Shown here piece by piece: positions 1 to 64,000 of a stretch of 64,000 nucleotides of DNA (positions are counted from its first letter, which is position 1; every line of letters begins with the position of its first letter). Origin of the DNA: Gemmatimonadaceae bacterium (lineage in GTDB: Bacteria; Gemmatimonadota; Gemmatimonadetes; Gemmatimonadales; Gemmatimonadaceae); the NCBI GenBank assembly GCA_035606695.1, contig DATNEW010000013.1, forward strand, positions 1 through 64,000. The letters run 5' to 3'. A program made the position numbers and the translations under genes. Under the pieces are notes generated by a model, which had not been told where the DNA came from, searched no databases, and saw nothing but the letters and a program-made list of their open reading frames with translations.

Positions 1-203
1 CCGCCACCGCCACCAGGAACGCCGCCACCACCGCCGCCGCTGCCACCACCCGGTAATCCCTTCGCGAACGCCGCGGGAGCGTGTGAGCCAACGGACGAAG
101 AGGGCGAGGTCGATGAATCGGCGCACGCAGCGAGCGTCGCAAGCAGCGTAGCCGTGGCGACGACGCGCAGCCGGCCGTTACCGGAAGTGAACGCGAGAAA
201 CAC
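1..203 (-). CDS. Lipoprotein, Gly-rich, 3' part missing
   Basis: The gene runs off the left edge, so only its first 67 codons are visible. A GTG start at 203 is preceded by a TGGAG Shine-Dalgarno at a good distance. The N-terminus has a basic patch, a hydrophobic stretch, and a lipobox ending in Leu-Ala-Ala-Cys near residue 27. After the cysteine come a Ser/Thr-rich linker and a run of glycines with a few prolines. This suggests a lipid-anchored envelope protein with a flexible linker before its functional domain, which lies outside the window. Function cannot be assigned. Confidence 0.65.
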   Translation of the reverse strand, partial: MFLAFTSGNGRLRVVATATLLATLAACADSSTSPSSSVGSHAPAAFAKGLPGGGSGGGGGGVPGGGG

Positions 204-469
204 GATATGATCTCCAAGAACGGGTGAGTCGCGGGTAGGGTGACGCACGCCGCAATCGCATGTCGAGCGCCATTCCATCAGCATTCGAAGCGCGCGAGCT
301 ATGATGCGGCAGCGTCCCGATTTACGCGCTGCCTCACGCGAGCGCGGCAAATACGCGCGTACCGCGAATCACGACAACACTGTCTCGATTCAAAGCCGCG
401 CGCGAAAAGTTCCTTACGACGCCGCCCGCCACGTAGCCGCACTCCGCGTCGTCCTGTACTTTGCGCGCC

Positions 470-2734
470 ATGCATTTCCCGCCGACGCTCATCTGGGGCG
501 TCTTCCTCCGACTCCTCGGCCTCGTCTATCTCCTCGCGTTCGCGTCGCTCTCCCTTGACGCCCCCGCGTCGATCGGCGCGCGCGGCGTGTTGCCAATCGC
601 GCCGCTCCTGTCTCGCATCCGCCAGGATTTCCCGAGCTGGCGGCGCTTCGTCTGGTTTCCGACACTCCTCTGGCTCGGCGCCAGCGACCGGCGGCAACGT
701 CTCCTCCTCGGCGCCGGTGTGCTGGCATCGCTCGCCGTGATGGCCGGCATCGAGTCGCGTGCCGCGCTCGTGGCGTGCTGGTTGGTGCTCTTGTCGTTCG
801 ACACCGCATACGACATGGCCTTTCCGTGGGAGTGCGCGCTCTTCGAAGCGGGCTTCCTCGCGCTGATGCTGCCCGCGCTCACACCGTTGCCGTCGTTAGA
901 GATTGCACATGCGCCGCTTCCGGTCGTCGCGTGGGCGTGTCGCTTCCTCGTGGCGCGCATTCTCTTCGGCTTCGGCAAAACAAAATTCACTCGCGAGGCC
1001 TCGCGCGATCCGGTGTATCTCAAGAGCTACATGCTCGCGCAACCACTCCCGACGCCGGCCGGGTATTTCGCGTTCCACTTGCCGGCGTGGGTGCATCGCG
1101 CGGCGCTGGCGTACATGGCGCTGGGCGAGCTCGTGGCGCCCTTCCTCATCTTCGCGGGGCCACTGCCGCGATTGGCCGCCGCGGGGATCATCGCGAGCCT
1201 GATGGTGGGCATTCAGCTGACCGGCAATTACGGCTACTTCAACGTTCTCATAATCGTGCTCTGCGTGCCGCTGCTCGACGCGCACGCGTCGCTGTTCGAT
1301 CGTCCGCTGCTCGATGTGCACCATCCGGCGGCAACGGGCGCGACGATCATCATCGCGTTCCTCGCCGTCGGTTGGGTGCTGTCACTCCTCGTCAACAACT
1401 GGGTCACGCGCAACTGGCTGAACTGGCCGGGCTGGCATGCCATTCCGTCGCGAGCGATCCGCTGGGTCGCGGCGTTCTATCGCGCGCTGTCGCCGTTCCG
1501 CGTCGTGCACGGCTACGGCATCTTTCCACCACGCATCGGGCCGCCGCTCCGCTGGCTGCCGGTGATCGAAGGCAGCGACGACGGCGAACAATGGGTGGTG
1601 CTCCGCACGCCCTACCAGCAGTGCGACGAATTGTCGCGGCCGAGGTTCTTCGCGCCACGCTTTCCGCGCATGGATCACGGCATCTTTTACGAGGGCGGCG
1701 GTCTCTCGCACAGCGGCTTCGTCGGACCGTTGATCTCGTCGGGTCATCGCTATCGATTCGATCGCGTGACGACGCTCGAGCGTCTGGCCACGCGACTGCT
1801 CGAGCCCAATTCGCCGGTCGCAACACGATTCGCCGAGCCGTCGCAATTGTCGGCGTTCGCCGGCGGCGCGCCTCGGTTCGTTCGCATTCGCGTTCGCAGC
1901 TTTACCGCGGCGGCGCCTGAAGATCGCGCGCGGGGACGTTGGTGGCAGTGCGAGGATGCGGGTGTGCTCGTTCCACCGATGAGCCTCGCGTCGCGTTCCG
2001 ACACCTCGTATCCCACGCCGGAATTTTTCGCGTGGGACGAGATCTATTGGCGGCGCCGCGCGCCGGTGCTCGACGCGGCGCACGCGGGTATAGCGCCGGC
2101 GGATGACGGCGTCGACAAGTTCTGGAGCAATTTTTTTCCCGAGGTTCTGCCCGCGAGAGACGACTGGTCGTATCTCGCGACGACCGTGAAGCGGGTGCGC
2201 GCACGCTTCACCGCCGCCGAGCGCAACGCGCACGAGCGAACCTTCCGGTTGCTCATCGCCGCACTCGGCGCCCGGCTCGAGCCGCACTTTCTGGGAACGC
2301 GCGAACCACGATTGATCGTGCCCACGTGGTTCGACGTGGGGATGCTTGCGTCGGCGATCGTGGCGCACGGTCGCGACTCGTATGAAGAGGCCATGCGCGA
2401 TCCCGCGTCGGTCGTTGTACGCGCGAACGACATGACGTTCGTGACTTTCGCGACGTTCGAGCAGGGAATGTTATTCGAGGGCATTTTCCGCTATGAGACG
2501 CTCGCCTGGCACGTTCGCGCCGCTCGCCGCAACAGGCGTGCATGGGGCGATGAGCCGTTGGCCGCGCCGACGGGCGGCGTACCTGGCAGCGTGTTGATGC
2601 TCACGCCTCTGGTCGAGCGGTTTCCGCTCGACGAGCCCGAGGCTGCGTACGCGCCGGTGAGGTTCGAGCAACGAGCGGATGGGGTGTGGGCGGAATACGC
2701 GGGGGAGATGAGTTTAGCGGCTTCGATAGTTTAG
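470..2734 (+). CDS. Lipase maturation factor family membrane protein
   Basis: This 754-residue protein resembles the lipase maturation factor (LMF1/DUF1222) family, polytopic membrane proteins best known for helping secreted lipases fold in the eukaryotic ER. The family-like features are the opening Leu-Leu-Gly-Leu-Val-Tyr-Leu segment, an early Gly-Val-Leu-Pro motif, and a Phe-Gly-Lys-Thr-Lys-Phe motif near residue 167. About nine hydrophobic segments occupy roughly the first 330 residues, followed by a soluble C-terminal half rich in Trp, Tyr and Arg. I chose the ATG at 470; a TTG three codons upstream is in frame. No clear ribosome binding site precedes either. Its bacterial role is unknown; help with folding or export of a secreted hydrolase is an inference. 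It stands alone, convergent with the tail-tube gene. Confidence 0.8.
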   Translation: MHFPPTLIWGVFLRLLGLVYLLAFASLSLDAPASIGARGVLPIAPLLSRIRQDFPSWRRFVWFPTLLWLGASDRRQRLLLGAGVLASLAVMAGIESRAALVACWLVLLSFDTAYDMAFPWECALFEAGFLALMLPALTPLPSLEIAHAPLPVVAWACRFLVARILFGFGKTKFTREASRDPVYLKSYMLAQPLPTPAGYFAFHLPAWVHRAALAYMALGELVAPFLIFAGPLPRLAAAGIIASLMVGIQLTGNYGYFNVLIIVLCVPLLDAHASLFDRPLLDVHHPAATGATIIIAFLAVGWVLSLLVNNWVTRNWLNWPGWHAIPSRAIRWVAAFYRALSPFRVVHGYGIFPPRIGPPLRWLPVIEGSDDGEQWVVLRTPYQQCDELSRPRFFAPRFPRMDHGIFYEGGGLSHSGFVGPLISSGHRYRFDRVTTLERLATRLLEPNSPVATRFAEPSQLSAFAGGAPRFVRIRVRSFTAAAPEDRARGRWWQCEDAGVLVPPMSLASRSDTSYPTPEFFAWDEIYWRRRAPVLDAAHAGIAPADDGVDKFWSNFFPEVLPARDDWSYLATTVKRVRARFTAAERNAHERTFRLLIAALGARLEPHFLGTREPRLIVPTWFDVGMLASAIVAHGRDSYEEAMRDPASVVVRANDMTFVTFATFEQGMLFEGIFRYETLAWHVRAARRNRRAWGDEPLAAPTGGVPGSVLMLTPLVERFPLDEPEAAYAPVRFEQRADGVWAEYAGEMSLAASIV

Positions 2735-2832
2735 TTTTTCGCGCCAGACCCTTGGCGGCGGCCGGGTGAACGGCTTCTGTGGAAGCGTCGGCGATCGTCG
2801 ACTGGTGCCGCGCTCTTCACTGAGAAGCGCTT

Positions 2833-3297
2833 TCACCCGGGCAACGTGTACGTCGGCTCCGTCGGCTCGCCGACGCTCGCGTCTCGCTCCCATCCTTCAT
2901 TCTGTAGCACCGCCACCTCGATCACGACGGCATTGCCGACACCGTCGAGCTCCGGCATGCTCCTGAACTCCGACGGCCAGCACCGATGAACGATGTATCC
3001 GACAACGGGTTGACCAGCCTCGTTGTAAACCGTGATGCCGATTTCCTTCACGAAGCTGCCGGCCGGCGAGTCGCGCGTCGAATTGGAGTTCGAGTAATCC
3101 CACACCTTATTCAGCCACTGAATAAATGCCACGTCGTATGAAACGCCCCGTTCGAGCGTGACGGACGGTGCCGGCGCGTTTTTCTCGTCCGAAGAATTCG
3201 TCAGCCCGCTGACCCTGCTCACGCCGGCGACGGCACGGCCCTCGACGAACACGATGAACCGATAGTTCCGATAGGGAGCGAGGCGATCTGGAGTCAT
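2833..3297 (-). CDS. Phage tail tube-like protein (T4 gp19 type)
   Basis: This 154-residue protein looks like the gp19/Hcp-fold tail tube family of contractile phages and phage-derived injection systems. The supporting pattern is the N-terminal Tyr-Arg-Phe-x-Val-x-Val-Glu-Gly segment, a Ser-Gly-Leu at about residue 31, the phrase Glu-Arg-Gly-Val-Ser near residue 50, and a C-terminal half describing a substituent such as 'Val-Val-Gly-Tyr'. In a working injection system such a protein forms the inner tube. No sheath, baseplate, ATPase or spike gene lies next to it, so it is either an orphan remnant or part of a system encoded elsewhere. The family assignment is good; activity is unknown. Confidence 0.75.
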   Translation of the reverse strand: MTPDRLAPYRNYRFIVFVEGRAVAGVSRVSGLTNSSDEKNAPAPSVTLERGVSYDVAFIQWLNKVWDYSNSNSTRDSPAGSFVKEIGITVYNEAGQPVVGYIVHRCWPSEFRSMPELDGVGNAVVIEVAVLQNEGWERDASVGEPTEPTYTLPG

Positions 3298-3418
3298 GCG
3301 CCGTATCGTAATGGGTCCGAGACGAGGCGCGTCAAACTCCCGTGAAGCCGGTTACTCGTCCCGGTTAGGCCGCCATGAGATGACGAGCCGCGCGCGCCGT
3401 GACTCCGAACGCGCCGCG

Positions 3419-3434
3419 TTGGACCTTGGTCCAA
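3419..3434. promoter_or_regulatory. Palindrome in the leader of the FixJ-type regulator
   Basis: The 323-base gap 3298-3620 separates the divergently read tail-tube and FixJ-type genes and holds no convincing gene. The clearest structure in it is TTGGACC, two bases, then GGTCCAA, an inverted repeat with seven-base arms. It lies about 190 bases before the regulator start. It could bind a dimeric regulator, but nothing in the sequence identifies which one. Confidence 0.35.
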
Positions 3435-3620
3435 GGCTCTTGTCCAGCATCGGTTCCGGAACCTATTGTTTCCTCCCCGTCCAAGCGCCGCGAGCGCCGA
3501 GACGCGCGCCACACCGCTGCCGGTGCGCACTTCTCACTTCGACCGAGCGGTTGTTCCAGTACTAGTATTCAAGATGTCAAATGCATGTCCGACATCGCTG
3601 GAACAGCGCGGAGACGTTCC

Positions 3621-4280
3621 ATGACATCCCCTTATCCAGTCTCGTCCCGCCCGTGGCGGCTCGGCATCGTCGATGACGACGACGCGGTCCTGCGCTCACT
3701 CTCGCGCATGCTCGTCGCCTGCGGATACGACGTCTCGACGTTCGAGTCCGCCGACGAGTTTCTCGCCGCGGTGAAGACCGACGTCCCCGACGCACTCCTC
3801 CTCGATCTCTGCATGCCGGGCACCGACGGGCTCTCGCTGATCGACCAACTGCACGATCGCGGCTACATGCTGCCGATGGTGTTTCTCTCGGGACACGCCG
3901 ACGTGCCGACGTCCGTGCGCGCCATTCGCGCCGGCGCGGTCGATTTCCTCGAGAAGCCGTGCGACGAGGCCACGCTCCTCGCTTCACTCGAGCGGGCGCT
4001 CGACCTCGCGCGGAATCAGGCGAATGGAAGCGACCAGGTGGTGCAAACGCGCTGGCTGTCGCTCACGCCGCGCGAGCGGGAAGTCGTGCGCCACGTCGTG
4101 CAGGGTCAGCTCAACAAGCAGATCGCCGCCGCGCTCGGAACGACGGAGAAGACCGTCAAGGTGCATCGCGGGCGCGCCATGGCGAAGATGGCCGCCAAGT
4201 CGGTCGCCGAGCTGGTTCGCTTGGTCGACCGGCTCGATGGTCAGCCCGCGGAGCGATCGACCGCGCGCGCCTGGACATAA
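3621..4280 (+). CDS. FixJ-family two-component response regulator
   Basis: This 219-residue protein has an N-terminal receiver domain (about residues 12-130) and a C-terminal LuxR/FixJ helix-turn-helix (about 145-205). The receiver has the Asp-Asp-Asp-Asp acidic cluster, a phosphoacceptor Asp in the Leu-Leu-Leu-Asp-Leu-Cys-Met-Pro strand, and the Lys-Pro dipeptide. The DNA-binding part shows Leu-Thr-Pro-Arg-Glu-Arg-Glu and the Thr-Glu-Lys-Thr-Val-Lys-Val-His recognition helix. The frame is open upstream, but the ATG at 3621 follows a GGAG at seven bases and places the receiver correctly at the N-terminus. The final 40 bases overlap the convergent CheY-like gene. Its cognate kinase is not adjacent on the same strand; one in the facing operon is a reasonable guess. 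Confidence 0.9.
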   Translation: MTSPYPVSSRPWRLGIVDDDDAVLRSLSRMLVACGYDVSTFESADEFLAAVKTDVPDALLLDLCMPGTDGLSLIDQLHDRGYMLPMVFLSGHADVPTSVRAIRAGAVDFLEKPCDEATLLASLERALDLARNQANGSDQVVQTRWLSLTPREREVVRHVVQGQLNKQIAAALGTTEKTVKVHRGRAMAKMAAKSVAELVRLVDRLDGQPAERSTARAWT

Positions 4281-4702
4281 CGGCGCACCACGCGTACGAG
4301 CGAGCGCGGATGCACCGGCTTCACGAGCATCTCGTCGCATCCTGCCGCCAGCGACATCTCGTGATCGGCGAGGCCTGACAACGCCGTCACGGCGATGATC
4401 GCGGGGCGCGGCGTCGTGTGGTCGGCGCGAATCGCCCGTGCGACTTCCCAGCCGGTGAGCTCGGGCATCACGATGTCGAGCATGATCGCGTCGGGCCGCT
4501 CGACTTGCGCGATGACGAGCGCCTCGCGCCCGGTGCGCGCCTCGACGACGCGAAAGCCCGCGTTCTCGAGGACGATGCGCGCGATGTAGCGGCTGTCGGC
4601 GTGATCGTCGGCCACGAGGATCAACGGCGCCTCGGGCGAAAGCGTCGCGATCTCGGTATCGATGCGATATGGGGCAAGCGGCATGGTGAGTTCCAGTGTC
4701 AT
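4241..4702 (-). CDS. CheY-like single-domain response regulator
   Basis: A 153-residue protein consisting of one receiver domain with a short N-terminal extension. It has the Asp-Asp-His acidic pair, the phosphoacceptor Asp in an Ile-Met-Leu-Asp-Ile-Val-Met-Pro strand, a Thr in Ala-Val-Thr-Ala, and the Lys-Pro near the end, so it should be phosphorylatable. There is no output domain. It lies 70 bases after the GAF histidine kinase and is probably the last gene of a four-gene minus-strand operon, as a phosphate shuttle or output protein for that kinase. I chose the ATG at 4702 (preceded by GGAA); a TTG at 4732 and an ATG at 4684 are alternatives. It overlaps the tail of the convergent FixJ gene by 40 bases. 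Confidence 0.88.
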   Translation of the reverse strand: MTLELTMPLAPYRIDTEIATLSPEAPLILVADDHADSRYIARIVLENAGFRVVEARTGREALVIAQVERPDAIMLDIVMPELTGWEVARAIRADHTTPRPAIIAVTALSGLADHEMSLAAGCDEMLVKPVHPRSLVRVVRRYVQARAVDRSAG

Positions 4703-4772
4703 GGACCAGTTCCGGTCGGCGTTGGGCACCAAGAAGCGGCGTCAGCCGGGCGGGGCCTAGTGGATCAAAGTC

Positions 4773-6083
4773 CTACAACATCGGTGAGCCGTTTCCGTCG
4801 GTCGACACGTGGCTCGTGTGCGTCGGCCGTCTCGTGGGCGCTTCGCGTCGGTCGGTCAGCCGGATGTGGCGCGGCAAGCGAAGCGTGAACACCGAGCCGC
4901 GCGCGACGTCGCTGGTCGCCGAGAGCTCGCCCTTCATCGCCGTGGCGAACTCGCGGCTGATGGTCAGGCCAAGGCCCGATCCGCCATAGGCATCGATCAC
5001 GGGCGCGCCGACCTGCACGTAGGGCTCGAAGATCTTCTGCAGCTTTTCGCGTTCGATCCCGGGCCCCGTGTCCGTGACGTCGAAGCGCACGACGTCGCCT
5101 TCGGTGCAACAGCTCAGCGTCACTTTACCGGGCGGCTTCGTGAACTTGATCGCGTTGGCGGCGAGGTTCACGAGGATCTGTTTCAGCTTGTCCGCGTCGG
5201 CGCTCGCGAGCAACCCGGGCGCGTGTGGCTCGATGTGAACGGTGATGCCGTGCTGGGTCCCGAGCGGCTCGACCACGATCTGCACCGCGCGCAGGGCCTC
5301 GAGCGCGCTCACCGGCCCGATGTTGTACGCCACGCGGCCCGCCTCGAGGCGCGAGATGGTGATCACATCGTCGATGATGCGAACGAGGATGTGCTCACTC
5401 TCGGTGATACGCTCGAGCATGTGGCGCTGCTCCGGCGTGAGCGGATGCGACGTCTCGGCCCGCAACAGCTCGACGTAGCCCGTGATGGACTGGAGCGGTG
5501 TCCGCAGCTCATGGCTCATCTTCGCGAGAAATTGAATCTTCGCGTCGGTCGCCTGCGCCATGCGATCGCGCAGTCGCTCGGCACGTGTTTGTTCGGCCGC
5601 GTGCATGACGGCGACTCCGACGACGTCGGCGCAGAACCGCTCGAGCTCCATCATGCGCTGCCGCGACCGGACACGTTTCCGAAACAACAGTCCGAACGCG
5701 CCGAGCAAGCCGCCGTCGAGCCGGAAGAAGGGCAGCACGCCGATGGCGTTGAAGCCGAGCGAACGGGCCGCGTCGTTCAACGACTCGCCCTCGTCCCACG
5801 GGTGGCGCAGGCGAACGAACTGATGCTCGGCCAGTGCGCGGCCGAACGCGCCGACCCCCGGGCGCGGTGAGCCGAAGAGCTGGCACTTGGTGTCGTCGAG
5901 ACCATGGCTGAGCACCGGGAAAAGCGCACCGACCGTGTCATCGTGTAGCATGAGAAAACCCATATCGGCTCGTGCAATGGCCAGCGCGAGCTCGAGGGCA
6001 GGCTTGAGCTCCGTCACGTCGATCGGCCAATCATGCTTCGTCGCAAGCATTCGGGCTGCCTCCTGTAGGGTGGCTGCGTGCAT
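4773..6083 (-). CDS. GAF-domain sensor histidine kinase
   Basis: A soluble 436-residue kinase. An N-terminal GAF-like sensing domain spans about residues 10-165. A short coiled linker leads to the HisKA phosphoacceptor region with Met-Ser-His-Glu-Leu-Arg-Thr-Pro near residue 192. The HATPase domain follows, with an intact N box (Leu-Ala-Ala-Asn-Ala-Ile-Lys-Phe), a G1 box (Asp-Thr-Gly-Pro-Gly) and a G2 box (Gly-Gly-Ser-Gly-Leu-Gly-Leu). No membrane segment is seen, so the signal is probably cytoplasmic. It begins 40 bases after the FixJ-type regulator and precedes the CheY-like receiver, its likely partner. The last 30 residues are a polar, low-complexity tail. Confidence 0.92.
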   Translation of the reverse strand: MHAATLQEAARMLATKHDWPIDVTELKPALELALAIARADMGFLMLHDDTVGALFPVLSHGLDDTKCQLFGSPRPGVGAFGRALAEHQFVRLRHPWDEGESLNDAARSLGFNAIGVLPFFRLDGGLLGAFGLLFRKRVRSRQRMMELERFCADVVGVAVMHAAEQTRAERLRDRMAQATDAKIQFLAKMSHELRTPLQSITGYVELLRAETSHPLTPEQRHMLERITESEHILVRIIDDVITISRLEAGRVAYNIGPVSALEALRAVQIVVEPLGTQHGITVHIEPHAPGLLASADADKLKQILVNLAANAIKFTKPPGKVTLSCCTEGDVVRFDVTDTGPGIEREKLQKIFEPYVQVGAPVIDAYGGSGLGLTISREFATAMKGELSATSDVARGSVFTLRLPRHIRLTDRREAPTRRPTHTSHVSTDGNGSPML

Positions 6084-6123
6084 CCTACCGGAGAGCGCGA
6101 GTCGGCCAGCATTGCCCGATGGT

Positions 6124-6966
6124 CTATCGCAGGAGAGTCGTACGCTGTTCTACCAACGGCGGCTTCGAGTCCACCGGCGTGAACCCCGTGCCGATCGTGT
6201 TGGCGACGTTCGTTCCGTTCATCCCATTCGTCCCGTTCGTCGTGCGCGCGCGCTTGAGAACGCTCAGGATGATGTCGACGCTCGGAGGCCGAGTGCGCTC
6301 CGTACCGTCGAGCCGAATCATCGTCGTGGCTTCGTCCGCGAGCAGGCGATCCACCATGCGTACGAGCTCGGCCAGCGATCCAGCCGCGAGCTTGGACATG
6401 ACGCGGCTGCGATGCACTTTCACGGTTTTTTCCGTCGTGCCGATGCGCGCCGCGACCATCTTGTTCGGCGAGCCGCACGCCACGAGGGCGCATACCTCCG
6501 CCTCGCGCCGCGTGAGTCGTCCCGCGCGCCGCCACAGGTCGATCAGCGCGCGATGTTCGTCGTCGGTGCGATGCGCGAGCTCGATCGCGCGAGTGACGGC
6601 GGCGAGCAGCGCCTCGGCCGTGAACGGCTTGGGAAGCAGGTCGGCCGCGTGCTGCTTCATCGCGCGCACGACGGTTTCGACGTCGCCCGTCGCCGTCATG
6701 AAGATGATCGGCGCGGTCACGCCGTGCGCGCGCATCTCCTGCGCCAACGTGATGCCATCGAGCTCCGGCATTCGAATGTCGGCGACGATGCATGCGGGCT
6801 CGATCTCCTCGGCGTCGTCGAGCGCGTCGGCGGGATTCTCGTACGTCTGTACGCGATAGCCGCTGGCGACGAGCAGTCGCGACAACGCGCGGCACACGCC
6901 GGCATCGTCGTCGATGACGACGATCAGCGACGGGTTCGATTCGAGTGTGAAGGACGAAGGAGACAC
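6124..6966 (-). CDS. FixJ-family response regulator with extended C-terminus
   Basis: A 280-residue regulator with a receiver domain (about residues 12-130; Asp-Asp-Asp cluster, phosphoacceptor Asp in Ile-Val-Ala-Asp-Ile-Arg-Met-Pro, Lys-Pro) and a LuxR-type helix-turn-helix ending near residue 215. Beyond this it carries a tail of some 60 residues with a repeated Asn-Gly-Thr/Met motif, encoded by near-identical nine-base units around 6205-6245. The GTG at 6966 sits 11 bases after the stop of the preceding kinase, the expected spacing for a co-transcribed pair. Its recognition helix is nearly identical to that of the plus-strand FixJ gene at 3621, so the two may share DNA targets; this is an inference. 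Confidence 0.88.
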   Translation of the reverse strand: MSPSSFTLESNPSLIVVIDDDAGVCRALSRLLVASGYRVQTYENPADALDDAEEIEPACIVADIRMPELDGITLAQEMRAHGVTAPIIFMTATGDVETVVRAMKQHAADLLPKPFTAEALLAAVTRAIELAHRTDDEHRALIDLWRRAGRLTRREAEVCALVACGSPNKMVAARIGTTEKTVKVHRSRVMSKLAAGSLAELVRMVDRLLADEATTMIRLDGTERTRPPSVDIILSVLKRARTTNGTNGMNGTNVANTIGTGFTPVDSKPPLVEQRTTLLR

Positions 6967-6977
6967 CGGAGTAGGAT

Positions 6978-7712
6978 CTAGTCGCCAGTATCGCTGGGGA
7001 TCACGTCGAGGGGCCAGACGATGGTGGCCGTGACGCCGGCGAGCGGTGAGCCGCCGAGGGCGATCGATGTGCCGTGCGCATCGGTGACAGCGTGGGCCAA
7101 CGCGAGCGCCCAGTCCGTGCCGGACGCGGACTGCCGCCACCCGCCAAAGTGCATGACGGTGAGCTCCACGCCGCGCGTGCCGGCCGTGCTCGCGGATACA
7201 GTGATCGGACCGTTGGGTCGATCGCCGGCCGTGGTGCACTCGATCGCGTTGATGAGCAGATTGAGCAGCGCCTGTCGAACGAGTGTTTCGTCGGCGCGGA
7301 TCGGCGGCAGGTTCGGCGGCGCGACGACGTCGATGGCGATGTGACGCGCCGAGGCCTCGCTGGCGACCAGGCGCAGAACGTCGTGAACGAGCGGCACGAG
7401 ATTGACGGACCCGAACGCCGGCTCGCGATGGCGCGCCAGATCCTCGAGCACCTGAAGAGCCGCGCGCATGCGGCCTTGTTCGGCGAGCGCGTCGCGCAAT
7501 GCATCGACGATCTCGCCCGCGACGGCCGACGCGGCGACGCCGTCCGCCGCGATCAATCGCAGCGCGGCTGAGACATTCATCTCCATCGCCGTGAGCGGTT
7601 GCCGCAAATCGTGCGCGACGGCAGCGACGAGCTCACCGGCGACGATGAGTCGCGCGACGCGCTCGAGCTCCTGCTCGCCTTCCTCGGAGGTAAACGCATT
7701 CGGGCTTTGCAC
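6978..7712 (-). CDS. FixL-like histidine kinase with degenerate ATP lid
   Basis: A short kinase without a recognisable sensor domain. The phosphoacceptor motif is His-Asp-Leu-Arg-Gln-Pro-Leu, typical of the FixL group, and the N box (Leu-Leu-Asn-Leu-Leu-Ile-Asn-Ala) is intact. The G1 and G2 glycine boxes are not recognisable: where Asp-x-Gly-x-Gly is expected there is Met-His-Phe-Gly-Gly-Trp, and the Gly-Leu-Gly-Leu region reads Thr-Asp-Trp-Ala-Leu-Ala-Leu. It pairs with the FixJ-type gene 11 bases downstream. The start is uncertain: the GTG at 7712 fits the domain, while an in-frame ATG at 7853 would overlap the divergent GTPase gene. It may be a weak kinase or a phosphotransfer protein. Confidence 0.75.
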   Translation of the reverse strand: MQSPNAFTSEEGEQELERVARLIVAGELVAAVAHDLRQPLTAMEMNVSAALRLIAADGVAASAVAGEIVDALRDALAEQGRMRAALQVLEDLARHREPAFGSVNLVPLVHDVLRLVASEASARHIAIDVVAPPNLPPIRADETLVRQALLNLLINAIECTTAGDRPNGPITVSASTAGTRGVELTVMHFGGWRQSASGTDWALALAHAVTDAHGTSIALGGSPLAGVTATIVWPLDVIPSDTGD

Positions 7713-7842
7713 ACTGGAGATCGTGCATCCGCACGAGTGGTCGCACGCATTGGCTCTTGGCCCAATGGTGGGTGTGCGCCGGCGCGGGCCATGATGACCA
7801 ACGCGCCCGAATTCGGCGCTCCCACCACGGTCGAGGTCTCTG

Positions 7843-8859
7843 ATGCGAGTCATCGAATACGGCCATGAGCGCAAGCGCTCGATCCCATTGACAGTCATCG
7901 ACGGACGACCGGGCGCGGGAAAGAGCGCCGTCGTTCGCCATGCAATGCTGACCGCAAGCGGGCAGCGAGTCGTCGCCATCACGCGCGACTTGGGCGCGTT
8001 GCTCCCAGGCGCGTCCGACGTTCGCCGCGATGGACCGGTCGCCATGTGGCCGAACGGCTCGATGGCGATCGCGACGGACGATCCCACGGCAACGCTGGCG
8101 ATGCTCGCGCGGCGCGAGGCGCCGCCCGATCACGTCATCGTCGAGGCGGCCGATTCCAATCCGCGCAAGCTGGGCGGGTACGGATACATGCCCGGCTATC
8201 GGCCCGACGGACTCGTCACCGTCGTCGACGCGAGCGCGGCGGCGAGCATCGACGGCGACCGCGCGGCGTCGGAGACCTGGACGACGAGTCTTCGCCTGGC
8301 GGATCTCGTCGTGCTCAACAAAACGGATCTGGCCGGAAAGGAAACGACGACGGGTGCGCAACGCATGATCGCGTCCTTCGCGCCGCAAGCGCGATTCGTC
8401 TGGGCCGCGGAAGGAAAAGTCGCGTTGCCGCTGCTGCTCGACGTCGCGGGAAGTACCGCGCTCGACGATCGCGCCGTCGTAGCCGAGTGGCATGCGGCGT
8501 ACGTGCCGACGCGGAGTCGCGGAGGCCTGAGCCTGGTCGGCGAACATTGCCGCTGCTGGTACCTCCTTGGCGAACAGCCGGTCGACTCGAAGGAGTTTCG
8601 CCGCTGGGTCAACCGCATGCCGTCATTCGTGCTGCGGGCCGCCGGCGAAGTGTACCTGGAACAGGTCCCGGATTATCGCCATGAGTTTTCTCTAATTGGT
8701 ATGCGGTGGCTGCTCAAACGCGGCGCGCCGTGGGGCCGCGATCTTCCGGCGACACGCGTGACGCTGGTCGGCATCGACGGCACACGCGGCGCCGCCGCGG
8801 AGTCGCCGCGGCGTACGCTGGTGCGCCGTCAGGCCGCCGTGCCCGGAGCAACCTTATGA
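7843..8859 (+). CDS. CobW/COG0523-like GTPase lacking the CxCC motif
   Basis: A 338-residue P-loop GTPase resembling the CobW/COG0523 metallochaperone group. It has a Walker A at residues 21-28 (Gly-Arg-Pro-Gly-Ala-Gly-Lys-Ser), a Val-Glu-Ala-Ala-Asp switch region, the Asn-Lys-Thr-Asp guanine-specificity motif at 159-162, and a C-terminal CobW_C-like domain. Family members bind Zn or Co through Gly-Cys-x-Cys-Cys before the Walker B strand. At the matching place (residues 72-76) this protein reads Gly-Ser-Met-Ala-Ile, so the metal ligands are absent. A Cys-Arg-Cys occurs much later, near residue 230. It overlaps the next receiver gene by four bases (ATGA) and is divergent from the kinase operon, so a link to signalling rather than metal delivery is possible. 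Confidence 0.82.
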   Translation: MRVIEYGHERKRSIPLTVIDGRPGAGKSAVVRHAMLTASGQRVVAITRDLGALLPGASDVRRDGPVAMWPNGSMAIATDDPTATLAMLARREAPPDHVIVEAADSNPRKLGGYGYMPGYRPDGLVTVVDASAAASIDGDRAASETWTTSLRLADLVVLNKTDLAGKETTTGAQRMIASFAPQARFVWAAEGKVALPLLLDVAGSTALDDRAVVAEWHAAYVPTRSRGGLSLVGEHCRCWYLLGEQPVDSKEFRRWVNRMPSFVLRAAGEVYLEQVPDYRHEFSLIGMRWLLKRGAPWGRDLPATRVTLVGIDGTRGAAAESPRRTLVRRQAAVPGATL

Positions 8860-9329
8860 CGGCCCCCGCGATGAACGCGGCCGGGATCCGCGTGCTCATC
8901 GCGGAGGATCACGTCGATTCCGCGACGAGCATCGGCCGGCTGCTGCGCTTGTTCGGCTACGAGGTCGCGATTGCGACGAACGGTGAAGACGCCGTCCGCG
9001 TGGCCGGCTGGTTCGCGCCCGCCGCGGCGCTGATCGACCTGACGCTGCCGGTGCTCGACGGGTTCGGCGTCGCGAGAGCATTGCGCGAGAACGTCGCCAC
9101 GCGCGACTGCCGTCTCGTCGCCATGACCGGCTGGACGGCGGACGAGTACGCCGCCCGCACGCGCGACGCCGGTTTTGATTCACATCTTGTAAAACCGATC
9201 GCGGTCGAGGCGCTGATCAACGCGCTGTCGCCGGCGGTGCCGTCGACGTCCGCCAATGGACCCGCACCCGCCCCGCGTTCGATCGCCGCGCAGCGCGCGC
9301 GTCGGACGAACCACGCCGAAGTTCGCTGA
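8856..9329 (+). CDS. Single-domain response regulator
   Basis: A 157-residue receiver domain protein with an unstructured Ala/Pro/Arg-rich tail of about 35 residues. It has the Glu-Asp acidic pair, the phosphoacceptor Asp in Ala-Leu-Ile-Asp-Leu-Thr-Leu-Pro, a Thr in Ala-Met-Thr-Gly, and Lys-Pro near residue 111. The ATG overlaps the stop codon of the GTPase gene (ATGA) and has a GGAG upstream, indicating translational coupling. No output domain is present. The coupling suggests that the receiver acts with the GTPase, an unusual pairing. Confidence 0.88.
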   Translation: MTAPAMNAAGIRVLIAEDHVDSATSIGRLLRLFGYEVAIATNGEDAVRVAGWFAPAAALIDLTLPVLDGFGVARALRENVATRDCRLVAMTGWTADEYAARTRDAGFDSHLVKPIAVEALINALSPAVPSTSANGPAPAPRSIAAQRARRTNHAEVR

Positions 9330-9416
9330 CGTCCGCGCGCCTCGTTCGCTCTTGGGCCAATACAGCCGAATCGCGCGGACGGCGAGGTTGAGAGTGGCTT
9401 CCGCAGCAGGTGGAAA

Positions 9417-10928
9417 ATGGGTAGAGGTTGGGGTGGGAGAATGGCCGCCATGCTCGTGGCGGCCGCATCATCACATGTTGCCGCGCAGACGACACAGGTG
9501 ACACGGGCGGCGAAGTTCACCGAACTGCCGTGCACGGAGACGTACGGCAAGTTCGACGAGTCCACGCGAGCGATCGCGCGCTGTGGGACCGTCACGGTGC
9601 CGCAGGACCGCGCGGCACCAAACAACACGGCGTTGCAGGCGGTCGTATTGCCCGTCGTCGTGTACGCGTCGCCGACGGCGCACGGCACACCGCTCATCTT
9701 CCTGGCGGGCGGACCGGGCGAATCGGCGATCGACGCGGCGCAGCAGGCGTTGCTCGACACACCGCTGGGTCAAATGCTGCTCCGCGAACGACCGATCGTG
9801 GCGTTCGATCGCCGCGGCGTGACGACCGACAGTCATCGCGCCTCGCCCGATTTGAGCAGCGTCGAGTACCAGGCACGGTATCCGCGAAAGGAGGCGGTTG
9901 CCCCGCTGCGCGATACGGTCACGCGTCTCACCACGTTCCTCCGCAAGCGCGGCGTCGTCGCCAACAACTTCACGACGTTGGCGGCGATCGAGGACATCAC
10001 TGACGTGATTCACGCGCTCGGCTACTCGCGCGTCGTGCTGCTCGGTGCGTCGTACGGAACGCGCGAGGCGCTGCACTTCGTGCGCCGACACCGCGACATG
10101 GTGGAGTCGATCGTGCTCGACGGCGTGGCGCCGCCGAACGCCGTGTCGCTCCTGGATTCGGCGACCATCGTCAACGCGGGGCGCGACGTGGTGTCACGAC
10201 TCGTCGAAGACTGCAAGCAGGATGAATCTTGCGCCGCCGACTTCGCCGATTTGCCGAAGGCCGTCGCCTGGTTGGGCGCGGACACTCTTGGCGCGCTGCG
10301 GCGCACGGCGAACTTTCCGGACAACGGCGGCTGGCATACGCTTGGCGCGCGCGGCGCCGCGATACTCAGCGTGATTGGTATGGCGTCGACGTGGGAGGCG
10401 ATCCGCGCGCAAGCGCCGGCCGTGCTCGTGGAGTTTGCCCGCTACGATACGCTGCGCTCGCCGCTCGCGGCGCGTGTGCTCGTCGCCGCGGCCGCGGATC
10501 CGACGCTCACCGGAGGTCATGGCGAGCGAGTTCCGCTCGTGCGGTACATCGCTTTCTGCGGCGACCGCCCGCAGGGCGAACCGTTCGTCGGCGATCGCAC
10601 GGTCTGCGATGCGCTCGGCGTTCCCTTCTCGGGTCCCGAGGCGATTGCACGCGTCACGAGTGACGTGCCCGCGCTGCTCATCTCGTCGGGGTACGATGCG
10701 CAGACGCCGGTCCGCTTCGCCGATGATGCGGCGCGTTCGCTGGCGCACAGCTTTCAAGTGTTGTTTCCGATGGTCGGCCACGTGGCGATCGGCCGACCGA
10801 TCGCGATGGCGTGCGCGGCGGTGGTGATCGAGTCGTTCCTGGGACAGCCCGATCGCGCGCCGGCGTCGACGTGCGTCTCGAGCATCCTCCCGGCGTTCGC
10901 GCCGAATCGGATCAGTAAGGAGCCGTGA
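9417..10928 (+). CDS. Secreted alpha/beta hydrolase, S33 tripeptidyl aminopeptidase type
   Basis: A 503-residue exported hydrolase. The N-terminus has an Arg-containing start, a hydrophobic core and an Ala-Ala-Gln cleavage site near residue 24. The fold shows the oxyanion Gly-Gly-Pro-Gly at about 98-101, the nucleophile elbow Gly-Ala-Ser-Tyr-Gly with Ser212, a late Asp in Ser-Gly-Tyr-Asp-Ala-Gln-Thr-Pro, and His in Val-Gly-His-Val. This arrangement matches the tripeptidyl aminopeptidase/proline iminopeptidase-like S33 group that trims peptides outside the cytoplasm. The ATG at 9417 follows an AGGTGGA stretch; an ATG at 9441 is also possible. Its last 17 bases overlap the convergent DUF4136 gene. 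Confidence 0.85.
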   Translation: MGRGWGGRMAAMLVAAASSHVAAQTTQVTRAAKFTELPCTETYGKFDESTRAIARCGTVTVPQDRAAPNNTALQAVVLPVVVYASPTAHGTPLIFLAGGPGESAIDAAQQALLDTPLGQMLLRERPIVAFDRRGVTTDSHRASPDLSSVEYQARYPRKEAVAPLRDTVTRLTTFLRKRGVVANNFTTLAAIEDITDVIHALGYSRVVLLGASYGTREALHFVRRHRDMVESIVLDGVAPPNAVSLLDSATIVNAGRDVVSRLVEDCKQDESCAADFADLPKAVAWLGADTLGALRRTANFPDNGGWHTLGARGAAILSVIGMASTWEAIRAQAPAVLVEFARYDTLRSPLAARVLVAAAADPTLTGGHGERVPLVRYIAFCGDRPQGEPFVGDRTVCDALGVPFSGPEAIARVTSDVPALLISSGYDAQTPVRFADDAARSLAHSFQVLFPMVGHVAIGRPIAMACAAVVIESFLGQPDRAPASTCVSSILPAFAPNRISKEP

Positions 10929-11577
10929 CGACGGAGGACGCGCACGATGGCGAGCAGAGGGCGGTCGCCCCGCTCGCCATCAAGCCGTCCTTGCGCAGGC
11001 GGTCGCGAATGTGGCGAATGACCGATGCGGTGAGGGCGCCGGCCGAGCTGGGATTCGTCGTCTCGCTGCGCGCGGCGAAGATCAGGCGGTCGTCGGCCAG
11101 TGAATAGATCTGCGTCTCGATCGTCACCACGCGATCGGCGACCACGTAGCCGGGATCGTACGGCGTCGCCCAGGCGTAATTCCAGTAGCCGCCAAACCCG
11201 TACGGCCGATCGTACCAGTACGTGCCGTCGACGTACGAGGGACGCACGCTGACGTCGGCGACGCGCATCATGATGGCGCCGTCGAAGCCGGCCGCGCGGA
11301 GCCGTGCCGCCGCTTCGTCGCGACCGATCGTGCTGTCGGCCGCCGGCATCACGGTGTACGACGGCACGACGTTGGCGAAGGACGCGGCGATCTTGTCTTC
11401 GACGGTGCGCCGCAGCGCTTCGTCGCGCGTCACGAAGACCGCGACGCCCCGACGGAAGCTCACTTGCGTGGCATGCGGGTCATGCCAGGTGGCGGCGAGC
11501 TCAGTCGAGTGGAAGCAGGCGGTGGACCCAAGCGCGGTCGCGGCGAGCGCGAGCGCGACGGCGGAAGTCGAACGCAT
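10912..11577 (-). CDS. DUF4136-like lipoprotein
   Basis: A 221-residue lipoprotein with a lipobox ending Gly-Ser-Thr-Ala-Cys at residue 21. The mature part begins with a Trp-containing strand and has the alternating 'fDGAIMMRV' and 'Tyr-Trp-Tyr-Asp' segments seen in DUF4136 proteins, small lipoproteins of unknown function that sit at the outer membrane. A Tyr/Trp/Gly-rich patch lies at about residues 118-145. A GAGGA Shine-Dalgarno precedes the ATG. It lies upstream of the convergent peptidase and downstream of an outer-membrane protein gene. Two further DUF4136-like genes occur at 13866 and 25499. Confidence 0.75.
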   Translation of the reverse strand: MRSTSAVALALAATALGSTACFHSTELAATWHDPHATQVSFRRGVAVFVTRDEALRRTVEDKIAASFANVVPSYTVMPAADSTIGRDEAAARLRAAGFDGAIMMRVADVSVRPSYVDGTYWYDRPYGFGGYWNYAWATPYDPGYVVADRVVTIETQIYSLADDRLIFAARSETTNPSSAGALTASVIRHIRDRLRKDGLMASGATALCSPSCASSVVTAPY

Positions 11578-11627
11578 ACGCCATCCTCGATGATTAAAAT
11601 TTGGATATTACAAAATGCGAATACCTG

Positions 11628-12548
11628 CTATGGCAGGCGGCCCATCGTCAGGGCGACGAAGAGCGTGTTTCCCTGCGTGGCCGAGTGCGACCCCGCTTCG
11701 ACCAGATAGCGCAGCGTGACGGAGTTCGCATCGCTCAGGGCCGGGAAGGGGATCGTGATCTCGGGCCCCACGCCGAACATGCGATTCTTGCCGGCGAAGA
11801 GCGGCGACACGTTGAAGTTCTGGTCGTTCGTGAGCTTCCACATCGCGTAGTAGGCGACGCCCAGCTGGCCGAAGTGCCGGATGAGCGTATGGCCCGCGCC
11901 GCCCTCGACCGTGAGCACCTGTCCCGCGCGCTTGTCGGTGTCTTCGACGTGCGACTGCACCTGGTACGCGACCAACGCCGAGGCGCTGGATTGATGCGAG
12001 GAACCGAGGTAGACCGTGCTGCCGGCGGACATCTCGTACGACCACATGCCGAAGCCGGTGTTGTTGTTCGCGCCGTCGTGAAAGCGGCCGGTGGGCATGT
12101 AGACGCCGAAGCCGGCGACGACGTCCGCCGACGGAAACGTCCAGCCCAGCTTCATCGGCTGTATATAGATGTCGCTGAAACCCCAGCTGCGCACCGGCTT
12201 GGCGTCGGGCGTCGGGATCGTGAGGTCCGCCCACGGGATGATGATCGAGAAGCCGTACTGGCCGGCGGCCCACACGGCGGGCACGGTGAAGCCGAGTTGC
12301 AGCGAGAAGACGTTGACGGGCGGCTGCAGATGCGAGAACGCCGTTTCGTTGGCGGCGATCGTATTCTCGGGCTCGTAGCTCGAGTAGAGTGCGCTGGAAT
12401 AGAATCCCGGTTTCGGCAGCGTACCGGACAGGATGCCGAAATCACCGCGGAACTGTGGAATGTTGGCTTGGGCGCGGGCGGCGCCGGCGGCCGCCAGGGT
12501 CGCGGCGACGAGACTCGCGCACCGGACCGCGCGTCGAACGTGAGGCAT
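11628..12548 (-). CDS. Outer-membrane protein, phenol meta-pathway (SphA/transporter) type
   Basis: A 306-residue exported protein with a signal peptide ending Ala-Arg-Ala-Gln near residue 27. The rest alternates short amphipathic strands rich in Gly, aromatic and Asn residues, consistent with a 12- to 14-strand barrel. It resembles the 'MetA-pathway of phenol degradation' family of putative outer-membrane channels; the segment around Gly-Val-Tyr-Met-Pro-Thr-Gly is typical. Substrate is unknown. I chose the ATG at 12548, just before the charged signal peptide. A long inverted repeat lies 22 bases upstream and may control it. Confidence 0.72.
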   Translation of the reverse strand: MPHVRRAVRCASLVAATLAAAGAARAQANIPQFRGDFGILSGTLPKPGFYSSALYSSYEPENTIAANETAFSHLQPPVNVFSLQLGFTVPAVWAAGQYGFSIIIPWADLTIPTPDAKPVRSWGFSDIYIQPMKLGWTFPSADVVAGFGVYMPTGRFHDGANNNTGFGMWSYEMSAGSTVYLGSSHQSSASALVAYQVQSHVEDTDKRAGQVLTVEGGAGHTLIRHFGQLGVAYYAMWKLTNDQNFNVSPLFAGKNRMFGVGPEITIPFPALSDANSVTLRYLVEAGSHSATQGNTLFVALTMGRLP

Positions 12549-12569
12549 ACGACACTCGAGGAATGGAGG

Positions 12570-12603
12570 CAATGAGAAATCTCTCAATAGAGATCTCTCA
12601 TTG
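12570..12603. promoter_or_regulatory. 34-bp imperfect palindrome
   Basis: Fifteen-base arms (CAATGAGAAATCTCT and AGAGATCTCTCATTG) match at 14 of 15 positions around a four-base loop. The element lies between two minus-strand genes, 22 bases before the outer-membrane protein start. There is no T-run on either side, so it fits an operator or an RNA hairpin better than a simple terminator. It is noticeably AT-richer than its surroundings. Confidence 0.6.
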
Positions 12604-12620
12604 CCGTGTGACCGTGACGG

Positions 12621-12659
12621 GGCGCTACCGCTAGGCGCTACCGCTAGGCGCTACCGCTG
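12621..12659. repeat. Three tandem 13-bp repeats at a stop codon
   Basis: Three consecutive copies of GGCGCTACCGCTA (the last ends in G) lie directly after and across the end of the OmpA-type gene. On the minus strand each unit contains CGGTAG, so the first copy supplies the stop and the next two repeat it out of need. This looks like slippage duplication of the gene's 3' end. Confidence 0.8.
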
Positions 12660-13634
12660 GGCGCGGTTGACGAGCACCTTGACCAGGGCCCGGCGGTTCT
12701 GGGCGCGGCCTTCGGGCGTCTCGTTCGATGCCGCGGGATCGTCCTCGCCGAACCCGGTCGGATTCAACAGGCGGCGGAGCGGAATCCCCCGTTCCTTCAC
12801 GAGATAGTGGACCACCGCTTCGGCGCGGCGTTCGCTCAACTCCAGGTTGCTCGAGGCGCGTCCGACGGCGTCGGCATAGCCCGTCACCTCGATCAGGTAG
12901 CCGTCCTGGGTCATCGCCTTCGCGGCGACCGCGTCGAGCGCCTGGCGGTCGTCGTCGGTCAGCGTCGAGCTCGCGGTCGCGAACGTCACCATCATACTGT
13001 CGCGCACGTCGTACTTGTCGATGTCGTCGAAGCGCACGCTGATCGCGGCGAGACTGTCGCGCGCCCGTGCCTCGAGCGCCGCGAGGCTGTCGGCGATGCG
13101 CGCCTTGGTGGCCTCGAGATTGCCGCCGACCTTGTCGATGCTGTCGGCATTGGCGCCGACGCGCATGCTGAGCGCCACCGTGCCTGCCGCGACCTGCTGG
13201 GCGACGCGCAGCGCGCTCGAGTGGAAGCTGATCTTGTCGGCCACGAGATTGCCGCGGTCGCCGCCGTTGCCCTTCACCTCGACGATGAGACCGGGCAGCA
13301 GGCTTGACACGTCGCGCGGCTGCTTTTCCGTCTTGAACAAACCCGACGGCGACGAGATGCGCGTGCCTTCCGTCAACGTGATCACGTCCACGTGACCGTC
13401 CTCGTCGCGAATCACCATATCGTCACCGCGGCGGCTGATGATCAGGCCCTTGACCTTCGCGCCCTGGCCTTCCGTGAAGTTGGCCGGTGCGGTCACCGTT
13501 GTTGCGGGCAACGGCTGCGGCGTCTGCGCGCTCAGGTGGGCCGCAAACGCGGCGAACAACACCACGAGCAGCACCGTAAACACGAACATCAGCGACGATC
13601 CGCGAAGCCGATCCCTTTTGTCCTCCGTCCACAT
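12651..13634 (-). CDS. OmpA-family protein with N-terminal DUF5666-like domain
   Basis: A 327-residue envelope protein. A single hydrophobic segment (about residues 14-36) is a signal peptide or anchor. Residues 50-130 form a small beta domain with the Val-Lys-Gly-Leu-Ile pattern of DUF5666. A helical, Ala/Asp-rich linker follows. The C-terminal 120 residues are an OmpA peptidoglycan-binding domain, with Gly-Tyr-Ala-Asp near residue 258, Leu-Ser-x-Arg-Arg-Ala, and Asn-Arg-Arg at the end. It should link the envelope to peptidoglycan. The start has a good GAGGTGA Shine-Dalgarno. It is transcribed divergently from the DUF4136 lipoprotein gene. Confidence 0.85.
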   Translation of the reverse strand: MWTEDKRDRLRGSSLMFVFTVLLVVLFAAFAAHLSAQTPQPLPATTVTAPANFTEGQGAKVKGLIISRRGDDMVIRDEDGHVDVITLTEGTRISSPSGLFKTEKQPRDVSSLLPGLIVEVKGNGGDRGNLVADKISFHSSALRVAQQVAAGTVALSMRVGANADSIDKVGGNLEATKARIADSLAALEARARDSLAAISVRFDDIDKYDVRDSMMVTFATASSTLTDDDRQALDAVAAKAMTQDGYLIEVTGYADAVGRASSNLELSERRAEAVVHYLVKERGIPLRRLLNPTGFGEDDPAASNETPEGRAQNRRALVKVLVNRAQR

Positions 13635-13865
13635 AAGCTCACCTCGTCCTGCTGCGGGGATGCAGGCGCCGTCCGGCCGCCTGCGAGTTCATAGACAGAA
13701 TGCCGTGAACGCCGGTTCCCGCGGCATTCGACCATGGTCCGATGGGGCTCGCGTCCGACGCCCGCGTACTCTGTCGCGAGCGGCCAAGCGCCGCTCTGCA
13801 TCGAAGTGAGGCACCTCAGCAGTTCATCAGCAGTTCATCAACAGACGCAGTTCCTGGAGGACCGC

Positions 13866-14591
13866 ATGATCGGGAAGGTTCACAACGTTCACGGACGGAC
13901 ATGGCGCGCGCTTGCACTCTGCGGCGCGCTGGTCGCACTTGGCGCGTGCGGCGACGATGACAACAACCTCGTCGTCGTCGGACCGGGCGGCACCCCGGAC
14001 GGCGTCGTCACGACGCTCAAGGATTCCGCGTTTGACTTCACCGTCCTGCACACGTTCGCGATGCCGGACACCATCATGCATCTGGTGCCGGCGACCGGAA
14101 CGCCGCTCGCCGTAACGGGGCAGTTCGATCGTGCCACGCTCGACAAGGTGCGCGCGTCGTTCCTGGCGCGCGGCTACACGCAGGTGACGCCGTCGTCCAC
14201 CGTCATTCCGGATTTCATCGTCCTGGTCGGCGCGACCGCCACGACGAACTACAACGCGTGGGTCGGCTATCCGTTCTTCGCGGTGTGGGGATCGTCGCCC
14301 GTGTGGGTGTTCAATCCCTCGTTCGACAACTCGTGGACCATCGTGTATCCGTGGGCCGCGGTGGTCGGCGTGACGGCGTTCGATCGCGGCACGCTCCTCA
14401 TCGATCTCATTCCGACGAAGACGGTGACGCCGGTGACGAAGTCGGTGCGGTCCGCGTGGTCCGGTGTGGCGACAGGAGAGCTCAACGGTTCGTTCGGCCA
14501 GGGCACGATCAACGCGGCGGTCGACGAGATGTTCCGGCAGTCGCCGTATCTCGTCTCCGGGCCGACGGTGAATCCGCTCAACCAGCGGTGA
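13866..14591 (+). CDS. DUF4136-like lipoprotein
   Basis: A 241-residue lipoprotein; the lipobox ends Ala-Leu-Gly-Ala-Cys near residue 28. The ATG at 13866 has a CTGGAGG Shine-Dalgarno, although the frame is open upstream. The mature protein contains 'Pro-Asp-Thr-Ile', a predicted helix with Arg-Ala-Thr-Leu-Asp-Lys-Val-Arg, then a Tyr/Trp/Phe-rich stretch and a C-terminal helix ending in Gln-Ser-Pro-Tyr-Leu-Val. The same order, including Pro-Asp-Thr-Ile and the closing Gln-Ser-Pro-Tyr-Leu, is found in the minus-strand gene at 25499, so these two are close paralogues. Function unknown; probably attached to the outer membrane. Confidence 0.78.
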   Translation: MIGKVHNVHGRTWRALALCGALVALGACGDDDNNLVVVGPGGTPDGVVTTLKDSAFDFTVLHTFAMPDTIMHLVPATGTPLAVTGQFDRATLDKVRASFLARGYTQVTPSSTVIPDFIVLVGATATTNYNAWVGYPFFAVWGSSPVWVFNPSFDNSWTIVYPWAAVVGVTAFDRGTLLIDLIPTKTVTPVTKSVRSAWSGVATGELNGSFGQGTINAAVDEMFRQSPYLVSGPTVNPLNQR

Positions 14592-14717
14592 CCGTTCGCG
14601 CAGCCTCGCGGCCGCCCGCTCGCTCTCGCTCCAGCTTCCCTCCAAGACAGCGACCGGTAGAGTGAGCGGCGTCCGCGAATCGCGACGGTATTCCAGTAGT
14701 TTTATAGGAGAACAATC

Positions 14718-15554
14718 ATGGCATACAGGCGGATCTGGATGATCGCCGCCGGACTGACCGGCGCCGCGGCGCTGGGCGCCGCCGCGGTCACGGCGCGTGG
14801 CGATGCCGCGCGCACGCGCCATGCCGCGGGCACTCTCGCGCCGGGCGATTCCAGCCCGGTCGTCGACCCCGACGCGGTCGCGGCGCTCGACAAGATGGGC
14901 AACTACCTGCGCACGCTCAAGGCCGTGCAGATCAAAGCCGTCGTCACGGATGAAGAGGTCTCACTCGACGGCGAGAAGGTGCAGACGACGAACACCGTCG
15001 ACCTGCTCGCGTCACGGCCGAATCGCATGCGCGTGGAGGTGGCGAGCGAACGTCAGCCGCGCGTGTTCTACTACGACGGCAAGACGTTCACGTTGTGGGC
15101 GCCGAAGCTCGACTTCTACGCGAAGACAGACGCGCCCGGCACCATCAACGAGCTGGCCGACCGGCTCTCGGACAAGTACAACATCGACCTGCCGCTCGTC
15201 GATCTCTTCCGCTGGGGCACGCCGGAGTCGGGATTCAAGGAGTTGACAGCGGCGACCGACATGGGACCCAGCTCCGTCGACGGCACGACGTGCGAGCAGT
15301 ACGTGTTTCGGCAAGACGGTCTCGATTGGCAGCTCTGGATTCAGAGCGGCGACTATCCGCTGCCGCGCAAGCTCGTGTTGACGACGACCACGGACGACGC
15401 TCGGCCGCAGCATACGTCGGTGTGGACGTGGAATCTCGCGCCGTCGTTCAACGATCAGGAATTTGCCTTCACGCCGCCGGCCGGAGCCCACCGCATCGAG
15501 TTCCTCGATGCCGAGAAGCTTCGCGCGCTGGGGGCAACGGGAGGAGCGAAATGA
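14718..15554 (+). CDS. DUF2092 family exported protein
   Basis: A 278-residue exported protein with an N-terminal hydrophobic signal segment and a strong AGGAG Shine-Dalgarno seven bases before the ATG. It resembles DUF2092, predicted periplasmic proteins related in fold to the LolA/LolB lipoprotein carriers: 'Pro-Asp-Ala-Val-Ala-Ala-Leu-Asp-Lys-Met', an Arg-Pro-Asn-Arg-Met-Arg strand, and a late Asp-Ala-Glu-Lys-Leu segment. It overlaps the glycine-rich gene by four bases (ATGA), the usual partner order for this family. A role in handling hydrophobic envelope molecules is possible but unproven. Confidence 0.8.
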   Translation: MAYRRIWMIAAGLTGAAALGAAAVTARGDAARTRHAAGTLAPGDSSPVVDPDAVAALDKMGNYLRTLKAVQIKAVVTDEEVSLDGEKVQTTNTVDLLASRPNRMRVEVASERQPRVFYYDGKTFTLWAPKLDFYAKTDAPGTINELADRLSDKYNIDLPLVDLFRWGTPESGFKELTAATDMGPSSVDGTTCEQYVFRQDGLDWQLWIQSGDYPLPRKLVLTTTTDDARPQHTSVWTWNLAPSFNDQEFAFTPPAGAHRIEFLDAEKLRALGATGGAK

Positions 15555-16279
15555 GTTCACTCATTAAGAAACTATGGTGGGCAGCGTCGGTGGCGGCGGT
15601 GGTCGGGGTGGCGGTGTATGAGCCGGCGCTTGCCCAGCGGCGAGGTGGTGGCGGCGGCATGCGCGGTGGCGGCGGGATGCGCGGCGGCGGGATGCGCGGC
15701 GCATCGCGGCCGAGCGTGACGAGGTCCGGCGGCGGCATGTCGCGCCCGTCGGGCGGCATGTCGCGGCCGTCCGCCGGCAATCGTCCGAGCACGCCGAATA
15801 TCGGCCGTCCGGGCGGAGTCGGTGGCGTCGGCGGAGTCGGCGGAGTCGGCGGCATCGGTGGCGCCGGAGGAGTCGGCGGTGTCAATCGACCGGGCGGTGT
15901 CGGTGGCGCCGGTGGGCGTGTCGGCTCCGCGGCCGGCGACATTGCGCGCGGCGGCAACAACATCGGCAACGGGAACGTGAAGCGCGGTGACATCAGCAAC
16001 CGCCCGATCGACATCAGCGACGTCGACGTCAACAACAATTGGGGTTGGGGCGACGGCTATCACGGCTGCTGTTATCACCCGATCGCGGCCGGCGCGGCGG
16101 TCGTCGCCGGCGCGGCCATCACGGCGGCGGCGATCGGCTCGACCTGGTACGCGCTTCCGTCCGGCTGCGTGACCAGCGTCGTCAACGGCGTCACCTACAA
16201 CAACTGCTCGGGAACGTGGTACGAACCGTACTTCGACGGTACGACGACGACGTATGTCGTCGTGAGTCCGCCGCAATAG
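15551..16279 (+). CDS. Glycine-rich exported protein, DUF2092 partner
   Basis: A 242-residue exported protein with a signal peptide ending Ala-Leu-Ala-Gln near residue 29. Residues 30-130 are low complexity: Arg-Gly-Gly/Met repeats, then about eight Gly-Gly-Val/Ile/Ala triplets encoded by nine-base units near 15820-15880. A short Ala-rich hydrophobic segment follows at about 178-197. The C-terminal 40 residues form a small two-cysteine domain with Val-Asn-Gly-Val-Thr-Tyr-Asn-Asn-Cys and Gly-Thr-Trp-Tyr. The gene starts inside the stop codon of the DUF2092 gene with a GGAGG-type Shine-Dalgarno, so the two are translationally coupled. Function unknown. Confidence 0.8.
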   Translation: MSSLIKKLWWAASVAAVVGVAVYEPALAQRRGGGGGMRGGGGMRGGGMRGASRPSVTRSGGGMSRPSGGMSRPSAGNRPSTPNIGRPGGVGGVGGVGGVGGIGGAGGVGGVNRPGGVGGAGGRVGSAAGDIARGGNNIGNGNVKRGDISNRPIDISDVDVNNNWGWGDGYHGCCYHPIAAGAAVVAGAAITAAAIGSTWYALPSGCVTSVVNGVTYNNCSGTWYEPYFDGTTTTYVVVSPPQ

Positions 16280-16307
16280 CAATCCAGAGAGACGCGGGCA
16301 ACGGGGC

Positions 16308-16364
16308 GACGCATCCCCCGTCAGGTCGACGGATCGATCGTTCGACACTGGCGGGGGATGCGTC
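16308..16364. terminator. Bidirectional hairpin between convergent genes
   Basis: Seventeen-base arms beginning GACGCATCCCCCG at 16308-16324 and ending CGGGGGATGCGTC at 16348-16364 pair with one mismatch around a 23-base loop. The hairpin lies between the stops of two convergent genes. It lacks a clear T-run, but position and stem strength suit a terminator for both. Confidence 0.65.
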
Positions 16365-16370
16365 TTGCCC

Positions 16371-17459
16371 TCAGAAGAGCAGCCCGACAACCTGCTTCAG
16401 GATCGTGGCCGCCGGCACCACGAGGAAGACGACCGGCAGGAAAGGAATCACGAGGCCGACCGCCAGCGACATCAGATCCCGGCGGCTCACCGGCACGACA
16501 TGCACCTTGCGTGCATTTAAAGTGATTGAATAAAGATCCGTCATCGCGGAAAAATCCGTGACGCCGAATACCCGATCTTCGATGGGTCGACTCTCGTCGA
16601 TCAGCCACTTCTGCTCGAACGCCGCCCCCATGCGGCGCGCGAACGAGCCGTACATCACGCTGCCGCGGCGGCCGGTCAGGACGAGCGCCGGCGTGAAGAC
16701 CAGGAGCGGGGCAACGAAGAGCGCGATGATCACGACTACGTACCCGACGTCGAAATACGTTTGCGACATCGTCAACCGGCCCGCCTCGGCGATGACTTGC
16801 GCCGATCGCCCGGCCGCGATCGCGGAGAAGCCCAGTCCGACCGAAACAAACGCGCCGACCGACCGCCCGACGAACGCGATGCCGCCGTTCCCGTCGGGAT
16901 GGGCCGCGACCAGATGAAGATCGCAGCGCGCGATGCGGCACAGGAGCATGCCCCACGCGGCGATGCGCCACATCCAATGAAACGCCAGCGCGAACAGCAC
17001 CGGCAGGCTGACGAGGACGTGCCACCAGCCCGCCGGAGAAAACCCGAGCGCGGCTGAAGAGTTGACATGCCAATCGGCGAGACGCTCCATCGGGAAAGCC
17101 AATCCAACAGCAGCGCTCGCGATGTATGCAGCGATCACCGCAACGACCTTGCCGAATGTCGAGTCCATCGAGTATCGCGCGCGCGCGGCGGCGCGGTCGA
17201 ACCGCTCGCGGTCGCCGACGATGCCGCTTCTCGAGAAAATGTCGATGATCCGCCACAACCGGGGCATGCACAGCTCGTTCGCGAGCACGAAGAGCGGCAC
17301 GCACACGAGGCAGCGCACGGCGGCGGCAATCTGATCGCGCAGCAGCGCTGCTCCGGACGGCTCGCTGGGCGCGGCGATGCTCAGAATGACGATCGGGAGC
17401 CACGTCACGATCGCCGCCAGCACCGCGTACCGGGCCGCGCGACGTCTGCCGCGCGTCAT
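16371..17459 (-). CDS. Polytopic membrane protein of unknown function
   Basis: A 362-residue membrane protein. I count about eight hydrophobic segments, with pairs near residues 13-31, 45-62, 100-120, 143-165, 200-220, 245-268 and 330-360. Charged loops lie between them; a cytosolic loop near 290-325 has 'Asp-Phe-Ser-Ala-Met-Thr-Asp-Leu' and 'Val-Val-Pro-Val-Ser-Arg-Arg'. I do not recognise a family. The start overlaps the stop of a 34-codon open frame upstream (ATGA), which may be a leader. It ends against the hairpin at 16308. Confidence 0.7.
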   Translation of the reverse strand: MTRGRRRAARYAVLAAIVTWLPIVILSIAAPSEPSGAALLRDQIAAAVRCLVCVPLFVLANELCMPRLWRIIDIFSRSGIVGDRERFDRAAARARYSMDSTFGKVVAVIAAYIASAAVGLAFPMERLADWHVNSSAALGFSPAGWWHVLVSLPVLFALAFHWMWRIAAWGMLLCRIARCDLHLVAAHPDGNGGIAFVGRSVGAFVSVGLGFSAIAAGRSAQVIAEAGRLTMSQTYFDVGYVVVIIALFVAPLLVFTPALVLTGRRGSVMYGSFARRMGAAFEQKWLIDESRPIEDRVFGVTDFSAMTDLYSITLNARKVHVVPVSRRDLMSLAVGLVIPFLPVVFLVVPAATILKQVVGLLF

Positions 17460-17560
17460 GGAACAACCGCCGGTGTTACACGAATCGAACCAACGACGTA
17501 CTCGCCGTCACCCCCGGACTTGCTCGGCGTGTTGGACTCGAACAGTAACACCGGCGGCAT
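17456..17560 (-). CDS. Possible 34-residue leader peptide gene
   Basis: An ATG at 17560 opens a 34-codon frame whose TGA overlaps the ATG of the downstream membrane protein gene (ATGA), as in coupled operon genes. The peptide is mildly polar in the middle and hydrophobic at both ends. No Shine-Dalgarno is visible. Its two ends are encoded by the arms of a perfect 13-base inverted repeat, so the frame could be a by-product of that structure. Confidence 0.35.
   Translation of the reverse strand: MPPVLLFESNTPSKSGGDGEYVVGSIRVTPAVVP
17467..17557. repeat. 91-bp element with perfect 13-bp inverted repeats
   Basis: CCGCCGGTGTTAC at 17467-17479 is exactly complementary to GTAACACCGGCGG at 17545-17557, with 65 bases between. 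The interior carries two further partly complementary stretches resembling tRNA T-arms (TTCGATTC, TTCGAGTCC), but it does not fold as a tRNA. The element lies immediately before the membrane protein start on the minus strand. Confidence 0.7.
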
Positions 17561-17595
17561 GGGCACACACTACGGCGCACGTGAGGCGCAGGTTA

Positions 17596-17611
17596 TTGGA
17601 CGTTCGTCCGA
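17596..17611. promoter_or_regulatory. Inverted repeat between divergent genes
   Basis: TTGGACG, then TTCGTCCGA, gives five-base arms GGACG/CGTCC around two bases. It lies in the divergent intergenic region, 37 bases before the plus-strand helical protein start. A regulator site is plausible but untested. Confidence 0.3.
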
Positions 17612-17647
17612 TCAACGGTTCGCGTACGAAGCGGTATCGTCGGCGCC

Positions 17648-18775
17648 ATGATTCAACGACTGGAACAGCCGGATTCGGCGCGCGTGCTGCGCGACGTCAG
17701 CGACGCCCTCCGCGATGCGCTTGTCCCCGAACGTATCGCCGAGCGAGCGGTGCATCAGCTCGAGCGCGGTGTGAGCGAGGGGCTTCGCGACGTGCTGCGC
17801 GCGCGGCTGGCGCGCGATCTCCGCGATGCGTTGCGCGACGCCGGGGGGCACGGCGCCAATGCCATCGTCGCGATGAACCTGCTGAACGTGCGTCTGAGCG
17901 ATGCGATCGAGGATCGCGCACGCGACGTCCTCGGCGAGGGCGTTCCGCTGATTCTGCGCGAGCGGCTGCCCAATGCGCTTCACGCGGCGATCAACGTCGC
18001 CGGGCTCCCGAAACCGCTTGACGCAGACGCGATCGACGAGTTGGCCGAACGATTGTATGGCGCCGCCGAGAAAGCGGTGCGCCAGCGGCTGCGCGATGGG
18101 CTGCGGCATGTCATTCGCAGTCGCGTTGCCCAAGTCGCGCGTGAGCGGCTCGATGAGGATTTTCAGCTGAAAGCGTCCGAGCATGCGGCGGCAAGTGACG
18201 AAGCGGGCGAGCGAACCGCGGCGTTGCTCGGCGAAGCGGTGGAGCAGGCGCTGCACGATCGCGTGCTACGCGGCGTGATGGAGCGCTTTCGCTGCATCGT
18301 CGCCAACAGCTTGCACGAGGCGACAGGCGAGCGAAACGGCGATCGGTTGGCTGAATCGTTCCGACGCGCGGTGGAGAACGGCGACGCCGCGCAACCACGT
18401 GCGACGGCGCACGGCCGGCTCGGCGTCGCGGCCACGTTGGATCGCCTGGCGCAGACGATCGAGCGGCCGATCGCGGACGCGGTGCGAGAGCAGTTGATGG
18501 ATGGCTTGCGCGAACGCATCGAGACGACGGTGCGGACCAACCTCGAGGACGTGTTGAGAGAGCGACTGAGCGGCGCCATTCGGGGCGCGATCGCGCATCA
18601 GGCGGCGCGCGACGTCATCGATGTCGAGCGGCTCGCCGACAGCATCCACTACGAGTTGGCCGAGATCGTGCGCGCGCGCATTTGCGATGGCATTCGCGCA
18701 CGGACCGCCGAGGCGGTGCGCACACGACTCGCCGAAGCCATCAAGATGGGCGTCTCTCGGTCGCCCATCGCTTGA
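17648..18775 (+). CDS. Long helical repeat protein, unknown function
   Basis: A 375-residue protein predicted to be almost all helix, with no signal peptide or membrane segment. It is built from a short degenerate repeat: hydrophobic residues recur every fourth position for long stretches, with Arg often following, as in 'Leu-Arg-Asp-Val-Leu-Arg-Ala-Arg-Leu' near residue 46 and 'Leu-Arg-Glu-Arg-Leu' or '-Ile' at several places in residues 285-330. In places this becomes an eight-residue unit (Arg-x-x-Leu/Ile followed by four residues ending in Leu/Val/Ile). Ala, Arg, Asp, Glu and Leu dominate; aromatic residues are rare. I recognise no family. A phasin- or apolipoprotein-like amphipathic surface binder, or a rod-like structural protein, would fit. 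The three frames of this region all stay open for long stretches because of GC content, but this one has the consistent repeat. Confidence 0.7.
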   Translation: MIQRLEQPDSARVLRDVSDALRDALVPERIAERAVHQLERGVSEGLRDVLRARLARDLRDALRDAGGHGANAIVAMNLLNVRLSDAIEDRARDVLGEGVPLILRERLPNALHAAINVAGLPKPLDADAIDELAERLYGAAEKAVRQRLRDGLRHVIRSRVAQVARERLDEDFQLKASEHAAASDEAGERTAALLGEAVEQALHDRVLRGVMERFRCIVANSLHEATGERNGDRLAESFRRAVENGDAAQPRATAHGRLGVAATLDRLAQTIERPIADAVREQLMDGLRERIETTVRTNLEDVLRERLSGAIRGAIAHQAARDVIDVERLADSIHYELAEIVRARICDGIRARTAEAVRTRLAEAIKMGVSRSPIA

Positions 18776-18802
18776 CGGCCGCGGAGTGAATGGAGCGCCG
18801 TC

Positions 18803-19459
18803 TCAGTAATTCAACCGAAGAGTCAACCCAAGCGCGTTGACGTTGTGCGGCTCACCACGCGAATTGCTTTGTCGCGCCACGTACACGTCCGACGATATCG
18901 GGCCACGAACACGCAGCTCGGTGCCGACTCGACCGCCAAGCCGCGCGATCGTGTTGTAGCGAGAGTCGTAATACGCTTCCACGGTGCCGTACGGCGCCCA
19001 CCACGGCCCCTTGGGCGCGAGCGACCAGCGCTGTACGTGAATGCGTTCGCGCAGGCGATACGAATATGCTCCATTCACGTATCGCAGCTCGATGCGGCTG
19101 CGGCTGACGAAGCGCGCGAACGGCGGCGAGTACGCGGCGAACGTCGCCTCGCCGACGACGCGCGACTCGCGGTAGCTCGCGTCGCGCGTGCTGAAGGTGT
19201 ATCGGAATCCGCCGCGAAAATATCCGTCAGGCAGTCGCAGGTAATCCTGATACAGGCCGACAGTCGCTTCGCGTTTCGGGCCCTCTTGCTCCGTCGATGC
19301 GGACAGCTCGAGCATCGTACGCTGATGCACCGCGGGCTGCCAATAGACGTCAACTTCCGGCCAGAGCTCCGACGTCGACGTTTGTGCGCGGACCGCCGGC
19401 GTCATCCCGGCGGCCAACGCGAGCACGCCGGTGAGCAGCGCGGTCCGAGCGACGATCAA
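18803..19459 (-). CDS. DUF2490-like outer-membrane protein
   Basis: A 218-residue exported protein. A TTG start at 19459 overlaps the TGA of the upstream porin gene and leads straight into a signal peptide ending Val-Arg-Ala-Gln. The mature part is all beta, with repeated Arg/Tyr strand patterns such as 'Glu-Leu-Arg-Tyr-Val-Asn-Gly-Ala-Tyr' and a final Leu-Thr-Leu-Arg-Leu-Asn-Tyr ending in an aromatic residue, the usual outer-membrane insertion signal. It resembles DUF2490 proteins. It is the second gene of a two-gene operon with the porin. Confidence 0.7.
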   Translation of the reverse strand: MIVARTALLTGVLALAAGMTPAVRAQTSTSELWPEVDVYWQPAVHQRTMLELSASTEQEGPKREATVGLYQDYLRLPDGYFRGGFRYTFSTRDASYRESRVVGEATFAAYSPPFARFVSRSRIELRYVNGAYSYRLRERIHVQRWSLAPKGPWWAPYGTVEAYYDSRYNTIARLGGRVGTELRVRGPISSDVYVARQSNSRGEPHNVNALGLTLRLNY

Positions 19460-20781
19460 AGCAGAATGTCCACGCCGAGTGAGAAGATCGTCCCCGTCTG
19501 GCCGGCGAGGTAATAGCCGAAGAACGAGCTTGCCGGCGACTTGTTGATGTGCAGCACATGCGCATTCACGCGCCAGCTTCGCGTGCCCGACGGGTAGTAA
19601 TTGAGACCGCCGCCCAGCTCCCACGGATGCCGCTTGAACTGGTCGAACACATATCCGCTGGTCGTGTACGCGGCCAGCGATTTCGGCAGCACCATGTACG
19701 ACGCCTCGGCCATGAAGCCGTGGTCGTAGATCGATTTGAGAGGGAGCGGACCCGTCGCGATAAAATGGTCGAGTGTCCGGAAGTAGTACTCGCTCTGAAA
19801 CGAGAAGCCGTGGAACTTCACGCCGGCGTCGAGCGCCAGCTCGTGGTAGTCGAGCGTCTGCACGGTGACGTCGTCGGCGAGTGCTCCTTCCTCGAATGGA
19901 TTGACGCCGTCCGAGAGCTTGATCTGCGTTGCGTTGGGGGGCGATCCGAGCGGGGCGTAGCGGCTCTCTCGCGATTGGCACGCCGAGATGCCGAATTGAG
20001 TCGCGAAACGCGTATGGTTTTCAAAATCACCGAAGCCGTTGCGCGGACCGAACTCGCCTGTGGTCGGCTGCCAGCGGAGACTGCCACTGTACGCCATGTC
20101 GCGCGTGTCGTTCGACTGCGTCACGCCGAGCTGGCTGAGGTTGTTGTTGACGGAGAGCGAGTAGGTGAGCCGCGGCACGATCTCGCCGGTGATGAATGCG
20201 CCCGAAGAGAATCCGCCGCGAAAGAACTCCTCCGACATCTGCCGATCGGACCCCGCCCAGTACGGCCACGACCCCTGCATCGATCGCGCGGTCAACGTGG
20301 GAAGAATGCCGACACCGATGATGAATGCCTTCGATGCCAGATACTGTACGTTGCCAAAGATCAACGTCTGTTGCGTGGCGCCGAGCGACCAGCTCGTGAT
20401 GTTGTAACGAAATTTCGGGTCCCAGAAAAAGCCGGTCAGCCAGATCATCGTGCGATGCCAGTTGATGTCGTTGCGTGGATCGACGTCGCGTACGCGACCG
20501 AGATGATCGGTGAACGTTTGCCCCGCGGGCATCTGGTTCAGGTATCGGAACAGTCCGTACATCGAGATGTTGAGCGTTCCGCGCGGCGTCTTGACGATGT
20601 CGAAGCCGGTGGCCGGCGTGAATTCGCCCGCCGTGGTATTCGGAAAGCGCAGCGACGAGTCGGCCGTCTGCGGGCGTGGGTCGGCATCCTGGGCGCGTGC
20701 GGCGGTCGCGGACAGCGCGACACACGCCGCGGCGCAAGCGGTACGACGCGCCGCAGCGCGCAGTGTTCGGACACCAGGCAT
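19456..20781 (-). CDS. Porin, OprO/OprP-like
   Basis: A 441-residue exported barrel protein. The ATG at 20781 follows a GGAG at six bases, and the signal peptide ends Ala-Arg-Ala-Gln near residue 29. The mature chain has many amphipathic strands separated by Asn/Asp/Gly turns, including 'Ser-Trp-Ser-Leu-Gly-Ala', 'Leu-Thr-Tyr-Ser-Leu-Ser-Val', and a closing barrel strand ending Leu-Leu. Its size and layout match phosphate-selective-porin-like proteins, although substrate selectivity cannot be read from the sequence. Its stop overlaps the start of the DUF2490-like gene by four bases. It is divergent from the amidohydrolase operon. Confidence 0.7.
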   Translation of the reverse strand: MPGVRTLRAAARRTACAAACVALSATAARAQDADPRPQTADSSLRFPNTTAGEFTPATGFDIVKTPRGTLNISMYGLFRYLNQMPAGQTFTDHLGRVRDVDPRNDINWHRTMIWLTGFFWDPKFRYNITSWSLGATQQTLIFGNVQYLASKAFIIGVGILPTLTARSMQGSWPYWAGSDRQMSEEFFRGGFSSGAFITGEIVPRLTYSLSVNNNLSQLGVTQSNDTRDMAYSGSLRWQPTTGEFGPRNGFGDFENHTRFATQFGISACQSRESRYAPLGSPPNATQIKLSDGVNPFEEGALADDVTVQTLDYHELALDAGVKFHGFSFQSEYYFRTLDHFIATGPLPLKSIYDHGFMAEASYMVLPKSLAAYTTSGYVFDQFKRHPWELGGGLNYYPSGTRSWRVNAHVLHINKSPASSFFGYYLAGQTGTIFSLGVDILL

Positions 20782-20950
20782 CGCGAGCTCCAAAGGAGTT
20801 AACTGCGTGGAGAAGGTGATCGAGCTCGCATGATTCGTCGGCGTCGGACTTCGGGCCATCCGACTTTCGACCAATACCGCGATTCGCGCGCTCGGCGAGA
20901 ACTTGGGCGCCGTGTTACTGAACCGTCCGTCTTTCGCCTCGGGCCTGTCC

Positions 20951-22012
20951 ATGCGCTCAGTCGCCGCGTGCGCGTCATTCATGGCAGTCGTGTGCACCGT
21001 GCATTCCGCCGGCGCGCAAGCCGCCGCGAACCGTGTCACGTTGAACGACACGCACTTTCACCTGACGAACTACGTCCAGCGTGGTCCGACGCTTCAGCAA
21101 TTTCTAAAGCTGATGGGCGACACCATCGGGCGGGTGGCGGTGTTCGGCATTCCGCTGCAGCAGGAGTGGATGCACTCGGTCACCGGAGACGACGCACCGA
21201 CGTACTACCTGCACTCGGACGCACCGCTCTACTACTACTCGTTCGTCGACGCGGTGATCGCATCGGAGTATCTGTCGTTGAGCGCGGCCGATCGCGCGCG
21301 GTTCGACCCGATGATCACCGGCTTCAATCCCGGCGACATGTACGGCGTCGATCACATTCGCCGCGTGCTGCGAATGTATCCCGGGGTGTTCTCGGGCATC
21401 GGCGAGTTCACGATCCACAAGGAATTCGTTGGGGAGAAGACGCGCCCAGGCCCGGCGAGCCTGATGGATCCGGCGCTCGACAGCATTCTGTCATTCGCGG
21501 GTGAGGCCGGCCTCATCGCGCTCGTGCACAACGACATGGACGTGCCGTTTCCCGCGGATACCGCGAAGCCGGCGTATCTCGAGGAGATGAAGGCCGTGGT
21601 GCGCCGGCACCCGAACACCACGATCATCTGGGCGCACACGGGCGTGGGTCGCATCGTGCGGCCCGTCAGGAATCACGCCCTGGTGTTGGCCGCGATGCTG
21701 TCGGATCCGGCGTTCGAACATCTCTACTTCGACATCTCCTGGGACGTCGTGGCGAAGTATCTCGTCGCGTCCCCTGAAACGATTCGCATCGCGGCGGATC
21801 TCATCAATCGTTACCCCGATCGATTTCTCTTCGGCACCGACGCCGTCGCACCCACCGACGCGGCGTCCTACCTCACCACCGACACCCTGTATGGCCCACT
21901 GTGGGCGGCGCTGACCCCGGACGCTCGCGCCAAGGTCCGCGTCGGCAACTACGAGCGGCTGTTCGACGCGGCCCGGCGCTCCGTCCGCGCATGGGAAGCC
22001 GCGCATCCGTAA
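20951..22012 (+). CDS. Exported amidohydrolase-type metal hydrolase
   Basis: A 353-residue TIM-barrel hydrolase with a signal peptide ending Ala-Gly-Ala-Gln near residue 23. It carries the first metal-binding motif Asp-Thr-His-Phe-His near residue 33, a Glu in Gly-Glu-Phe-Thr-Ile, His in Val-His-Asn-Asp and Trp-Ala-His-Thr, and the late Phe-Gly-Thr-Asp-Ala. This is the amidohydrolase (PF04909-type) arrangement. The substrate is unknown. I chose ATG 20951 because it begins the signal peptide; a TTG at 20903 is in frame. It is the first of three genes with a porin and a glutaminase, suggesting uptake and breakdown of an amide compound. Confidence 0.82.
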   Translation: MRSVAACASFMAVVCTVHSAGAQAAANRVTLNDTHFHLTNYVQRGPTLQQFLKLMGDTIGRVAVFGIPLQQEWMHSVTGDDAPTYYLHSDAPLYYYSFVDAVIASEYLSLSAADRARFDPMITGFNPGDMYGVDHIRRVLRMYPGVFSGIGEFTIHKEFVGEKTRPGPASLMDPALDSILSFAGEAGLIALVHNDMDVPFPADTAKPAYLEEMKAVVRRHPNTTIIWAHTGVGRIVRPVRNHALVLAAMLSDPAFEHLYFDISWDVVAKYLVASPETIRIAADLINRYPDRFLFGTDAVAPTDAASYLTTDTLYGPLWAALTPDARAKVRVGNYERLFDAARRSVRAWEAAHP

Positions 22013-22025
22013 TGAGGATAGTGAT

Positions 22026-23282
22026 ATGAGGAAACAGGAAAGGCGGCGGCTCGTCGTGAGTCGGCTGGCACGGACCGCGATCGTGGCGGGCGCGGTCGTG
22101 GCGCAGCTCGCGCTCGCGGCCCACTACGCCGGCTCCCAGACGCCGCCGGACTCGACGCCCAAGGTCACGCTCTACGGCTTCGGCCAGGCCGACTACATCG
22201 CCGACTTCAAGCGCAACGACCCGAACTGGTTCGACGTCAACCGGCCGTCCAGGCTGCCGTCCGGTCCGGACGACCTCGGAAGAAACGGCCACTCGTACCT
22301 GAGCGCCCGGCAAAGCCGGTTCGGCGCGAAGGCGACCATTCCAACGCGACGCGGCGACGTATTCGTAAACTTTGATTTCGACATGTTCGGGGTCGGCCGC
22401 GATGCCGGCCAGACGACCATCCGCCTGCGGCACGCCTACGGCGAGTGGCACGGCATCGGCGGCGGCCAGCTCGAGAGCGCGTTCATGGACCTCGACGTCT
22501 TCCCGAACATTCTCGACTACTGGGGGCCGAACGGCATGCTGTTCTTCCGGAACGTGCAGGTGTACTGGAAGCCGATCGACAACGACAAGATGCATCTCCG
22601 CATCGCCCTCGAGAATCCGGGCGCGAGCGCCGACGCCGGCAATTTCGCGAATCGCATCGAGCTGCAGAACGTCACACCCCGCTACCCGCTCCCCGATCTC
22701 TCGGCGGGCTTCAAGTACGGCGCCAACTGGGGCTACGTCCGCGTTGCCGGCATGCTGCGCGACATTCGTTGGGATCAGGTGCCTGTCGATACGTTCGACC
22801 TGAGCGGCCGGGTGACCGGCTGGGGCACCAATCTCAGCTCCAACATCAAGTTCCTGGGCCAGGACGTGATTCGCCTGCAGTTCACGTACGGCGCGGGCAT
22901 TCAGAACTATTTCAACGACGCACCGTCGGACGTCGGTGCCAAGTTCAATACCGGCAATCTCCGCACGCCGCTCACCGGCGAAGCGCTGCCGATCTTCGGC
23001 GCCTCCACGTTCATCGATCACAACTGGAATCCGCGCGTGAGCACCTCGCTCGGGTGGTCGATGGTGAACATCGACAACAGCAACGCGCAGGCGGTGACCG
23101 CGTATCACAACGGTCAGTACGCCATCGTGAATCTGCTGTGGACCCCCGTCACCGGCGTCATGATGGGCGGCGAATACCAGTACGGCTGGCGCAAGAACGT
23201 CGCGGACGGATGGACGTTCGCCGATCACCGGTTGCAGTTCTCGTTCAAGTACAGTTTCTCGCAGGACCTCGGAGGCAAATGA
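22026..23282 (+). CDS. DcaP-like trimeric porin
   Basis: A 418-residue exported protein with a GAGGA Shine-Dalgarno and a long signal peptide ending near residue 38. The mature protein begins 'Val-Thr-Leu-Tyr-Gly-Phe-Gly-Gln-Ala-Asp', followed by 'Ser-Arg-Phe-Gly' and 'Phe-Asn/Val-Asn-Phe-Asp-Phe-Asp' barrel strands, the arrangement of DcaP-like outer-membrane channels, which take up dicarboxylates and some peptides in Acinetobacter. It ends in alternating strands with 'Gln-Phe-Ser-Phe-Lys-Tyr-Ser-Phe'. It is 13 bases after the amidohydrolase and overlaps the glutaminase start by one base, so all three are one operon. Confidence 0.85.
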   Translation: MRKQERRRLVVSRLARTAIVAGAVVAQLALAAHYAGSQTPPDSTPKVTLYGFGQADYIADFKRNDPNWFDVNRPSRLPSGPDDLGRNGHSYLSARQSRFGAKATIPTRRGDVFVNFDFDMFGVGRDAGQTTIRLRHAYGEWHGIGGGQLESAFMDLDVFPNILDYWGPNGMLFFRNVQVYWKPIDNDKMHLRIALENPGASADAGNFANRIELQNVTPRYPLPDLSAGFKYGANWGYVRVAGMLRDIRWDQVPVDTFDLSGRVTGWGTNLSSNIKFLGQDVIRLQFTYGAGIQNYFNDAPSDVGAKFNTGNLRTPLTGEALPIFGASTFIDHNWNPRVSTSLGWSMVNIDNSNAQAVTAYHNGQYAIVNLLWTPVTGVMMGGEYQYGWRKNVADGWTFADHRLQFSFKYSFSQDLGGK

Positions 23283-24403
23283 TGAGCAGCATTCGAAACA
23301 GCCGCGTGTCGCGCCTGGTGCGCCGCGTCGCCGTCGCCTCGATTCTCACCGGCTTGGGCGGTGTCGTCGTCGCGCCGCCCACGGCCGCGATCGCGCAAAG
23401 TACGCGGACGGTCGCGCAACAAGGGACGACGCCGAGCGCAGCGGACATTCAACGCGCGCTCAACGCCGCATACGAGAAGTACAAGACACTGCAGGAAGGA
23501 AAGAACGCCGACTATATCCCGGCGCTCGCGAAGGTCGATCCGAACCTGTTCGGCATTGCACTCGTCACGGCCGACGGGCAGGCGTACACCGTTGGCGATC
23601 TCAAGACCGAAGTCTCCATTCAGTCGATCTCGAAGGTGTTTACGCTGGCGCGCGTTCTCCAGGATTCGGGCGAAGCCGCGATCGTCAAGAACATCGGGGT
23701 CGATGCCACCGGTCAGCCGTTCAATTCGATCGTCGCGATCGAGCAGAAGAAGGGCTTCGAGCAGAACCCGTTCGTGAATCCTGGCGCGATCACCGCCACG
23801 AGCATGGTTGGCGGCGCCAACGCGAGCGAGATCTGGAGCCGTATCGCCGACACGTACAACGGTTTCGCCGGGCGGAATCTCCGCGTGCTCGAGGATGTGT
23901 ACCAGTCTGAGGCCGCAACGAACCAGCGCAATCGCGCGATCGGCGCGTTGATGCTCGCGTACGGCCACATCTCGGCGAATGCCGATCAGGCGACCGACAT
24001 CTATACGCGTCAGTGCTCGGTCGGCGTGAACGCGCGGGATCTGGCGATCATGGCCGCGACGATCGCGAACAACGGCGTCAATCCGCTCACGAAGATGCGC
24101 GTTCTGGACACGCAACACATTCCCGGTCTGCTCGCCGTCATGGCGACGGCCGGTCTGTACGACGACTCCGGCCAGTGGCTCTTCAAGACCGGCTTGCCGG
24201 CGAAGAGCGGCGTCGGCGGCGGATTGATCGCGGTCTCACCAGGCAACTGGGGCATCGCGGTGATCTCACCGCCGCTCGATGAGGCGGGGAACAGCGTTCG
24301 GGCCCAGCGCGCGATCGCCGACATCTCGGCGGCGCTCGGCGGGAATCCGTACGCGGTGTCGAGGACTGGGGTGGCCGCTGGGCAGCTGGGGCCACCGAAG
24401 TGA
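23282..24403 (+). CDS. glsA: Exported glutaminase (GlsA family)
   Basis: A 373-residue glutaminase with a signal peptide ending Ala-Ile-Ala-Gln near residue 39, so it should work outside the cytoplasm, hydrolysing glutamine to glutamate and ammonia. The serine-lysine pair of the family is at Ser115-Ile-Ser-Lys118. Further family motifs are Asn-Pro-Phe-Val-Asn-Pro-Gly-Ala-Ile near 162-170, 'Gly-Val-Asn-Ala-Arg-Asp-Leu-Ala' and 'Lys-Ser-Gly-Val-Gly-Gly-Gly' near the end. Most bacterial members of this family are cytoplasmic and about 310 residues, so the signal sequence and the extra 60-residue N-terminal part are unusual. The start overlaps the porin stop by one base; GGAGG lies six bases before it. 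Confidence 0.9.
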   Translation: MSSIRNSRVSRLVRRVAVASILTGLGGVVVAPPTAAIAQSTRTVAQQGTTPSAADIQRALNAAYEKYKTLQEGKNADYIPALAKVDPNLFGIALVTADGQAYTVGDLKTEVSIQSISKVFTLARVLQDSGEAAIVKNIGVDATGQPFNSIVAIEQKKGFEQNPFVNPGAITATSMVGGANASEIWSRIADTYNGFAGRNLRVLEDVYQSEAATNQRNRAIGALMLAYGHISANADQATDIYTRQCSVGVNARDLAIMAATIANNGVNPLTKMRVLDTQHIPGLLAVMATAGLYDDSGQWLFKTGLPAKSGVGGGLIAVSPGNWGIAVISPPLDEAGNSVRAQRAIADISAALGGNPYAVSRTGVAAGQLGPPK

Positions 24404-24430
24404 CCACGCGGACGAACGTCCGACGAACGT

Positions 24431-24590
24431 GGACAGGCACGGAGACGGCGTGAACTGCGGTTGACTGCTGTTGAGTATTTCTTAAGAACACCTTCGGGAT
24501 GCTTCGCGAATCGGAGGCATCCCGAGGGTGTTCTAAAAAAAGAGTCCCTGAACTTCAAACGCCATTCATCCGCCGTCTCCGTGCCTGTCC
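24431..24590. repeat. 160-bp palindromic element, copy 1
   Basis: Twenty-base terminal inverted repeats begin GGACAGGCACGGAGACGGCG at 24431 and its exact complement ends at 24590. Between them lies a hairpin (24485-24534) whose arms read AGAACACC..TCGGGATGC and the complement, followed by six A. There is no coding capacity. The structure is MITE-like, but no target-site duplication is obvious. It is the first of a tandem pair. Confidence 0.8.
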
Positions 24591-24649
24591 GTGAACGTCC
24601 GGATGTTGTCCGTGCCAAAAATGACCACGGACAAACGGCGGACAACAGC

Positions 24650-24808
24650 GGACAGGCACGGAGACGGCGTGAGCCACAGTCAACGGCTATCCAAGAACTA
24701 TAATAACACCCTCGGGATGCCTCGCGAATCGGAGCATCCTGAAGGTGTTCCAAGAAACGCCCATCGACATCCGTTCACTGCGGTTGACGCCGTCTCCGTG
24801 CCGATCCG
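24650..24808. repeat. 159-bp palindromic element, copy 2
   Basis: A second copy of the element at 24431, in the same orientation and separated from it by 59 bases. Its left end is identical to that of copy 1 over 20 bases, and the right end differs at two positions. The internal hairpin (near 24706-24752) has diverged somewhat. With copy 1, it fills the 452-base space between the convergent glutaminase and barrel genes, in which I see no gene. The spacer also holds GTCCGTG/CACGGAC complementary to each other. Confidence 0.8.
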
Positions 24809-24855
24809 TGAGCTCAGAAGTGTTCCGTGGTCTGCTCGCTCCGCCCGGTCAGTGG

Positions 24856-25497
24856 TCAGTGCTCGGACATTCCAATGCTGAACGTCACGAACCCAAACCG
24901 CCGCGAACCGCCTCCCAGATAGCTGCCGGCGGCGGTGGCGCCGGTGTACCGCGCGCTGAACACGAGGTCGACGTCGTCGAAGATGGGCGTCGTGACGCCG
25001 ATGTCCGGAGCGAGAACGAAATGCATGCCATTCCGCGCGAACGACGAATTCACTCCAAGCTGATAGTTCTGCTGCACGTATTCACCGCCGGCGCCAAGGC
25101 CAAGCCAACCGCCGCGTCCAAGCAGATGGTGCGGATTCCAGCGGCCGGTGCCCATCACCGTCACGACCAACAACTCGCGATTCTGAAAACCCGTCGCCGC
25201 TCCGGAGGGAAAGGTCGTCGTTCCATGCGTCGCATCGAAAAAGTCGTTGACGGTGATCGCCGCGCCGGCCGCCGTATATGGGCGCACGAGCCACTGACCT
25301 TCCCACCCGGCGCCGAACCAACTCACGTTCGGCACGAACCGGTGCGTGTCACCGACCGGAAAGGCGATCGCGTACGTGCCGATGCTCGTGAATGACGGAC
25401 CCTCGGACGATGTCTGGGGATTCTGCGCCGCGGCGCGAGACCCGAGAATCGCGGAAACCGCGGCAGCTATCGCCGGCGCACGCCAGGATGGTTTCAT
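24856..25497 (-). CDS. Small outer-membrane beta-barrel protein
   Basis: A 213-residue exported protein with a signal peptide ending Ala-Ala-Ala-Gln near residue 25. The mature chain has about eight amphipathic strands with Gly/Trp/Tyr content and turns such as Asn-Asp or Gly-Gly, in keeping with an eight-stranded barrel of OmpW/OmpX size. The last strand ends 'Phe-Gly-Phe-Val-Thr-Phe-Ser-Ile-Gly-Met'. It starts one base after the stop of the DUF4136-like lipoprotein gene, so both should be one operon. Confidence 0.7.
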   Translation of the reverse strand: MKPSWRAPAIAAAVSAILGSRAAAQNPQTSSEGPSFTSIGTYAIAFPVGDTHRFVPNVSWFGAGWEGQWLVRPYTAAGAAITVNDFFDATHGTTTFPSGAATGFQNRELLVVTVMGTGRWNPHHLLGRGGWLGLGAGGEYVQQNYQLGVNSSFARNGMHFVLAPDIGVTTPIFDDVDLVFSARYTGATAAGSYLGGGSRRFGFVTFSIGMSEH

Positions 25498-25498
25498 A

Positions 25499-26170
25499 TC
25501 ACGGAACCCTCAAGTACGGAGATTGTTGAAAGGCCTGGTCGACGCCCCGCACCACGCGGTCCGCGGTGCCGTTGGTCGAGGTGACGATGCCGTCGAGCGT
25601 CGCCGCCCAGAGCAGCGGAATGCTCTTCGAGTCGGTGCGTTGCTCGCGCAGGTCGAGCATTGTGATCAGCACCGTCCCCGCCTGGTACGCATAGGGAAGG
25701 GCGGCGCCCGGAACGCCCCACACCCACGAGGCGTCGACGGTGGGGCCCCAATACGGCAAGTACCCCCACGCGCCGAACCAGTCGAAGTACGCGACCCCCG
25801 TTTCGGTGCGCTGCGACGCGGCGACGAGCACCACCACGTCCGGCCGAGCCCCGGAGTCGTTCGAGACGTCACGCCAGCCGAGCGATACGAAGTGGCGGCG
25901 AACGTCGGCGATGACCTGGTGGTCGAACGAATGGTCGATCGCCGTGGAGTTCACCGGCACGTCGACGATCGTGTCCGGCACGGCGAACGTGCGCGCGCTC
26001 CCGAGCGCCTGGCCGCTGTCCACGAGCGTGAGCACGACGCCGCCGAGATCCGTGGCCAGCGGGTTGGTCGGCTCGCACGCGGTCGCACCGACTGCGGCCG
26101 CCAAGGTTGCCGCGCACGCAATGCACCGCGCGTGGTATAAGCTCCGTAAGCCGCATGAGTTGGCTGGCAT
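25499..26170 (-). CDS. DUF4136-like lipoprotein
   Basis: A 223-residue lipoprotein with a lipobox ending Gly-Ala-Thr-Ala-Cys near residue 32. It shares a Pro-Asp-Thr-Ile motif, a Trp/Tyr-rich stretch with repeated 'Trp-Gly', and a closing Gln-Gln-Ser-Pro-Tyr-Leu with the lipoprotein at 13866, so the two are clearly related. It precedes a small barrel gene by one base, as the DUF4136 gene at 10912 lies next to an outer-membrane protein gene. Function unknown. Confidence 0.75.
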   Translation of the reverse strand: MPANSCGLRSLYHARCIACAATLAAAVGATACEPTNPLATDLGGVVLTLVDSGQALGSARTFAVPDTIVDVPVNSTAIDHSFDHQVIADVRRHFVSLGWRDVSNDSGARPDVVVLVAASQRTETGVAYFDWFGAWGYLPYWGPTVDASWVWGVPGAALPYAYQAGTVLITMLDLREQRTDSKSIPLLWAATLDGIVTSTNGTADRVVRGVDQAFQQSPYLRVP

Positions 26171-26395
26171 GGATCCGCCGAGTTGAGCACACTCGAACGA
26201 TCTCCATCTGTGTGCCGTATCGAGCAGTAGACGTTGGACGCATGACTAAGACGCGAGCCCGTGGGCGGCCGGAGTCTAGCGATTGTCCGCTCGCGGTTTA
26301 CACTCAGGTATGCAGCACGATGCCGAAGGCCCCCACGACCTCCGGCGGCCGACTGAGTACGATTCGCCTCAGTCGCGCTCTCGCCGCGTGCAGCG

Positions 26396-27247
26396 ATGGA
26401 GCCGCGACTGTTGATCGCGTCGATTCTCGTCGTCGTGCTGGTCCAGGCCCTCGTCATCACCGGCTTGGCTCGCCAGCGCTGGCTCCGCCGACACACCGAG
26501 CGTTCAACCGAAGTTCTGCTGGCCGAGCTTCGCGCCAGCTCCGAGCGCATTCATCACCTCGCCGCTCGACTGATCACGGCGCAGGAGACGGAGCGCGCCC
26601 GCATTGGCCGCGAACTCCACGACGACATCAATCAGAAGATCGCCGCACTCGCCATCGGCCTGACTCACGTGTGGAACCGAATGCCGCGGGAGTCGCCTGA
26701 GCTCGTGCACGAAATCGCGGCGCTCCAGGACCGGGCGGCGAGCCTCGCCCTCGACGTGCGGCAACTGTCCCACCAGTTGCACTCCGGTGTGCTCCAGCAC
26801 GCCGGACTCGGGGCCGCCATTCGGTCGTTGTGCGGAGATGCCCGACGGAATTACAACCTCGTCATCGAGCTCGAGACGGAAGGCAACTTCGAGTCACTGC
26901 CCGGCGACGTTGCGCTCTGCATCTATAGAGTGGCCCAGGAATGCCTGAGGAACACTGCGCGGCACGCACGTGCGACCGAGGTGAACGTCTCCATCGCCCG
27001 GCGAGGACCGGCCGTGGAGATGTCGATCGCCGACAATGGCATCGGATTCGACACGAGCACCATCGGGGCCGGCGACGGGCTGGGGCTGCTCAGTCTCGAT
27101 GAGCGCGTTCGCTTCTTGCGGGGTACCTTTCACGTGGCGTCGCAGCCAAGGGGCGGAACACGGATTGAGGTCAGCGTTCCGTCGTCTCAGCCCAGTTTAA
27201 CCCCTCCGTTCCCGGCTAATGGCGCGACCGACCGTTCTCCTGGCTGA
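26396..27247 (+). CDS. NarL/DegS-type sensor histidine kinase
   Basis: A 283-residue kinase with one N-terminal transmembrane helix (about residues 5-25) and almost no extracellular part, so it senses the membrane or a cytosolic cue. A coiled segment leads to the HisKA_3 motif with Glu-Arg-Ala-Arg-Ile-Gly-Arg-Glu-Leu-His-Asp-Asp near residue 70-80. The HATPase domain is intact (Gln-Glu-Cys-Leu-Arg-Asn, Asp-Asn-Gly-Ile-Gly-Phe, Gly-Leu-Gly-Leu). It overlaps the next gene, its likely cognate regulator, by 29 bases. Confidence 0.9.
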   Translation: MEPRLLIASILVVVLVQALVITGLARQRWLRRHTERSTEVLLAELRASSERIHHLAARLITAQETERARIGRELHDDINQKIAALAIGLTHVWNRMPRESPELVHEIAALQDRAASLALDVRQLSHQLHSGVLQHAGLGAAIRSLCGDARRNYNLVIELETEGNFESLPGDVALCIYRVAQECLRNTARHARATEVNVSIARRGPAVEMSIADNGIGFDTSTIGAGDGLGLLSLDERVRFLRGTFHVASQPRGGTRIEVSVPSSQPSLTPPFPANGATDRSPG

Positions 27248-27899
27248 CGATCACCCCATCGTCACCGAAGGTCTGGCGAGCATCCTCAAAGACGACTTTG
27301 ACGTCCTGGCGGTTGTCGCCGACGGCATGGATCTTCTCGCCGCCGCGCGAACGCTTCGGCCGGATATCATCGTCACCGACCTCAGTATGCCGCGCCTGAG
27401 CGGGCTCGAGGCCGCGCGCCAGCTGCGCGCCGAACACATCCCAAGCCAGATCATCGTACTCACGATGCACGATGATCCCGAGATTGCCGCCGAAGCGTTT
27501 CGCGCCGGCGTCGCGGGCTACCTACTCAAGAGCTCGGCCGGCGCCGAGTTGATTCTGGCGATTCAACAAATTGTAAAAGGCCAATCATATGTAAGCCCGC
27601 TGCTCAGCCGCGACGTGATGACCGAGCTCGCGGCCCCGCGCCGGCGCTCCGACGAGACGCGTTCGCGCGGAGTGACACCGCGGCAGCGCGACGTGTTGCG
27701 CCTCATCGCACGCGGCAAGCGCATGAAGGAGATCGCCGTGACGCTCGGCGTCTCCGTTCGCACCGTCGAATCGCACAAGTACGAGATGATGGAGTCCCTC
27801 GGCGTTTCCTCGACCGCGGAGCTCATCCAATACGCGTTTCGTACCGGACTCGCGGCGGACACGACACCGGCAAAGCCCGCGATCGACCGCCATCAGTAG
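27219..27899 (+). CDS. NarL-family response regulator
   Basis: A 226-residue protein with a receiver (Asp-Asp-His, phosphoacceptor Asp in Ile-Ile-Val-Thr-Asp-Leu-Ser-Met-Pro, Lys near residue 107) and a LuxR-type helix-turn-helix (Thr-Pro-Arg-Gln-Arg-Asp-Val-Leu and Arg-Thr-Val-Glu-Ser-His). It overlaps the HisKA_3 kinase gene by 29 bases, which strongly suggests a matched pair under translational coupling. Confidence 0.92.
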   Translation: MARPTVLLADDHPIVTEGLASILKDDFDVLAVVADGMDLLAAARTLRPDIIVTDLSMPRLSGLEAARQLRAEHIPSQIIVLTMHDDPEIAAEAFRAGVAGYLLKSSAGAELILAIQQIVKGQSYVSPLLSRDVMTELAAPRRRSDETRSRGVTPRQRDVLRLIARGKRMKEIAVTLGVSVRTVESHKYEMMESLGVSSTAELIQYAFRTGLAADTTPAKPAIDRHQ

Positions 27900-27925
27900 T
27901 TTTACGGGGAGTTGGACTCCGGTAA

Positions 27926-27944
27926 GATTCGGTGACGCCGAATC
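27926..27944. promoter_or_regulatory. Short hairpin after the NarL-type regulator
   Basis: GATTCGG, five bases, then CCGAATC make a perfect seven-base stem 26 bases after the regulator stop and 22 bases before the degenerate kinase start. No T-run follows, so it may be a weak terminator, a leader hairpin or a binding site. Confidence 0.35.
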
Positions 27945-27966
27945 GTACGGTCGCGTATCGTGGCGA

Positions 27967-28773
27967 ATGCGAAGTCATCAGCATCAGCACCAGCATCTCG
28001 CCGAACGTCCCCGGAGTCCGGAGTCGCGTGGGTTCTCTCCGCCGCGTACGCCGACGTCGACCTTCGTTCCCGCGACGTATCGATCCCCGGTCGGCGCCCT
28101 GCCGATCGCCGATCTGCTCGCGACGATCGCGCACGAGCTCCGAAATCCGCTGACGGTGGTTCGCGGCGAAACCGCCGTCATCCGTCGTCACCGCGACGAC
28201 CCGAACGACGTCACCGAAGCCTGCGCGGTCATCGATCGGCAGGTGAATCAGATCGCTGTGTTTCTGCGCGATCTCGCGACGTTCGTGGCGCCGCCGCTCG
28301 AGCTCCACGATGTGTGGGAAGTCATCGACGCGAGCGACCTGCTGGCGTCCGCGCTGCAAGCGCTCGCCAAGTTCGCCGACACCCGCGCGACCACCTTCAC
28401 CGTCGAGCCCGTGCGCGACCAGGTACTCGTCGTCGGGAATACGACGGCGCTCACGAGCGCACTTACGAGTATTCTAACGACCGCCGTCAAGTTCAGCGGC
28501 ACCCACGGCACGGTGGCGGCACGCGTCGTCGCCGACGAGCATTGGGTCGAGCTCCGCGTACGTTTCGACGATAACGAGATGACGCACGACCAGCGCGGAA
28601 CAGCCTTCGAGCCGTTCGTTCGCGCGCGGCGCGACGGTGTGGATTGGGCGGGCGTGAGCATGGCGCTCGCGCGGCGCACCGTCGAAGCGCACGGCGGCGC
28701 CGCCATCATGCACGGCGGCGATACGTCGACCGTCGCCGAATTCAGCGTCTGCCTGCCGCGCTACAGAGGATAG
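27967..28773 (+). CDS. Degenerate histidine kinase
   Basis: A 268-residue soluble protein. A His/Pro-rich N-terminus of 40 residues (with His-Gln-His-Gln-His) leads into a HisKA region with Ile-Ala-His-Glu-Leu-Arg-Asn-Pro-Leu, so the phosphoacceptor His is present. The HATPase part is altered: the N box reads Leu-Thr-Ser-Ile-Leu-Thr-Thr-Ala-Val-Lys-Phe with no Asn, the G1 Asp-x-Gly is missing, and the G2 glycines are replaced by Val-Asp-Trp-Ala-Gly-Val-Ser-Met-Ala-Leu. It could be a phosphotransfer or scaffold protein. It shares the Asp-Trp-Ala motif and altered lid with the kinase at 6978. No receiver gene is adjacent on its 3' side. Confidence 0.78.
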   Translation: MRSHQHQHQHLAERPRSPESRGFSPPRTPTSTFVPATYRSPVGALPIADLLATIAHELRNPLTVVRGETAVIRRHRDDPNDVTEACAVIDRQVNQIAVFLRDLATFVAPPLELHDVWEVIDASDLLASALQALAKFADTRATTFTVEPVRDQVLVVGNTTALTSALTSILTTAVKFSGTHGTVAARVVADEHWVELRVRFDDNEMTHDQRGTAFEPFVRARRDGVDWAGVSMALARRTVEAHGGAAIMHGGDTSTVAEFSVCLPRYRG

Positions 28774-28820
28774 TCTTTGGGCCAATAGGCGACGCGTGCC
28801 GCGCGGGGCAACTCTTCCGC

Positions 28821-29936
28821 ATGCTACTCGGCCGATCTCTCCTCATCCTCGCGGCGGTCTCCAGCGTCGCGCTCGCGCAAGATCCGACGCCCGGGACCGA
28901 TTTACCCACGGACGCCAAGGCAATGTCGCCGACCAAGATGAACGGCGTCTTGTTCATTCCGGTGCTCGGCGCCGGTCCGACGTTCGGGCTCGGCGGCGGT
29001 GGAGCGGCGGCGATGGTGTTCCGCATGGACTCGGGCTCGCCGCGCTCGGCGATCGGTGTCGGCGGATTGCTCGCCGAGCGCTCGAGTTGGATGGTGAGTC
29101 TCGGCGGCCGCGCGTATTTTCAGCGCGGCGATTGGAACACCTCGTTTGGCATCGCGCAGTACAACGTCGACTACCGGTTTTTTGGCATCGGCAACGACGC
29201 GGGCAACCGCGATCATTCGGTGATTCTGCGGCAGGACGGCAACGCCGACGTCATCGAAGGGCTACATCGCGTTGTCGGTCCGCTCTTCGCGGGTCTTCGC
29301 TATCGCATCGACGGCGTGGATGCCAGTCTCGCTCCGTCGGATCGCCTGGGTCCATTCAACGCGCTGATGCCCGGCGATTCCACGGTCTGGACGTCCGCTC
29401 TCGGCGCGGCGAGCTCGTGGGACACGCGCGACGACGATGTCTCGCCGCGTAGCGGCACATTCGCTCAAGGCGCCCTGATGTACGCGCGCACGTGGCTCGG
29501 CGGCGATCGCGCGTTCAATTCGTACGACGTGTGGATCAACCATTACATTCCCGTCAAGAAGCACGACGTGCTCGCGGTTCGGGCCACCGCGTGCGGCGCC
29601 GGCGACGCGGCACCGCTCTGGCAACTCTGTCTGTTCGGTGCTCAAAACGACTTGCGTGGCTACGTTGCCGGGCGGTATCGCGATCACGCGATGTTCGCCG
29701 TTCAGGCGGAGTATCGCGCGCGATTGATCGGCCGCTGGGGCGGCACCGTATTCGGCGGCACGGGTGAAGTCGCGCCGTCGATCGGAGACGTTGCGGCAGA
29801 TCATCTGCTCGTGTCAGGCGGCCTCGGACTGCGGTATCTCCTTTCGCAAACACATCGGCTGAACGTCGGAACCGACTATGCGTTCGCGAACAGGACGTCG
29901 GGCGCGTTCTACTTCCGATTTGGCGAAGCGTTCTGA
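28821..29936 (+). CDS. BamA/TamA-like outer-membrane barrel protein
   Basis: A 371-residue exported protein with a signal peptide ending Val-Ala-Leu-Ala-Gln near residue 20. After a short linker it has the strand and turn pattern of the surface-antigen D15 (BamA) barrel: 'Gly-Pro-Thr-Phe-Gly-Leu-Gly', 'Trp-Asp-Thr-Arg-Asp-Asp-Asp', 'Ser-Pro-Arg-Ser-Gly-Thr', a Leu-Arg-Gly-Tyr, and a closing Phe-Tyr-Phe-Arg-Phe-Gly-Glu-Ala-Phe. No POTRA domain is seen, so it is a barrel-only relative; lipase-like or patatin-associated relatives share this form. The start is the ATG at 28821. Confidence 0.82.
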   Translation: MLLGRSLLILAAVSSVALAQDPTPGTDLPTDAKAMSPTKMNGVLFIPVLGAGPTFGLGGGGAAAMVFRMDSGSPRSAIGVGGLLAERSSWMVSLGGRAYFQRGDWNTSFGIAQYNVDYRFFGIGNDAGNRDHSVILRQDGNADVIEGLHRVVGPLFAGLRYRIDGVDASLAPSDRLGPFNALMPGDSTVWTSALGAASSWDTRDDDVSPRSGTFAQGALMYARTWLGGDRAFNSYDVWINHYIPVKKHDVLAVRATACGAGDAAPLWQLCLFGAQNDLRGYVAGRYRDHAMFAVQAEYRARLIGRWGGTVFGGTGEVAPSIGDVAADHLLVSGGLGLRYLLSQTHRLNVGTDYAFANRTSGAFYFRFGEAF

Positions 29937-29959
29937 TCGTGACGAGACGGCGCAGGGCA

Positions 29960-30979
29960 CTACGCCGGCGTCGCACGAGAGCGCAGTGTGTACCGGCCGG
30001 TTTTCTTGCCGCCGATCTTTTCGATGATCCCCGCGTCGAGCAGCGGCCGAAGCTGATCCATCGCGCCCTGCTTGGATAGCTCGAGCGCCGCCCAGATCTC
30101 GGACGGCGCCATGCTGCCGTGGTCGCGCAGGAGCTCGAGCAGCCGCTCCTGCTTTGGCCGAAGCACCAGGCGCGCCGGTCCCGCCGCGTTGAGCGCCTGC
30201 ACGCGCAGCCACACGCGCTCGAGCGTGTGCCGGCGCCCCTCGGCCGAATACTCGAGCCACGTCGTGAGGTCGTCGCCTTCGCGGCGGACGGCTTCGAGCG
30301 CGGCGTAGTAGCCGGGCCGATTCTCCCAGTAATACTCGTCGACCGAGAAGATGTGATGTGTGTCGAATCCGCGGCGATACAGCTCCCAGAGCGCGAGCGC
30401 GCGGCCCGTGCGTCCGTTGCCGTCGGCGAACGGATGGATCGCCTCGAACTGATAGTGCAGGATGGCGGAGCTGAGCACCGGCGACAGGTTTCTGGATGTG
30501 ATATTCCACCATTCTAAAAGCTCGAACATGAGGCCGGACACCGCCTTGGGCGCGGGCGGCGTGAAGCGGCCGACCCGAACGCCGATCGTGCGATAGCGCC
30601 CGGCCTCACCCTGATCCATCACCCCTCTGGCGAGGATGCGATGCAGCCGGAAGACATCCTCGTGCCGAAGGGTCTTCTTGCGCGCGTGCTTCTCGACGTA
30701 CCGCAGGCCGGCGAAATAGTTCATGACTTCGCGATCGGACCGCGGGTCGGAGGCCGTGAGCTCGCCGCCCGCGTCGAGCGTGCGGACCTGATCGAGCGAG
30801 AGCGGGTTGCCTTCGATCGCCGTGGACGCGTGGGCGTTCCGCGTGCGGGTGTCTTTCTGCAGGGCCGGGATCCACGCCAGCTCCACCGCCGCGCCTTGAA
30901 TGCGGGTCCGCAGCGTGGCGATCGTCTCGACGAGGGACAGGAGCCGCGCAGTGATGGTGAATTGCGGCACATAGCTCAT
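29960..30979 (-). CDS. fic: Fic-family AMPylase with internal inhibitory motif
   Basis: A 339-residue cytoplasmic Fic protein. The catalytic loop His182-Pro-Phe-x-x-Gly-Asn-Gly-Arg is complete. An inhibitory helix (Ser52-x-x-x-Glu56-Gly57) lies N-terminal, which makes it a class II Fic protein held inactive by its own glutamate. The C-terminal 70 residues are a winged-helix domain, as in many stand-alone regulatory Fic proteins. It would transfer AMP from ATP to hydroxyl side chains of target proteins; the target is unknown. No antitoxin gene is adjacent. Upstream lies an array of TTGACT-like boxes that it may share with the divergent padR gene. Confidence 0.92.
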   Translation of the reverse strand: MSYVPQFTITARLLSLVETIATLRTRIQGAAVELAWIPALQKDTRTRNAHASTAIEGNPLSLDQVRTLDAGGELTASDPRSDREVMNYFAGLRYVEKHARKKTLRHEDVFRLHRILARGVMDQGEAGRYRTIGVRVGRFTPPAPKAVSGLMFELLEWWNITSRNLSPVLSSAILHYQFEAIHPFADGNGRTGRALALWELYRRGFDTHHIFSVDEYYWENRPGYYAALEAVRREGDDLTTWLEYSAEGRRHTLERVWLRVQALNAAGPARLVLRPKQERLLELLRDHGSMAPSEIWAALELSKQGAMDQLRPLLDAGIIEKIGGKKTGRYTLRSRATPA

Positions 30980-30983
30980 CTTA

Positions 30984-31062
30984 TAAGTAAAGAGTAAGTC
31001 AAGACATTAGTCAAGCGGTCAAGATAATAAGTCAGCGATAAGTCCAGTCATGAGTCAAGGCC
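30984..31062. promoter_or_regulatory. Seven degenerate 11-12 bp tandem repeats upstream of fic
   Basis: An AT-rich island of about seven units, mostly TAAGTCAAG-like (such as TAAGTCAAGACA, TTAGTCAAGCGG, TAAGTCAGCGA), lies directly before the Fic start. Read on the minus strand each unit presents a TTGACT or TGACTTA box, so some can serve as -35 elements; one box at 31009-31014 is 17 bases from a TTTACT. Spacing near one helical turn suggests cooperative binding on one face of the DNA. Confidence 0.65.
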
Positions 31063-31117
31063 GTCAGCTCGTGCCCACGGTGCCGTCCGCCTTGACGCGG
31101 CGCGCCGCCCGCGGCAT

Positions 31118-31146
31118 CTTCTCCCCGGAGTTACTCCGGGGAGAAG
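31118..31146 (+). promoter_or_regulatory. Perfect hairpin covering the padR ribosome binding site
   Basis: CTTCTCCCCGGAG, three bases, then CTCCGGGGAGAAG form a perfect 13-base inverted repeat ending four bases before the GTG of padR. The GGGGAG Shine-Dalgarno is in the right arm. It can act as an operator for the dimeric PadR protein, as an RNA hairpin that hides the ribosome binding site, or both. Confidence 0.7.
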
Positions 31147-31149
31147 ACC

Positions 31150-31497
31150 GTGGCGAAGGCACCTGACGACCTGCTGCGCGGCACGCTCGATGGACTGATC
31201 CTCAAAACGCTGTCGTGGGGTCCGCGTCACGGCTTTGGCATCGCGCGGTGGATCAAGGAGACGTCGTGCGACGCGCTCGCCGTCGAAGACCGCGCGCTGT
31301 ATCTCGCGCTGCATCGCCTGGAGGACAAAGGCTGGGTCGAGAGCGACTGGGGATTGTCCGAGAACAATCGCCGCGCACGGTTCTATCAGCTCACGGCGCT
31401 TGGCCGCAAACACCTTCGCGCCGAATCGTCGCGGCTGGCGCGGTACGCGGAAGGGATGTCGCTGGTGTTGCACGCGACGTCGTGGGGTGAGCGCTGA
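31150..31497 (+). CDS. PadR-family transcriptional regulator
   Basis: A 115-residue winged-helix repressor of the PadR type. It begins with the typical 'Leu-Leu-Arg-Gly-Thr-Leu-Asp' and 'Leu-Ile-Leu-Lys-Thr-Leu' helix, then 'His-Gly-Phe-Gly-Ile-Ala', the recognition segment 'Leu-Tyr-Leu-Ala-Leu-His-Arg-Leu-Glu', and the wing 'Tyr-x-Leu-Thr-x-x-Gly-Arg'. It overlaps the permease by one base (TGATG) and so should control it and itself; PadR next to an ADOP permease is a common pair. The GTG is chosen because of the Shine-Dalgarno within the hairpin. Confidence 0.93.
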   Translation: MAKAPDDLLRGTLDGLILKTLSWGPRHGFGIARWIKETSCDALAVEDRALYLALHRLEDKGWVESDWGLSENNRRARFYQLTALGRKHLRAESSRLARYAEGMSLVLHATSWGER

Positions 31498-34244
31498 TGT
31501 CGAGCGAGCCTCGCATACCGGGCCTGCGTCGCGTGCTGCGCATTCCCGGCGCGCTGCGCCGCGGGCGCGGCACCGGCATCGAGCGCGACATCGATGACGA
31601 GATATCGTTCCACGTCGAGAGCCGCATGCGGGAGTTGGTCGAGCGCGGCGAATCGGAAGGCAACGCGCGGAGACACGCCGAGGCCGAATTTGGCGACCTG
31701 CGTGCGTCGCGACGCGAGCTCGCGCGGGTCGATCGCCGCCGGCGTCGTCGCGAACGCGCGCGGCAGGTGCTCGCCGCGGTCGCGCAGGATGTTCGCTACG
31801 CCATGCGTTCGCTGCGGCGATCGCGCGCGTATACCATCACCGCGGTATCGACACTCGCGATCGGCATCGGCGCCGCGGTCGCCATCTTCGCGCTCGTGAA
31901 CGGCGTGTTGCTTCGGCCGCTGCCGTTCGGTCATCCGGATCGCTTGGTCGGCGCCTGGCACGATATGCCTGCGTTCGGGTTGTCGCATCAACCACAAACC
32001 GGGTCCACCTACTTTCTCTACCAGCGACTCACGCATACCATCGACGGCATTGGCATCTACCGCGAAGCGGACGTGAACGTCGACGAACCCGATGGCACCG
32101 GCGAACCGCAGCGACTTCCGAGCGCATCGATTACCGCGACGCTCATGCCGGTGCTTCAGGTCGCGCCGGTCGTCGGTCGCGCGTTCACCGCCGATGACGA
32201 TCGACCCAGGTCATCGCCGACAGTGATCATCAGCAATGGCATGTGGCACGCGCGCTTCGGCGCGAACCGATCGATCCTCGGCCGCAAACTCGACGTCAAC
32301 GGTATCGCGCGCGAGATCGTCGGCGTCATGCCGGCGAGTTTTCGCTTTCCGTCGGCGGCGACGCAGTTGTGGATTCCGCTGCAGCTCGACCCGGCGAATT
32401 TGCCCGGAACGGCGTTCGCATATCCGGGTGTCGCGCGACTCAAGCCCGGTGTCACCGTCGCGGACGCGCAACGCGATTTCGCGAGCGTCCTGCCGCGCTG
32501 GCCCGAGATGTTTCCGAATTTCGTGCCGGGAGTTGCGACGGCCACGATCGTCGCGCAGACGCATCCCTCGCCGACGATCGAGCCCCTCAGGACCGACATC
32601 GTCGGTGAAGTCGCGCACACGCTATGGATGGTTGCCGCAGCGGCACTGCTCGTGCTGCTCGTCGCCTGCGCGAACGTCGCGAACCTCACGCTCGTCCGTG
32701 CCGAGTCGCATCAGCGCGAGCTTGCGGTGCGACAGGCGCTCGGCGCGGGACGAGCGCGATTGCGGTTGCACTTCGTGACGGAATGCGCCGTGCTCGCGGT
32801 CGCGGCGTCGCTCGTCGGACTCGGCGCGGCAACGGTGGTGATCCGGTCGCTGGTCAGCGCGGCGCCGACGGCCATTCCGCGCATTGCCGAAGTGTCGATC
32901 GACGCCCGCACCGTGGCATTCACGCTGGCGCTCGCGGTGTTGGTGACACTCGCGTCCAGCGTGCTTCCCTCGTTGCGCATCGGTCGCGAAGCGCTGGCGT
33001 TGCGAGAAGGCGGCCGCGGTGGAACGGCGGGGCGCACGCAACAGCGCGTGCGCAGCGGATTGGTCGCGGCGCAGATTGCAATGGCGCTCGTCGTGCTCGC
33101 GGGATCGGGATTGTTGTTGCGCACGTTCCAGCGGCTGCACGCGGTGCGGCCCGGCTTCGATGCACGGCGCGTGTCGACATTCTGGATTGCGCTGCCGGTC
33201 GGACGGTACAAGGGCGACACCGCGATCGTGCAGTTTTATTCGCGGCTCGTCGATCGAGTGGCCGCGCTTCCCGGCGTGGAGGCGGCCGGCCTCACATCCC
33301 GGCTGCCCTTGGTCGCGAAGGGTATCGATCCGAACCCGATCTATCCCGAAGACGATCCATCGTCGACGAAAAAGTTGCCGCCGCTGCAACTGATGACCGC
33401 GGTGAACGCCGACTACTTTCGCGCGATGCGCATTCCGTTGATCGCGGGCCGCGGCTTCGAGCGCATGGCCAGCCAACGCGATGATGAAGCGATCGTCTCG
33501 CGAAACACCGCGCGATCGTTCTGGCACGATTCGACCGGCGTCGCCGCGTTGGGCAAGCGCTTCAGCCCACTGCCTGGAGCGCGTGAGTATACCGTGATTG
33601 GCGTCGTCGACGACATCCGAGACACGTCGCTCGCCGCCGCGCCGTCGCAGGTCGCGTACTTCCCGGAGACGTACGAACCCGGCAACGTGAGCTCACAGAC
33701 CAAGCGCACGATGGCGCTGGTCGTGCGCATGAAGAACGAGTCGATGTCGATCGCGCCGGACGTGCGGGCCGCGATTCGCGACATCGATCCGACCATTCCG
33801 ATCTTCGATGCCAGGTCGATGCCCGCGGTCGTCGCCGCGGCAACGGGGCAGCTCACGTTCATCATCCTCATCCTTGGCGCCGCCGCCGTGGTAACGCTGC
33901 TGCTCGGCGCGGTCGGACTCTACGGCGTCCTCGCGTATGTCGTCACGCTGCGCACGCGTGAGATCGGCATTCGCATCGCGCTCGGTGCGTCGCCAGGCGG
34001 AATGGCCGCGGGAATGATGCGCTATGGAATTGTGTTGAGCCTCTGCGGAACCGTCGCGGGGTTGGCGTTGTTCGCGGTGGTCGCGCGCTATCTTCGCTCG
34101 CTGCTCTTCGGCGTCGCGACGATGGACCCGCCGACGCTCGTCGCCTCGGTGCTCGGGCTGCTTGCGATCGCCGCGCTGGCGAGTTGGGTGCCCGCCCGCC
34201 GCGCATCGAGCGTCGATCCGGTGACGGCGTTGCGGGCACAGTGA
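31497..34244 (+). CDS. ADOP-family (MacB/FtsX-like) ABC transporter permease
   Basis: A 915-residue permease of the acidobacterial duplicated type. The N-terminus has the small cytosolic cap with an Asp-Ile-Asp-Asp-Glu-Ile motif, followed by 'Val-Arg-Tyr-Ala-Met-Arg-Ser-Leu-Arg-Arg' and the first transmembrane helix. It then has a periplasmic MacB_PCD domain and three transmembrane helices, and repeats the same plan in the C-terminal half, with 'Arg-Glu-Leu-Ala-Val-Arg-Gln-Ala-Leu-Gly-Ala' and 'Arg-Glu-Ile-Gly-Ile-Arg-Ile-Ala-Leu-Gly-Ala' marking the two FtsX domains. No ATPase is adjacent, so it must use one encoded elsewhere. It is translationally coupled to padR. Confidence 0.93.
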   Translation: MSSEPRIPGLRRVLRIPGALRRGRGTGIERDIDDEISFHVESRMRELVERGESEGNARRHAEAEFGDLRASRRELARVDRRRRRRERARQVLAAVAQDVRYAMRSLRRSRAYTITAVSTLAIGIGAAVAIFALVNGVLLRPLPFGHPDRLVGAWHDMPAFGLSHQPQTGSTYFLYQRLTHTIDGIGIYREADVNVDEPDGTGEPQRLPSASITATLMPVLQVAPVVGRAFTADDDRPRSSPTVIISNGMWHARFGANRSILGRKLDVNGIAREIVGVMPASFRFPSAATQLWIPLQLDPANLPGTAFAYPGVARLKPGVTVADAQRDFASVLPRWPEMFPNFVPGVATATIVAQTHPSPTIEPLRTDIVGEVAHTLWMVAAAALLVLLVACANVANLTLVRAESHQRELAVRQALGAGRARLRLHFVTECAVLAVAASLVGLGAATVVIRSLVSAAPTAIPRIAEVSIDARTVAFTLALAVLVTLASSVLPSLRIGREALALREGGRGGTAGRTQQRVRSGLVAAQIAMALVVLAGSGLLLRTFQRLHAVRPGFDARRVSTFWIALPVGRYKGDTAIVQFYSRLVDRVAALPGVEAAGLTSRLPLVAKGIDPNPIYPEDDPSSTKKLPPLQLMTAVNADYFRAMRIPLIAGRGFERMASQRDDEAIVSRNTARSFWHDSTGVAALGKRFSPLPGAREYTVIGVVDDIRDTSLAAAPSQVAYFPETYEPGNVSSQTKRTMALVVRMKNESMSIAPDVRAAIRDIDPTIPIFDARSMPAVVAAATGQLTFIILILGAAAVVTLLLGAVGLYGVLAYVVTLRTREIGIRIALGASPGGMAAGMMRYGIVLSLCGTVAGLALFAVVARYLRSLLFGVATMDPPTLVASVLGLLAIAALASWVPARRASSVDPVTALRAQ

Positions 34245-34312
34245 GCGCCTGCTCGGCGGGCGTCGTTCGACAGTTCAACATGTCTCGCCACGCGAGACTC
34301 GGGTGATCCTTA

Positions 34313-35497
34313 TCAGCCGGGGGTGAAGCGCTGCCCCTCTCGGGCGCGCGCTTCATAGCGTTGAATCGTGGCAACGTTGCGCCGCTCGATCGGCGTCAGC
34401 ATCGACAGATCGAACTTCGGATTTGCGTGGTACCACTCCTGGCTCGCGAAGTACGATTGCAGCAGTGGATCCTTGAACGTGCGACCATGGCGCGCGAACA
34501 CTTCGTTGCGCAAACGCCGTGCGACTTCGGGGAACAAGCCCTGAAGTTGGTTCTCGTCAATCTCCGTGGTCGACAACGCTTCGTGGCGCTTCGCCTCGGC
34601 CGCCTGAATCAGCTTGACGTTGTCTTTCTCCGTTTGCGACAGCTCGGCGATCGTGAAATCGGCGCGGGGTTTGTACCAGGGCGCGGCCTTGAAGTATTCC
34701 CGCAGCCATGGCGTCTCGAAGCGGCGGCCATGCCGCGCGTAGAACTCGTTTCGCATCAAGCGAAGGTTGTACAGCGGCTGTCCGCGGAGCAGAGAGTCGG
34801 TGAGCGGCGTCGTCCGGAACAGATACATCATTCCCGGCGCGACGCCGTATCCGAGGTCGCGTACCATGGCGAGCGTGATCGTATCCAGGTTCGCGCGTTC
34901 GACGGCGGAGAGCTGCTTGGCGTCGTAATCGGCGCGGGCGTGATACCAATACCGCTTGTCGAAATATTTCTGCAACGCCGATGGAACGTCGTTGCCTTCT
35001 TCGTCGAGCTCGACGCCAAAAGACGCACCGTGCGTCGCGCTGATCTCCGATTGCAGAACTTCCCAGTCAGGCGCCGTGTGGTGCCCGAGCATCTTGACCG
35101 TAATGGGCTTGTCGGCGAGATAGCGAACGTCGCCCGTCTCGATCTGCGAATGCTTCGTCATCTCGGCGCGGCGGATGACGTCGATGTTCGCCTTCTCCAC
35201 GCTCGAGAGGCTCGCGTTCGAAAACTTCGGATTCGGCCGATACCACGCCTGCGTTTTCAAATACGCCTGAACGTCGGGTTCGTCCGTGAACGGCCGGCCA
35301 TGACGCCCGAAGACGATGCCGCGCACCGACCGCAGTTGAGGCAAGGACAGCTTCGCGAGTTGCGCCGAATCGACGTGTTGGTGCGCGAAGTCGAACTTCT
35401 CCCACTTGGCGAGCGCTTGGGCCGACGCGCTCGAAGCGCTCGAGGCGATCGCGCCGGCCACGCCGAGCGCGGTCGCGAGAAAAACGGCTCTCTTCAT
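34313..35497 (-). CDS. Exported protein with four YARHG domains
   Basis: A 394-residue exported protein with a signal peptide ending Ala-Ser-Ala-Gln near residue 27. It contains four tandem YARHG domains, each with a central (Phe/Tyr)-(Ala/Gly)-Arg-His-Gly-Arg-x-Phe, an aromatic 'Tyr-Phe-x-x-x-x-Trp-Tyr' and an ending 'Leu-x-x-x-Glu-(Arg/Lys)-x-Asn'. Copies are near residues 60-110, 150-215, 250-300 and 330-385; the second has degraded to Ala-Thr-His-Gly-Ala-Ser. YARHG is an extracellular domain possibly binding peptidoglycan or other cell wall material. Single or double copies are the usual form, so four is notable. Confidence 0.85.
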   Translation of the reverse strand: MKRAVFLATALGVAGAIASSASSASAQALAKWEKFDFAHQHVDSAQLAKLSLPQLRSVRGIVFGRHGRPFTDEPDVQAYLKTQAWYRPNPKFSNASLSSVEKANIDVIRRAEMTKHSQIETGDVRYLADKPITVKMLGHHTAPDWEVLQSEISATHGASFGVELDEEGNDVPSALQKYFDKRYWYHARADYDAKQLSAVERANLDTITLAMVRDLGYGVAPGMMYLFRTTPLTDSLLRGQPLYNLRLMRNEFYARHGRRFETPWLREYFKAAPWYKPRADFTIAELSQTEKDNVKLIQAAEAKRHEALSTTEIDENQLQGLFPEVARRLRNEVFARHGRTFKDPLLQSYFASQEWYHANPKFDLSMLTPIERRNVATIQRYEARAREGQRFTPG

Positions 35498-35664
35498 GGC
35501 AATCTTAATACGCCAGGGTACGGCGGAGCGCAATCGAGGCCCTCGCCGCGAGAACACTCAAGTTTCCAAACGCACCTGCCGATAGTCCAATCGATAGTGG
35601 TCGGCCGCCGCAGGCCCCCAAACTGCGGCTGTGTCTTGCCGCGACGTTTCCCCGGCCCGACTCG

Positions 35665-38019
35665 ATGCGTAGCCCCGCCTTGCGAACGCGCGGCAACGAA
35701 TACCACGAAGACTCCGACGAATGGCTCATCGACGCGGCCCGCCGCGCCGGCCATTCGATCCCGAAAGGCGAGCGTCCGCCGCGCGTCAGCGCCTGGCGCA
35801 TGCTCATCGGCGCCGGCGTCGACGACGATGAAATCCTGCGCCTCGCGTGCGCCGCGTCCGGCAAGGATCCCGCTGATTTCTCGCGCATCTCTCCCGCGCT
35901 GAGCGCGCTGCTCGCGCACGAAGTCGCGCACGAGCATCGCGTCGCGCCGGTCGGCGTGTACAAGGGCGTGCTCGCGATCGCGACGTCCAACCCGAGCAGC
36001 ATTGCGCTCGAGCGCGAGCTCGCGTTCGCCTGCCGGCAACGCGTCGCGCTGCAGGCGGCCAGTCCAAACGCGATTTTGCGCGCCCAGGCGGTCGTGTACG
36101 GCGGCGCGAACTATGGACGAACTCTCGATCTGGATTCGCGTCCGATCGCCGGAGTCGCGTCCAGCGCCCCGGCGGTTCAACCGCGGCCACAACCCGTGGC
36201 GCGATTGTCCGTCGGCGTTTCGGTGCAGTGCGATTCCGACCACACAGCGCCCGCGCCGCAGCCGAGTTGCGCTGCGCAAAGCGGTGCTGAAAACAAGAAC
36301 GCGCCGGAAACGCTCATCTCGCGACTGTTGGCCACTGCCGTAACCGAGCATGCCTCCGAGGCGCACCTGCAGCCGACGCCCGACGACGGCCTGGTGATTC
36401 GCCTTCGCGTCGACGGAAAGCTCAACGACCGCTTCCGGCTCGCCGCGGTGCACACGAAGGCATTGCTCGCGGCACTCAAGCGCATGGCGTCGCTCGACGA
36501 CGCCGAAACGAGACGCCCGCAAAATGGCCGCGCGTCGGTGACGTTGGAGCAGGGCCCGGTCGAGCTGCGGATTGCGACCGAGCCGGTCGGCATGTCGCAC
36601 GAGAAAGTCGTTGTATCGCTGGTCACGCCGCAGTCAGCGCTGTCGGTTGCCGATCTCGGATACACCGCGCACGAGCGGCATCAGCTCGAGCAGCTGCTTG
36701 CCGAGCCGTCGGGACTCGTGTTCATCGCGGGGACGCCGGAAACCGGACGCACGACGACGGCCTACGCGCTGATGAGAGAACTTCAATCGCGCGGCCGGCG
36801 GATCGCCACGATCGAGGAGCAGGTCGGTCGCCGGTTGGACGGCATCGAACAGATGCAGGTGGCCGACTCGCCGCATCCGACGCTGGCGTCCGCCGTGCGC
36901 GGCACGCTCGGACTGCACGCGGACGTCACGCTGATCGAAGCGCTTGCCGACGCCGCGACGATGGAAACGATCGTCGCGGGCGCGAGCGAGGGGCGGCTCG
37001 TCGTGACGACGATCGAAGTGCCGGGCATGACGGGCGTTATCGAACGCTTGCACGAATTCGAGATCGATCATGCGCTGATCGCGTCGGTGCTCAAGGGTGT
37101 CGTTACACAGCGGCTCGTGCGGCGGCTGTGCACCGCGTGCGCCGCGCCGCAGGAGCTCGGCGAATTGCCGGAGTCGCAGCAGGAACTACTGCTTGGACTT
37201 CCGACAAGCCGTCTCCGCCGCGCCGTGGGATGTCCACAATGCCGCGGCACCGGATACTCGGGCCGCATGGCGGTTGCCGAAGTCGTGATCATGACGCCGG
37301 CGATGCGTGCGGCGATCGTCCGCGGTGCCGAACCGGCCGAGCTGGCGCACATCGCGCGTGAAGGCGGCATCCGAACGCTGTGGGACTCGGGACTCGCTCA
37401 GGTGCTGGACGGCATCACCACACTCGGCGAGCTGCTCGACAACGTGCCGGCCCCGCAACACTCGGCGGGTGCCGACTTGCAACAGCGAGACATCGACGCG
37501 CTGCTTTCGCAGTTGCTCGGTTCGCCCATGGAGGCGCCTGCCAAGCCGGCGGAAGCAGCGGAAGCGGCGAAGGCGCCCGCGGCTGTTGCACCGCCATCAC
37601 CCGTAGCACCCGTAGCACCAAAGCCCGCGGTTACAGCGGCGCCACCATCAGCGGAACCCATTCGCGTGCTGCTCGTGGATGACGACGCGAATCAACGCCG
37701 CGCCGTTGCTTCGACGCTGCGCGAGGATGGCCTGAGCGTGATCGAGGCGGCGGACGGCGAGGCGGCATTGTCGTACGCACGTCGTCTCAAGCCGCACGTG
37801 ATCGTCACCGAGGTCACGTTGCCCAAGCTCGACGCGGTCGGGATGTTGCAGACGCTCGCCGCGGGCGGATCATGCGCCGCGGTGCTCGTCTACTCGGCGC
37901 AGAACGACGCGGTGCTGGAGGGATGGCTCAAGGAGTGCGGCGCGCGCGACGTCATTCCGCGAACCGTTCCCGCCGCCGCCGTCGCGCAGCGAATTCGGAG
38001 CCTTGCCGCGGCATCATAG
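35665..38019 (+). CDS. GspE/PilB-like ATPase homologue fused to a receiver domain, both degenerate
   Basis: A 784-residue soluble protein. Residues 40-150 are a MshEN/GspE N1-like domain, 210-595 a type II secretion/type IV pilus ATPase domain, 600-665 an Ala/Pro linker, and 665-784 a response-regulator receiver. The ATPase part keeps the four-cysteine zinc motif (Cys489, 492, 523, 526) and 'Thr-Gln-Arg-Leu-Val-Arg-Arg-Leu-Cys'. The Walker A Lys is Arg (Gly356..Gly361-Arg362-Thr), the Walker B Gly-Glu-Ile-Arg-Asp is replaced by Ile-Glu-Ala-Leu-Ala-Asp, and the conserved His box is lost. In the receiver the phosphoacceptor Asp is Glu716 and the Lys-Pro is absent, though the Asp672-674 cluster remains. 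No pilus or secretion genes are adjacent. A regulatory or scaffold role is more likely than ATP hydrolysis. Confidence 0.85.
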   Translation: MRSPALRTRGNEYHEDSDEWLIDAARRAGHSIPKGERPPRVSAWRMLIGAGVDDDEILRLACAASGKDPADFSRISPALSALLAHEVAHEHRVAPVGVYKGVLAIATSNPSSIALERELAFACRQRVALQAASPNAILRAQAVVYGGANYGRTLDLDSRPIAGVASSAPAVQPRPQPVARLSVGVSVQCDSDHTAPAPQPSCAAQSGAENKNAPETLISRLLATAVTEHASEAHLQPTPDDGLVIRLRVDGKLNDRFRLAAVHTKALLAALKRMASLDDAETRRPQNGRASVTLEQGPVELRIATEPVGMSHEKVVVSLVTPQSALSVADLGYTAHERHQLEQLLAEPSGLVFIAGTPETGRTTTAYALMRELQSRGRRIATIEEQVGRRLDGIEQMQVADSPHPTLASAVRGTLGLHADVTLIEALADAATMETIVAGASEGRLVVTTIEVPGMTGVIERLHEFEIDHALIASVLKGVVTQRLVRRLCTACAAPQELGELPESQQELLLGLPTSRLRRAVGCPQCRGTGYSGRMAVAEVVIMTPAMRAAIVRGAEPAELAHIAREGGIRTLWDSGLAQVLDGITTLGELLDNVPAPQHSAGADLQQRDIDALLSQLLGSPMEAPAKPAEAAEAAKAPAAVAPPSPVAPVAPKPAVTAAPPSAEPIRVLLVDDDANQRRAVASTLREDGLSVIEAADGEAALSYARRLKPHVIVTEVTLPKLDAVGMLQTLAAGGSCAAVLVYSAQNDAVLEGWLKECGARDVIPRTVPAAAVAQRIRSLAAAS

Positions 38020-38054
38020 ATTTGGGGTGAGATCCTTCCGCCCGGAGCTCCGCG

Positions 38055-38591
38055 ATGGACCTGACCCAGACATTCATCGATCGCTCGCGCTACTACCTCG
38101 GCACCGAGTACCGCACGAAGCTCCGCGCGGCGGTGGAGTCCCTGCCGCCGGACGCGCTGTGGTGGCGCGCGAACGATCAATCGAACAGCGTCGGCAACCT
38201 GCTCATGCATCTCGCCGGGAATGTGCGGCAATGGATCGTTGGCGGAGTCGGCGGCCGGAATGTCGAGCGCGATCGTGCCGGCGAATTCGGCGCGCGTGAA
38301 GGCGGCAACGCCGCGTCGCTGCTGAATCGGCTCGACGACGTCCTGGCCGAAGCGGACGCGGTGCTCGCGGGGCTCACGGCGGCGGACCTCGCCGGCACCC
38401 GCGTGATTCAGGCCCGCGAGCTCACGGTGATCGAGGTCGTGTACCACGTCGTCGAGCATTTCGCGCTGCACTTGGGCCAGATCATTCTGATCGCCAAGCT
38501 GCACACGCCCGGCGCGGTTCATTTCTACGAAGATGCGGGCGGCCTGGCGCGGCCCTTGTGGCCGGAGCTGGTGAGGAAAGTGTCATCCTGA
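38055..38591 (+). CDS. DinB-family protein
   Basis: A 178-residue four-helix protein of the DinB/DUF1572 type. A GGAG precedes the ATG. The three metal-binding His positions of the family are visible: His in 'Leu-Met-His-Leu-Ala' near residue 52, and the pair in 'His-Val-Val-Glu-His-Phe-Ala-Leu-His'. Members are metal-dependent transferases of thiol groups or of unknown activity. The TGA stop is part of the inverted repeat at 38580. Confidence 0.82.
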   Translation: MDLTQTFIDRSRYYLGTEYRTKLRAAVESLPPDALWWRANDQSNSVGNLLMHLAGNVRQWIVGGVGGRNVERDRAGEFGAREGGNAASLLNRLDDVLAEADAVLAGLTAADLAGTRVIQARELTVIEVVYHVVEHFALHLGQIILIAKLHTPGAVHFYEDAGGLARPLWPELVRKVSS

Positions 38592-38636
38592 GGGCCGTCA
38601 GCCCCTTGTCATCCTTCGCTTCGCTCAGGATGACAC
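38580..38636. repeat. CATCCTGAG-type palindromic repeat
   Basis: GTGTCATCCTGAG at 38580-38592 is exactly complementary to CTCAGGATGACAC at 38624-38636. The inner part reads CATCCTTCGCTTCGCTCAGG, a core found again near 50911, 52309 and 57758. It lies between convergent genes and gives the upstream gene its stop codon. It probably acts as a bidirectional terminator. Confidence 0.8.
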
Positions 38637-38645
38637 TCGCGAACT

Positions 38646-38897
38646 CTACGGCTTCTTCGAATTCCCGATGTTCGAGATCGTGTCGTAGACGTCTTCGGGC
38701 AGCTGCTTCGCGACGGCCGAGGTGACGAGCTGGCCGATCGATGCCGCGCTGAGCACCGGGATCATCGCCGCGCTCGCGATGCTGGCGCCCCAGCCGTGTT
38801 CCGTGGGATAGAGCGCGGTTGCCCACGCTCGTTGATAGAGCTCGCCGATCGTCTCGCCGGCTTTGTCGAGATTCTCCACCGCCTCGGCCTTCTTCAT
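38646..38897 (-). CDS. Small conserved-looking protein of unknown function
   Basis: An 83-residue protein with a GGAG Shine-Dalgarno, an acidic N-terminal helix, a mildly hydrophobic Ala/Ile/Ser-rich middle (about residues 37-62), and a polar, Lys-ended tail. The hydrophobic part may attach to a membrane, but is short on strongly hydrophobic residues. It is divergent from the metalloprotease gene. Family not recognised. Confidence 0.6.
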   Translation of the reverse strand: MKKAEAVENLDKAGETIGELYQRAWATALYPTEHGWGASIASAAMIPVLSAASIGQLVTSAVAKQLPEDVYDTISNIGNSKKP

Positions 38898-39054
38898 GAG
38901 CGCTCCGCGTCGGGACCTTCGAAATATGCTGTATTACGGCACCGGCGGAACAGCGGGGGATACGCTTTCCGTACTAGCTGGTCCGCGATCCTGCGGGCAG
39001 ATTGGCGAACTCGCCCGCCCGATCGACCCCACCTTTCCACCGCAGACATCTCCG

Positions 39055-41574
39055 ATGCGAATGTTGATCGTCGTCGCCTCGCTCGTCGCGGCGTCTTCGC
39101 TCGCCGCCCAGAATCCGCCGGCGCAGCCGCCCGCACAACCGCCAGGGCAGCAAGCCCCGGCGACCGGCGCGCCCCCGCAGGGCGGAGCGGGAAATCAAGC
39201 GCGCCGGCCGCGTCCCTATGCACAGGTCATCACGGACCGAGCGCACACCGACCGAGGCGGCATCACGGTGCATCGCGTCGACGACCGGTACTACTTCGAG
39301 GTGCCCGACTCGCTGCTCAATCGGGACATTCTGTTTCTCACGCGCGTCGCGGCGGTGCCCGCGGGCACGGGCGGCTTCGAGTTCGCCGGCAGCGAAATGG
39401 CGGATCGCGTCGTGCGCTGGGAAAAGGTGAATGCGGATCGCCTGCAGCTGCATACGGTCGACTACTCCGTCGTTGCCGACGACACGCTGCCGATCGCGCA
39501 GAGCGTTCGCAACAACAATTTCTCGCCGATCATCGCGGCGTTTCCCATCGCCGCGTTCACCCGCGACAGCGCGAGCTACGTCATCGACGTCACGGACTTC
39601 TTCACGGGCGACGTGCCCGCGATCAGCGGTTTGAGCGACGCGCAGCGGCGGCAGTATCAAGTGCGCCGGCTCGATCCGGCGCGCACATATGTCAGCAGCG
39701 TGAAGGCGTTCCCGATCAACATCGAAGTGCGCCAGGTTCAAACGTTCGACGCCGGGGCCGCTCCGTCCGATCGCTCGGCCGGCACCATCTCCGTCGAAGT
39801 GCGGCAGTCGATGCTGCTGCTTCCCAAGGTGCCAATGCGCCCGCGCTACGCCGACGATCGCGTGGGGTACTTCACCGTCGATCGCATCAACTACGGGCTC
39901 GACGAGCAGAAGGCGGCGCAGCAGACGTTCATCACGCGGTGGCGTCTCGAGCCGAAGGACCCCGCGGCGTATGCGCGCGGCGAGTTGGTCGAGCCGGTCA
40001 AGCCCATCGTGTACTACATCGATCCGGCAACTCCGGCCAAGTGGCGCCCCTACGTCAAGGAAGGCGTCGAGCAGTGGCAACGCGTGTTCGAGAAGGCGGG
40101 TTTCAAGAACGCGATCATCGCCAAGCTCCCGCCAACCAAGCAGGAAGACCCGGACTGGGATCCGGACGACGCGCGCTATTCGATGGTGCGCTGGGCGGCG
40201 AGTCTCGTGCGCAACGCGATCGGTCCCAGCACGCCCGATCCGCGCAGCGGCGAGATCATCAACAGCGAGATCAACTGGTATCACAACCATATGCGCTCGT
40301 ACCGCAACCGGCTGATGATCGAAACCGGCGCCGCGAATCCGATGGCCCGCACGCTCGAGATCCCTGAAGAGTTGATGGGAGAGACGATGCGCCAGGTCAT
40401 CGCCCACGAGATCGGGCACGCCCTGGGCCTCGAGCACAACATGGTGGCGTCGAGCATGTTCCCGGTGGACTCGCTGCGCTCGCCGTCGTTCACGAGCAAG
40501 TACGGCGTGAGCGCGACGATCATGGACTACGCGCGGCAGAACTACGTCGCGCAGCCGGGCGATGGTCTCAAGCCCAAGGATTTCATTCGTCGCGTCGGAC
40601 CGTTCGACGACTTCGCGATCAACTGGGGCTATCGCGTCATCCCCAACTCCTCCGCGGAATCGGAGCGCGCGACGCTCAACGACTGGATCCTGCATCAGAG
40701 CGGACCGTTTCCGTATCACTACGTGCCGCAGCAGTACGGCAGCGTCGATCCGCGCGCGCAGACGGAAGACGTCGGGAACGATCCCATGAAGGCGACGAGC
40801 TACGCCCTCATGAACATGAAGAAGGTCGTGCCGCAGCTCGTCGCGTGGACCACCCGCCCGGGCGACGACTACGCCGACCTCAACGAATTGTACGGCGAGA
40901 CGCTGGGCATGTGGTCGCTGTACATGGGCCACGTCGCGACCGAGATCGGCGGCGTGACGGTCGACCTCAAGAGCGGCGACCAGGGCGCCAATGTGTATCG
41001 GGTAGTGCCGAAGGCGAAGCAGAAGGAGGCATTGGCATTCTTGAATACCAATGTATTTAACACGCCGGCGTGGCTGGCGCCGGCGGACATCACGTCGCGC
41101 ATCGGACCGTCGCCGCTCGAGACACGCCAGGCCGCCGTGCTCACGTCGCTCCTCTCGACGCCGCGCCTCGGCCGGCTCGCCGAGTCCGAGCGGATGGACC
41201 CGGCGAATGCGTACGCGCTCGCGGACTATCTCGCCGATCTCAAGGCCGACGTCTTCGCGGGCTCGGCGGCCGACGCCAACCGCCGAACGTTACAGCGCGT
41301 GTACGTCGAACGACTGGCGGCGATCGTCAACCCGCCCGCACCGCCGACACCTGGCCCGGGTGTCATTCAGCAGGGTGCACCCACACCACCGCCGCCGTTC
41401 CTCGGCGCCCCGAATATCCCGCGGAGCGACCTCCCGGCGATGGCTCGCATGCAATTGCGCCAGATCCGCGACGACGCACACGAGCGTGCGTCGAGAACGA
41501 CGGGCGCCGCCAAGGCACACTGGGAAGACATCGCGGCGCGCACGGACGACGCGCTCGATCCGCGCAAACGCTGA
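39055..41574 (+). CDS. Exported zinc metalloprotease, DUF5117/DUF4953 type
   Basis: An 839-residue exported protein with a signal peptide ending Leu-Ala-Ala-Gln near residue 19, then a Pro/Gln-rich linker. The N-terminal half matches the DUF5117 region, with 'Tyr-Phe-Glu-Val-Pro-Asp-Ser-Leu-Leu'. The gluzincin/metzincin-like zinc site is His451-Glu-Ile-Gly-His455-Ala-Leu-Gly-Leu-Glu-His, followed by a Met-containing turn and Ser-Val-Met-like 'Ile-Met-Asp-Tyr'. The C-terminal part has a Pro-rich linker and a short helical end. Family members are secreted or periplasmic, and their substrates are unknown. The first Met in the frame, much further upstream, would cross the divergent gene; 39055 begins the signal peptide. 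Confidence 0.88.
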   Translation: MRMLIVVASLVAASSLAAQNPPAQPPAQPPGQQAPATGAPPQGGAGNQARRPRPYAQVITDRAHTDRGGITVHRVDDRYYFEVPDSLLNRDILFLTRVAAVPAGTGGFEFAGSEMADRVVRWEKVNADRLQLHTVDYSVVADDTLPIAQSVRNNNFSPIIAAFPIAAFTRDSASYVIDVTDFFTGDVPAISGLSDAQRRQYQVRRLDPARTYVSSVKAFPINIEVRQVQTFDAGAAPSDRSAGTISVEVRQSMLLLPKVPMRPRYADDRVGYFTVDRINYGLDEQKAAQQTFITRWRLEPKDPAAYARGELVEPVKPIVYYIDPATPAKWRPYVKEGVEQWQRVFEKAGFKNAIIAKLPPTKQEDPDWDPDDARYSMVRWAASLVRNAIGPSTPDPRSGEIINSEINWYHNHMRSYRNRLMIETGAANPMARTLEIPEELMGETMRQVIAHEIGHALGLEHNMVASSMFPVDSLRSPSFTSKYGVSATIMDYARQNYVAQPGDGLKPKDFIRRVGPFDDFAINWGYRVIPNSSAESERATLNDWILHQSGPFPYHYVPQQYGSVDPRAQTEDVGNDPMKATSYALMNMKKVVPQLVAWTTRPGDDYADLNELYGETLGMWSLYMGHVATEIGGVTVDLKSGDQGANVYRVVPKAKQKEALAFLNTNVFNTPAWLAPADITSRIGPSPLETRQAAVLTSLLSTPRLGRLAESERMDPANAYALADYLADLKADVFAGSAADANRRTLQRVYVERLAAIVNPPAPPTPGPGVIQQGAPTPPPPFLGAPNIPRSDLPAMARMQLRQIRDDAHERASRTTGAAKAHWEDIAARTDDALDPRKR

Positions 41575-41590
41575 GGGCGGTCTACAAGAA

Positions 41591-43402
41591 CTACGAAACG
41601 ACGCGGTTGCGCCCCGATCGCTTTGCCACGTACAGCAGCGCATCCGCGTCGGCGATCGCCGCGGATGCGCTGGCCGTATGGTCGCCCGCCGCGATGCCGA
41701 TGCTGATCGTCACCGCGAGCCCCGGCGCGATCGACGACCAGTCGTGGCTCGCCACGGCTTCGCGAATGTTCTCGCAGACGGTGAGCGCGCCCGACAGCGG
41801 TGTTTCGACGAGCAGAATCACGAACTCTTCGCCGCCGTAGCGCGCCGTCACGTCGACCTTGCGTGTATGCTCGCGCACGATCCGCGCGACGGCCTGAAGC
41901 ACGGCGTCGCCGGTGGCATGCGAGTGGTTGTCGTTGATCGCCTTGAAGTGATCGACGTCGGCCAGCGCCACGGACAACGGGTGCTTGAACCGCCGTGCGC
42001 GCTCCCACTCGAGCGGCAGACGCTCGTCGAGATCGCGCCGATTGCGAAGCCCCGTCAGCGCATCCTCGCGGCTCACGCGCTCCAGTTCCGCCGCCTGCGC
42101 CTCGAGCTGCGCCAGAAGGCGCGACTTCTCTTCGTTCGCGGCGTCGAGCGTGGCGTTTCGCTCGCGCAGGAAGTTGGTCTCGCGCTCCTTCTCTCGCACT
42201 TCCGCCTGCAGCATCACGCTGAGCACGCGACGCTCGGCTTGGGCGCCATGCAACTCTTCGCGCAGCGCATGAAACGTCTTGTAGTGACAAAGCGCCGCTT
42301 CGGGCGCGCCGAGATCTTCGTAGACGGACACCAGCGCCCGGTGCGCCTCGGAGAGCAGCTGATGCGCTCCGCACGACGTCGCCCGCGCGAGCGCGAGACT
42401 CAACGCGCTCAGCGCCGCTTCATGCTCGCCGAGCCGCGCCAACGATTCGCCGATTCGCAAATGCGCCTCGGCTTCGTGAACCGACGCGCGTTGCGCCTCG
42501 CTGATCACGAGCACGCGGCGGAAGATGCCCAGGGCGTTCTCCGCGTCGCCTTTGTCGTAATGCAGGCGCCCCATGTTCTCGAGCACCGAGATCTCGGCTT
42601 CGCTATCCGACATGCCGCGCGCGAGATGCAATGCCGCCTCGTAGTGCTCGAGCGCCGAGTCGCGATTGCCGAGCCGTGCGTGCGCCCAGCCGACATTGTT
42701 GTGCGCCAGCAGGGCGTTCACCGATTCGCCCGTGCGCAGATAGTGCATCAGCGCCCGCTCGTGATACGCCAGCGACTCGGTGAACTGGCCGAGCGACCCC
42801 AGCGCGGAGCCGATGTTCAGCGTCGCAACCGACGCGCCGCTCGCGTCGCCCAGCCCTTCGAAGAGATCGATCGCCGCGCGATACTGCTCGAGCGCGGACG
42901 CGATGTCGCCTGCGACCGAATGCACGGTGCCGAGCGAGTTGCGCGTCGCCGCTTCGCCGGCGCGATCGCCGACGGCGCATTGCAGCTCGAGCGCTTCGAC
43001 GTGATAACGCGCCGCCGCGGGAATGTCGCCGCGCCGAATGTGGACGCCGCCGATCGCCATGAGGGTCGCCGCGTATTCGGTGCGCTCTCCGAGCTCGTTG
43101 AAGATCGCCGCGGCGCGCGTCGCGTCCTCGAGCGCGCGGTCGAGCCGGAGCTGGCGCGTCGAATATGTCGTCGCCACGCGCAATGCGCGCGCCTCGCCCA
43201 GGCGATATCCCGCCGATCGCGCGAGTGCCAACGCCTCTTCGGCCAGCGCGAGGCCTTCGCCCGCCAGGCGAAATCGCAGCGTGTCGGCGCGCGACGTCAA
43301 CGCGTCCACACGTTCCACGAGGTCGGGCGCAATCTCGACGGCGGCGATCACAGGCGGGGCTCCATGCGGCGGGAAGGGGCCATTCGGTTCCAGTATCGGC
43401 AT
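41591..43402 (-). CDS. TPR-repeat diguanylate cyclase
   Basis: A 603-residue cytoplasmic protein. Residues 30-360 contain about eight tetratricopeptide repeats, with 'Leu-Gly-x-x-x-x-x-x-Gly-Asp-x-x-x-Ala-Leu-x-x-Tyr' patterns. A coiled coil (370-430) follows, then a GGDEF domain with the signature Gly523-Gly-Glu-Glu-Phe527 and the Asp-Ala-Leu-Thr-Gly-Leu-x-Asn-Arg motif near residue 450. The active-site motif is intact, so it should make cyclic di-GMP, with the TPR part sensing a protein partner. The start is 35 bases from that of the divergent M50 gene. Confidence 0.92.
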   Translation of the reverse strand: MPILEPNGPFPPHGAPPVIAAVEIAPDLVERVDALTSRADTLRFRLAGEGLALAEEALALARSAGYRLGEARALRVATTYSTRQLRLDRALEDATRAAAIFNELGERTEYAATLMAIGGVHIRRGDIPAAARYHVEALELQCAVGDRAGEAATRNSLGTVHSVAGDIASALEQYRAAIDLFEGLGDASGASVATLNIGSALGSLGQFTESLAYHERALMHYLRTGESVNALLAHNNVGWAHARLGNRDSALEHYEAALHLARGMSDSEAEISVLENMGRLHYDKGDAENALGIFRRVLVISEAQRASVHEAEAHLRIGESLARLGEHEAALSALSLALARATSCGAHQLLSEAHRALVSVYEDLGAPEAALCHYKTFHALREELHGAQAERRVLSVMLQAEVREKERETNFLRERNATLDAANEEKSRLLAQLEAQAAELERVSREDALTGLRNRRDLDERLPLEWERARRFKHPLSVALADVDHFKAINDNHSHATGDAVLQAVARIVREHTRKVDVTARYGGEEFVILLVETPLSGALTVCENIREAVASHDWSSIAPGLAVTISIGIAAGDHTASASAAIADADALLYVAKRSGRNRVVS

Positions 43403-43437
43403 GGCACGACGGCGCTTGAAGCGATTAGCGTTGAAGT

Positions 43438-44676
43438 GTGACTACTCCGTCGAGAACCGGCGCCGCGGTGCCCGGTGACCAGCGCGTTCCGGCTCTCGTC
43501 CGTCCGGCCGGCTGGCAGAGCACCGCCTTGCCGCGCAAAGCTCCGGTGTGGAAGGCGGCGGTCAACGTCGTGCTCGCGGTCGCGACGATCGTGCTCATCA
43601 TCGCGGTCCTGTTGCGGGTCATTCCGATGATCGAGCATCGGCCGGCGCGCCATGTGCCCGTGTTGACGATCGTCGCGCAGTTTCTCCTGCTGATGTTGTT
43701 GTTCCCGCCCGTCGTGCTCGCGCACGAGTTGGGACACGCGATCGCCGGGACGCTTGCGGGGTGGCGGTTGCAAAGCCTGTTCGTGGGACCGTGGCGATTC
43801 ATTCGTGAAGGCCGTCGCGCGCGGCTCGTGTTGCATCGATCGTTTTTCTACTACGGCGGTGCGGCCGTGGTGGTGCCGCGCGAGTGGGGAACCGACGAGC
43901 GCGTGCGCCGCTCGTTTCGCGGCATGGTCGCCGGCGGGCCGCTCGCGAGCTTCCTGACCGGGATCGCGTGCATCGCGCTCTTACGCGCGCTTTCGCCCGA
44001 CTCCGGCGTGCCGAAAGGCGGCGCGCGGTTCTACCTGTTCGTTGCCGGCGTCATGTCGTTTGGCATTGGAATCGGCACGCTCCTCCCCATTCGGCAAACC
44101 AGAGCGATTCGCAACGACGGCCTGCAACTGTTGTTGACGCGCCCGCGCCGTCCGCTCGATCCAGGCATTCGCCTGGGCGCACTCGTGCTCATGCTCACGG
44201 AGCGCCGCCCGCGCGACTGGACGCCCGAAATGCTCGCGGTGCTCGCCGCCAGCGCGCCCGCCCAGCGTGAAGGATTCGAGTATTATCATGCGCTCGACGT
44301 GGGCGATGTGTCACGCGCCCGAGCCACGCTCCAGGCGACGCTCGACCGCGTCAGCGGCGTCGACGGCGTGCCCGGTGCGCGCGCCCGGCAGGAGGCCGCG
44401 TTGGAGGCGGCGATTTTCGAGACGGCGTGGCGTGGCGACGCGCCAGCCGGTCGCGAGTGGCTATCGATCGGGCGTGACGCACAGGCCTGGGATCCGCATG
44501 CCTTCGCGCTGGCACAGGCGGCGATTCACGCCGCGGCCGGCGACGCGACAACTGCCGCGCACATGCTCGCGCGCGGTGAGCGCGAGGCGCTGCAGCGAAT
44601 CATCGCACGCGTAGACTTGCTGCGCGCTCCGCTCATCGAGCGCATACGCGCGATGAGTGCACCCGCTCTCTCGTGA
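43438..44676 (+). CDS. M50-type membrane metallopeptidase
   Basis: A 412-residue membrane protein. After a polar N-terminus, it has about four transmembrane helices (near 40-60, 78-97, 160-180, 195-215). The zinc motif Ala-His-Glu-Leu-Gly-His lies at the end of the second helix, as in site-2-type proteases. The large C-terminal part (230-412) is helical and Ala-rich, with TPR-like spacing. The second metal-binding Asp is not clear, so activity is unproven. The GTG start is 35 bases from the divergent start of the TPR-GGDEF gene. Confidence 0.78.
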   Translation: MTTPSRTGAAVPGDQRVPALVRPAGWQSTALPRKAPVWKAAVNVVLAVATIVLIIAVLLRVIPMIEHRPARHVPVLTIVAQFLLLMLLFPPVVLAHELGHAIAGTLAGWRLQSLFVGPWRFIREGRRARLVLHRSFFYYGGAAVVVPREWGTDERVRRSFRGMVAGGPLASFLTGIACIALLRALSPDSGVPKGGARFYLFVAGVMSFGIGIGTLLPIRQTRAIRNDGLQLLLTRPRRPLDPGIRLGALVLMLTERRPRDWTPEMLAVLAASAPAQREGFEYYHALDVGDVSRARATLQATLDRVSGVDGVPGARARQEAALEAAIFETAWRGDAPAGREWLSIGRDAQAWDPHAFALAQAAIHAAAGDATTAAHMLARGEREALQRIIARVDLLRAPLIERIRAMSAPALS

Positions 44677-44697
44677 AACTGATGTAGTAAGATCGTA

Positions 44698-44714
44698 CTC
44701 GATCCCGGATCGAG
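44698..44714. promoter_or_regulatory. Perfect seven-base inverted repeat
   Basis: CTCGATC, three bases, GATCGAG, between the M50 gene stop and the next plus-strand start at 44735. It may be an operator or a weak terminator; no T-run follows. Confidence 0.4.
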
Positions 44715-44734
44715 ATTTGCATCGGCACTGGCCG

Positions 44735-45085
44735 ATGAACGCTCATGCTTCGGGATACATGATGGCGACACGGCGTCATGCTGTTGATATCGCCGCGCCC
44801 TTCAATGCACGGTTCAAGACGCGTTTGGAGCGCGCGGTCACGCAGGCGATCGTCAACCCGTCACGCGCGCTACCCACGCTCCGCCGCGCCGTGATGGCCG
44901 CAACACGCGAGCTGCGCGAGCTCGACTACGACGAGTCGCAAATTCACGCGCTGTTTGCCCGCCTCGTCGAAGACGTCGCGCGCGACCGCTCGCTCGACGC
45001 CACGTCCATCGTCTCCGGGCGTCCGCGCTGGCAGGAGCTGTCGATCAAGGTCATCGCCTGGACGGACGCGACGGTCGTCGATTAG
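44735..45085 (+). CDS. Small helical protein of unknown function
   Basis: A 116-residue protein with a basic N-terminal half and a helical pattern (Arg-Glu-Leu-Arg-Glu-Leu, then Leu-Val-Glu-Asp-Val) suggestive of a coiled region. No family recognised. Three ATG codons are possible (44735, 44759, 44762); I chose the first. The region reads in codons typical of the neighbours. Confidence 0.55.
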   Translation: MNAHASGYMMATRRHAVDIAAPFNARFKTRLERAVTQAIVNPSRALPTLRRAVMAATRELRELDYDESQIHALFARLVEDVARDRSLDATSIVSGRPRWQELSIKVIAWTDATVVD

Positions 45086-45098
45086 AAATTTCTAATCA

Positions 45099-45359
45099 TC
45101 AGGGTTTTTTCGTGGCCTTCTTCAGGGTGTCTTTGGCGCTGTCCGGCAATGGCGCGACGCCCGCCGTTCCGGTGCTGCCGGTTGTCCCGCCTCCAGCCGC
45201 GCCGGCAGCCCCCGCGGCCCCCGCGGCCCCGGCGGCCGAGCTCGGTGCCGCGCCGACGCTCATCCCTGTCGTATCCGCCTTGTTCTTGCCCCCGTTCGTG
45301 CACGCGCCAATCGCCACGACCGCGGCAGCCATGACGCCTCCCAAAAAGAGCCTTTTCAT
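45099..45359 (-). CDS. Small lipoprotein with Ala-Gly repeats
   Basis: An 86-residue lipoprotein. The lipobox ends Ala-Ile-Gly-Ala-Cys near residue 20, after a GAGGA Shine-Dalgarno and a Lys-Arg start. The mature part has an Asn/Lys patch, an Ala-Ala-Gly repeat of about twelve residues, a Gly/Thr tract and a Lys-rich C-terminus. The repeat is encoded by GCCGCGGGG-type units and may vary in length. Function unknown. Confidence 0.7.
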   Translation of the reverse strand: MKRLFLGGVMAAAVVAIGACTNGGKNKADTTGMSVGAAPSSAAGAAGAAGAAGAAGGGTTGSTGTAGVAPLPDSAKDTLKKATKKP

Positions 45360-45493
45360 CACTGGGTTCCTCGAGTGTTCGCGTAGATGCGCTGCCGCGG
45401 CGTGCAAAGAGCATGCTGTTCGATTCTGAAACGATTTGCACCATGTGCGACCTCGACAACGCCGCCTCGCTCCTCACACATTTGTAGTCGATC

Positions 45494-47002
45494 GTGACGG
45501 CACCTCCCAGCACAGCGCCGAACTGGTTGACCGCCATCGGGTTTTTCGCGATGGCGGCGCTGCTGGCATGGTTGGCCGTTTACCTGAGCCGATCGCGACG
45601 CGAGGCGCGCCGCGCCGCCAGCTTGTTCGAGTCGCAGATGCGCGACATGGCGGCACAGCAGGCGCAGCTCGAGGTGATGGCGACCGATCTGGAAGAGTCG
45701 AACGTCGCGCTGGCCGCCGCGAGCCGCGAGGCCGCCGTGTCGCGCGACGCCGCCGTCGCGAGCGAAGAACGATTGCACTTGCTCGACCAGGCGAGTGCCG
45801 CGCTCGCGTCGTCGCTCGACTACGAGACTACCGTCGCCGCCGTAGCGCACCTTGCCGTGCCGCACTTCGCGGATTGGTGCTCGGTCGAGCTGCTCGTCGA
45901 CGGCACCCTGCGGCAGATCGCGCTCGCCCACGCCGATCCCGAACGCGTCAAATGGGCGAAAGCGCTCGCCAGCAAATACCCCGTCGACGTCGACGCGCCG
46001 ACGGGCGCACCGCAGGTCATTCGCACCGGCCAGCCGAGCCTCGTTCGCGACGTCACCGAAGAGATGCTCGTGGCCGGCGCGCGCGACGAGGAACACCTCC
46101 GCATTCTGCGCGAAGTCGGCCTCTACTCGGTGATGATCGTTCCCATGGCCGCCCGCGGGACCACGCTTGGCGCGATGACGCTGGTCAGCTCCCGGCCCAC
46201 GCGGCGATTCACCGACCAGGACCTCACCGTCGCACTCGAGTTGGCGCGCCGCGCCGCGATGGCGATCGACAACGCACGACTGTACCGCGCCGCCCTCGTC
46301 GCCAACGAAGCGAAGGCCAACTTCCTCGCGACGATGAGCCACGAGCTCCGAACACCGCTCACCGCGATCATCGGCTATCAGGAATTGCTCGCCGAAGGAA
46401 TTCCTGGAAAGGTGAACGACGTCCAGCGCCAACAGCTTGGACGCATCAAGGTCAGCGCGTCACACCTGCTGTCGCTGATCGACGAAATCCTGCTCTACGC
46501 CCGCGTCGAAGCGGGGAAGGAGTCCGTACGCATCGAGCCCGTTGTCGCGAAGGGCGTGATCGACGATGCGATCGCCTTCATAACTCCCACGGCGACCGCA
46601 CGAGGCCTCACGATCGAAGCCGAGGGTGTCGATCCCGCGCTATTGCTCAGCACCGACGGCGGCAAGCTGCGTCAGATGCTGCTCAATCTCCTCGCGAACG
46701 CGGTGAAGTTCACCGTGCGTGGCGGTGTTACGGTGCGCGCCTTCGCGCAGGGGCCGTCCGTTGTCTTCGAGGTGCGCGATACCGGTATCGGTATCAAGCA
46801 CGAAGACCTGGGTCGCATCTTCGACCCGTTCTGGCAGGTGAATCAGCACACTACGCGAGAAGTGGGCGGCAGTGGACTTGGCTTGAGTGTCACGCAACGA
46901 CTCGCGCATTTGCTCGGCGGCGCGCTGTCGGTCGACAGCGTGCCGCTTTCGGGAAGCACGTTTCGGATCACGCTGCCGCGCAACGGACAGCCATTGGCCT
47001 GA
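45494..47002 (+). CDS. Membrane-anchored GAF sensor histidine kinase
   Basis: A 502-residue kinase with one transmembrane helix (about residues 12-32), a coiled coil (36-95), a GAF domain (100-265), and HisKA and HATPase domains. The His box is Met-Ser-His-Glu-Leu-Arg-Thr-Pro, and the N, G1 and G2 boxes are intact (Asn-Leu-Leu-Ala-Asn-Ala, Asp-Thr-Gly-Ile-Gly-Ile, Gly-Ser-Gly-Leu-Gly-Leu). No regulator gene is adjacent. The start is the GTG at 45494. Confidence 0.92.
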   Translation: MTAPPSTAPNWLTAIGFFAMAALLAWLAVYLSRSRREARRAASLFESQMRDMAAQQAQLEVMATDLEESNVALAAASREAAVSRDAAVASEERLHLLDQASAALASSLDYETTVAAVAHLAVPHFADWCSVELLVDGTLRQIALAHADPERVKWAKALASKYPVDVDAPTGAPQVIRTGQPSLVRDVTEEMLVAGARDEEHLRILREVGLYSVMIVPMAARGTTLGAMTLVSSRPTRRFTDQDLTVALELARRAAMAIDNARLYRAALVANEAKANFLATMSHELRTPLTAIIGYQELLAEGIPGKVNDVQRQQLGRIKVSASHLLSLIDEILLYARVEAGKESVRIEPVVAKGVIDDAIAFITPTATARGLTIEAEGVDPALLLSTDGGKLRQMLLNLLANAVKFTVRGGVTVRAFAQGPSVVFEVRDTGIGIKHEDLGRIFDPFWQVNQHTTREVGGSGLGLSVTQRLAHLLGGALSVDSVPLSGSTFRITLPRNGQPLA

Positions 47003-47021
47003 GGCGAGTCGGCGCGGCGAA

Positions 47022-47474
47022 TCAGGATCGTTCGCGCTCGAAGGCTTCCACTTTGCGCAGCCGCCGAACGTGCCGCTCGGCGCCAGAGAACTTCGCGCCC
47101 AGGAAGGTCGTGACCAACTCGGCGGCGAGCGAGGGGCCGACGACGCGCGCGCCCAGCGCGAGCACGTTCATCGCATCGTCCTCCACACCCTGATGCGCCG
47201 AGAACGTGTCGTGGCACAACGCCGCGCGAATGCCGGTGAACTTGTTCGCCGCGACCGATGCGCCCACGCCGCTGCCGCAGATCAACACGCCGCGTTGCGC
47301 CTGCCCTTCGAGAATCGCGCGCGCGACCGCGCCCGCGAAATCGGGATAGTCGTCCGCCGGATCGATCGAGTGCGCGCCGCAATCGACGACCTCGTTGCCG
47401 CCGGCGCGAATGGCGTCTATCACGGCTTGCTTGAGCGTGAACCCCGCGTGGTCGGTGCCGATCGCAATCTTCAT
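47022..47474 (-). CDS. rpiB: Ribose-5-phosphate isomerase B
   Basis: A 150-residue RpiB/LacAB-family isomerase, converting ribose 5-phosphate and ribulose 5-phosphate in the pentose phosphate pathway. The N-terminus Met-Lys-Ile-Ala-Ile-Gly-Thr-Asp-His-Ala-Gly-Phe, the Asp-Tyr-Pro-Asp-Phe, the active-site Cys in Cys-Gly-Ser-Gly-Val-Gly, and His in 'Cys-His-Asp-Thr-Phe' are all present. Length is typical. The ATG overlaps the stop codon of the beta-lactamase-type gene (ATGA), an unusual partner. Confidence 0.95.
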   Translation of the reverse strand: MKIAIGTDHAGFTLKQAVIDAIRAGGNEVVDCGAHSIDPADDYPDFAGAVARAILEGQAQRGVLICGSGVGASVAANKFTGIRAALCHDTFSAHQGVEDDAMNVLALGARVVGPSLAAELVTTFLGAKFSGAERHVRRLRKVEAFERERS

Positions 47475-48409
47475 CGTAGTCCGCTCGCTCCGCGGCTGGA
47501 GGACACGTAGCCGTACACCAGCCGCGACACATCGGCGATCAGCGCTCGCGCAACTGTTTGATCGGGGATGTCGCGTGTGAGCACCACGAGCACGTACGGC
47601 TTGGCGTTCGGTGGATACACGAGGGCGGCGTCGTGCAGCACGCCGGTGATCCACCCGGTCTTGTGCGCGACTTTCACGCCGCTGGGAAGGCCGGCGGGAA
47701 TCTCGTCGTTGAATTCCTGCTGCAGGAGAATCGCGCGCATGCTGTCGCAGCTCGCGCGCGATGCGGCGCGTCCCGTCTCGATGGCCTCGAGCAGCACCGC
47801 GAGATCGCGCGCCGTCGTCGTGTTGTTGAGTCCAGCACGAAACGCCTTGTCGTCTTCCACGCCGCGCAGAACCTTGATGTTGCGAGCGCCAAGCTGGTGG
47901 GCTGTCGCGTTCGCGTTCTTCGCGCCGACCAGCTCGATGAGGGCGTTCGTCGCCAGGTTGCTGGACCGCGTGATCATGCGGTCGATCAACTCGCGCAGAG
48001 GGACCTGTTGGCCGACGCGCAGGTACGCCGAGCTGTCGGAGTCGTCCGCCGGGTTGAGCGAGAAAGGTGACGCGTCAACTATCGAGGAAAATTCGTTGGC
48101 GAGCGGGACCGGCCGGTCCAGCGACAGCGTTCCGGCATCCACCCGCCGGAACAGCTCGATCATGACCGGGACCTTCATGGTGCTCGCCGCATGGAAGCTG
48201 TCGTCGGCGTTCAAATAGAGCGTGTCGCCCGTACCAAGATCACGAAATGCAACACCTACCGTTGCATCCTTAACCTCGGCGATCCGCCGACCGATGCTCC
48301 TTTTCAAGGAATCCAGGCGAACGGCAGCCGCCCGGCTGGGTCCTTGAGCCCGGCCGACGGCCAGTGGGGCCATGAATGCCAGAGCGAGAACTACGGATTT
48401 TGCGGCCAT
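47471..48409 (-). CDS. Class A beta-lactamase-type serine hydrolase
   Basis: A 312-residue exported protein with a signal peptide ending Gly-Arg-Ala-Gln near residue 22. Three class A marks are seen: the active-site Ser76-Thr-Met-Lys79; Ser149-Ser-Asn151, a variant of the Ser-Asp-Asn loop; and Lys250-Thr-Gly252. Glu185 in Val-Glu-Asp sits where the general base of class A enzymes is expected. It could hydrolyse beta-lactams or be a penicillin-binding relative with another substrate. It precedes rpiB with a four-base overlap. Confidence 0.87.
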   Translation of the reverse strand: MAAKSVVLALAFMAPLAVGRAQGPSRAAAVRLDSLKRSIGRRIAEVKDATVGVAFRDLGTGDTLYLNADDSFHAASTMKVPVMIELFRRVDAGTLSLDRPVPLANEFSSIVDASPFSLNPADDSDSSAYLRVGQQVPLRELIDRMITRSSNLATNALIELVGAKNANATAHQLGARNIKVLRGVEDDKAFRAGLNNTTTARDLAVLLEAIETGRAASRASCDSMRAILLQQEFNDEIPAGLPSGVKVAHKTGWITGVLHDAALVYPPNAKPYVLVVLTRDIPDQTVARALIADVSRLVYGYVSSSRGASGLR

Positions 48410-48533
48410 TTGCGAAATAATGGACCCCGGTGACCCACGTTACAAGCAATTGCTGGTTGCGTTCTTCATAATTCACTCGTTTCTGCAGCGGGGCGATGAA
48501 GCTCCTGGTATTGGTCTCGGGTAGAGGCACACC

Positions 48534-48995
48534 ATGTCGCTTTCATTAAAACAGCAGCGCCCCGCGGGCGCACCGACGTTAATCGCGCTCAACGCACGGC
48601 GCGAGCGCCTGCGCTTTGCGGACTTCAGCTTCTCGCGCACCCCCTCCGGCCAGTGCTCGGCGGAAGTGTCGCTCGAGTGGGATAGCAACATGTACGTGGG
48701 TCGCGCGATCGGGCAATCGAGCCCGCTCGGCGATTTCCGTGTTGCGGCCGAGGCGTGCTTGCGTGCGCTCGAGGACTTCGCCAAGGGCGCCATGCACTTC
48801 GAGCTGCTCGGCATCAAGCACGTGCGCGCGTTCGATTCCAACCTGCTCATCGTTTCGGTTTCGCTGCGCGAAGAGCAGCAGCTCACGCGATTGGTCGGCT
48901 GCTACCTCGCTGAGACCGATACGCGGCGCGGCGCGGCAATGGCCGTCCTCAACGCGACGAACCGGGTGCTCGGCAACCACATCATGGCGCGGTAG
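48534..48995 (+). CDS. Conserved-looking cytoplasmic protein of unknown function
   Basis: A 153-residue soluble protein with alternating strands and helices: 'Ala-Glu-Val-Ser-Leu-Glu-Trp', then 'Ala-Ala-Glu-Ala-Cys-Leu-Arg-Ala-Leu-Glu', 'Phe-Glu-Leu-Leu-Gly-Ile', 'Val-Ser-Val-Ser-Leu', and a closing 'Ala-Met-Ala-Val-Leu-Asn-Ala-Thr-Asn-Arg'. The beta-alpha-beta plan resembles the regulatory domain of isopropylmalate synthase, but this is only an impression. A GAGG Shine-Dalgarno is present. The gene is followed by a good terminator. Confidence 0.72.
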   Translation: MSLSLKQQRPAGAPTLIALNARRERLRFADFSFSRTPSGQCSAEVSLEWDSNMYVGRAIGQSSPLGDFRVAAEACLRALEDFAKGAMHFELLGIKHVRAFDSNLLIVSVSLREEQQLTRLVGCYLAETDTRRGAAMAVLNATNRVLGNHIMAR

Positions 48996-49070
48996 CGATG
49001 GCCGACGGGCCCTCATCGAACGCCCGTCGAAGCATCGAGTGCCCTGATACATTCTGACTCGTCAAGCAAG

Positions 49071-49099
49071 CGCCGCCTCGTTGGCGGCGTTTGTCGTTT
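49071..49099 (+). terminator. Rho-independent terminator
   Basis: CGCCGCC, a five-base loop, GGCGGCG, then TTTGTCGTTT: a GC-rich stem with a T-rich tail, after the plus-strand gene ending at 48995 and before the lytic transglycosylase gene. Confidence 0.75.
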
Positions 49100-49115
49100 C
49101 TGGAGGGGAGCACGA

Positions 49116-50753
49116 GTGACGCGTCGCACACTTTCGATTTCCGCTGCTCTGGTCGCTGCCGCAAGTTGCGCGCGTCCGAGCTCGACCATACAGCCCGCAC
49201 CCAGCGCACAGCCGGCGAACGCGTCTGTCGTTCAGCAGGCGACGCCAGTCGCGGCTCCGACACCGAGCGTGACCGCGCCCGCGACTGCGCCCGCGCCGGA
49301 CAGCGTCACGGTGAGCACGACGGATGTCGCGCGCCGAGCGACGGAGGTGTTTGGCGGCGATAGTGTGCCTGCCGCGAGTGCACCCGTCGACTCCGCGATG
49401 GGGCCGTCGTGGGACATCTCGGTGCGTGAGTACGAGTCGACCGACCGCGTCGAGCATTACGTGCGCGTGTTCAGTGGCCAGGCCAAGGAGCGCATCGAAG
49501 CACGCCTCGAGCGCGGCACGCGTTACGAGCCGATGATTCGCGCCAAGATGCGCGAAGGCGGCTTGCCCGAAGACATGTATTATCTCGCGCTCATCGAGAG
49601 CGGTTTCGATCCGAACGCGTACTCGCGCGCCGCGGCGGTGGGGATGTGGCAGTTCATGACGTCCACGGGCCGCGACATGGGTCTGCGCGTGGATTGGTGG
49701 ATCGACGAGCGCCGCGATCCCGTGAAGTCGACCACGGCCGCGGTGCGGTTCATCAAAGGACTCCGCGATCAATTCGGCTCGTTGTACCTCGCGGCGGCGG
49801 CGTACAACGGCGGCCCCGGACGCGTCGCGCGCGGGTTGAGCCGCTACGCGGACGACCTCGAGGGCACGTCGGGCGAAGATCTCTTCTTCGCCTTGGCGGA
49901 AAAGGATTATCTGCGCAACGAGACGCGCGAGTACGTGCCGCAGTTGATCGCCGCGGCGTTGATCGCGAAGGAGCCGGCGCGGTACGGCATGAAGTTCGGC
50001 ACGCTGCCGCCGTTCGCGTACGATTCGACGCGCGTCGGCAGCGGCACGCCGCTCGCGGCGATCGCGCAGGCGTCGAACGCGACCGTCGAAGCGATTCGCG
50101 AGCTGAATCCACAGGTATTGCGTGGCGTGACGCCGCCGCGCGACTCGACGTGGATTCGCCTGCCCCAGGGTGCGGCCGACAGCTTCGCCGTTCGCTTCGC
50201 CGATCTTCCAAAGAGCACCCGGGTCGGTCTCTTCACGCTCGAGTCCAGGAAGGGCCAGACGCTCGACGTCATCGCCGAGAAGAACGGCGTCTCCGCGCGG
50301 GCGTTAGAGCTTTATAATCCGTCGCTCAAGCGGCTGAAGAGCGGACGCCTCGTACCTGGCCAGAGTGTGCTCGTGCCGACCCCCGCGGTCGCGTCGGCGG
50401 CGTCCTCGGTGCCCGATCCGTCGATCGAACGTTTCGGCGGCGCAAGCTCGAAGACCATCGCGGTTCACGTCGTGAAGTCGGGCGAGACGCTCAGCGGGAT
50501 CGCAAAAAAGTACAAGACCACGACCGCGATGTTGATGAAGCGCAACGGGCTGCGGAAGCCGTTGATTTTCCCGGGCCAGTCACTCGTGGTGACCGGCGCG
50601 GCGTCGAGAGGTAGAGTGGCCGCGAAGACGAATAAGAAAAGTGTGAAGTCGGCGACCGCCTCCAGGAAAGCCGCCTCGGCGAAGAAAAGCGCACCGGCGA
50701 AGAAAGCCGTGGCCGCGACGAAGAAGCGGCACGCGAAGAAGGCAGCCCGCTAG
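49116..50753 (+). CDS. mltD: MltD-like LysM lytic transglycosylase
   Basis: A 545-residue lipoprotein that cleaves peptidoglycan. The GTG start follows a GGAGGGGAG. A lipobox ends Ala-Ala-Ala-Ser-Cys near residue 18. After a long Ala/Pro/Thr linker, the SLT domain has catalytic Glu161 (Leu-Ile-Glu-Ser-Gly-Phe), followed by Gly-Met-Trp-Gln-Phe-Met and Tyr-Asn-Gly-Gly. Two LysM-type domains follow at about 375-420 and 450-495. The C-terminus is a run of about 40 Lys/Ala residues, which is unusual and could bind acidic wall polymers or DNA. Confidence 0.9.
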   Translation: MTRRTLSISAALVAAASCARPSSTIQPAPSAQPANASVVQQATPVAAPTPSVTAPATAPAPDSVTVSTTDVARRATEVFGGDSVPAASAPVDSAMGPSWDISVREYESTDRVEHYVRVFSGQAKERIEARLERGTRYEPMIRAKMREGGLPEDMYYLALIESGFDPNAYSRAAAVGMWQFMTSTGRDMGLRVDWWIDERRDPVKSTTAAVRFIKGLRDQFGSLYLAAAAYNGGPGRVARGLSRYADDLEGTSGEDLFFALAEKDYLRNETREYVPQLIAAALIAKEPARYGMKFGTLPPFAYDSTRVGSGTPLAAIAQASNATVEAIRELNPQVLRGVTPPRDSTWIRLPQGAADSFAVRFADLPKSTRVGLFTLESRKGQTLDVIAEKNGVSARALELYNPSLKRLKSGRLVPGQSVLVPTPAVASAASSVPDPSIERFGGASSKTIAVHVVKSGETLSGIAKKYKTTTAMLMKRNGLRKPLIFPGQSLVVTGAASRGRVAAKTNKKSVKSATASRKAASAKKSAPAKKAVAATKKRHAKKAAR

Positions 50754-50862
50754 CCGGTCGGCACCAACGACGGAGCACCGGGTATTGGGTGCTCGATGCT
50801 CCCGAACAAGTTGCGTGAGTATCTCGGTGATTGGGCCGACCGAAAATCTATTCGCTGAAAGC

Positions 50863-50972
50863 CGAAGGACCCCTGCATACCAAGGAGAAGATTTCCTCGG
50901 CGCGCAGGGGTCCTTCGCTCACTTCGTTCGCTCAGGATGACAGTTATTGAGCTTCGTACGCTCAGAATGACA
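50863..50972. repeat. Hairpin and CATCCTGAG-type repeat cluster
   Basis: CGAAGGACCCCTGC at 50863-50876 pairs exactly with GCAGGGGTCCTTCG at 50904-50917; an inner short hairpin lies in the loop. Immediately after, CTTCGTTCGCTCAGGATGACAG and a related CGCTCAGAATGACAG copy belong to the family seen near 38580. The 251-base region between the convergent genes holds no gene. Confidence 0.7.
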
Positions 50973-51004
50973 GGGAGTTACGTTCGCTCCACGCCGACCT
51001 GAGT

Positions 51005-51721
51005 CTAGTTCTGCAACAATCCCTTTCCCTTGTAATCCTTCATCACCCAACGGTCGTACCCGTTCCCGGGATTTACCCCGGCGTGCACGTCACGCGTTAC
51101 GGCGTCTTCCCCTCGATTGTAGGCCAGCAGGGCGAGACGAACGTTGCCATGGTACAGATCGATCAGGTTTCTCAGATAGCGCATCCCAATCCGGAGATTG
51201 GTCTCGCCATGAAAGAGCTGATCGCGGCTGACGTTCTTTTCATACAACTTCGCCGTACTGGGCATGAGCTGCGTCAGACCGACCGCGCCCACCTTGCTGA
51301 TCGCATGCTCGTTGAATTCGCTCTCCAACCGCACCAGGCGGAAGGCCAGCTCGGGATCGATTCCTTCCCGCAACGACGCATCGAACACCTTTCCTGCCAT
51401 TCCTGCCGGGATTCCGTACTTGGTCGAGTACTGAATGATCTTGTCGGCCCGCTCAAATTGGGCGCGGACGAGATTCAGCTCTCCCTGAGTCGACTCCAGC
51501 TCCGAGCGCAGCTTCCGAGATGTCGTACCCGACCCCAGCGAAAAGAGCCCGCCATGGTCCTCGGCCGCCACGGGTTCGGCGTTCGCCGGAGTGGACTTGC
51601 GGCTCGCGATGACAATGGTCGTCACCGTGATCGAACAGGCAAGAAAGAGGGCTTGCTTCAGCCTTCTGATCCGCCTCGCCGCGTCTCCCCGGTGGACGTA
51701 CGTCCCACGTAGGTCGCGCAT
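51005..51721 (-). CDS. Membrane-anchored SLT-type lytic transglycosylase
   Basis: A 238-residue protein with one N-terminal transmembrane helix (about 22-40), a coiled coil (65-100), and a lysozyme-like SLT domain (100-235). Catalytic Glu133 lies in 'Arg-Leu-Glu-Ser-Glu-Phe', with 'Gly-Ala-Val-Gly-Leu-Thr-Gln-Leu-Met-Pro' and 'Leu-Ala-Leu-Leu-Ala-Tyr-Asn-Arg-Gly'. It should cut peptidoglycan from its membrane anchor. It faces the MltD-like gene. Confidence 0.88.
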   Translation of the reverse strand: MRDLRGTYVHRGDAARRIRRLKQALFLACSITVTTIVIASRKSTPANAEPVAAEDHGGLFSLGSGTTSRKLRSELESTQGELNLVRAQFERADKIIQYSTKYGIPAGMAGKVFDASLREGIDPELAFRLVRLESEFNEHAISKVGAVGLTQLMPSTAKLYEKNVSRDQLFHGETNLRIGMRYLRNLIDLYHGNVRLALLAYNRGEDAVTRDVHAGVNPGNGYDRWVMKDYKGKGLLQN

Positions 51722-51787
51722 AAGTTTTTTGTCGGCAACAGGTTAACTACGTGCTTGGCAGAACAGCCTGCCTAGCACACCTGCACA

Positions 51788-52291
51788 TTAGGGGGCAGGC
51801 ACCATGCCATCAACTCTTGAATATTCGCCGCCAGTTCCACCTGACTTCTGGGCCAACGATATATCGGCGATCTCCATGCCCTTATCCAACGCCTTCGCCA
51901 TGTCGTACACAGTCAATAAAGCGACAGACACCGCCGTGAGTGCCTCCATTTCCACGCCTGTCCGACCATTTGTGCGCACCGTCACCTCGGCGCGAACACC
52001 AGGGAGCGATTGATCGGGCGTCAGCTGCACCTGAACGTCGGTCAACCCCAGCGGGTGGCAGAGCGGTATCAAATCCGACGTCTTTTTTGCCGCCATCACC
52101 CCAGCCACGCGCGCCACACCCAGCACGTCGCCCTTCTTGACCTCGGCCTTCACGATGGCCCCGAGCGTCGCCGCCCGCATGCGAATGAGGCCGGTCGCGC
52201 GGGCCACTCGCTGGGTCTCGGGCTTGCCCGAAACGTCGACCATCCGCGCTTCGCCGGAGTCGGCGACGTGAGACAATTTTTTATCTGACAT
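51788..52291 (-). CDS. moaC: Cyclic pyranopterin monophosphate synthase MoaC
   Basis: A 167-residue MoaC, which makes cyclic pyranopterin monophosphate in molybdenum cofactor synthesis. It has Met-Val-Asp-Val-Ser, [12 protein letters not shown], Val-Glu-Met-Glu-Ala-Leu-Thr and Lys-Ser-Gly-Gly, all diagnostic. No other moa gene is adjacent. The start overlaps no gene; a CATCCTGAG-type repeat lies just upstream. Confidence 0.97.
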
Positions 52292-52308
52292 GGCCTCGTT
52301 TTGCCTCT

Positions 52309-52335
52309 GTCGTCCTGAGCGAAGCGGAGGACCTG
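52309..52335. repeat. CATCCTGAG-type repeat, partial
   Basis: GTCGTCCTGAGCGAAGCGGAGGAC forms a short near-palindrome and matches the core of the copies near 38580 and 57758. It sits in the 57-base space between moaC and holB, both on the minus strand. Confidence 0.6.
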
Positions 52336-52348
52336 CTCTGCTTGGATA

Positions 52349-53428
52349 TCATCCCACCAATGGGGCGATCTGCCGCAGCAGCGACGCCGTGATGAGCTGC
52401 GGATTCACGTTGCCATAGGCGCGCTCCTTCGCGTGCTCCACCGCGTCCATGGCCTGAGCCGCACCGCTCGCCGCGCGCGTGTCACCGTTCGTCGCGGCCG
52501 CGCGTGCGCGATCGTGCAGCAGCACCGTCAGCGCCTCGAGCGTGTCGGTGAACTTGCCGCGCGCTCCGGCACCTCCCTGCGCGAGCGAGACGCGCATCCG
52601 CCGCCCCCGGTCGGGCGCCGATGCGGCTTCGAGCAACCGCTCGGCATTGGTGAGTGCCGTCTTCCACGCCCCATAGCCGACCACTCGCCCAGGCGCGCCG
52701 CCGGCGAGCCGCACCAGCTCGTCCGTTCGACCGCTGCCCGAATCGATCTGTGACGCCACCGTCGAATCGCCGAGGAATGCTTCGACCTCGCGGTCGCTGA
52801 GCGGCGCGACGCGCACGGCGACGACACGCGAGCGAATCGTCGGCAGCAGCGCGCCCGGCTCGCTCGAGGTGAGAATGATCGTGGTGTCCGCCGGCGGCTC
52901 CTCGAGCAGCTTGAGAAACGCGTTCGCGGCCTGATCCGATCCTTCCTGCACGACCATGTGCTCCGCGTCTCCGATGACGATGACTTTGCGCTTTGCCATC
53001 GCCGGCGACATTGACGCCGTTTGCACCAGCGCGCGGATCGTCGCGACGAAAATGCCCTGATCGCCCGCCGACCGTTCGTACACGCCACCGTTCTGCATTC
53101 GCTCGGCGATTCCTTCGGCGATGTCCCCGCGAATGTCGTCGAGATCCGGATCGCTGTTGCCCTTGAGCCGCTCGCGCGGAAAGAACCAGTGGAGGTCGGG
53201 ATGCTGGAGCTCCGCCGTCATGCGGCACGTCTTGCACTCGCCGCAGGGCGCGTCGGGTCGATTAGAGTTCTCGCACAGAAGCAGCCGGCCGAGCCAGAGG
53301 GCGACTTGCTGTTTGCCGACGCCGCGCGCGCCTTGGAGCAAGAGGCTCGACGGCAGCGCGCCGCGGTGGACGGTGTCGCGCAGGCGCGCCTTGAGCGCGG
53401 CGTGGCCGTACAGAGGGAGCAGGGGCAC
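52349..53428 (-). CDS. holB: DNA polymerase III delta prime subunit (HolB)
   Basis: A 359-residue clamp-loader subunit. It has the AAA+ fold with Gly-Ala-Arg-Gly-Val-Gly-Lys-Gln (Walker A-like), a four-Cys zinc module (Cys-Glu-Asn..Cys-Gly-Glu-Cys-Lys-Thr-Cys), 'Ala-Asn-Ala-Phe-Leu-Lys-Leu-Leu-Glu-Glu-Pro' and 'Leu-Thr-Ser-Ser-Glu-Pro-Gly-Ala-Leu-Leu-Pro-Thr-Ile-Arg-Ser-Arg'. A frame runs up to 53482, but the GTG at 53428 begins the expected Pro-Leu-Leu-Pro-Leu-Tyr-Gly-His; upstream the frame enters the palindromic element. The Walker A has no change at its Lys. Confidence 0.9.
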   Translation of the reverse strand: MPLLPLYGHAALKARLRDTVHRGALPSSLLLQGARGVGKQQVALWLGRLLLCENSNRPDAPCGECKTCRMTAELQHPDLHWFFPRERLKGNSDPDLDDIRGDIAEGIAERMQNGGVYERSAGDQGIFVATIRALVQTASMSPAMAKRKVIVIGDAEHMVVQEGSDQAANAFLKLLEEPPADTTIILTSSEPGALLPTIRSRVVAVRVAPLSDREVEAFLGDSTVASQIDSGSGRTDELVRLAGGAPGRVVGYGAWKTALTNAERLLEAASAPDRGRRMRVSLAQGGAGARGKFTDTLEALTVLLHDRARAAATNGDTRAASGAAQAMDAVEHAKERAYGNVNPQLITASLLRQIAPLVG

Positions 53429-53470
53429 GACGTTGAACTTAGTGTCCGGAGGTGGCGGTGCAAAAAAAAT

Positions 53471-53591
53471 CAAAACGACCACGTCTGGCCGGATCTGACG
53501 AGATCTGTTTGCTCCGCGAGGCCATCCGAGTCCTTCGGGCGGAGCAACCGATCTTGTCAGATTTGATCAGATCTGGTCGTTCTCCGTTTTG
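53471..53591. repeat. 121-bp imperfect palindrome
   Basis: The two halves (53471-53517 and 53540-53591) are imperfect complements: CAAAACG at one end and CGTTTTG at the other, with inner matches such as ATCTGAC(G/A)AGATC and GTT(T)GCTCCGC. The centre near 53527 holds a small CCGAG..CTTCGG loop. It lies directly upstream of holB and reaches into the 3' end of the macro-domain gene, where it supplies the last ten codons or so and the stop. It has no coding capacity of its own. Confidence 0.7.
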
Positions 53592-54085
53592 TTGCCGCCG
53601 AGGAGGTGCGTGTACAGGGAGAGATTCTCTGCGTCGAACATGCACGCCACGATCCGCGCGAACTCGTCTTCGTGCGCCCGCATCACCCGCACCGCAATCG
53701 CCGCGGCCGCAGGCTTTGGATACCCGTACACCCCCGTCGAGATCGCCGGAAACGCGATCGACCGCACATCGCCCGCCTCACGCGCCCGCGCGAACGACGA
53801 CTCGTACGCCTTCGCGAGCAGCTCCGGTTCGCCGCGGCTCCCACCATGCCACACGGGGCCGACCGCGTGAATCACATACCTCGCGGGCAGATGATATCCT
53901 TTCGTCAGCACCGCGCCGCCGGTCGGGCAGCCGTCGTACCGCGAAAGCTCTCGCATCAGATCCGGCCCCGCCGCCCGATGGATCGCGCCGTCAACGCCAC
54001 CACCGCCGGCGAGCGCGCTGTTCGCCGCGTTGACGATCGCATCGACCGCGAGCTTGGTGATGTCGCCCCGAATAATCTCGATCAT
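53567..54085 (-). CDS. Macro-domain protein, YmdB type
   Basis: A 172-residue macro domain, of the type that removes the acetyl group from O-acetyl-ADP-ribose or ADP-ribose from proteins. Present: Gly-Asp-Ile-Thr near residue 6, Val-Asn-Ala-Ala-Asn, Gly-Gly-Gly-Gly-Val-Asp-Gly-Ala-Ile, 'Ala-Val-Gly-Pro-x-Trp' and 'Ser-Thr-Gly-Val-Tyr-Gly-Tyr-Pro'. The usual start Met-Ile-Glu-Ile-Ile-Arg-Gly fits the ATG at 54085, although the frame opens at 54133. The last residues come from the palindromic element at 53471. Confidence 0.92.
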
Positions 54086-54154
54086 GCGCGTGCCCGTTGG
54101 GTTGCCGATCGCGTGCAAAGCGAATACGGTCATGCGTCCGCCAACTCACAGAAT

Positions 54155-55315
54155 ATGCATCGGCATGCGCTTCCGTCATTGTTCTCGCCGCTCATCGCCC
54201 TCTCGTTCATGACCGCGGTGACCTGCTCCGCCAACGCGCAACGTGCTCGTGCGCGCGACTTGGGCGTCAAACCCGGCGTGTTTGCACCAGGCAAACTCAA
54301 TGCAATCACCGACGTCGATGGCGTGCGCGTCGGTCAGACGACGGTGATCATCGGCGACTCGGTACGCACCGGCGTCACGGCGATTCTTCCGCACGGCGGC
54401 AACCTGTATCAGGACCGCGTGCCGGCCGCGCTCCACGTCGGCAACGGCTTCGGCAAGATCACCGGCGTCACGCAGCTCCGCGAGCTCGGCGAGCTCGAGA
54501 CGCCGATTCTGCTCACCTGCACGCTGTGCGTCTGGAAGGCGGCCGACGCCATGGTCGGTTATCTCCTCGAGCAGCCCGGCATGAACACCGTTCGGTCGAT
54601 CAATCCGGTGGTGGCCGAGACGAATGATGGAACGCTGAATGAGATTCGCGCGCGGCCGATCACGCCCGACAACGTTCGCAGCGCGATCACATCGGCGTCG
54701 AGCGGACCGGTTGCGGAAGGCGCCGTGGGAGCGGGAACCGGGACGATCGCGTTCGGATGGAAAGGCGGCATCGGCACGTCGTCGCGCGTGCTGCCGCAAT
54801 CGCTCGGCGGCTTTACCGTCGGCGTGCTCGTGCAAACCAACTTCGGCGGCATTCTCCAGATCCTCGGCGCCCCGGTGGGGAAGGAGCTCGGGCAGTACGC
54901 GTTTCAGCACGAGGCGCAGTCGCCGGGCGATCGCGGCGATGGATCGTGCGTGATGGTCGTCGCGACCGATGCGCCGCTGTCGGATCGCAACCTCGAGCGT
55001 CTGGCCGCGCGCGCGATCATGGGCCTGTCGCGCACGGGCTCGTCGGCCGCGAACGGATCCGGCGATTACGTGCTCGCGTTCTCGACGAGCACCAAGGTAC
55101 GTCGCGCGTTCAACGCGCAGCGGTTGCAGACCGAGGAATTGGCGAACGAGCAGATGTCCGGATTGTTCCAGGCGACCGTGGAAGCGACGGAAGAGGCGAT
55201 CTACAACTCGCTCTTCATGGCGACGACGACCACCGCGAACGGCCACACGATCCAGGCGCTGCCGCTCGACCAGGTGCGCGCGATATTAGAGAAGTATCAT
55301 GTCGCGGATCGATGA
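54155..55315 (+). CDS. Exported P1-family (DmpA-like) aminopeptidase
   Basis: A 386-residue exported Ntn-type hydrolase. The signal peptide ends near residue 28. The self-processing nucleophile is Ser264 in Gly-Asp-Gly-Ser-Cys, the site where DmpA-type enzymes cut themselves into two chains. Other family marks are Asn-Ala-Ile-Thr-Asp-Val-Asp-Gly-Val-Arg-Val-Gly and 'Ala-Val-Gly-Ala-Gly-Thr-Gly'. These enzymes release N-terminal L- or D-residues or beta-peptides. The ATG at 54155 begins the signal peptide; upstream start codons would cross the divergent macro-domain gene. Confidence 0.9.
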   Translation: MHRHALPSLFSPLIALSFMTAVTCSANAQRARARDLGVKPGVFAPGKLNAITDVDGVRVGQTTVIIGDSVRTGVTAILPHGGNLYQDRVPAALHVGNGFGKITGVTQLRELGELETPILLTCTLCVWKAADAMVGYLLEQPGMNTVRSINPVVAETNDGTLNEIRARPITPDNVRSAITSASSGPVAEGAVGAGTGTIAFGWKGGIGTSSRVLPQSLGGFTVGVLVQTNFGGILQILGAPVGKELGQYAFQHEAQSPGDRGDGSCVMVVATDAPLSDRNLERLAARAIMGLSRTGSSAANGSGDYVLAFSTSTKVRRAFNAQRLQTEELANEQMSGLFQATVEATEEAIYNSLFMATTTTANGHTIQALPLDQVRAILEKYHVADR

Positions 55316-55449
55316 TCCGCTGAAGCGGGCCGGGCTGTTTGTCGCGAAGTGTCCGGCGTTCCGACGATGCGTTCGACTTGGCCACTGCGCCGGCTCGCCG
55401 TCGGCATGCTTCCTGACATTGATCGGGGTGACCTACACGCGAGGCATCC

Positions 55450-55779
55450 ATGGGCGGCAAGCGACCTGACCAGCACAATATCGATCCCGGCGAAGCGGGG
55501 TCGACCAATTATCAGTGGCGCGGCGAAGGCCGCAGCCAGGAAGAGCACATCATGAATGAAGACAAACGGCACCTCGCCGCGAACCGGGATGAACAGCCGA
55601 TGATCCCCGAGGAGCAGGTGAATCCGGCGCTGCGCGAGCTGCGCGAACGGAAGGCGGGGAATCGCGGGGAAGGAACGAGCGGCAACACGGATGAGCGTGG
55701 GAACATGAGCGCGGACGCGCGCGTCGACGAGCAATCGGAAGAGAGCTTTCCCGCGAGCGATCCGCCGCAACAGCCGTAA
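55450..55779 (+). CDS. Small hydrophilic protein with ESFPASDPP motif
   Basis: A 109-residue polar protein, rich in Glu, Arg, Asn, Gln and Gly, likely disordered. It ends in Glu-Glu-Ser-Phe-Pro-Ala-Ser-Asp-Pro-Pro, a motif that I recognise from small uncharacterised bacterial proteins. A GAGG Shine-Dalgarno is present. Length and start are plausible; function unknown. Confidence 0.65.
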   Translation: MGGKRPDQHNIDPGEAGSTNYQWRGEGRSQEEHIMNEDKRHLAANRDEQPMIPEEQVNPALRELRERKAGNRGEGTSGNTDERGNMSADARVDEQSEESFPASDPPQQP

Positions 55780-55793
55780 CGGCCGTTAAGCTA

Positions 55794-55821
55794 ACTTTAC
55801 ACTGTAAAGTACTTGCTATGA
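55794..55821. promoter_or_regulatory. Operator-like palindrome and -10 box
   Basis: ACTTTACA, one base, TGTAAAGT is a perfect eight-base inverted repeat at 55794-55810. Directly after it, TATGAT at 55816-55821 is a good -10 hexamer; TTTACA inside the palindrome could act as a -35 with short spacing. A repressor bound there would block RNA polymerase. The downstream pair contains a winged-helix regulator that might bind it. Confidence 0.6.
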
Positions 55822-55850
55822 TTGGCTCGGGGCGTTATCCTGAGCCCATT

Positions 55851-56477
55851 ATGGCATCAGTCACTCCACTCCGTCCCCGCCGTTCCACAGGCGCATCCGG
55901 CCCGCCCGAAATGCAGGCGCGCGCCATGGACAACCTGCGGTTCATCCGCGGCATCATGGAAAGCGCGGCCACCTTCACCGCCGTCTCCGGGTGGGGGCAG
56001 GTCGCCATCGGCCTGACTGCCATGGGCGCGGCCGCGGTTGCGTCGCGGCAAACGCTGCCGTGGGCCTGGGTTGCCACCTGGCTGGCCGAGGCGGGCATCG
56101 CGATGGGCATCTCGATCGCGTCGATGACGATCAAGGCGCACCTCGCCAACCAGCCGCTCCTCACCGGGCCTGTTAGAAAACTCATATTGAGCTTCGCGCC
56201 GGCGATGTGCGTCGGTGTCGTCCTTACCGCGCTGTTCGTCGACCGTGGGATGTTCTCGCTCCTGCCCAGCATGTGGCTCATGCTCTACGGCGCCGCGGTC
56301 GTCAGCGCCGGAACGTACTCGGTGCGCAGCGTACCGGTGATGGGCGCCGCGTTCATGTTCGCGGGCCTCGTCGCGCTCTTCATGCCGCCGGCCGCGCGCA
56401 GCATGGTGATGTTCTCCGGGTTCGGTCTTCTGCACATCCTGTTCGGGCTCTGGATTGCGCGGAGGCACGGTGGCTAA
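55851..56477 (+). CDS. Polytopic membrane protein next to a regulator
   Basis: A 208-residue membrane protein with about six hydrophobic helices after a basic, Pro-containing N-terminus. I chose the ATG at 55851; an ATG at 55818 overlaps the apparent -10 box. No family recognised. It overlaps the winged-helix regulator gene by eight bases, so the pair probably forms a membrane-signal/regulator or regulated-transporter unit. Confidence 0.72.
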   Translation: MASVTPLRPRRSTGASGPPEMQARAMDNLRFIRGIMESAATFTAVSGWGQVAIGLTAMGAAAVASRQTLPWAWVATWLAEAGIAMGISIASMTIKAHLANQPLLTGPVRKLILSFAPAMCVGVVLTALFVDRGMFSLLPSMWLMLYGAAVVSAGTYSVRSVPVMGAAFMFAGLVALFMPPAARSMVMFSGFGLLHILFGLWIARRHGG

Positions 56478-56859
56478 GCCGCAACGCGGACGGCGTGCCG
56501 ACGCGCACGACAAGGACGCCGTCGCCGCGCCGCTGCGCACGGTGCGCGGCAAGGCCGCGGCCGAAGGACCGCTCGCGCTCGACCGCCTCATTCACGAACG
56601 CCTGCGCCTCGGAATCCTGAGCGCGCTCGCCGTGAACGAGTCGCTCAGCTTCAACGATCTCAAAAAGCTGATGCAGACGACGGACGGCAACTTGAGCGTG
56701 CACGCGCGCAAGCTCGAGGAAGCCGGCTACATCGCGTGCGCCAAGTCCTTCGAAGGGCGCATGCCCAAAACCGAATACACGATTACCGCCCCCGGGCGGC
56801 GAGCGCTCGAACGCTATCTCGATCACATGGAAGCGCTCATCAAGTTGACGCGCGGCTGA
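56470..56859 (+). CDS. Winged-helix transcriptional regulator (HTH_34-like)
   Basis: A 129-residue DNA-binding protein. A basic N-terminal tail of about 35 residues precedes the winged helix: 'Leu-Ile-His-Glu-Arg-Leu-Arg-Leu-Gly-Ile-Leu-Ser-Ala-Leu', 'Leu-Ser-Phe-Asn-Asp-Leu-Lys', 'Thr-Asp-Gly-Asn-Leu-Ser-Val-His', and wing 'Pro-Lys-Thr-Glu-Tyr'. The GTG at 56470 has a GGAGG four bases upstream and overlaps the membrane protein gene by eight bases. Likely target: the palindrome at 55794. Confidence 0.85.
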   Translation: MAKPQRGRRADAHDKDAVAAPLRTVRGKAAAEGPLALDRLIHERLRLGILSALAVNESLSFNDLKKLMQTTDGNLSVHARKLEEAGYIACAKSFEGRMPKTEYTITAPGRRALERYLDHMEALIKLTRG

Positions 56860-56923
56860 ATGCGTTTCACTCCGTGTCCTCCGGAACCGTCGCCTCACCC
56901 GCACCCATTCTCGCCACTCTGAC

Positions 56924-57658
56924 ATGAAGCGAACGACTGTCGGGCCCTCTCCGTCGGCCTATGCAGGAATACACGTCGGTATCATCATGGACGGCAACGG
57001 CCGCTGGGCGAACGCGCGCGGCATGCCACGCACCGCAGGGCATCGGGCCGGTGTTCGCACCGCCCGCAAGATCGTCGAGGCCGCGACGCGATCGGGCGTC
57101 GGCACGCTGACGCTCTACGCCTTCTCGGCGGATAACTGGAGCCGCCCCACGCCCGAAGTCGGCGCGCTCATGCGCCTGCTCCGCCGCTCGCTGCAGATCG
57201 AATCGAAGCGCTGCCTCGAGAATGGCGTGCGCCTGACCATCGTCGGACGGCGCGATCGTTTGCCCGCATCCCTCGTCATGGCGATTCAGGAAGCCGAAGC
57301 GGTCACCGCACACGGACGCAATTTGCACCTGCGCGTGGCGATCGATTACTCGGCACGCGAATCGATCATGCAGGCCGCGACGCTCGCCAATGGCGAGCCG
57401 TTGAACCACGAACGGTTCGCCGCGCTGCTGGCGCAGGCGAATCACGATCCGTTTCCGATTCGCAACGTCGATCTCCTGGTGCGCACCGGCGGCGAACAGC
57501 GGTTGAGCGATTTCCTGCTGTGGGAATGCGCGTACGCGGAGTTCTACTTCACGCGCTGCATGTGGCCGGAGTTCAGCGAGAAAGAATTCTTGTTGGCACT
57601 GAGCGAGTTCGATGCTCGCGAGCGTCGCTTCGGCCGAGTCCCCGCGGCGGCGTCGTAG
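56924..57658 (+). CDS. uppS: Cis-prenyltransferase (undecaprenyl diphosphate synthase type)
   Basis: A 244-residue enzyme that extends an allylic diphosphate with isopentenyl diphosphate to make the C55 lipid carrier of cell-wall synthesis. Asp23 in Ile-Met-Asp-Gly-Asn-Gly-Arg-Trp-Ala binds the magnesium-diphosphate. It has Gly-His-Arg-Ala-Gly, 'Leu-Thr-Leu-Tyr-Ala-Phe-Ser-Ala-Asp-Asn-Trp-x-Arg', 'Val-Arg-Thr-Gly-Gly-Glu-Gln-Arg-Leu-Ser' and 'Trp-Pro-Glu-Phe'. Length is typical. It stands alone; the usual cdsA and dxr neighbours are absent. Confidence 0.95.
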   Translation: MKRTTVGPSPSAYAGIHVGIIMDGNGRWANARGMPRTAGHRAGVRTARKIVEAATRSGVGTLTLYAFSADNWSRPTPEVGALMRLLRRSLQIESKRCLENGVRLTIVGRRDRLPASLVMAIQEAEAVTAHGRNLHLRVAIDYSARESIMQAATLANGEPLNHERFAALLAQANHDPFPIRNVDLLVRTGGEQRLSDFLLWECAYAEFYFTRCMWPEFSEKEFLLALSEFDARERRFGRVPAAAS

Positions 57659-57757
57659 GCCGGGCGCCAGGCCGCGTTTCGTATAGAGGGTACCGCTAGA
57701 GGGTACCGCGGCCGCGCGGCCCGGACGCTCCGGCGCGGCGCGACGACGCGCGCCGCT

Positions 57758-57855
57758 TGTCATCCTGAGTCGCGCAGCGACGAAAGGATCTCATCCGTGT
57801 CCTGATCGCGGGATCATCCACCCGGACGAGATCCTTCGCTCCGCTCAGGATGACA
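57758..57855. repeat. 98-bp CATCCTGAG-type palindromic element
   Basis: TGTCATCCTGAG at 57758-57769 pairs exactly with CTCAGGATGACA at 57844-57855. Within it, GGATCTC and GAGATCC make a second inverted pair. This is the longest copy of the family in the window. It lies between the cis-prenyltransferase gene and the LuxR-type regulator, in a 429-base region that holds no gene. Confidence 0.8.
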
Positions 57856-57875
57856 CGGCCAGCCCAATGAGCGAA

Positions 57876-57964
57876 GGGTCGGGGATGTCTGGAGGCGAGG
57901 CGTGGCAATAGTGCCCGGCCGTATCGGCACTATTGCACTCGCTCGCCGGAAGACATCCCGACCC
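57876..57964. repeat. 89-bp nested palindrome
   Basis: Outer arms GGGTCGGGGATGTCT and AGACATCCCGACCC pair almost perfectly; inner arms CAATAGTGCC at 57906-57915 and GGCACTATTG at 57926-57935 pair exactly. A direct repeat of the right arm's CGCCGGAAGACATCC follows near 57985-58000. The unit can form a long cruciform. Its family is not recognised. Confidence 0.75.
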
Positions 57965-58087
57965 TGAGCGCTTTGGCGCGAGACGCCGGAAGACATCCAG
58001 CCCTGAGCACCCAAAGCGTCCACGCGCGTTCTCGGAACGGCGCACACCAATTGCGGCCACACACCTCGCGTGCGCATATAGAGGCCC

Positions 58088-61072
58088 GTGACCCAATCCC
58101 CGCTCATCGGCCGCTCCGCCGAACTGCAGACGCTATCATCCGCGCTCGGCGACGCCGATACGGCGCGCGGGACGACCGTCTTCATCGTTGGCGAGAGTGG
58201 CATCGGCAAGACGCACCTCGTTACTGCCTTCGCCGAGCAGGCGGCGCCGCGGGGATTCAGCGTCGTGGTCGGGCGCGCCTACCCGGTCGAGACCGGCGTT
58301 CCCTATGCCGTCTTTTCCGACGCCTTTCTTCCGCTGTTGCGCGAGATCGAACCGTCGGTGCTCACGCTGCTCACGCGCGGCGGCACCGCCGAGCTCGCGC
58401 TCCTCTTTCCCGCGCTCGACGTGGCGTCACGCGCATCGAACGCCGGCCGCGGCGATCCGGCCGAGCTCAAGGCGCGCCTGCTCTGGAACTTCGCGCAATT
58501 CCTCTCGCGGCTCGCCGCGCGGCGGCCGCTGCTCATCGTATTAGAGAACTTGCAATGGGCCGACAGCGCGTCGCTCGAGATGCTGCACTTTCTCGCCCGG
58601 CAAATCGCGCGCGACCGCATTCTCATCCTCGGCACGCACAACGATCCCGAGCATCGCGGCAGCCAGCCGCTCCGCGTCGCGGAGCAGTCGCTGCGTGGTC
58701 TCGGAAACGCGCAGCGCATCCGTCTCGCGCCGCTGAGCGTGGACGCGATCACGGAGCTGCTCGAGCGAACGTTCGGGGCCGCAGCCGAGCAAACCCGACC
58801 CTTCGCCGAGCGCCTGCATCGCTGGACCGGCGGCAATCCGTTCTTCATCGACGAAACGATCAAGGCGCTGGTCGATGCCGGCCACCTGGCGCGCACGAAT
58901 GACACGTGGACGGGTTGGGACATCGAAGACCTTCACGTGCCGTCGACGATCCGCGACGCCGTGCTGGCGCGCGTCGCCGATCTCTCTCCCGAGGCGCGCG
59001 CCGTCGCCGATCTCGCCGCGGTGTTCGGGGCGCGCGTCACCCACGACGAGCTGGAATCCGTCGCCGGCCTGGCGCACGAGCCTCTCATCGCCGCGATCGA
59101 CGCGCTGCGCGCCGCGGACGTGCTCGCCGAGCGAGAAGTCGGAACGGAGATCGTGTATGATTTTTCACATCCGTTAATTCAAGAAACGTTATACGCGGAG
59201 CTCGGCCTGGCGCGCACGCGCGCGCTCCACGGCACCATCGCCGAATCGCTCGAGGCGCTGTACGGCGCGTCGGCGATCGATCACGCCGGCGAATTGGCGT
59301 TTCATTACGCGCGCGGCGATACCCGGCGCCTCGCCGGCAAGGCGGTGGAGTACCTGCGCGCCGCCGGTCGCGACGCCTCGGCGAAATACGCGAACCAGGA
59401 AGCGGCCGACTACCTCGGCACGGCGCTCTCGTTGTCGGACGACGACAGCGCCGACGCGCGCCACGACCTCGCCATGGAGCTGGCGCGGGTTCGGCAACGG
59501 CTCGGCGACTACGCCGGTGCGCTGGCGCTCTGGCAACGCGCGCTCGACGCGGCGCGGTCGACCAATGACGTCGCGCGCATCGCGTCGATCGAGCGCAGCA
59601 TTGGCCTGGCGCGCTACTGGGGCGGCGCGTTCGATCACGCGCTCGAACATTACGATGCCGCGATCGCGGCCGCGCGCACGGCGGCGGATCGCACGCTCGA
59701 GGCGCGCGTCATGGTCGCGAAAGCGAGCTGTCTGCAGGGGCTCGGACGCAGCTCGGACGCGCGCGCCGAAATCCACTCCGCGCTCGCGATCGCCGAATCG
59801 ATTGGCGATGAGAGTTTGCTGGCGCGGGTCCATCGGGCGATGGTGCTGTCGTACTTGTGGACGGGCCCCGCGGACAAGGCGCGCGAGTATGGGCGGCGTG
59901 CGATCGAGCTGGCCGAATCATCAGGGCAACGCAGCGTTGCATGGTCCGCTCACTGGGCGCTCGCCGTGCTCGGCGGGCTCACCGGAAAATCCGAGGACGC
60001 GCGGCGGCACCTGGCCGAGGCGCATCGCGTCGCCGACGAGTTGCGGTCACCTCTCTTCCGTGTGTGGACGTCGGAAGTCGAAATCGAGTACGCGGCGGGC
60101 GTGGGCGAATGGGATCACGCCGTGGCGCTCGCCGAGCGCACGATCGAGATGGCGCGCTCGCTGGGGCAGCGCACGCTCTTGCCGCGCACACTCGTGTGGT
60201 TGGGCCTGTTGTACCTCGGGCGCGGCGACATCGAGCGCGGAAAGGGGTGCGTCGATGAAGCGTGGTCGCTGGCGAACGCGGGCGATGCTTCGGCCATTCG
60301 CGACGTCTTCTCGCTCGTACCCGCGCACATCGGGCGCGCGGCATATCTGCTCGCGATGAAGCAGTATCCCGACGCGATCGCCGTCGGCGAGAAGGGGCTG
60401 CGCATCGCCGATCGGTCGCGGAACGTCGTGTGGGCGATTCATCGTTTGATGCCGGTGATCGCCGAAGCGTCGCTCTGGGCGGCCGACATGGAGCGCGCAC
60501 GCGAGCTCGCTGACCGCATGCGCCGCGATTCGACCGCGCTCGGCCAGCGCCTCGGTCTGGCGTGGGCCGACGCATGTGACGCGCTGGTCGAGATGTTGAA
60601 CGGCGACACCTCGCGCGCCGTCGCGCTGTTGCGCGGCGCGGCGGAAGCACTCGAGGCAATTCCCTTCGTGCCCGACGCCGCGCGCGTGCGGCGTCAGTTG
60701 GCGGTTGCCCTCGCGGCGACCGGGGATCGCGAGGGCGCCATGCGCGAGCTGCGCCGCGCGCACGAAGTTTTCGCGCATCTCGGCGCCGAACCGGAGCTCG
60801 ACGCCACGCGCGAGCAGATGCGCGAGCTGGGTGCGCGTCCCCCAACGCGCACGAACACGCAGGGTGTCGGCGGGCTCACCGGCCGCGAGCTCGAGATCGT
60901 GCGGCTGGTCGCCGCGCGCCGATCCAACAAGGAGATCGGTGCCGCGCTCGGCATCTCGGCGCGTACGGCGAGCACGCATCTCTCGAACATCTTCGCGAAG
61001 CTCGGCGTCGAGTCGCGCGGCGAGCTTGCGGATCGCGCGCGCGAAGCGGGACTCCTCGAGGCAAGCGGCTGA
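58088..61072 (+). CDS. Large LuxR-type ATP-binding regulator (LAL/STAND)
   Basis: A 994-residue regulator. The N-terminal ATPase has Walker A Gly35-Glu-Ser-Gly-Ile-Gly-Lys-Thr42 and a Walker B-like 'Leu-Ile-Val-Leu-Glu-Asn-Leu-Gln-Trp-Ala-Asp', where the usual Asp-Asp is Glu-Asn. Residues 380-900 are tetratricopeptide-like helices. The last 65 residues are a LuxR helix-turn-helix: 'Leu-Thr-Gly-Arg-Glu-Leu-Glu-Ile-Val', 'Ser-Asn-Lys-Glu-Ile-Gly' and 'Thr-Ala-Ser-Thr-His-Leu-Ser-Asn-Ile-Phe'. The GTG start has a GAGG upstream. Its stop directly abuts that of the convergent DUF4097 gene. Target and ligand are unknown. Confidence 0.9.
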   Translation: MTQSPLIGRSAELQTLSSALGDADTARGTTVFIVGESGIGKTHLVTAFAEQAAPRGFSVVVGRAYPVETGVPYAVFSDAFLPLLREIEPSVLTLLTRGGTAELALLFPALDVASRASNAGRGDPAELKARLLWNFAQFLSRLAARRPLLIVLENLQWADSASLEMLHFLARQIARDRILILGTHNDPEHRGSQPLRVAEQSLRGLGNAQRIRLAPLSVDAITELLERTFGAAAEQTRPFAERLHRWTGGNPFFIDETIKALVDAGHLARTNDTWTGWDIEDLHVPSTIRDAVLARVADLSPEARAVADLAAVFGARVTHDELESVAGLAHEPLIAAIDALRAADVLAEREVGTEIVYDFSHPLIQETLYAELGLARTRALHGTIAESLEALYGASAIDHAGELAFHYARGDTRRLAGKAVEYLRAAGRDASAKYANQEAADYLGTALSLSDDDSADARHDLAMELARVRQRLGDYAGALALWQRALDAARSTNDVARIASIERSIGLARYWGGAFDHALEHYDAAIAAARTAADRTLEARVMVAKASCLQGLGRSSDARAEIHSALAIAESIGDESLLARVHRAMVLSYLWTGPADKAREYGRRAIELAESSGQRSVAWSAHWALAVLGGLTGKSEDARRHLAEAHRVADELRSPLFRVWTSEVEIEYAAGVGEWDHAVALAERTIEMARSLGQRTLLPRTLVWLGLLYLGRGDIERGKGCVDEAWSLANAGDASAIRDVFSLVPAHIGRAAYLLAMKQYPDAIAVGEKGLRIADRSRNVVWAIHRLMPVIAEASLWAADMERARELADRMRRDSTALGQRLGLAWADACDALVEMLNGDTSRAVALLRGAAEALEAIPFVPDAARVRRQLAVALAATGDREGAMRELRRAHEVFAHLGAEPELDATREQMRELGARPPTRTNTQGVGGLTGRELEIVRLVAARRSNKEIGAALGISARTASTHLSNIFAKLGVESRGELADRAREAGLLEASG

Positions 61073-62146
61073 TCAGTTCTTCAGCAGCCGCGCGTTTCCG
61101 GAGCCGGTCTCGATGCGAATGCGCGCGTTGCCGTTGCCGATGCGGCCTCTGACATGATTGCGCTCGAAGCGCGTCGACGAGACGGGGAAGTCCGTTTCGA
61201 GTCCGCCGCTGCCGGACTCGATGTCGACGTCGCCGCCCTGCGTGCCCGGTAACCGAACCGTCACGCCGCCCGAGCCGGATTCGGCGGATACGTTGTCGAC
61301 CGTCGAGTCGAACTGGAGTTCGACCCCGCCGCTTCCCGCATCCACGGCTGCGGTGCGCGACTTGATGTGATCCAGATGCAGCCCGCCCGATCCGACGTCG
61401 GTCTTGAGTGTTCTCACATCGATGTCGCCGCCGGCAATTGAGCCCGATCCCGTATCCATGAGCAGCGCATCGCCATGGATGTGGCTGACCATCACGCCGC
61501 CCGAACCCGTATCGAGCGTGACATCTCCGTCGGCATCGGTGACGGAGACTTCACCGGAGCCGGTGTCGAGACTCAACTTGCCGCGCGTGTGTTGCGCCGT
61601 CACGCGCGCGCCGGCAACGCTCACGCGCACATCGCCGTCGACGTTCGCGACGTTGGCGTCGCCGACGCCCCAGTGCACGACGATGCGCTGTCCGCGCGGT
61701 ATCGTCACCACGACATCGGCGTATGCTTCGAGTCCCTGGCCCGAGCCGCTGATCTGCACCTGATCGCGCCGGCTGAACCATCCACCGCCTTCATTGTCGT
61801 CGAAGGTGCCGTCGCTGTTGACGCGCAACTGCGTGTGTCCGCGCGAGCGCATCGCAGGATAGACGATGCGATCCGATGGATACACGATGCGCAGCGAGTT
61901 GTACCCATGCACGTCGCCGGTTGCGATCTTGAGCTGCGCGGCATCGCGCCCGTGACGCGTGATGGTGACGCCGACACGGGGCGCGGTGCCAGGCTCGAGG
62001 CGGAGTGTGCCGGCGAGGTTGTAGATCGAAACGCGGTCGCCGGTCAAGGTGCGCTGTTCCGTTTGCGCGGAGAGCGTGACCGCGGCGGCGGCGACGAGGA
62101 GGAGCGGACGAATGAAGAGGCGCATGCCGGGGAGGGGGAGGGACAT
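61073..62146 (-). CDS. Exported DUF4097 beta-repeat protein
   Basis: A 357-residue exported protein. The signal peptide ends Leu-Ser-Ala-Gln near residue 28. The C-terminal 240 residues are a solenoid of about 15-residue repeats, each with Gly-Ser-Gly and an Asp or Val, such as 'Asp-Thr-Gly-Ser-Gly-x-Val', the pattern of DUF4097, a right-handed beta-helix-like domain. It ends Ala-Arg-Leu-Leu-Lys-Asn. Starts at 62146 and 62125 are both possible. It follows the nucleotidyltransferase by 46 bases on the same strand. Confidence 0.85.
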   Translation of the reverse strand: MSLPLPGMRLFIRPLLLVAAAAVTLSAQTEQRTLTGDRVSIYNLAGTLRLEPGTAPRVGVTITRHGRDAAQLKIATGDVHGYNSLRIVYPSDRIVYPAMRSRGHTQLRVNSDGTFDDNEGGGWFSRRDQVQISGSGQGLEAYADVVVTIPRGQRIVVHWGVGDANVANVDGDVRVSVAGARVTAQHTRGKLSLDTGSGEVSVTDADGDVTLDTGSGGVMVSHIHGDALLMDTGSGSIAGGDIDVRTLKTDVGSGGLHLDHIKSRTAAVDAGSGGVELQFDSTVDNVSAESGSGGVTVRLPGTQGGDVDIESGSGGLETDFPVSSTRFERNHVRGRIGNGNARIRIETGSGNARLLKN

Positions 62147-62192
62147 GCGGATAGACACAGGGAGGCCGGGGAAGGTTTGAACGACAACGACC

Positions 62193-62999
62193 TCAGTGAA
62201 TATGCGTAATCGCCCAGGTCCAATACACCGCATCCTCCGGCGACATGTTGCCGCGCGGCGCGAGGCGCGCATCCTGATAGCCGTACCGCCCGATGTCGAG
62301 CAGATACTGGCCACGCGACGTCAGCGTGCCGCGGCACACGCGGTCTTCGCTCGGCGGACTATTCATCTCGGTCTGCAATCGCGTCAGCAGCTCGTTCATG
62401 ATGCGCGGCGGCAAGCGGTGGCGCTCCGAGGGATAAATGAACGCGAACAGCGTGAGATACGAGAGCAGCAATTGCCAATGCGGGTCAAAGCGCTGCATCA
62501 CACGATCCCAATCCAGCGTTTCCGCGCACGAGCGAATGACGTGCGCGACGTCGGCGCCGTCATATCGCTCACGTTCCATCACGAACGCCTTCTGCCAGAG
62601 CAGCTCCTCGACCGGCGCGATCTTCACCGGCATGCCGAGGACGTCGGCTTCGATCGCGTTGTTGAACCAGTGGTCGTCGACGCGGCACACACCGTTGCCC
62701 GAGCTGAAGACAAGATCGACGACGTCATTGCCTTGCTTGGCCTTCGCGAGCCAATGCGGAAACGTGATCTCCGTGTGATAGCCCGCCTCGCGCAGCGCCT
62801 CGAGTCCCGCTTCGAGATCGTCGTGGCGGATGAACAGATCGAAGTCCTTGGTCTCGCGCACGATGCCCGTGTAGTTGAGCAGCGCATGCGAGCCGCCGAC
62901 GAGAAAAGGCACCTGCGCATCGCTCAGCACGTGCAGCGTTCGGCGGTAAAACGCGTTGGTGTCTTTTCCCGGATGATCGAAGGTCGATTGGTAGGCCAT
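62193..62999 (-). CDS. Nucleotidyltransferase-fold protein
   Basis: A 268-residue protein with the minimal nucleotidyltransferase marks: 'Phe-Leu-Val-Gly-Gly-Ser-His-Ala-Leu' near residue 32 and 'Thr-Lys-Asp-Phe-Asp-Leu-Phe-Ile' near 50, giving the Gly-Gly-Ser and Asp-x-Asp sites. A helical C-terminal half follows. It is close to a group of such proteins usually found beside a metallophosphoesterase, and here the two genes are divergent with 58 bases between starts. Function unknown. The ATG at 62999 is chosen because the frame upstream crosses the divergent gene. Confidence 0.8.
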   Translation of the reverse strand: MAYQSTFDHPGKDTNAFYRRTLHVLSDAQVPFLVGGSHALLNYTGIVRETKDFDLFIRHDDLEAGLEALREAGYHTEITFPHWLAKAKQGNDVVDLVFSSGNGVCRVDDHWFNNAIEADVLGMPVKIAPVEELLWQKAFVMERERYDGADVAHVIRSCAETLDWDRVMQRFDPHWQLLLSYLTLFAFIYPSERHRLPPRIMNELLTRLQTEMNSPPSEDRVCRGTLTSRGQYLLDIGRYGYQDARLAPRGNMSPEDAVYWTWAITHIH

Positions 63000-63057
63000 G
63001 CGAGCCGGACAGTGCAAGATTTGCAGCACTGGCCCAAATCCTTCAGTACGGCCCGGT

Positions 63058-63912
63058 ATGCCCAATACCGGCGATACCGTGCGCCTCGCGGCGCTCAGCG
63101 ACATCCACTACACCAAGAGCTCGGCCGGCGCGATGGCGCCGCTCTTCGCGCAGATCGCCGAAACCGCGGACGTGCTCGTGCTCGGCGGCGACCTCACCGA
63201 CTATGGGTTGGCCGAGGAAGCGCGCGTGCTCGCGAAGGATTTGGCGCCGGTGAAAATCCCGGTTGTCGGCGTGCTCGGCAATCACGACTTCGAGGCGGGG
63301 CAGGAAGGCGACATCGTGCGCATCCTCACCGACGTCGGCGTGCACATGCTCGACGGCGATACGTGGGAATTCCGCGGAGTCGGCTTCGCCGGTGTGCGCG
63401 GCTTCTGCGGCGGCTTCGGCCGCGGCGCGCTCGGGCCGTGGGGCGAGAAAATCATCAAGGACTTCGTGCACGAAGCGGTGCAGGAGGCGCTCAAACTCGA
63501 GGCCGCCTTGGCGAGGCTGGGCACGGATCAACGCATCGTGCTCATGCATTACGCCCCGATTCGTGAGACGGTCGAAGGCGAGCCGCCCGAGATCTTCGCG
63601 TTCCTGGGCTCGAGTCGTTTCGAGGATCCGCTCACGCGCTTCGAGGTGACCGCGGTCTTTCACGGTCATGCACACAAGGGCGCGCCGGAGGGAAAGACGT
63701 CGTCCGGAATTCCCGTGTTCAACGTCGCACACGCGGTGTTGAAGGCGAACTATCCGGATCGGCCGCCGTTCAGATTGTTCGAGGTGCCCACCTCCGGTCC
63801 GAAGGACCACACCGTGACGCCGATCGGCGATCGCCGGCAGTGGGGTCGCCGGTCGGGCGATCGCTCGGCGGAATCGCAGAGTGCATCGGGGCCGGCGAAT
63901 CCTTCGTCGTGA
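63058..63912 (+). CDS. Metallophosphoesterase
   Basis: A 284-residue calcineurin-like phosphoesterase. It has the full metal motif set: Ser-Asp-Ile-His near residue 15, Gly-Gly-Asp-Leu-Thr-Asp, Gly-Asn-His-Asp, a central His in Met-His-Tyr, and Gly-His-Ala-His near residue 203. It has no signal peptide and is probably cytoplasmic. It is paired divergently with the nucleotidyltransferase-fold gene. Its polar 35-residue tail is variable in appearance. The start at 63058 is preceded by no clear Shine-Dalgarno. Confidence 0.9.
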   Translation: MPNTGDTVRLAALSDIHYTKSSAGAMAPLFAQIAETADVLVLGGDLTDYGLAEEARVLAKDLAPVKIPVVGVLGNHDFEAGQEGDIVRILTDVGVHMLDGDTWEFRGVGFAGVRGFCGGFGRGALGPWGEKIIKDFVHEAVQEALKLEAALARLGTDQRIVLMHYAPIRETVEGEPPEIFAFLGSSRFEDPLTRFEVTAVFHGHAHKGAPEGKTSSGIPVFNVAHAVLKANYPDRPPFRLFEVPTSGPKDHTVTPIGDRRQWGRRSGDRSAESQSASGPANPSS

Positions 63913-63919
63913 GCGTCGG

Positions 63920-63942
63920 CGCGCGTTGGTAATCAACGCGCG
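63920..63942. terminator. Hairpin between convergent genes
   Basis: CGCGCGTTG, five bases, CAACGCGCG, a perfect nine-base stem just after the metallophosphoesterase stop and over the apparent stop of a facing gene. It may serve both directions. Confidence 0.55.
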
Positions 63943-64000
63943 TTCAGCAGCTCCGACGTCAGTTGATCGAACAGGGCGCCGAACGAAACGCCCGGCGGTT
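63933..64000 (-). CDS. 3' end of an unknown gene
   Basis: The minus strand has an open frame entering from the right edge and ending with TGA at 63933, giving about 21 residues with a helical Phe-Gly-Ala-Leu-Phe-Asp-Gln-Leu pattern before the stop. The body lies outside the window, so the product is unknown. Confidence 0.4.
   Translation of the reverse strand, partial: PPGVSFGALFDQLTSELLNAR

Follow-up and report, generated by a model that had tools for sequence, protein, structure and literature searches.

The window analysed here is a stretch of 64,000 nucleotides from a Gemmatimonadaceae bacterium (assembly GCA_035606695.1, contig DATNEW010000013.1, positions 1 to 64,000). It carries, at 35665-38019 on the + strand, a complete gene for a protein of 784 amino acids, which the open reading frame, the Pfam matches and the orthologues characterize as a putative GspE-type pseudo-ATPase fused to a pseudo-receiver. 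The frame starts with ATG and has no internal stops, and the N-terminus aligns up to the assigned start codon with that of the orthologue in genome G002. Three Pfam domains were found: MshEN (residues 73-147, 1.7e-10), T2SSE (213-590, 7e-66) and Response_reg (668-777, 4e-14). The intact 2.3 kb frame joining a GspE/PilB-type ATPase to a receiver, as given in the preliminary description, was thus confirmed.

The MshEN-like N-terminal domain (PF05157) is encoded at 35881-36105 (+). The c-di-GMP binding motif of MshEN domains is RLGxx..G..L..L..Q (PMC10333796); its RLG and Q are missing in the window protein as well as in the consensus of the family, which reads SxWExxxxxG. Control by c-di-GMP through this domain was ruled out, the motif being absent. 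MshEN domains adjoining receivers are known (PMC5013675). The GspE/PilB-type ATPase domain (PF00437) comprises residues 213-592 (36301-37440, +), and an Ala/Pro-rich linker (residues 593-665, 37441-37659, +) connects it to the predicted pseudo-receiver, residues 666-784 (PF00072; 37660-38016, +), assigned from the Pfam match, the residue tables and a structural match to the VicR receiver.

None of the four motifs expected of a functional GspE/PilB ATPase (Walker A GxxxxGKT, the Walker B Glu, the His box and the Asp box) is present in the window protein. The degenerate Walker A, residues 356-363 (36730-36753, +), reads GTPETGRT, with Arg362 (codon 36748-36750) in the place of the lysine that is invariant in 39 of 39 canonical relatives; the four orthologues, the window gene included, have R, K, T and K here. 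In the Asp box (residues 383-388, 36811-36828, +) alignment with the relatives revealed IEEQVG for VEDPVE, a change that had not been noticed earlier. The Walker B segment, residues 420-429 (36922-36951, +), reads DVTLIEALAD, and Ala426 occupies the position of the catalytic Glu (A, T, A and T in the orthologues), which is kept in 39/39 canonical proteins and in all nine proteins of the sister clade. The His box (residues 443-452, 36991-37020, +) has GR for GH and contains TTIEVP: His444 is replaced by Arg (R, R, R and C in the orthologues) and His451 by Glu (E, D, D and D, an acid in all four). The four-cysteine zinc site, Cys489, Cys492, Cys523 and Cys526 (37129-37242, +), is intact, and is invariant in every aligned protein (n = 28). 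The preliminary description had reported the arginine, the lost Walker B and His box and the preserved zinc site, and all of these stood. The protein also missed the NCBIfam equivalog cut-offs, with 265 bits against 630 for GspE and 250 bits against 676 for PilB. Judged by its residues, the window protein is a putative pseudo-ATPase, devoid of the side chains for ATP hydrolysis.

The receiver half is altered as well. The acidic pair Asp672-Asp674 is kept and Ser744 is present, and Glu716 (codon 37810-37812) stands at the phosphoacceptor position, Arg766 (codon 37960-37962) at that of the conserved Lys. Both substitutions agree with the preliminary description; the loss of the aromatic switch residue (Tyr/Phe), which is Val763 here, is additional to it. 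With Glu716 replacing the phosphoacceptor, the domain belongs among the aspartate-less receivers (ALRs), a class defined by the lack of this Asp (PMC4395418), and is on these grounds a predicted pseudo-receiver without phosphorylation residues.

Both folds appear to be retained. The AlphaFold2 model had a mean pLDDT of 83, mostly above 85 in the ATPase domain and low in the linker at residues 620-661. The ATPase half matched PilB (5tsh) with Z 41.0 and an rmsd of 2.5 over 378 aligned residues, and the receiver half the VicR receiver (8fk2) with Z 22.9 and an rmsd of 1.0 over 119, as would be expected of a preserved N2D-CTD ATPase and a preserved receiver.

The GspE-receiver fusion itself, for which the preliminary description knew of no precedent, is not rare. 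In a sample of 150 genomes of the phylum 52 matched at E 1e-70 or better, and nearly all matches extended through the receiver; a unique fusion was thereby ruled out, as about one third of the sampled genomes carry GspE-receiver proteins, normally, in those inspected, with both sites intact. In 39/39 aligned canonical proteins the Walker A Lys, the Walker B Glu, both histidines and the receiver Asp and Lys are invariant. A search of genome contigs returned only three matches, all from Marinobacter and covering residues 195-590, and a plasmid search yielded ordinary GspE-type matches only, none spanning 80% of the query. Two further GspE-receiver fusions (L119 in G065, L121 in G066) have receivers that look intact, with Asp and Lys present.

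The window gene groups with three others in a clade, hereafter clade A, with support of 100/100: L014 (56% identical, same genus), L046 (48%) and L047 (51%), the latter two from another genus. All four full-length proteins have lost the Walker B Glu, His444 and His451, the receiver aromatic switch residue, and the receiver Lys, which is replaced by Arg. The same kind of change thus occurs in three other genomes, which rules out a false frame or a sequencing error as the source of the shared losses; Arg362 is attested in the window genome alone. The preliminary description had proposed looking for K-to-R and D-to-E changes in orthologues. The second was found in three of the four (E, E, E and D at the phosphoacceptor, the Asp being that of L047), whereas the first is not a shared mark of the clade, as the Walker A Lys position varies.

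The sister of clade A is clade B, nine proteins (L048-L053, L056, L057 and L062) whose own monophyly lacks firm tree support. The sister relation was supported by 100/97 and 98/93, and a tree of the receivers alone also united A and B (95). The ATPase is intact in nine of nine clade B proteins. Seven of their receivers are complete; five of these have Glu at the phosphoacceptor position, and in all seven the Lys and the aromatic switch are missing. Their acidic pocket is altered, whereas clade A keeps the acidic pair. The two clades share Thr715 (in most proteins) and Gln746 (in all); at position 746 canonical receivers have Lys, Arg or His. Because clade B combines an intact ATPase with a dead receiver, the receiver probably lost phosphorylation before the two clades split, and the ATPase lost hydrolysis on the clade A stem. 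The D-to-E change likewise seems to predate the loss of the ATPase, since Glu is found in five of the seven sister receivers attached to intact ATPases.

A second lineage, from another family, shows the opposite combination. In L018 (G044), L132 (G046) and L134 (G038) the Walker A Lys is replaced by T, A and A, respectively, and the receiver Asp and Lys are kept, which indicates that motor and receiver have been lost independently within the GspE-receiver family.

No secretion or pilus genes flank the window gene; its neighbours encode YARHG, DinB, a DUF5117 Met-zincin and a TPR-GGDEF protein. An operon link to a pilus was sought and rejected for clade A and, by ORF inspection, for the sister clade. 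The TPR-GGDEF gene, for a diguanylate cyclase, lies about 3.6 kb downstream on the opposite strand (41591-43402, -). The gene at 29960-30979 (-) codes for a Fic/DOC-family protein whose C-terminal region resembles a winged helix.

Besides the window protein, the same genome encodes six full-length ATPases of the GspE/PilB type whose motifs are intact; one of them passes the PilB cut-off. The preliminary description had called for this comparison with paralogues. In both genera of clade A the canonical ATPases inspected are without a working receiver: in six genomes the frame reads on into a Nudix domain, in the window genome it stops early, and in four it has a very degenerate tail. A canonical ATPase lacking a working receiver is a natural first candidate for a partner, and the likeliest candidates by ancestry are the six intact ATPases, first among them the receiver-less canonical protein on contig C43.

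The receiver-less canonical genes have features of their own. In L103-L107 and L110 (genomes G001-G005 and G067) the receiver is lost and the frame continues stop-free into the neighbouring Nudix gene, possibly as a GspE-Nudix fusion; since the Nudix part starts with a Met inside the frame, a separate product could also be made. On C43 of the window genome (L095:8377-16507) two partial copies of the C-terminal part, 85% and 83% identical, come after the canonical GspE. The spacings are 2.9 and 4.1 kb, unrelated ORFs lie in between, and the last copy enters Nudix. L109, L111, L114 and L115 (G066, G059, G018 and G063) have a strongly degenerate tail, by eye maybe a remnant receiver.

The window protein probably regulates other motors and does not power one, and the proposal that it regulates a true ATPase or pilus machine is a reasonable guess. 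The account that we hold to be probable is that it is a vertically inherited, maintained pseudo-ATPase/pseudo-receiver paralogue of the widespread GspE-receiver family that acts, without hydrolysing ATP, as a subunit, decoy or scaffold. Its receiver would have lost phosphorylation at a stage common with the sister clade, in which the ATPase is intact, and its ATPase would have lost hydrolysis later, on the clade A stem. The retained GspE surfaces could then let it associate with active hexamers of the GspE/PilB type, or with their platform proteins, or compete with them; the pseudo-receiver would serve as a docking face independent of phosphorylation. Against this account stand the lack of an operon tying the window gene to a pilus or secretion machine, the patchy occurrence and faster evolution of the gene described below, the Asp that L047 keeps at the phosphoacceptor, and the Walker A Lys still found in two of the orthologues, which may therefore bind ATP.

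Among the other explanations, the one that survives best, although we regard it as unlikely, is that a redundant paralogue is headed for loss, both sites decaying under relaxed selection in a frame that is still unbroken. Part of the evidence for it is the rate of change. Between the window gene and its G002 counterpart dN/dS (NG86) was 0.23-0.39 across all domains, ratios that are rough, as synonymous sites are near saturation. The ratio was 0.38 in the ATPase core, while the canonical ATPase, compared between the same genomes, gave 0.14; dN was 0.39 against 0.12, about threefold faster. The gene is also patchy, occurring in two of six genomes of its own genus and two of ten of the other, and its Walker A varies between orthologues. 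Patchy presence and the faster change of the ATPase core indicate that constraint is relaxed; by these rough ratios it would still be present, dN/dS lying far below 1. Four genomes, from two genera, carry intact full-length frames whose proteins are 44-56% identical, and the zinc site and the fold are kept. The conservation of derived residues (the acid at 451, Arg766 and Gln746), together with the confidently predicted fold, favours a maintained pseudoenzyme. The preliminary description had likewise judged decay unlikely from the intact frame; the analysis bears this out, since four orthologues from two genera share the changes in Walker B, the His box and the receiver Lys, at a dN/dS of about 0.4.

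It is improbable that the receiver is locked on, Glu716 mimicking the phosphorylated state and fixing the degenerate ATPase in a single conformation that signals constitutively. Among Asp-less receivers the Asp is most often replaced by Glu (26%), which can activate them (PMC4395418), and its presence in three of four orthologues and five of seven sister receivers, with the acidic pair kept in clade A, would fit such a role. Asp-to-Glu by itself is, however, often insufficient (PMC4395418), L047 has an Asp, and the activation Lys and the Tyr/Phe switch are gone in 4/4 proteins. The constitutive regulator suggested in the preliminary description was weakened on this account, because the aromatic switch is lost along with the phosphoacceptor. 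Least credible, and very improbable in our judgement, is continued ATPase activity by an altered chemistry, with Arg362 holding the phosphate and Glu425 or Glu451 replacing the catalytic Glu: the P-loop glycines and Thr363 are kept, Glu425 adjoins the lost Glu and an acid at 451 is general in the clade, but position 425 has Glu once, Gly twice and Ser once, the P-loop residue is R, K, T or K, and both R428 and the Asp box have changed.

Returning to the maintained pseudoenzyme, its relatives occupy four states: both halves live; motor live and receiver dead; motor dead and receiver live, in the separate lineage; and both dead, in clade A. We tentatively raise the possibility, with less confidence than we place in the account of the window protein itself, that GspE-receiver proteins are a modular signalling family of this bacterial order, in which motor and receiver were switched off independently and repeatedly, and that the doubly dead form is specialized to serve secretion or pilus motors as a non-catalytic subunit, or to act as their antagonist. 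If so, it would be a regulatory class not described for the GspE/PilB ATPase family in the literature searched. Secretion and pilus motors are usually treated as enzymes; clade A has the motor fold without motor chemistry. Together with sister clades in other live or dead states it would offer natural material on hexamers as regulators or scaffolds, and would inform the order in which a signalling fusion loses its parts.

What is known, then, is the GspE-receiver fusion; what appears to be new, from the residues compared, is a conserved clade with both halves inactive, and a doubly inactive fusion of this kind was not found described in the open-licence literature searched. With the GspE/PilB (PulE) ATPases the window protein shares the N2D-CTD fold, the tetracysteine zinc site and an N-terminal MshEN-like domain; it differs from them in the loss of the Walker A Lys, Walker B Glu and His box, in its C-terminal receiver, in scoring below the NCBIfam cut-offs and in standing outside a secretion or pilus operon. 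The canonical GspE-receiver proteins of clade C (for example L015 and L019), from the same order, whose genes adjoin tig-clpP-clpX-engB on inspection of the neighbours, have the same domain order and length and are 30-36% identical through the receiver, but keep the catalytic residues of both halves, as do 39/39 canonical proteins. Clade B shares the degenerate receiver and differs in its fully intact ATPase. Like ALRs and FrzS, the window protein has a receiver fold without the phosphoacceptor Asp, although its receiver is C-terminal to a degenerate GspE ATPase; FrzS acts in type IV pilus motility, and its pseudo-receiver works without Asp phosphorylation (PMC1974792). Catalytically dead members of the motor family can also act through partners: ATP-dead PilT supports PilU-driven retraction (PMC6762196), and in Myxococcus a PilB that lacks ATPase activity passes a signal to EPS production (PMC5544727). 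Those dead forms differ from active motors by point changes, made in the laboratory or occurring naturally, whereas the window protein belongs to a diverged orthologous clade.
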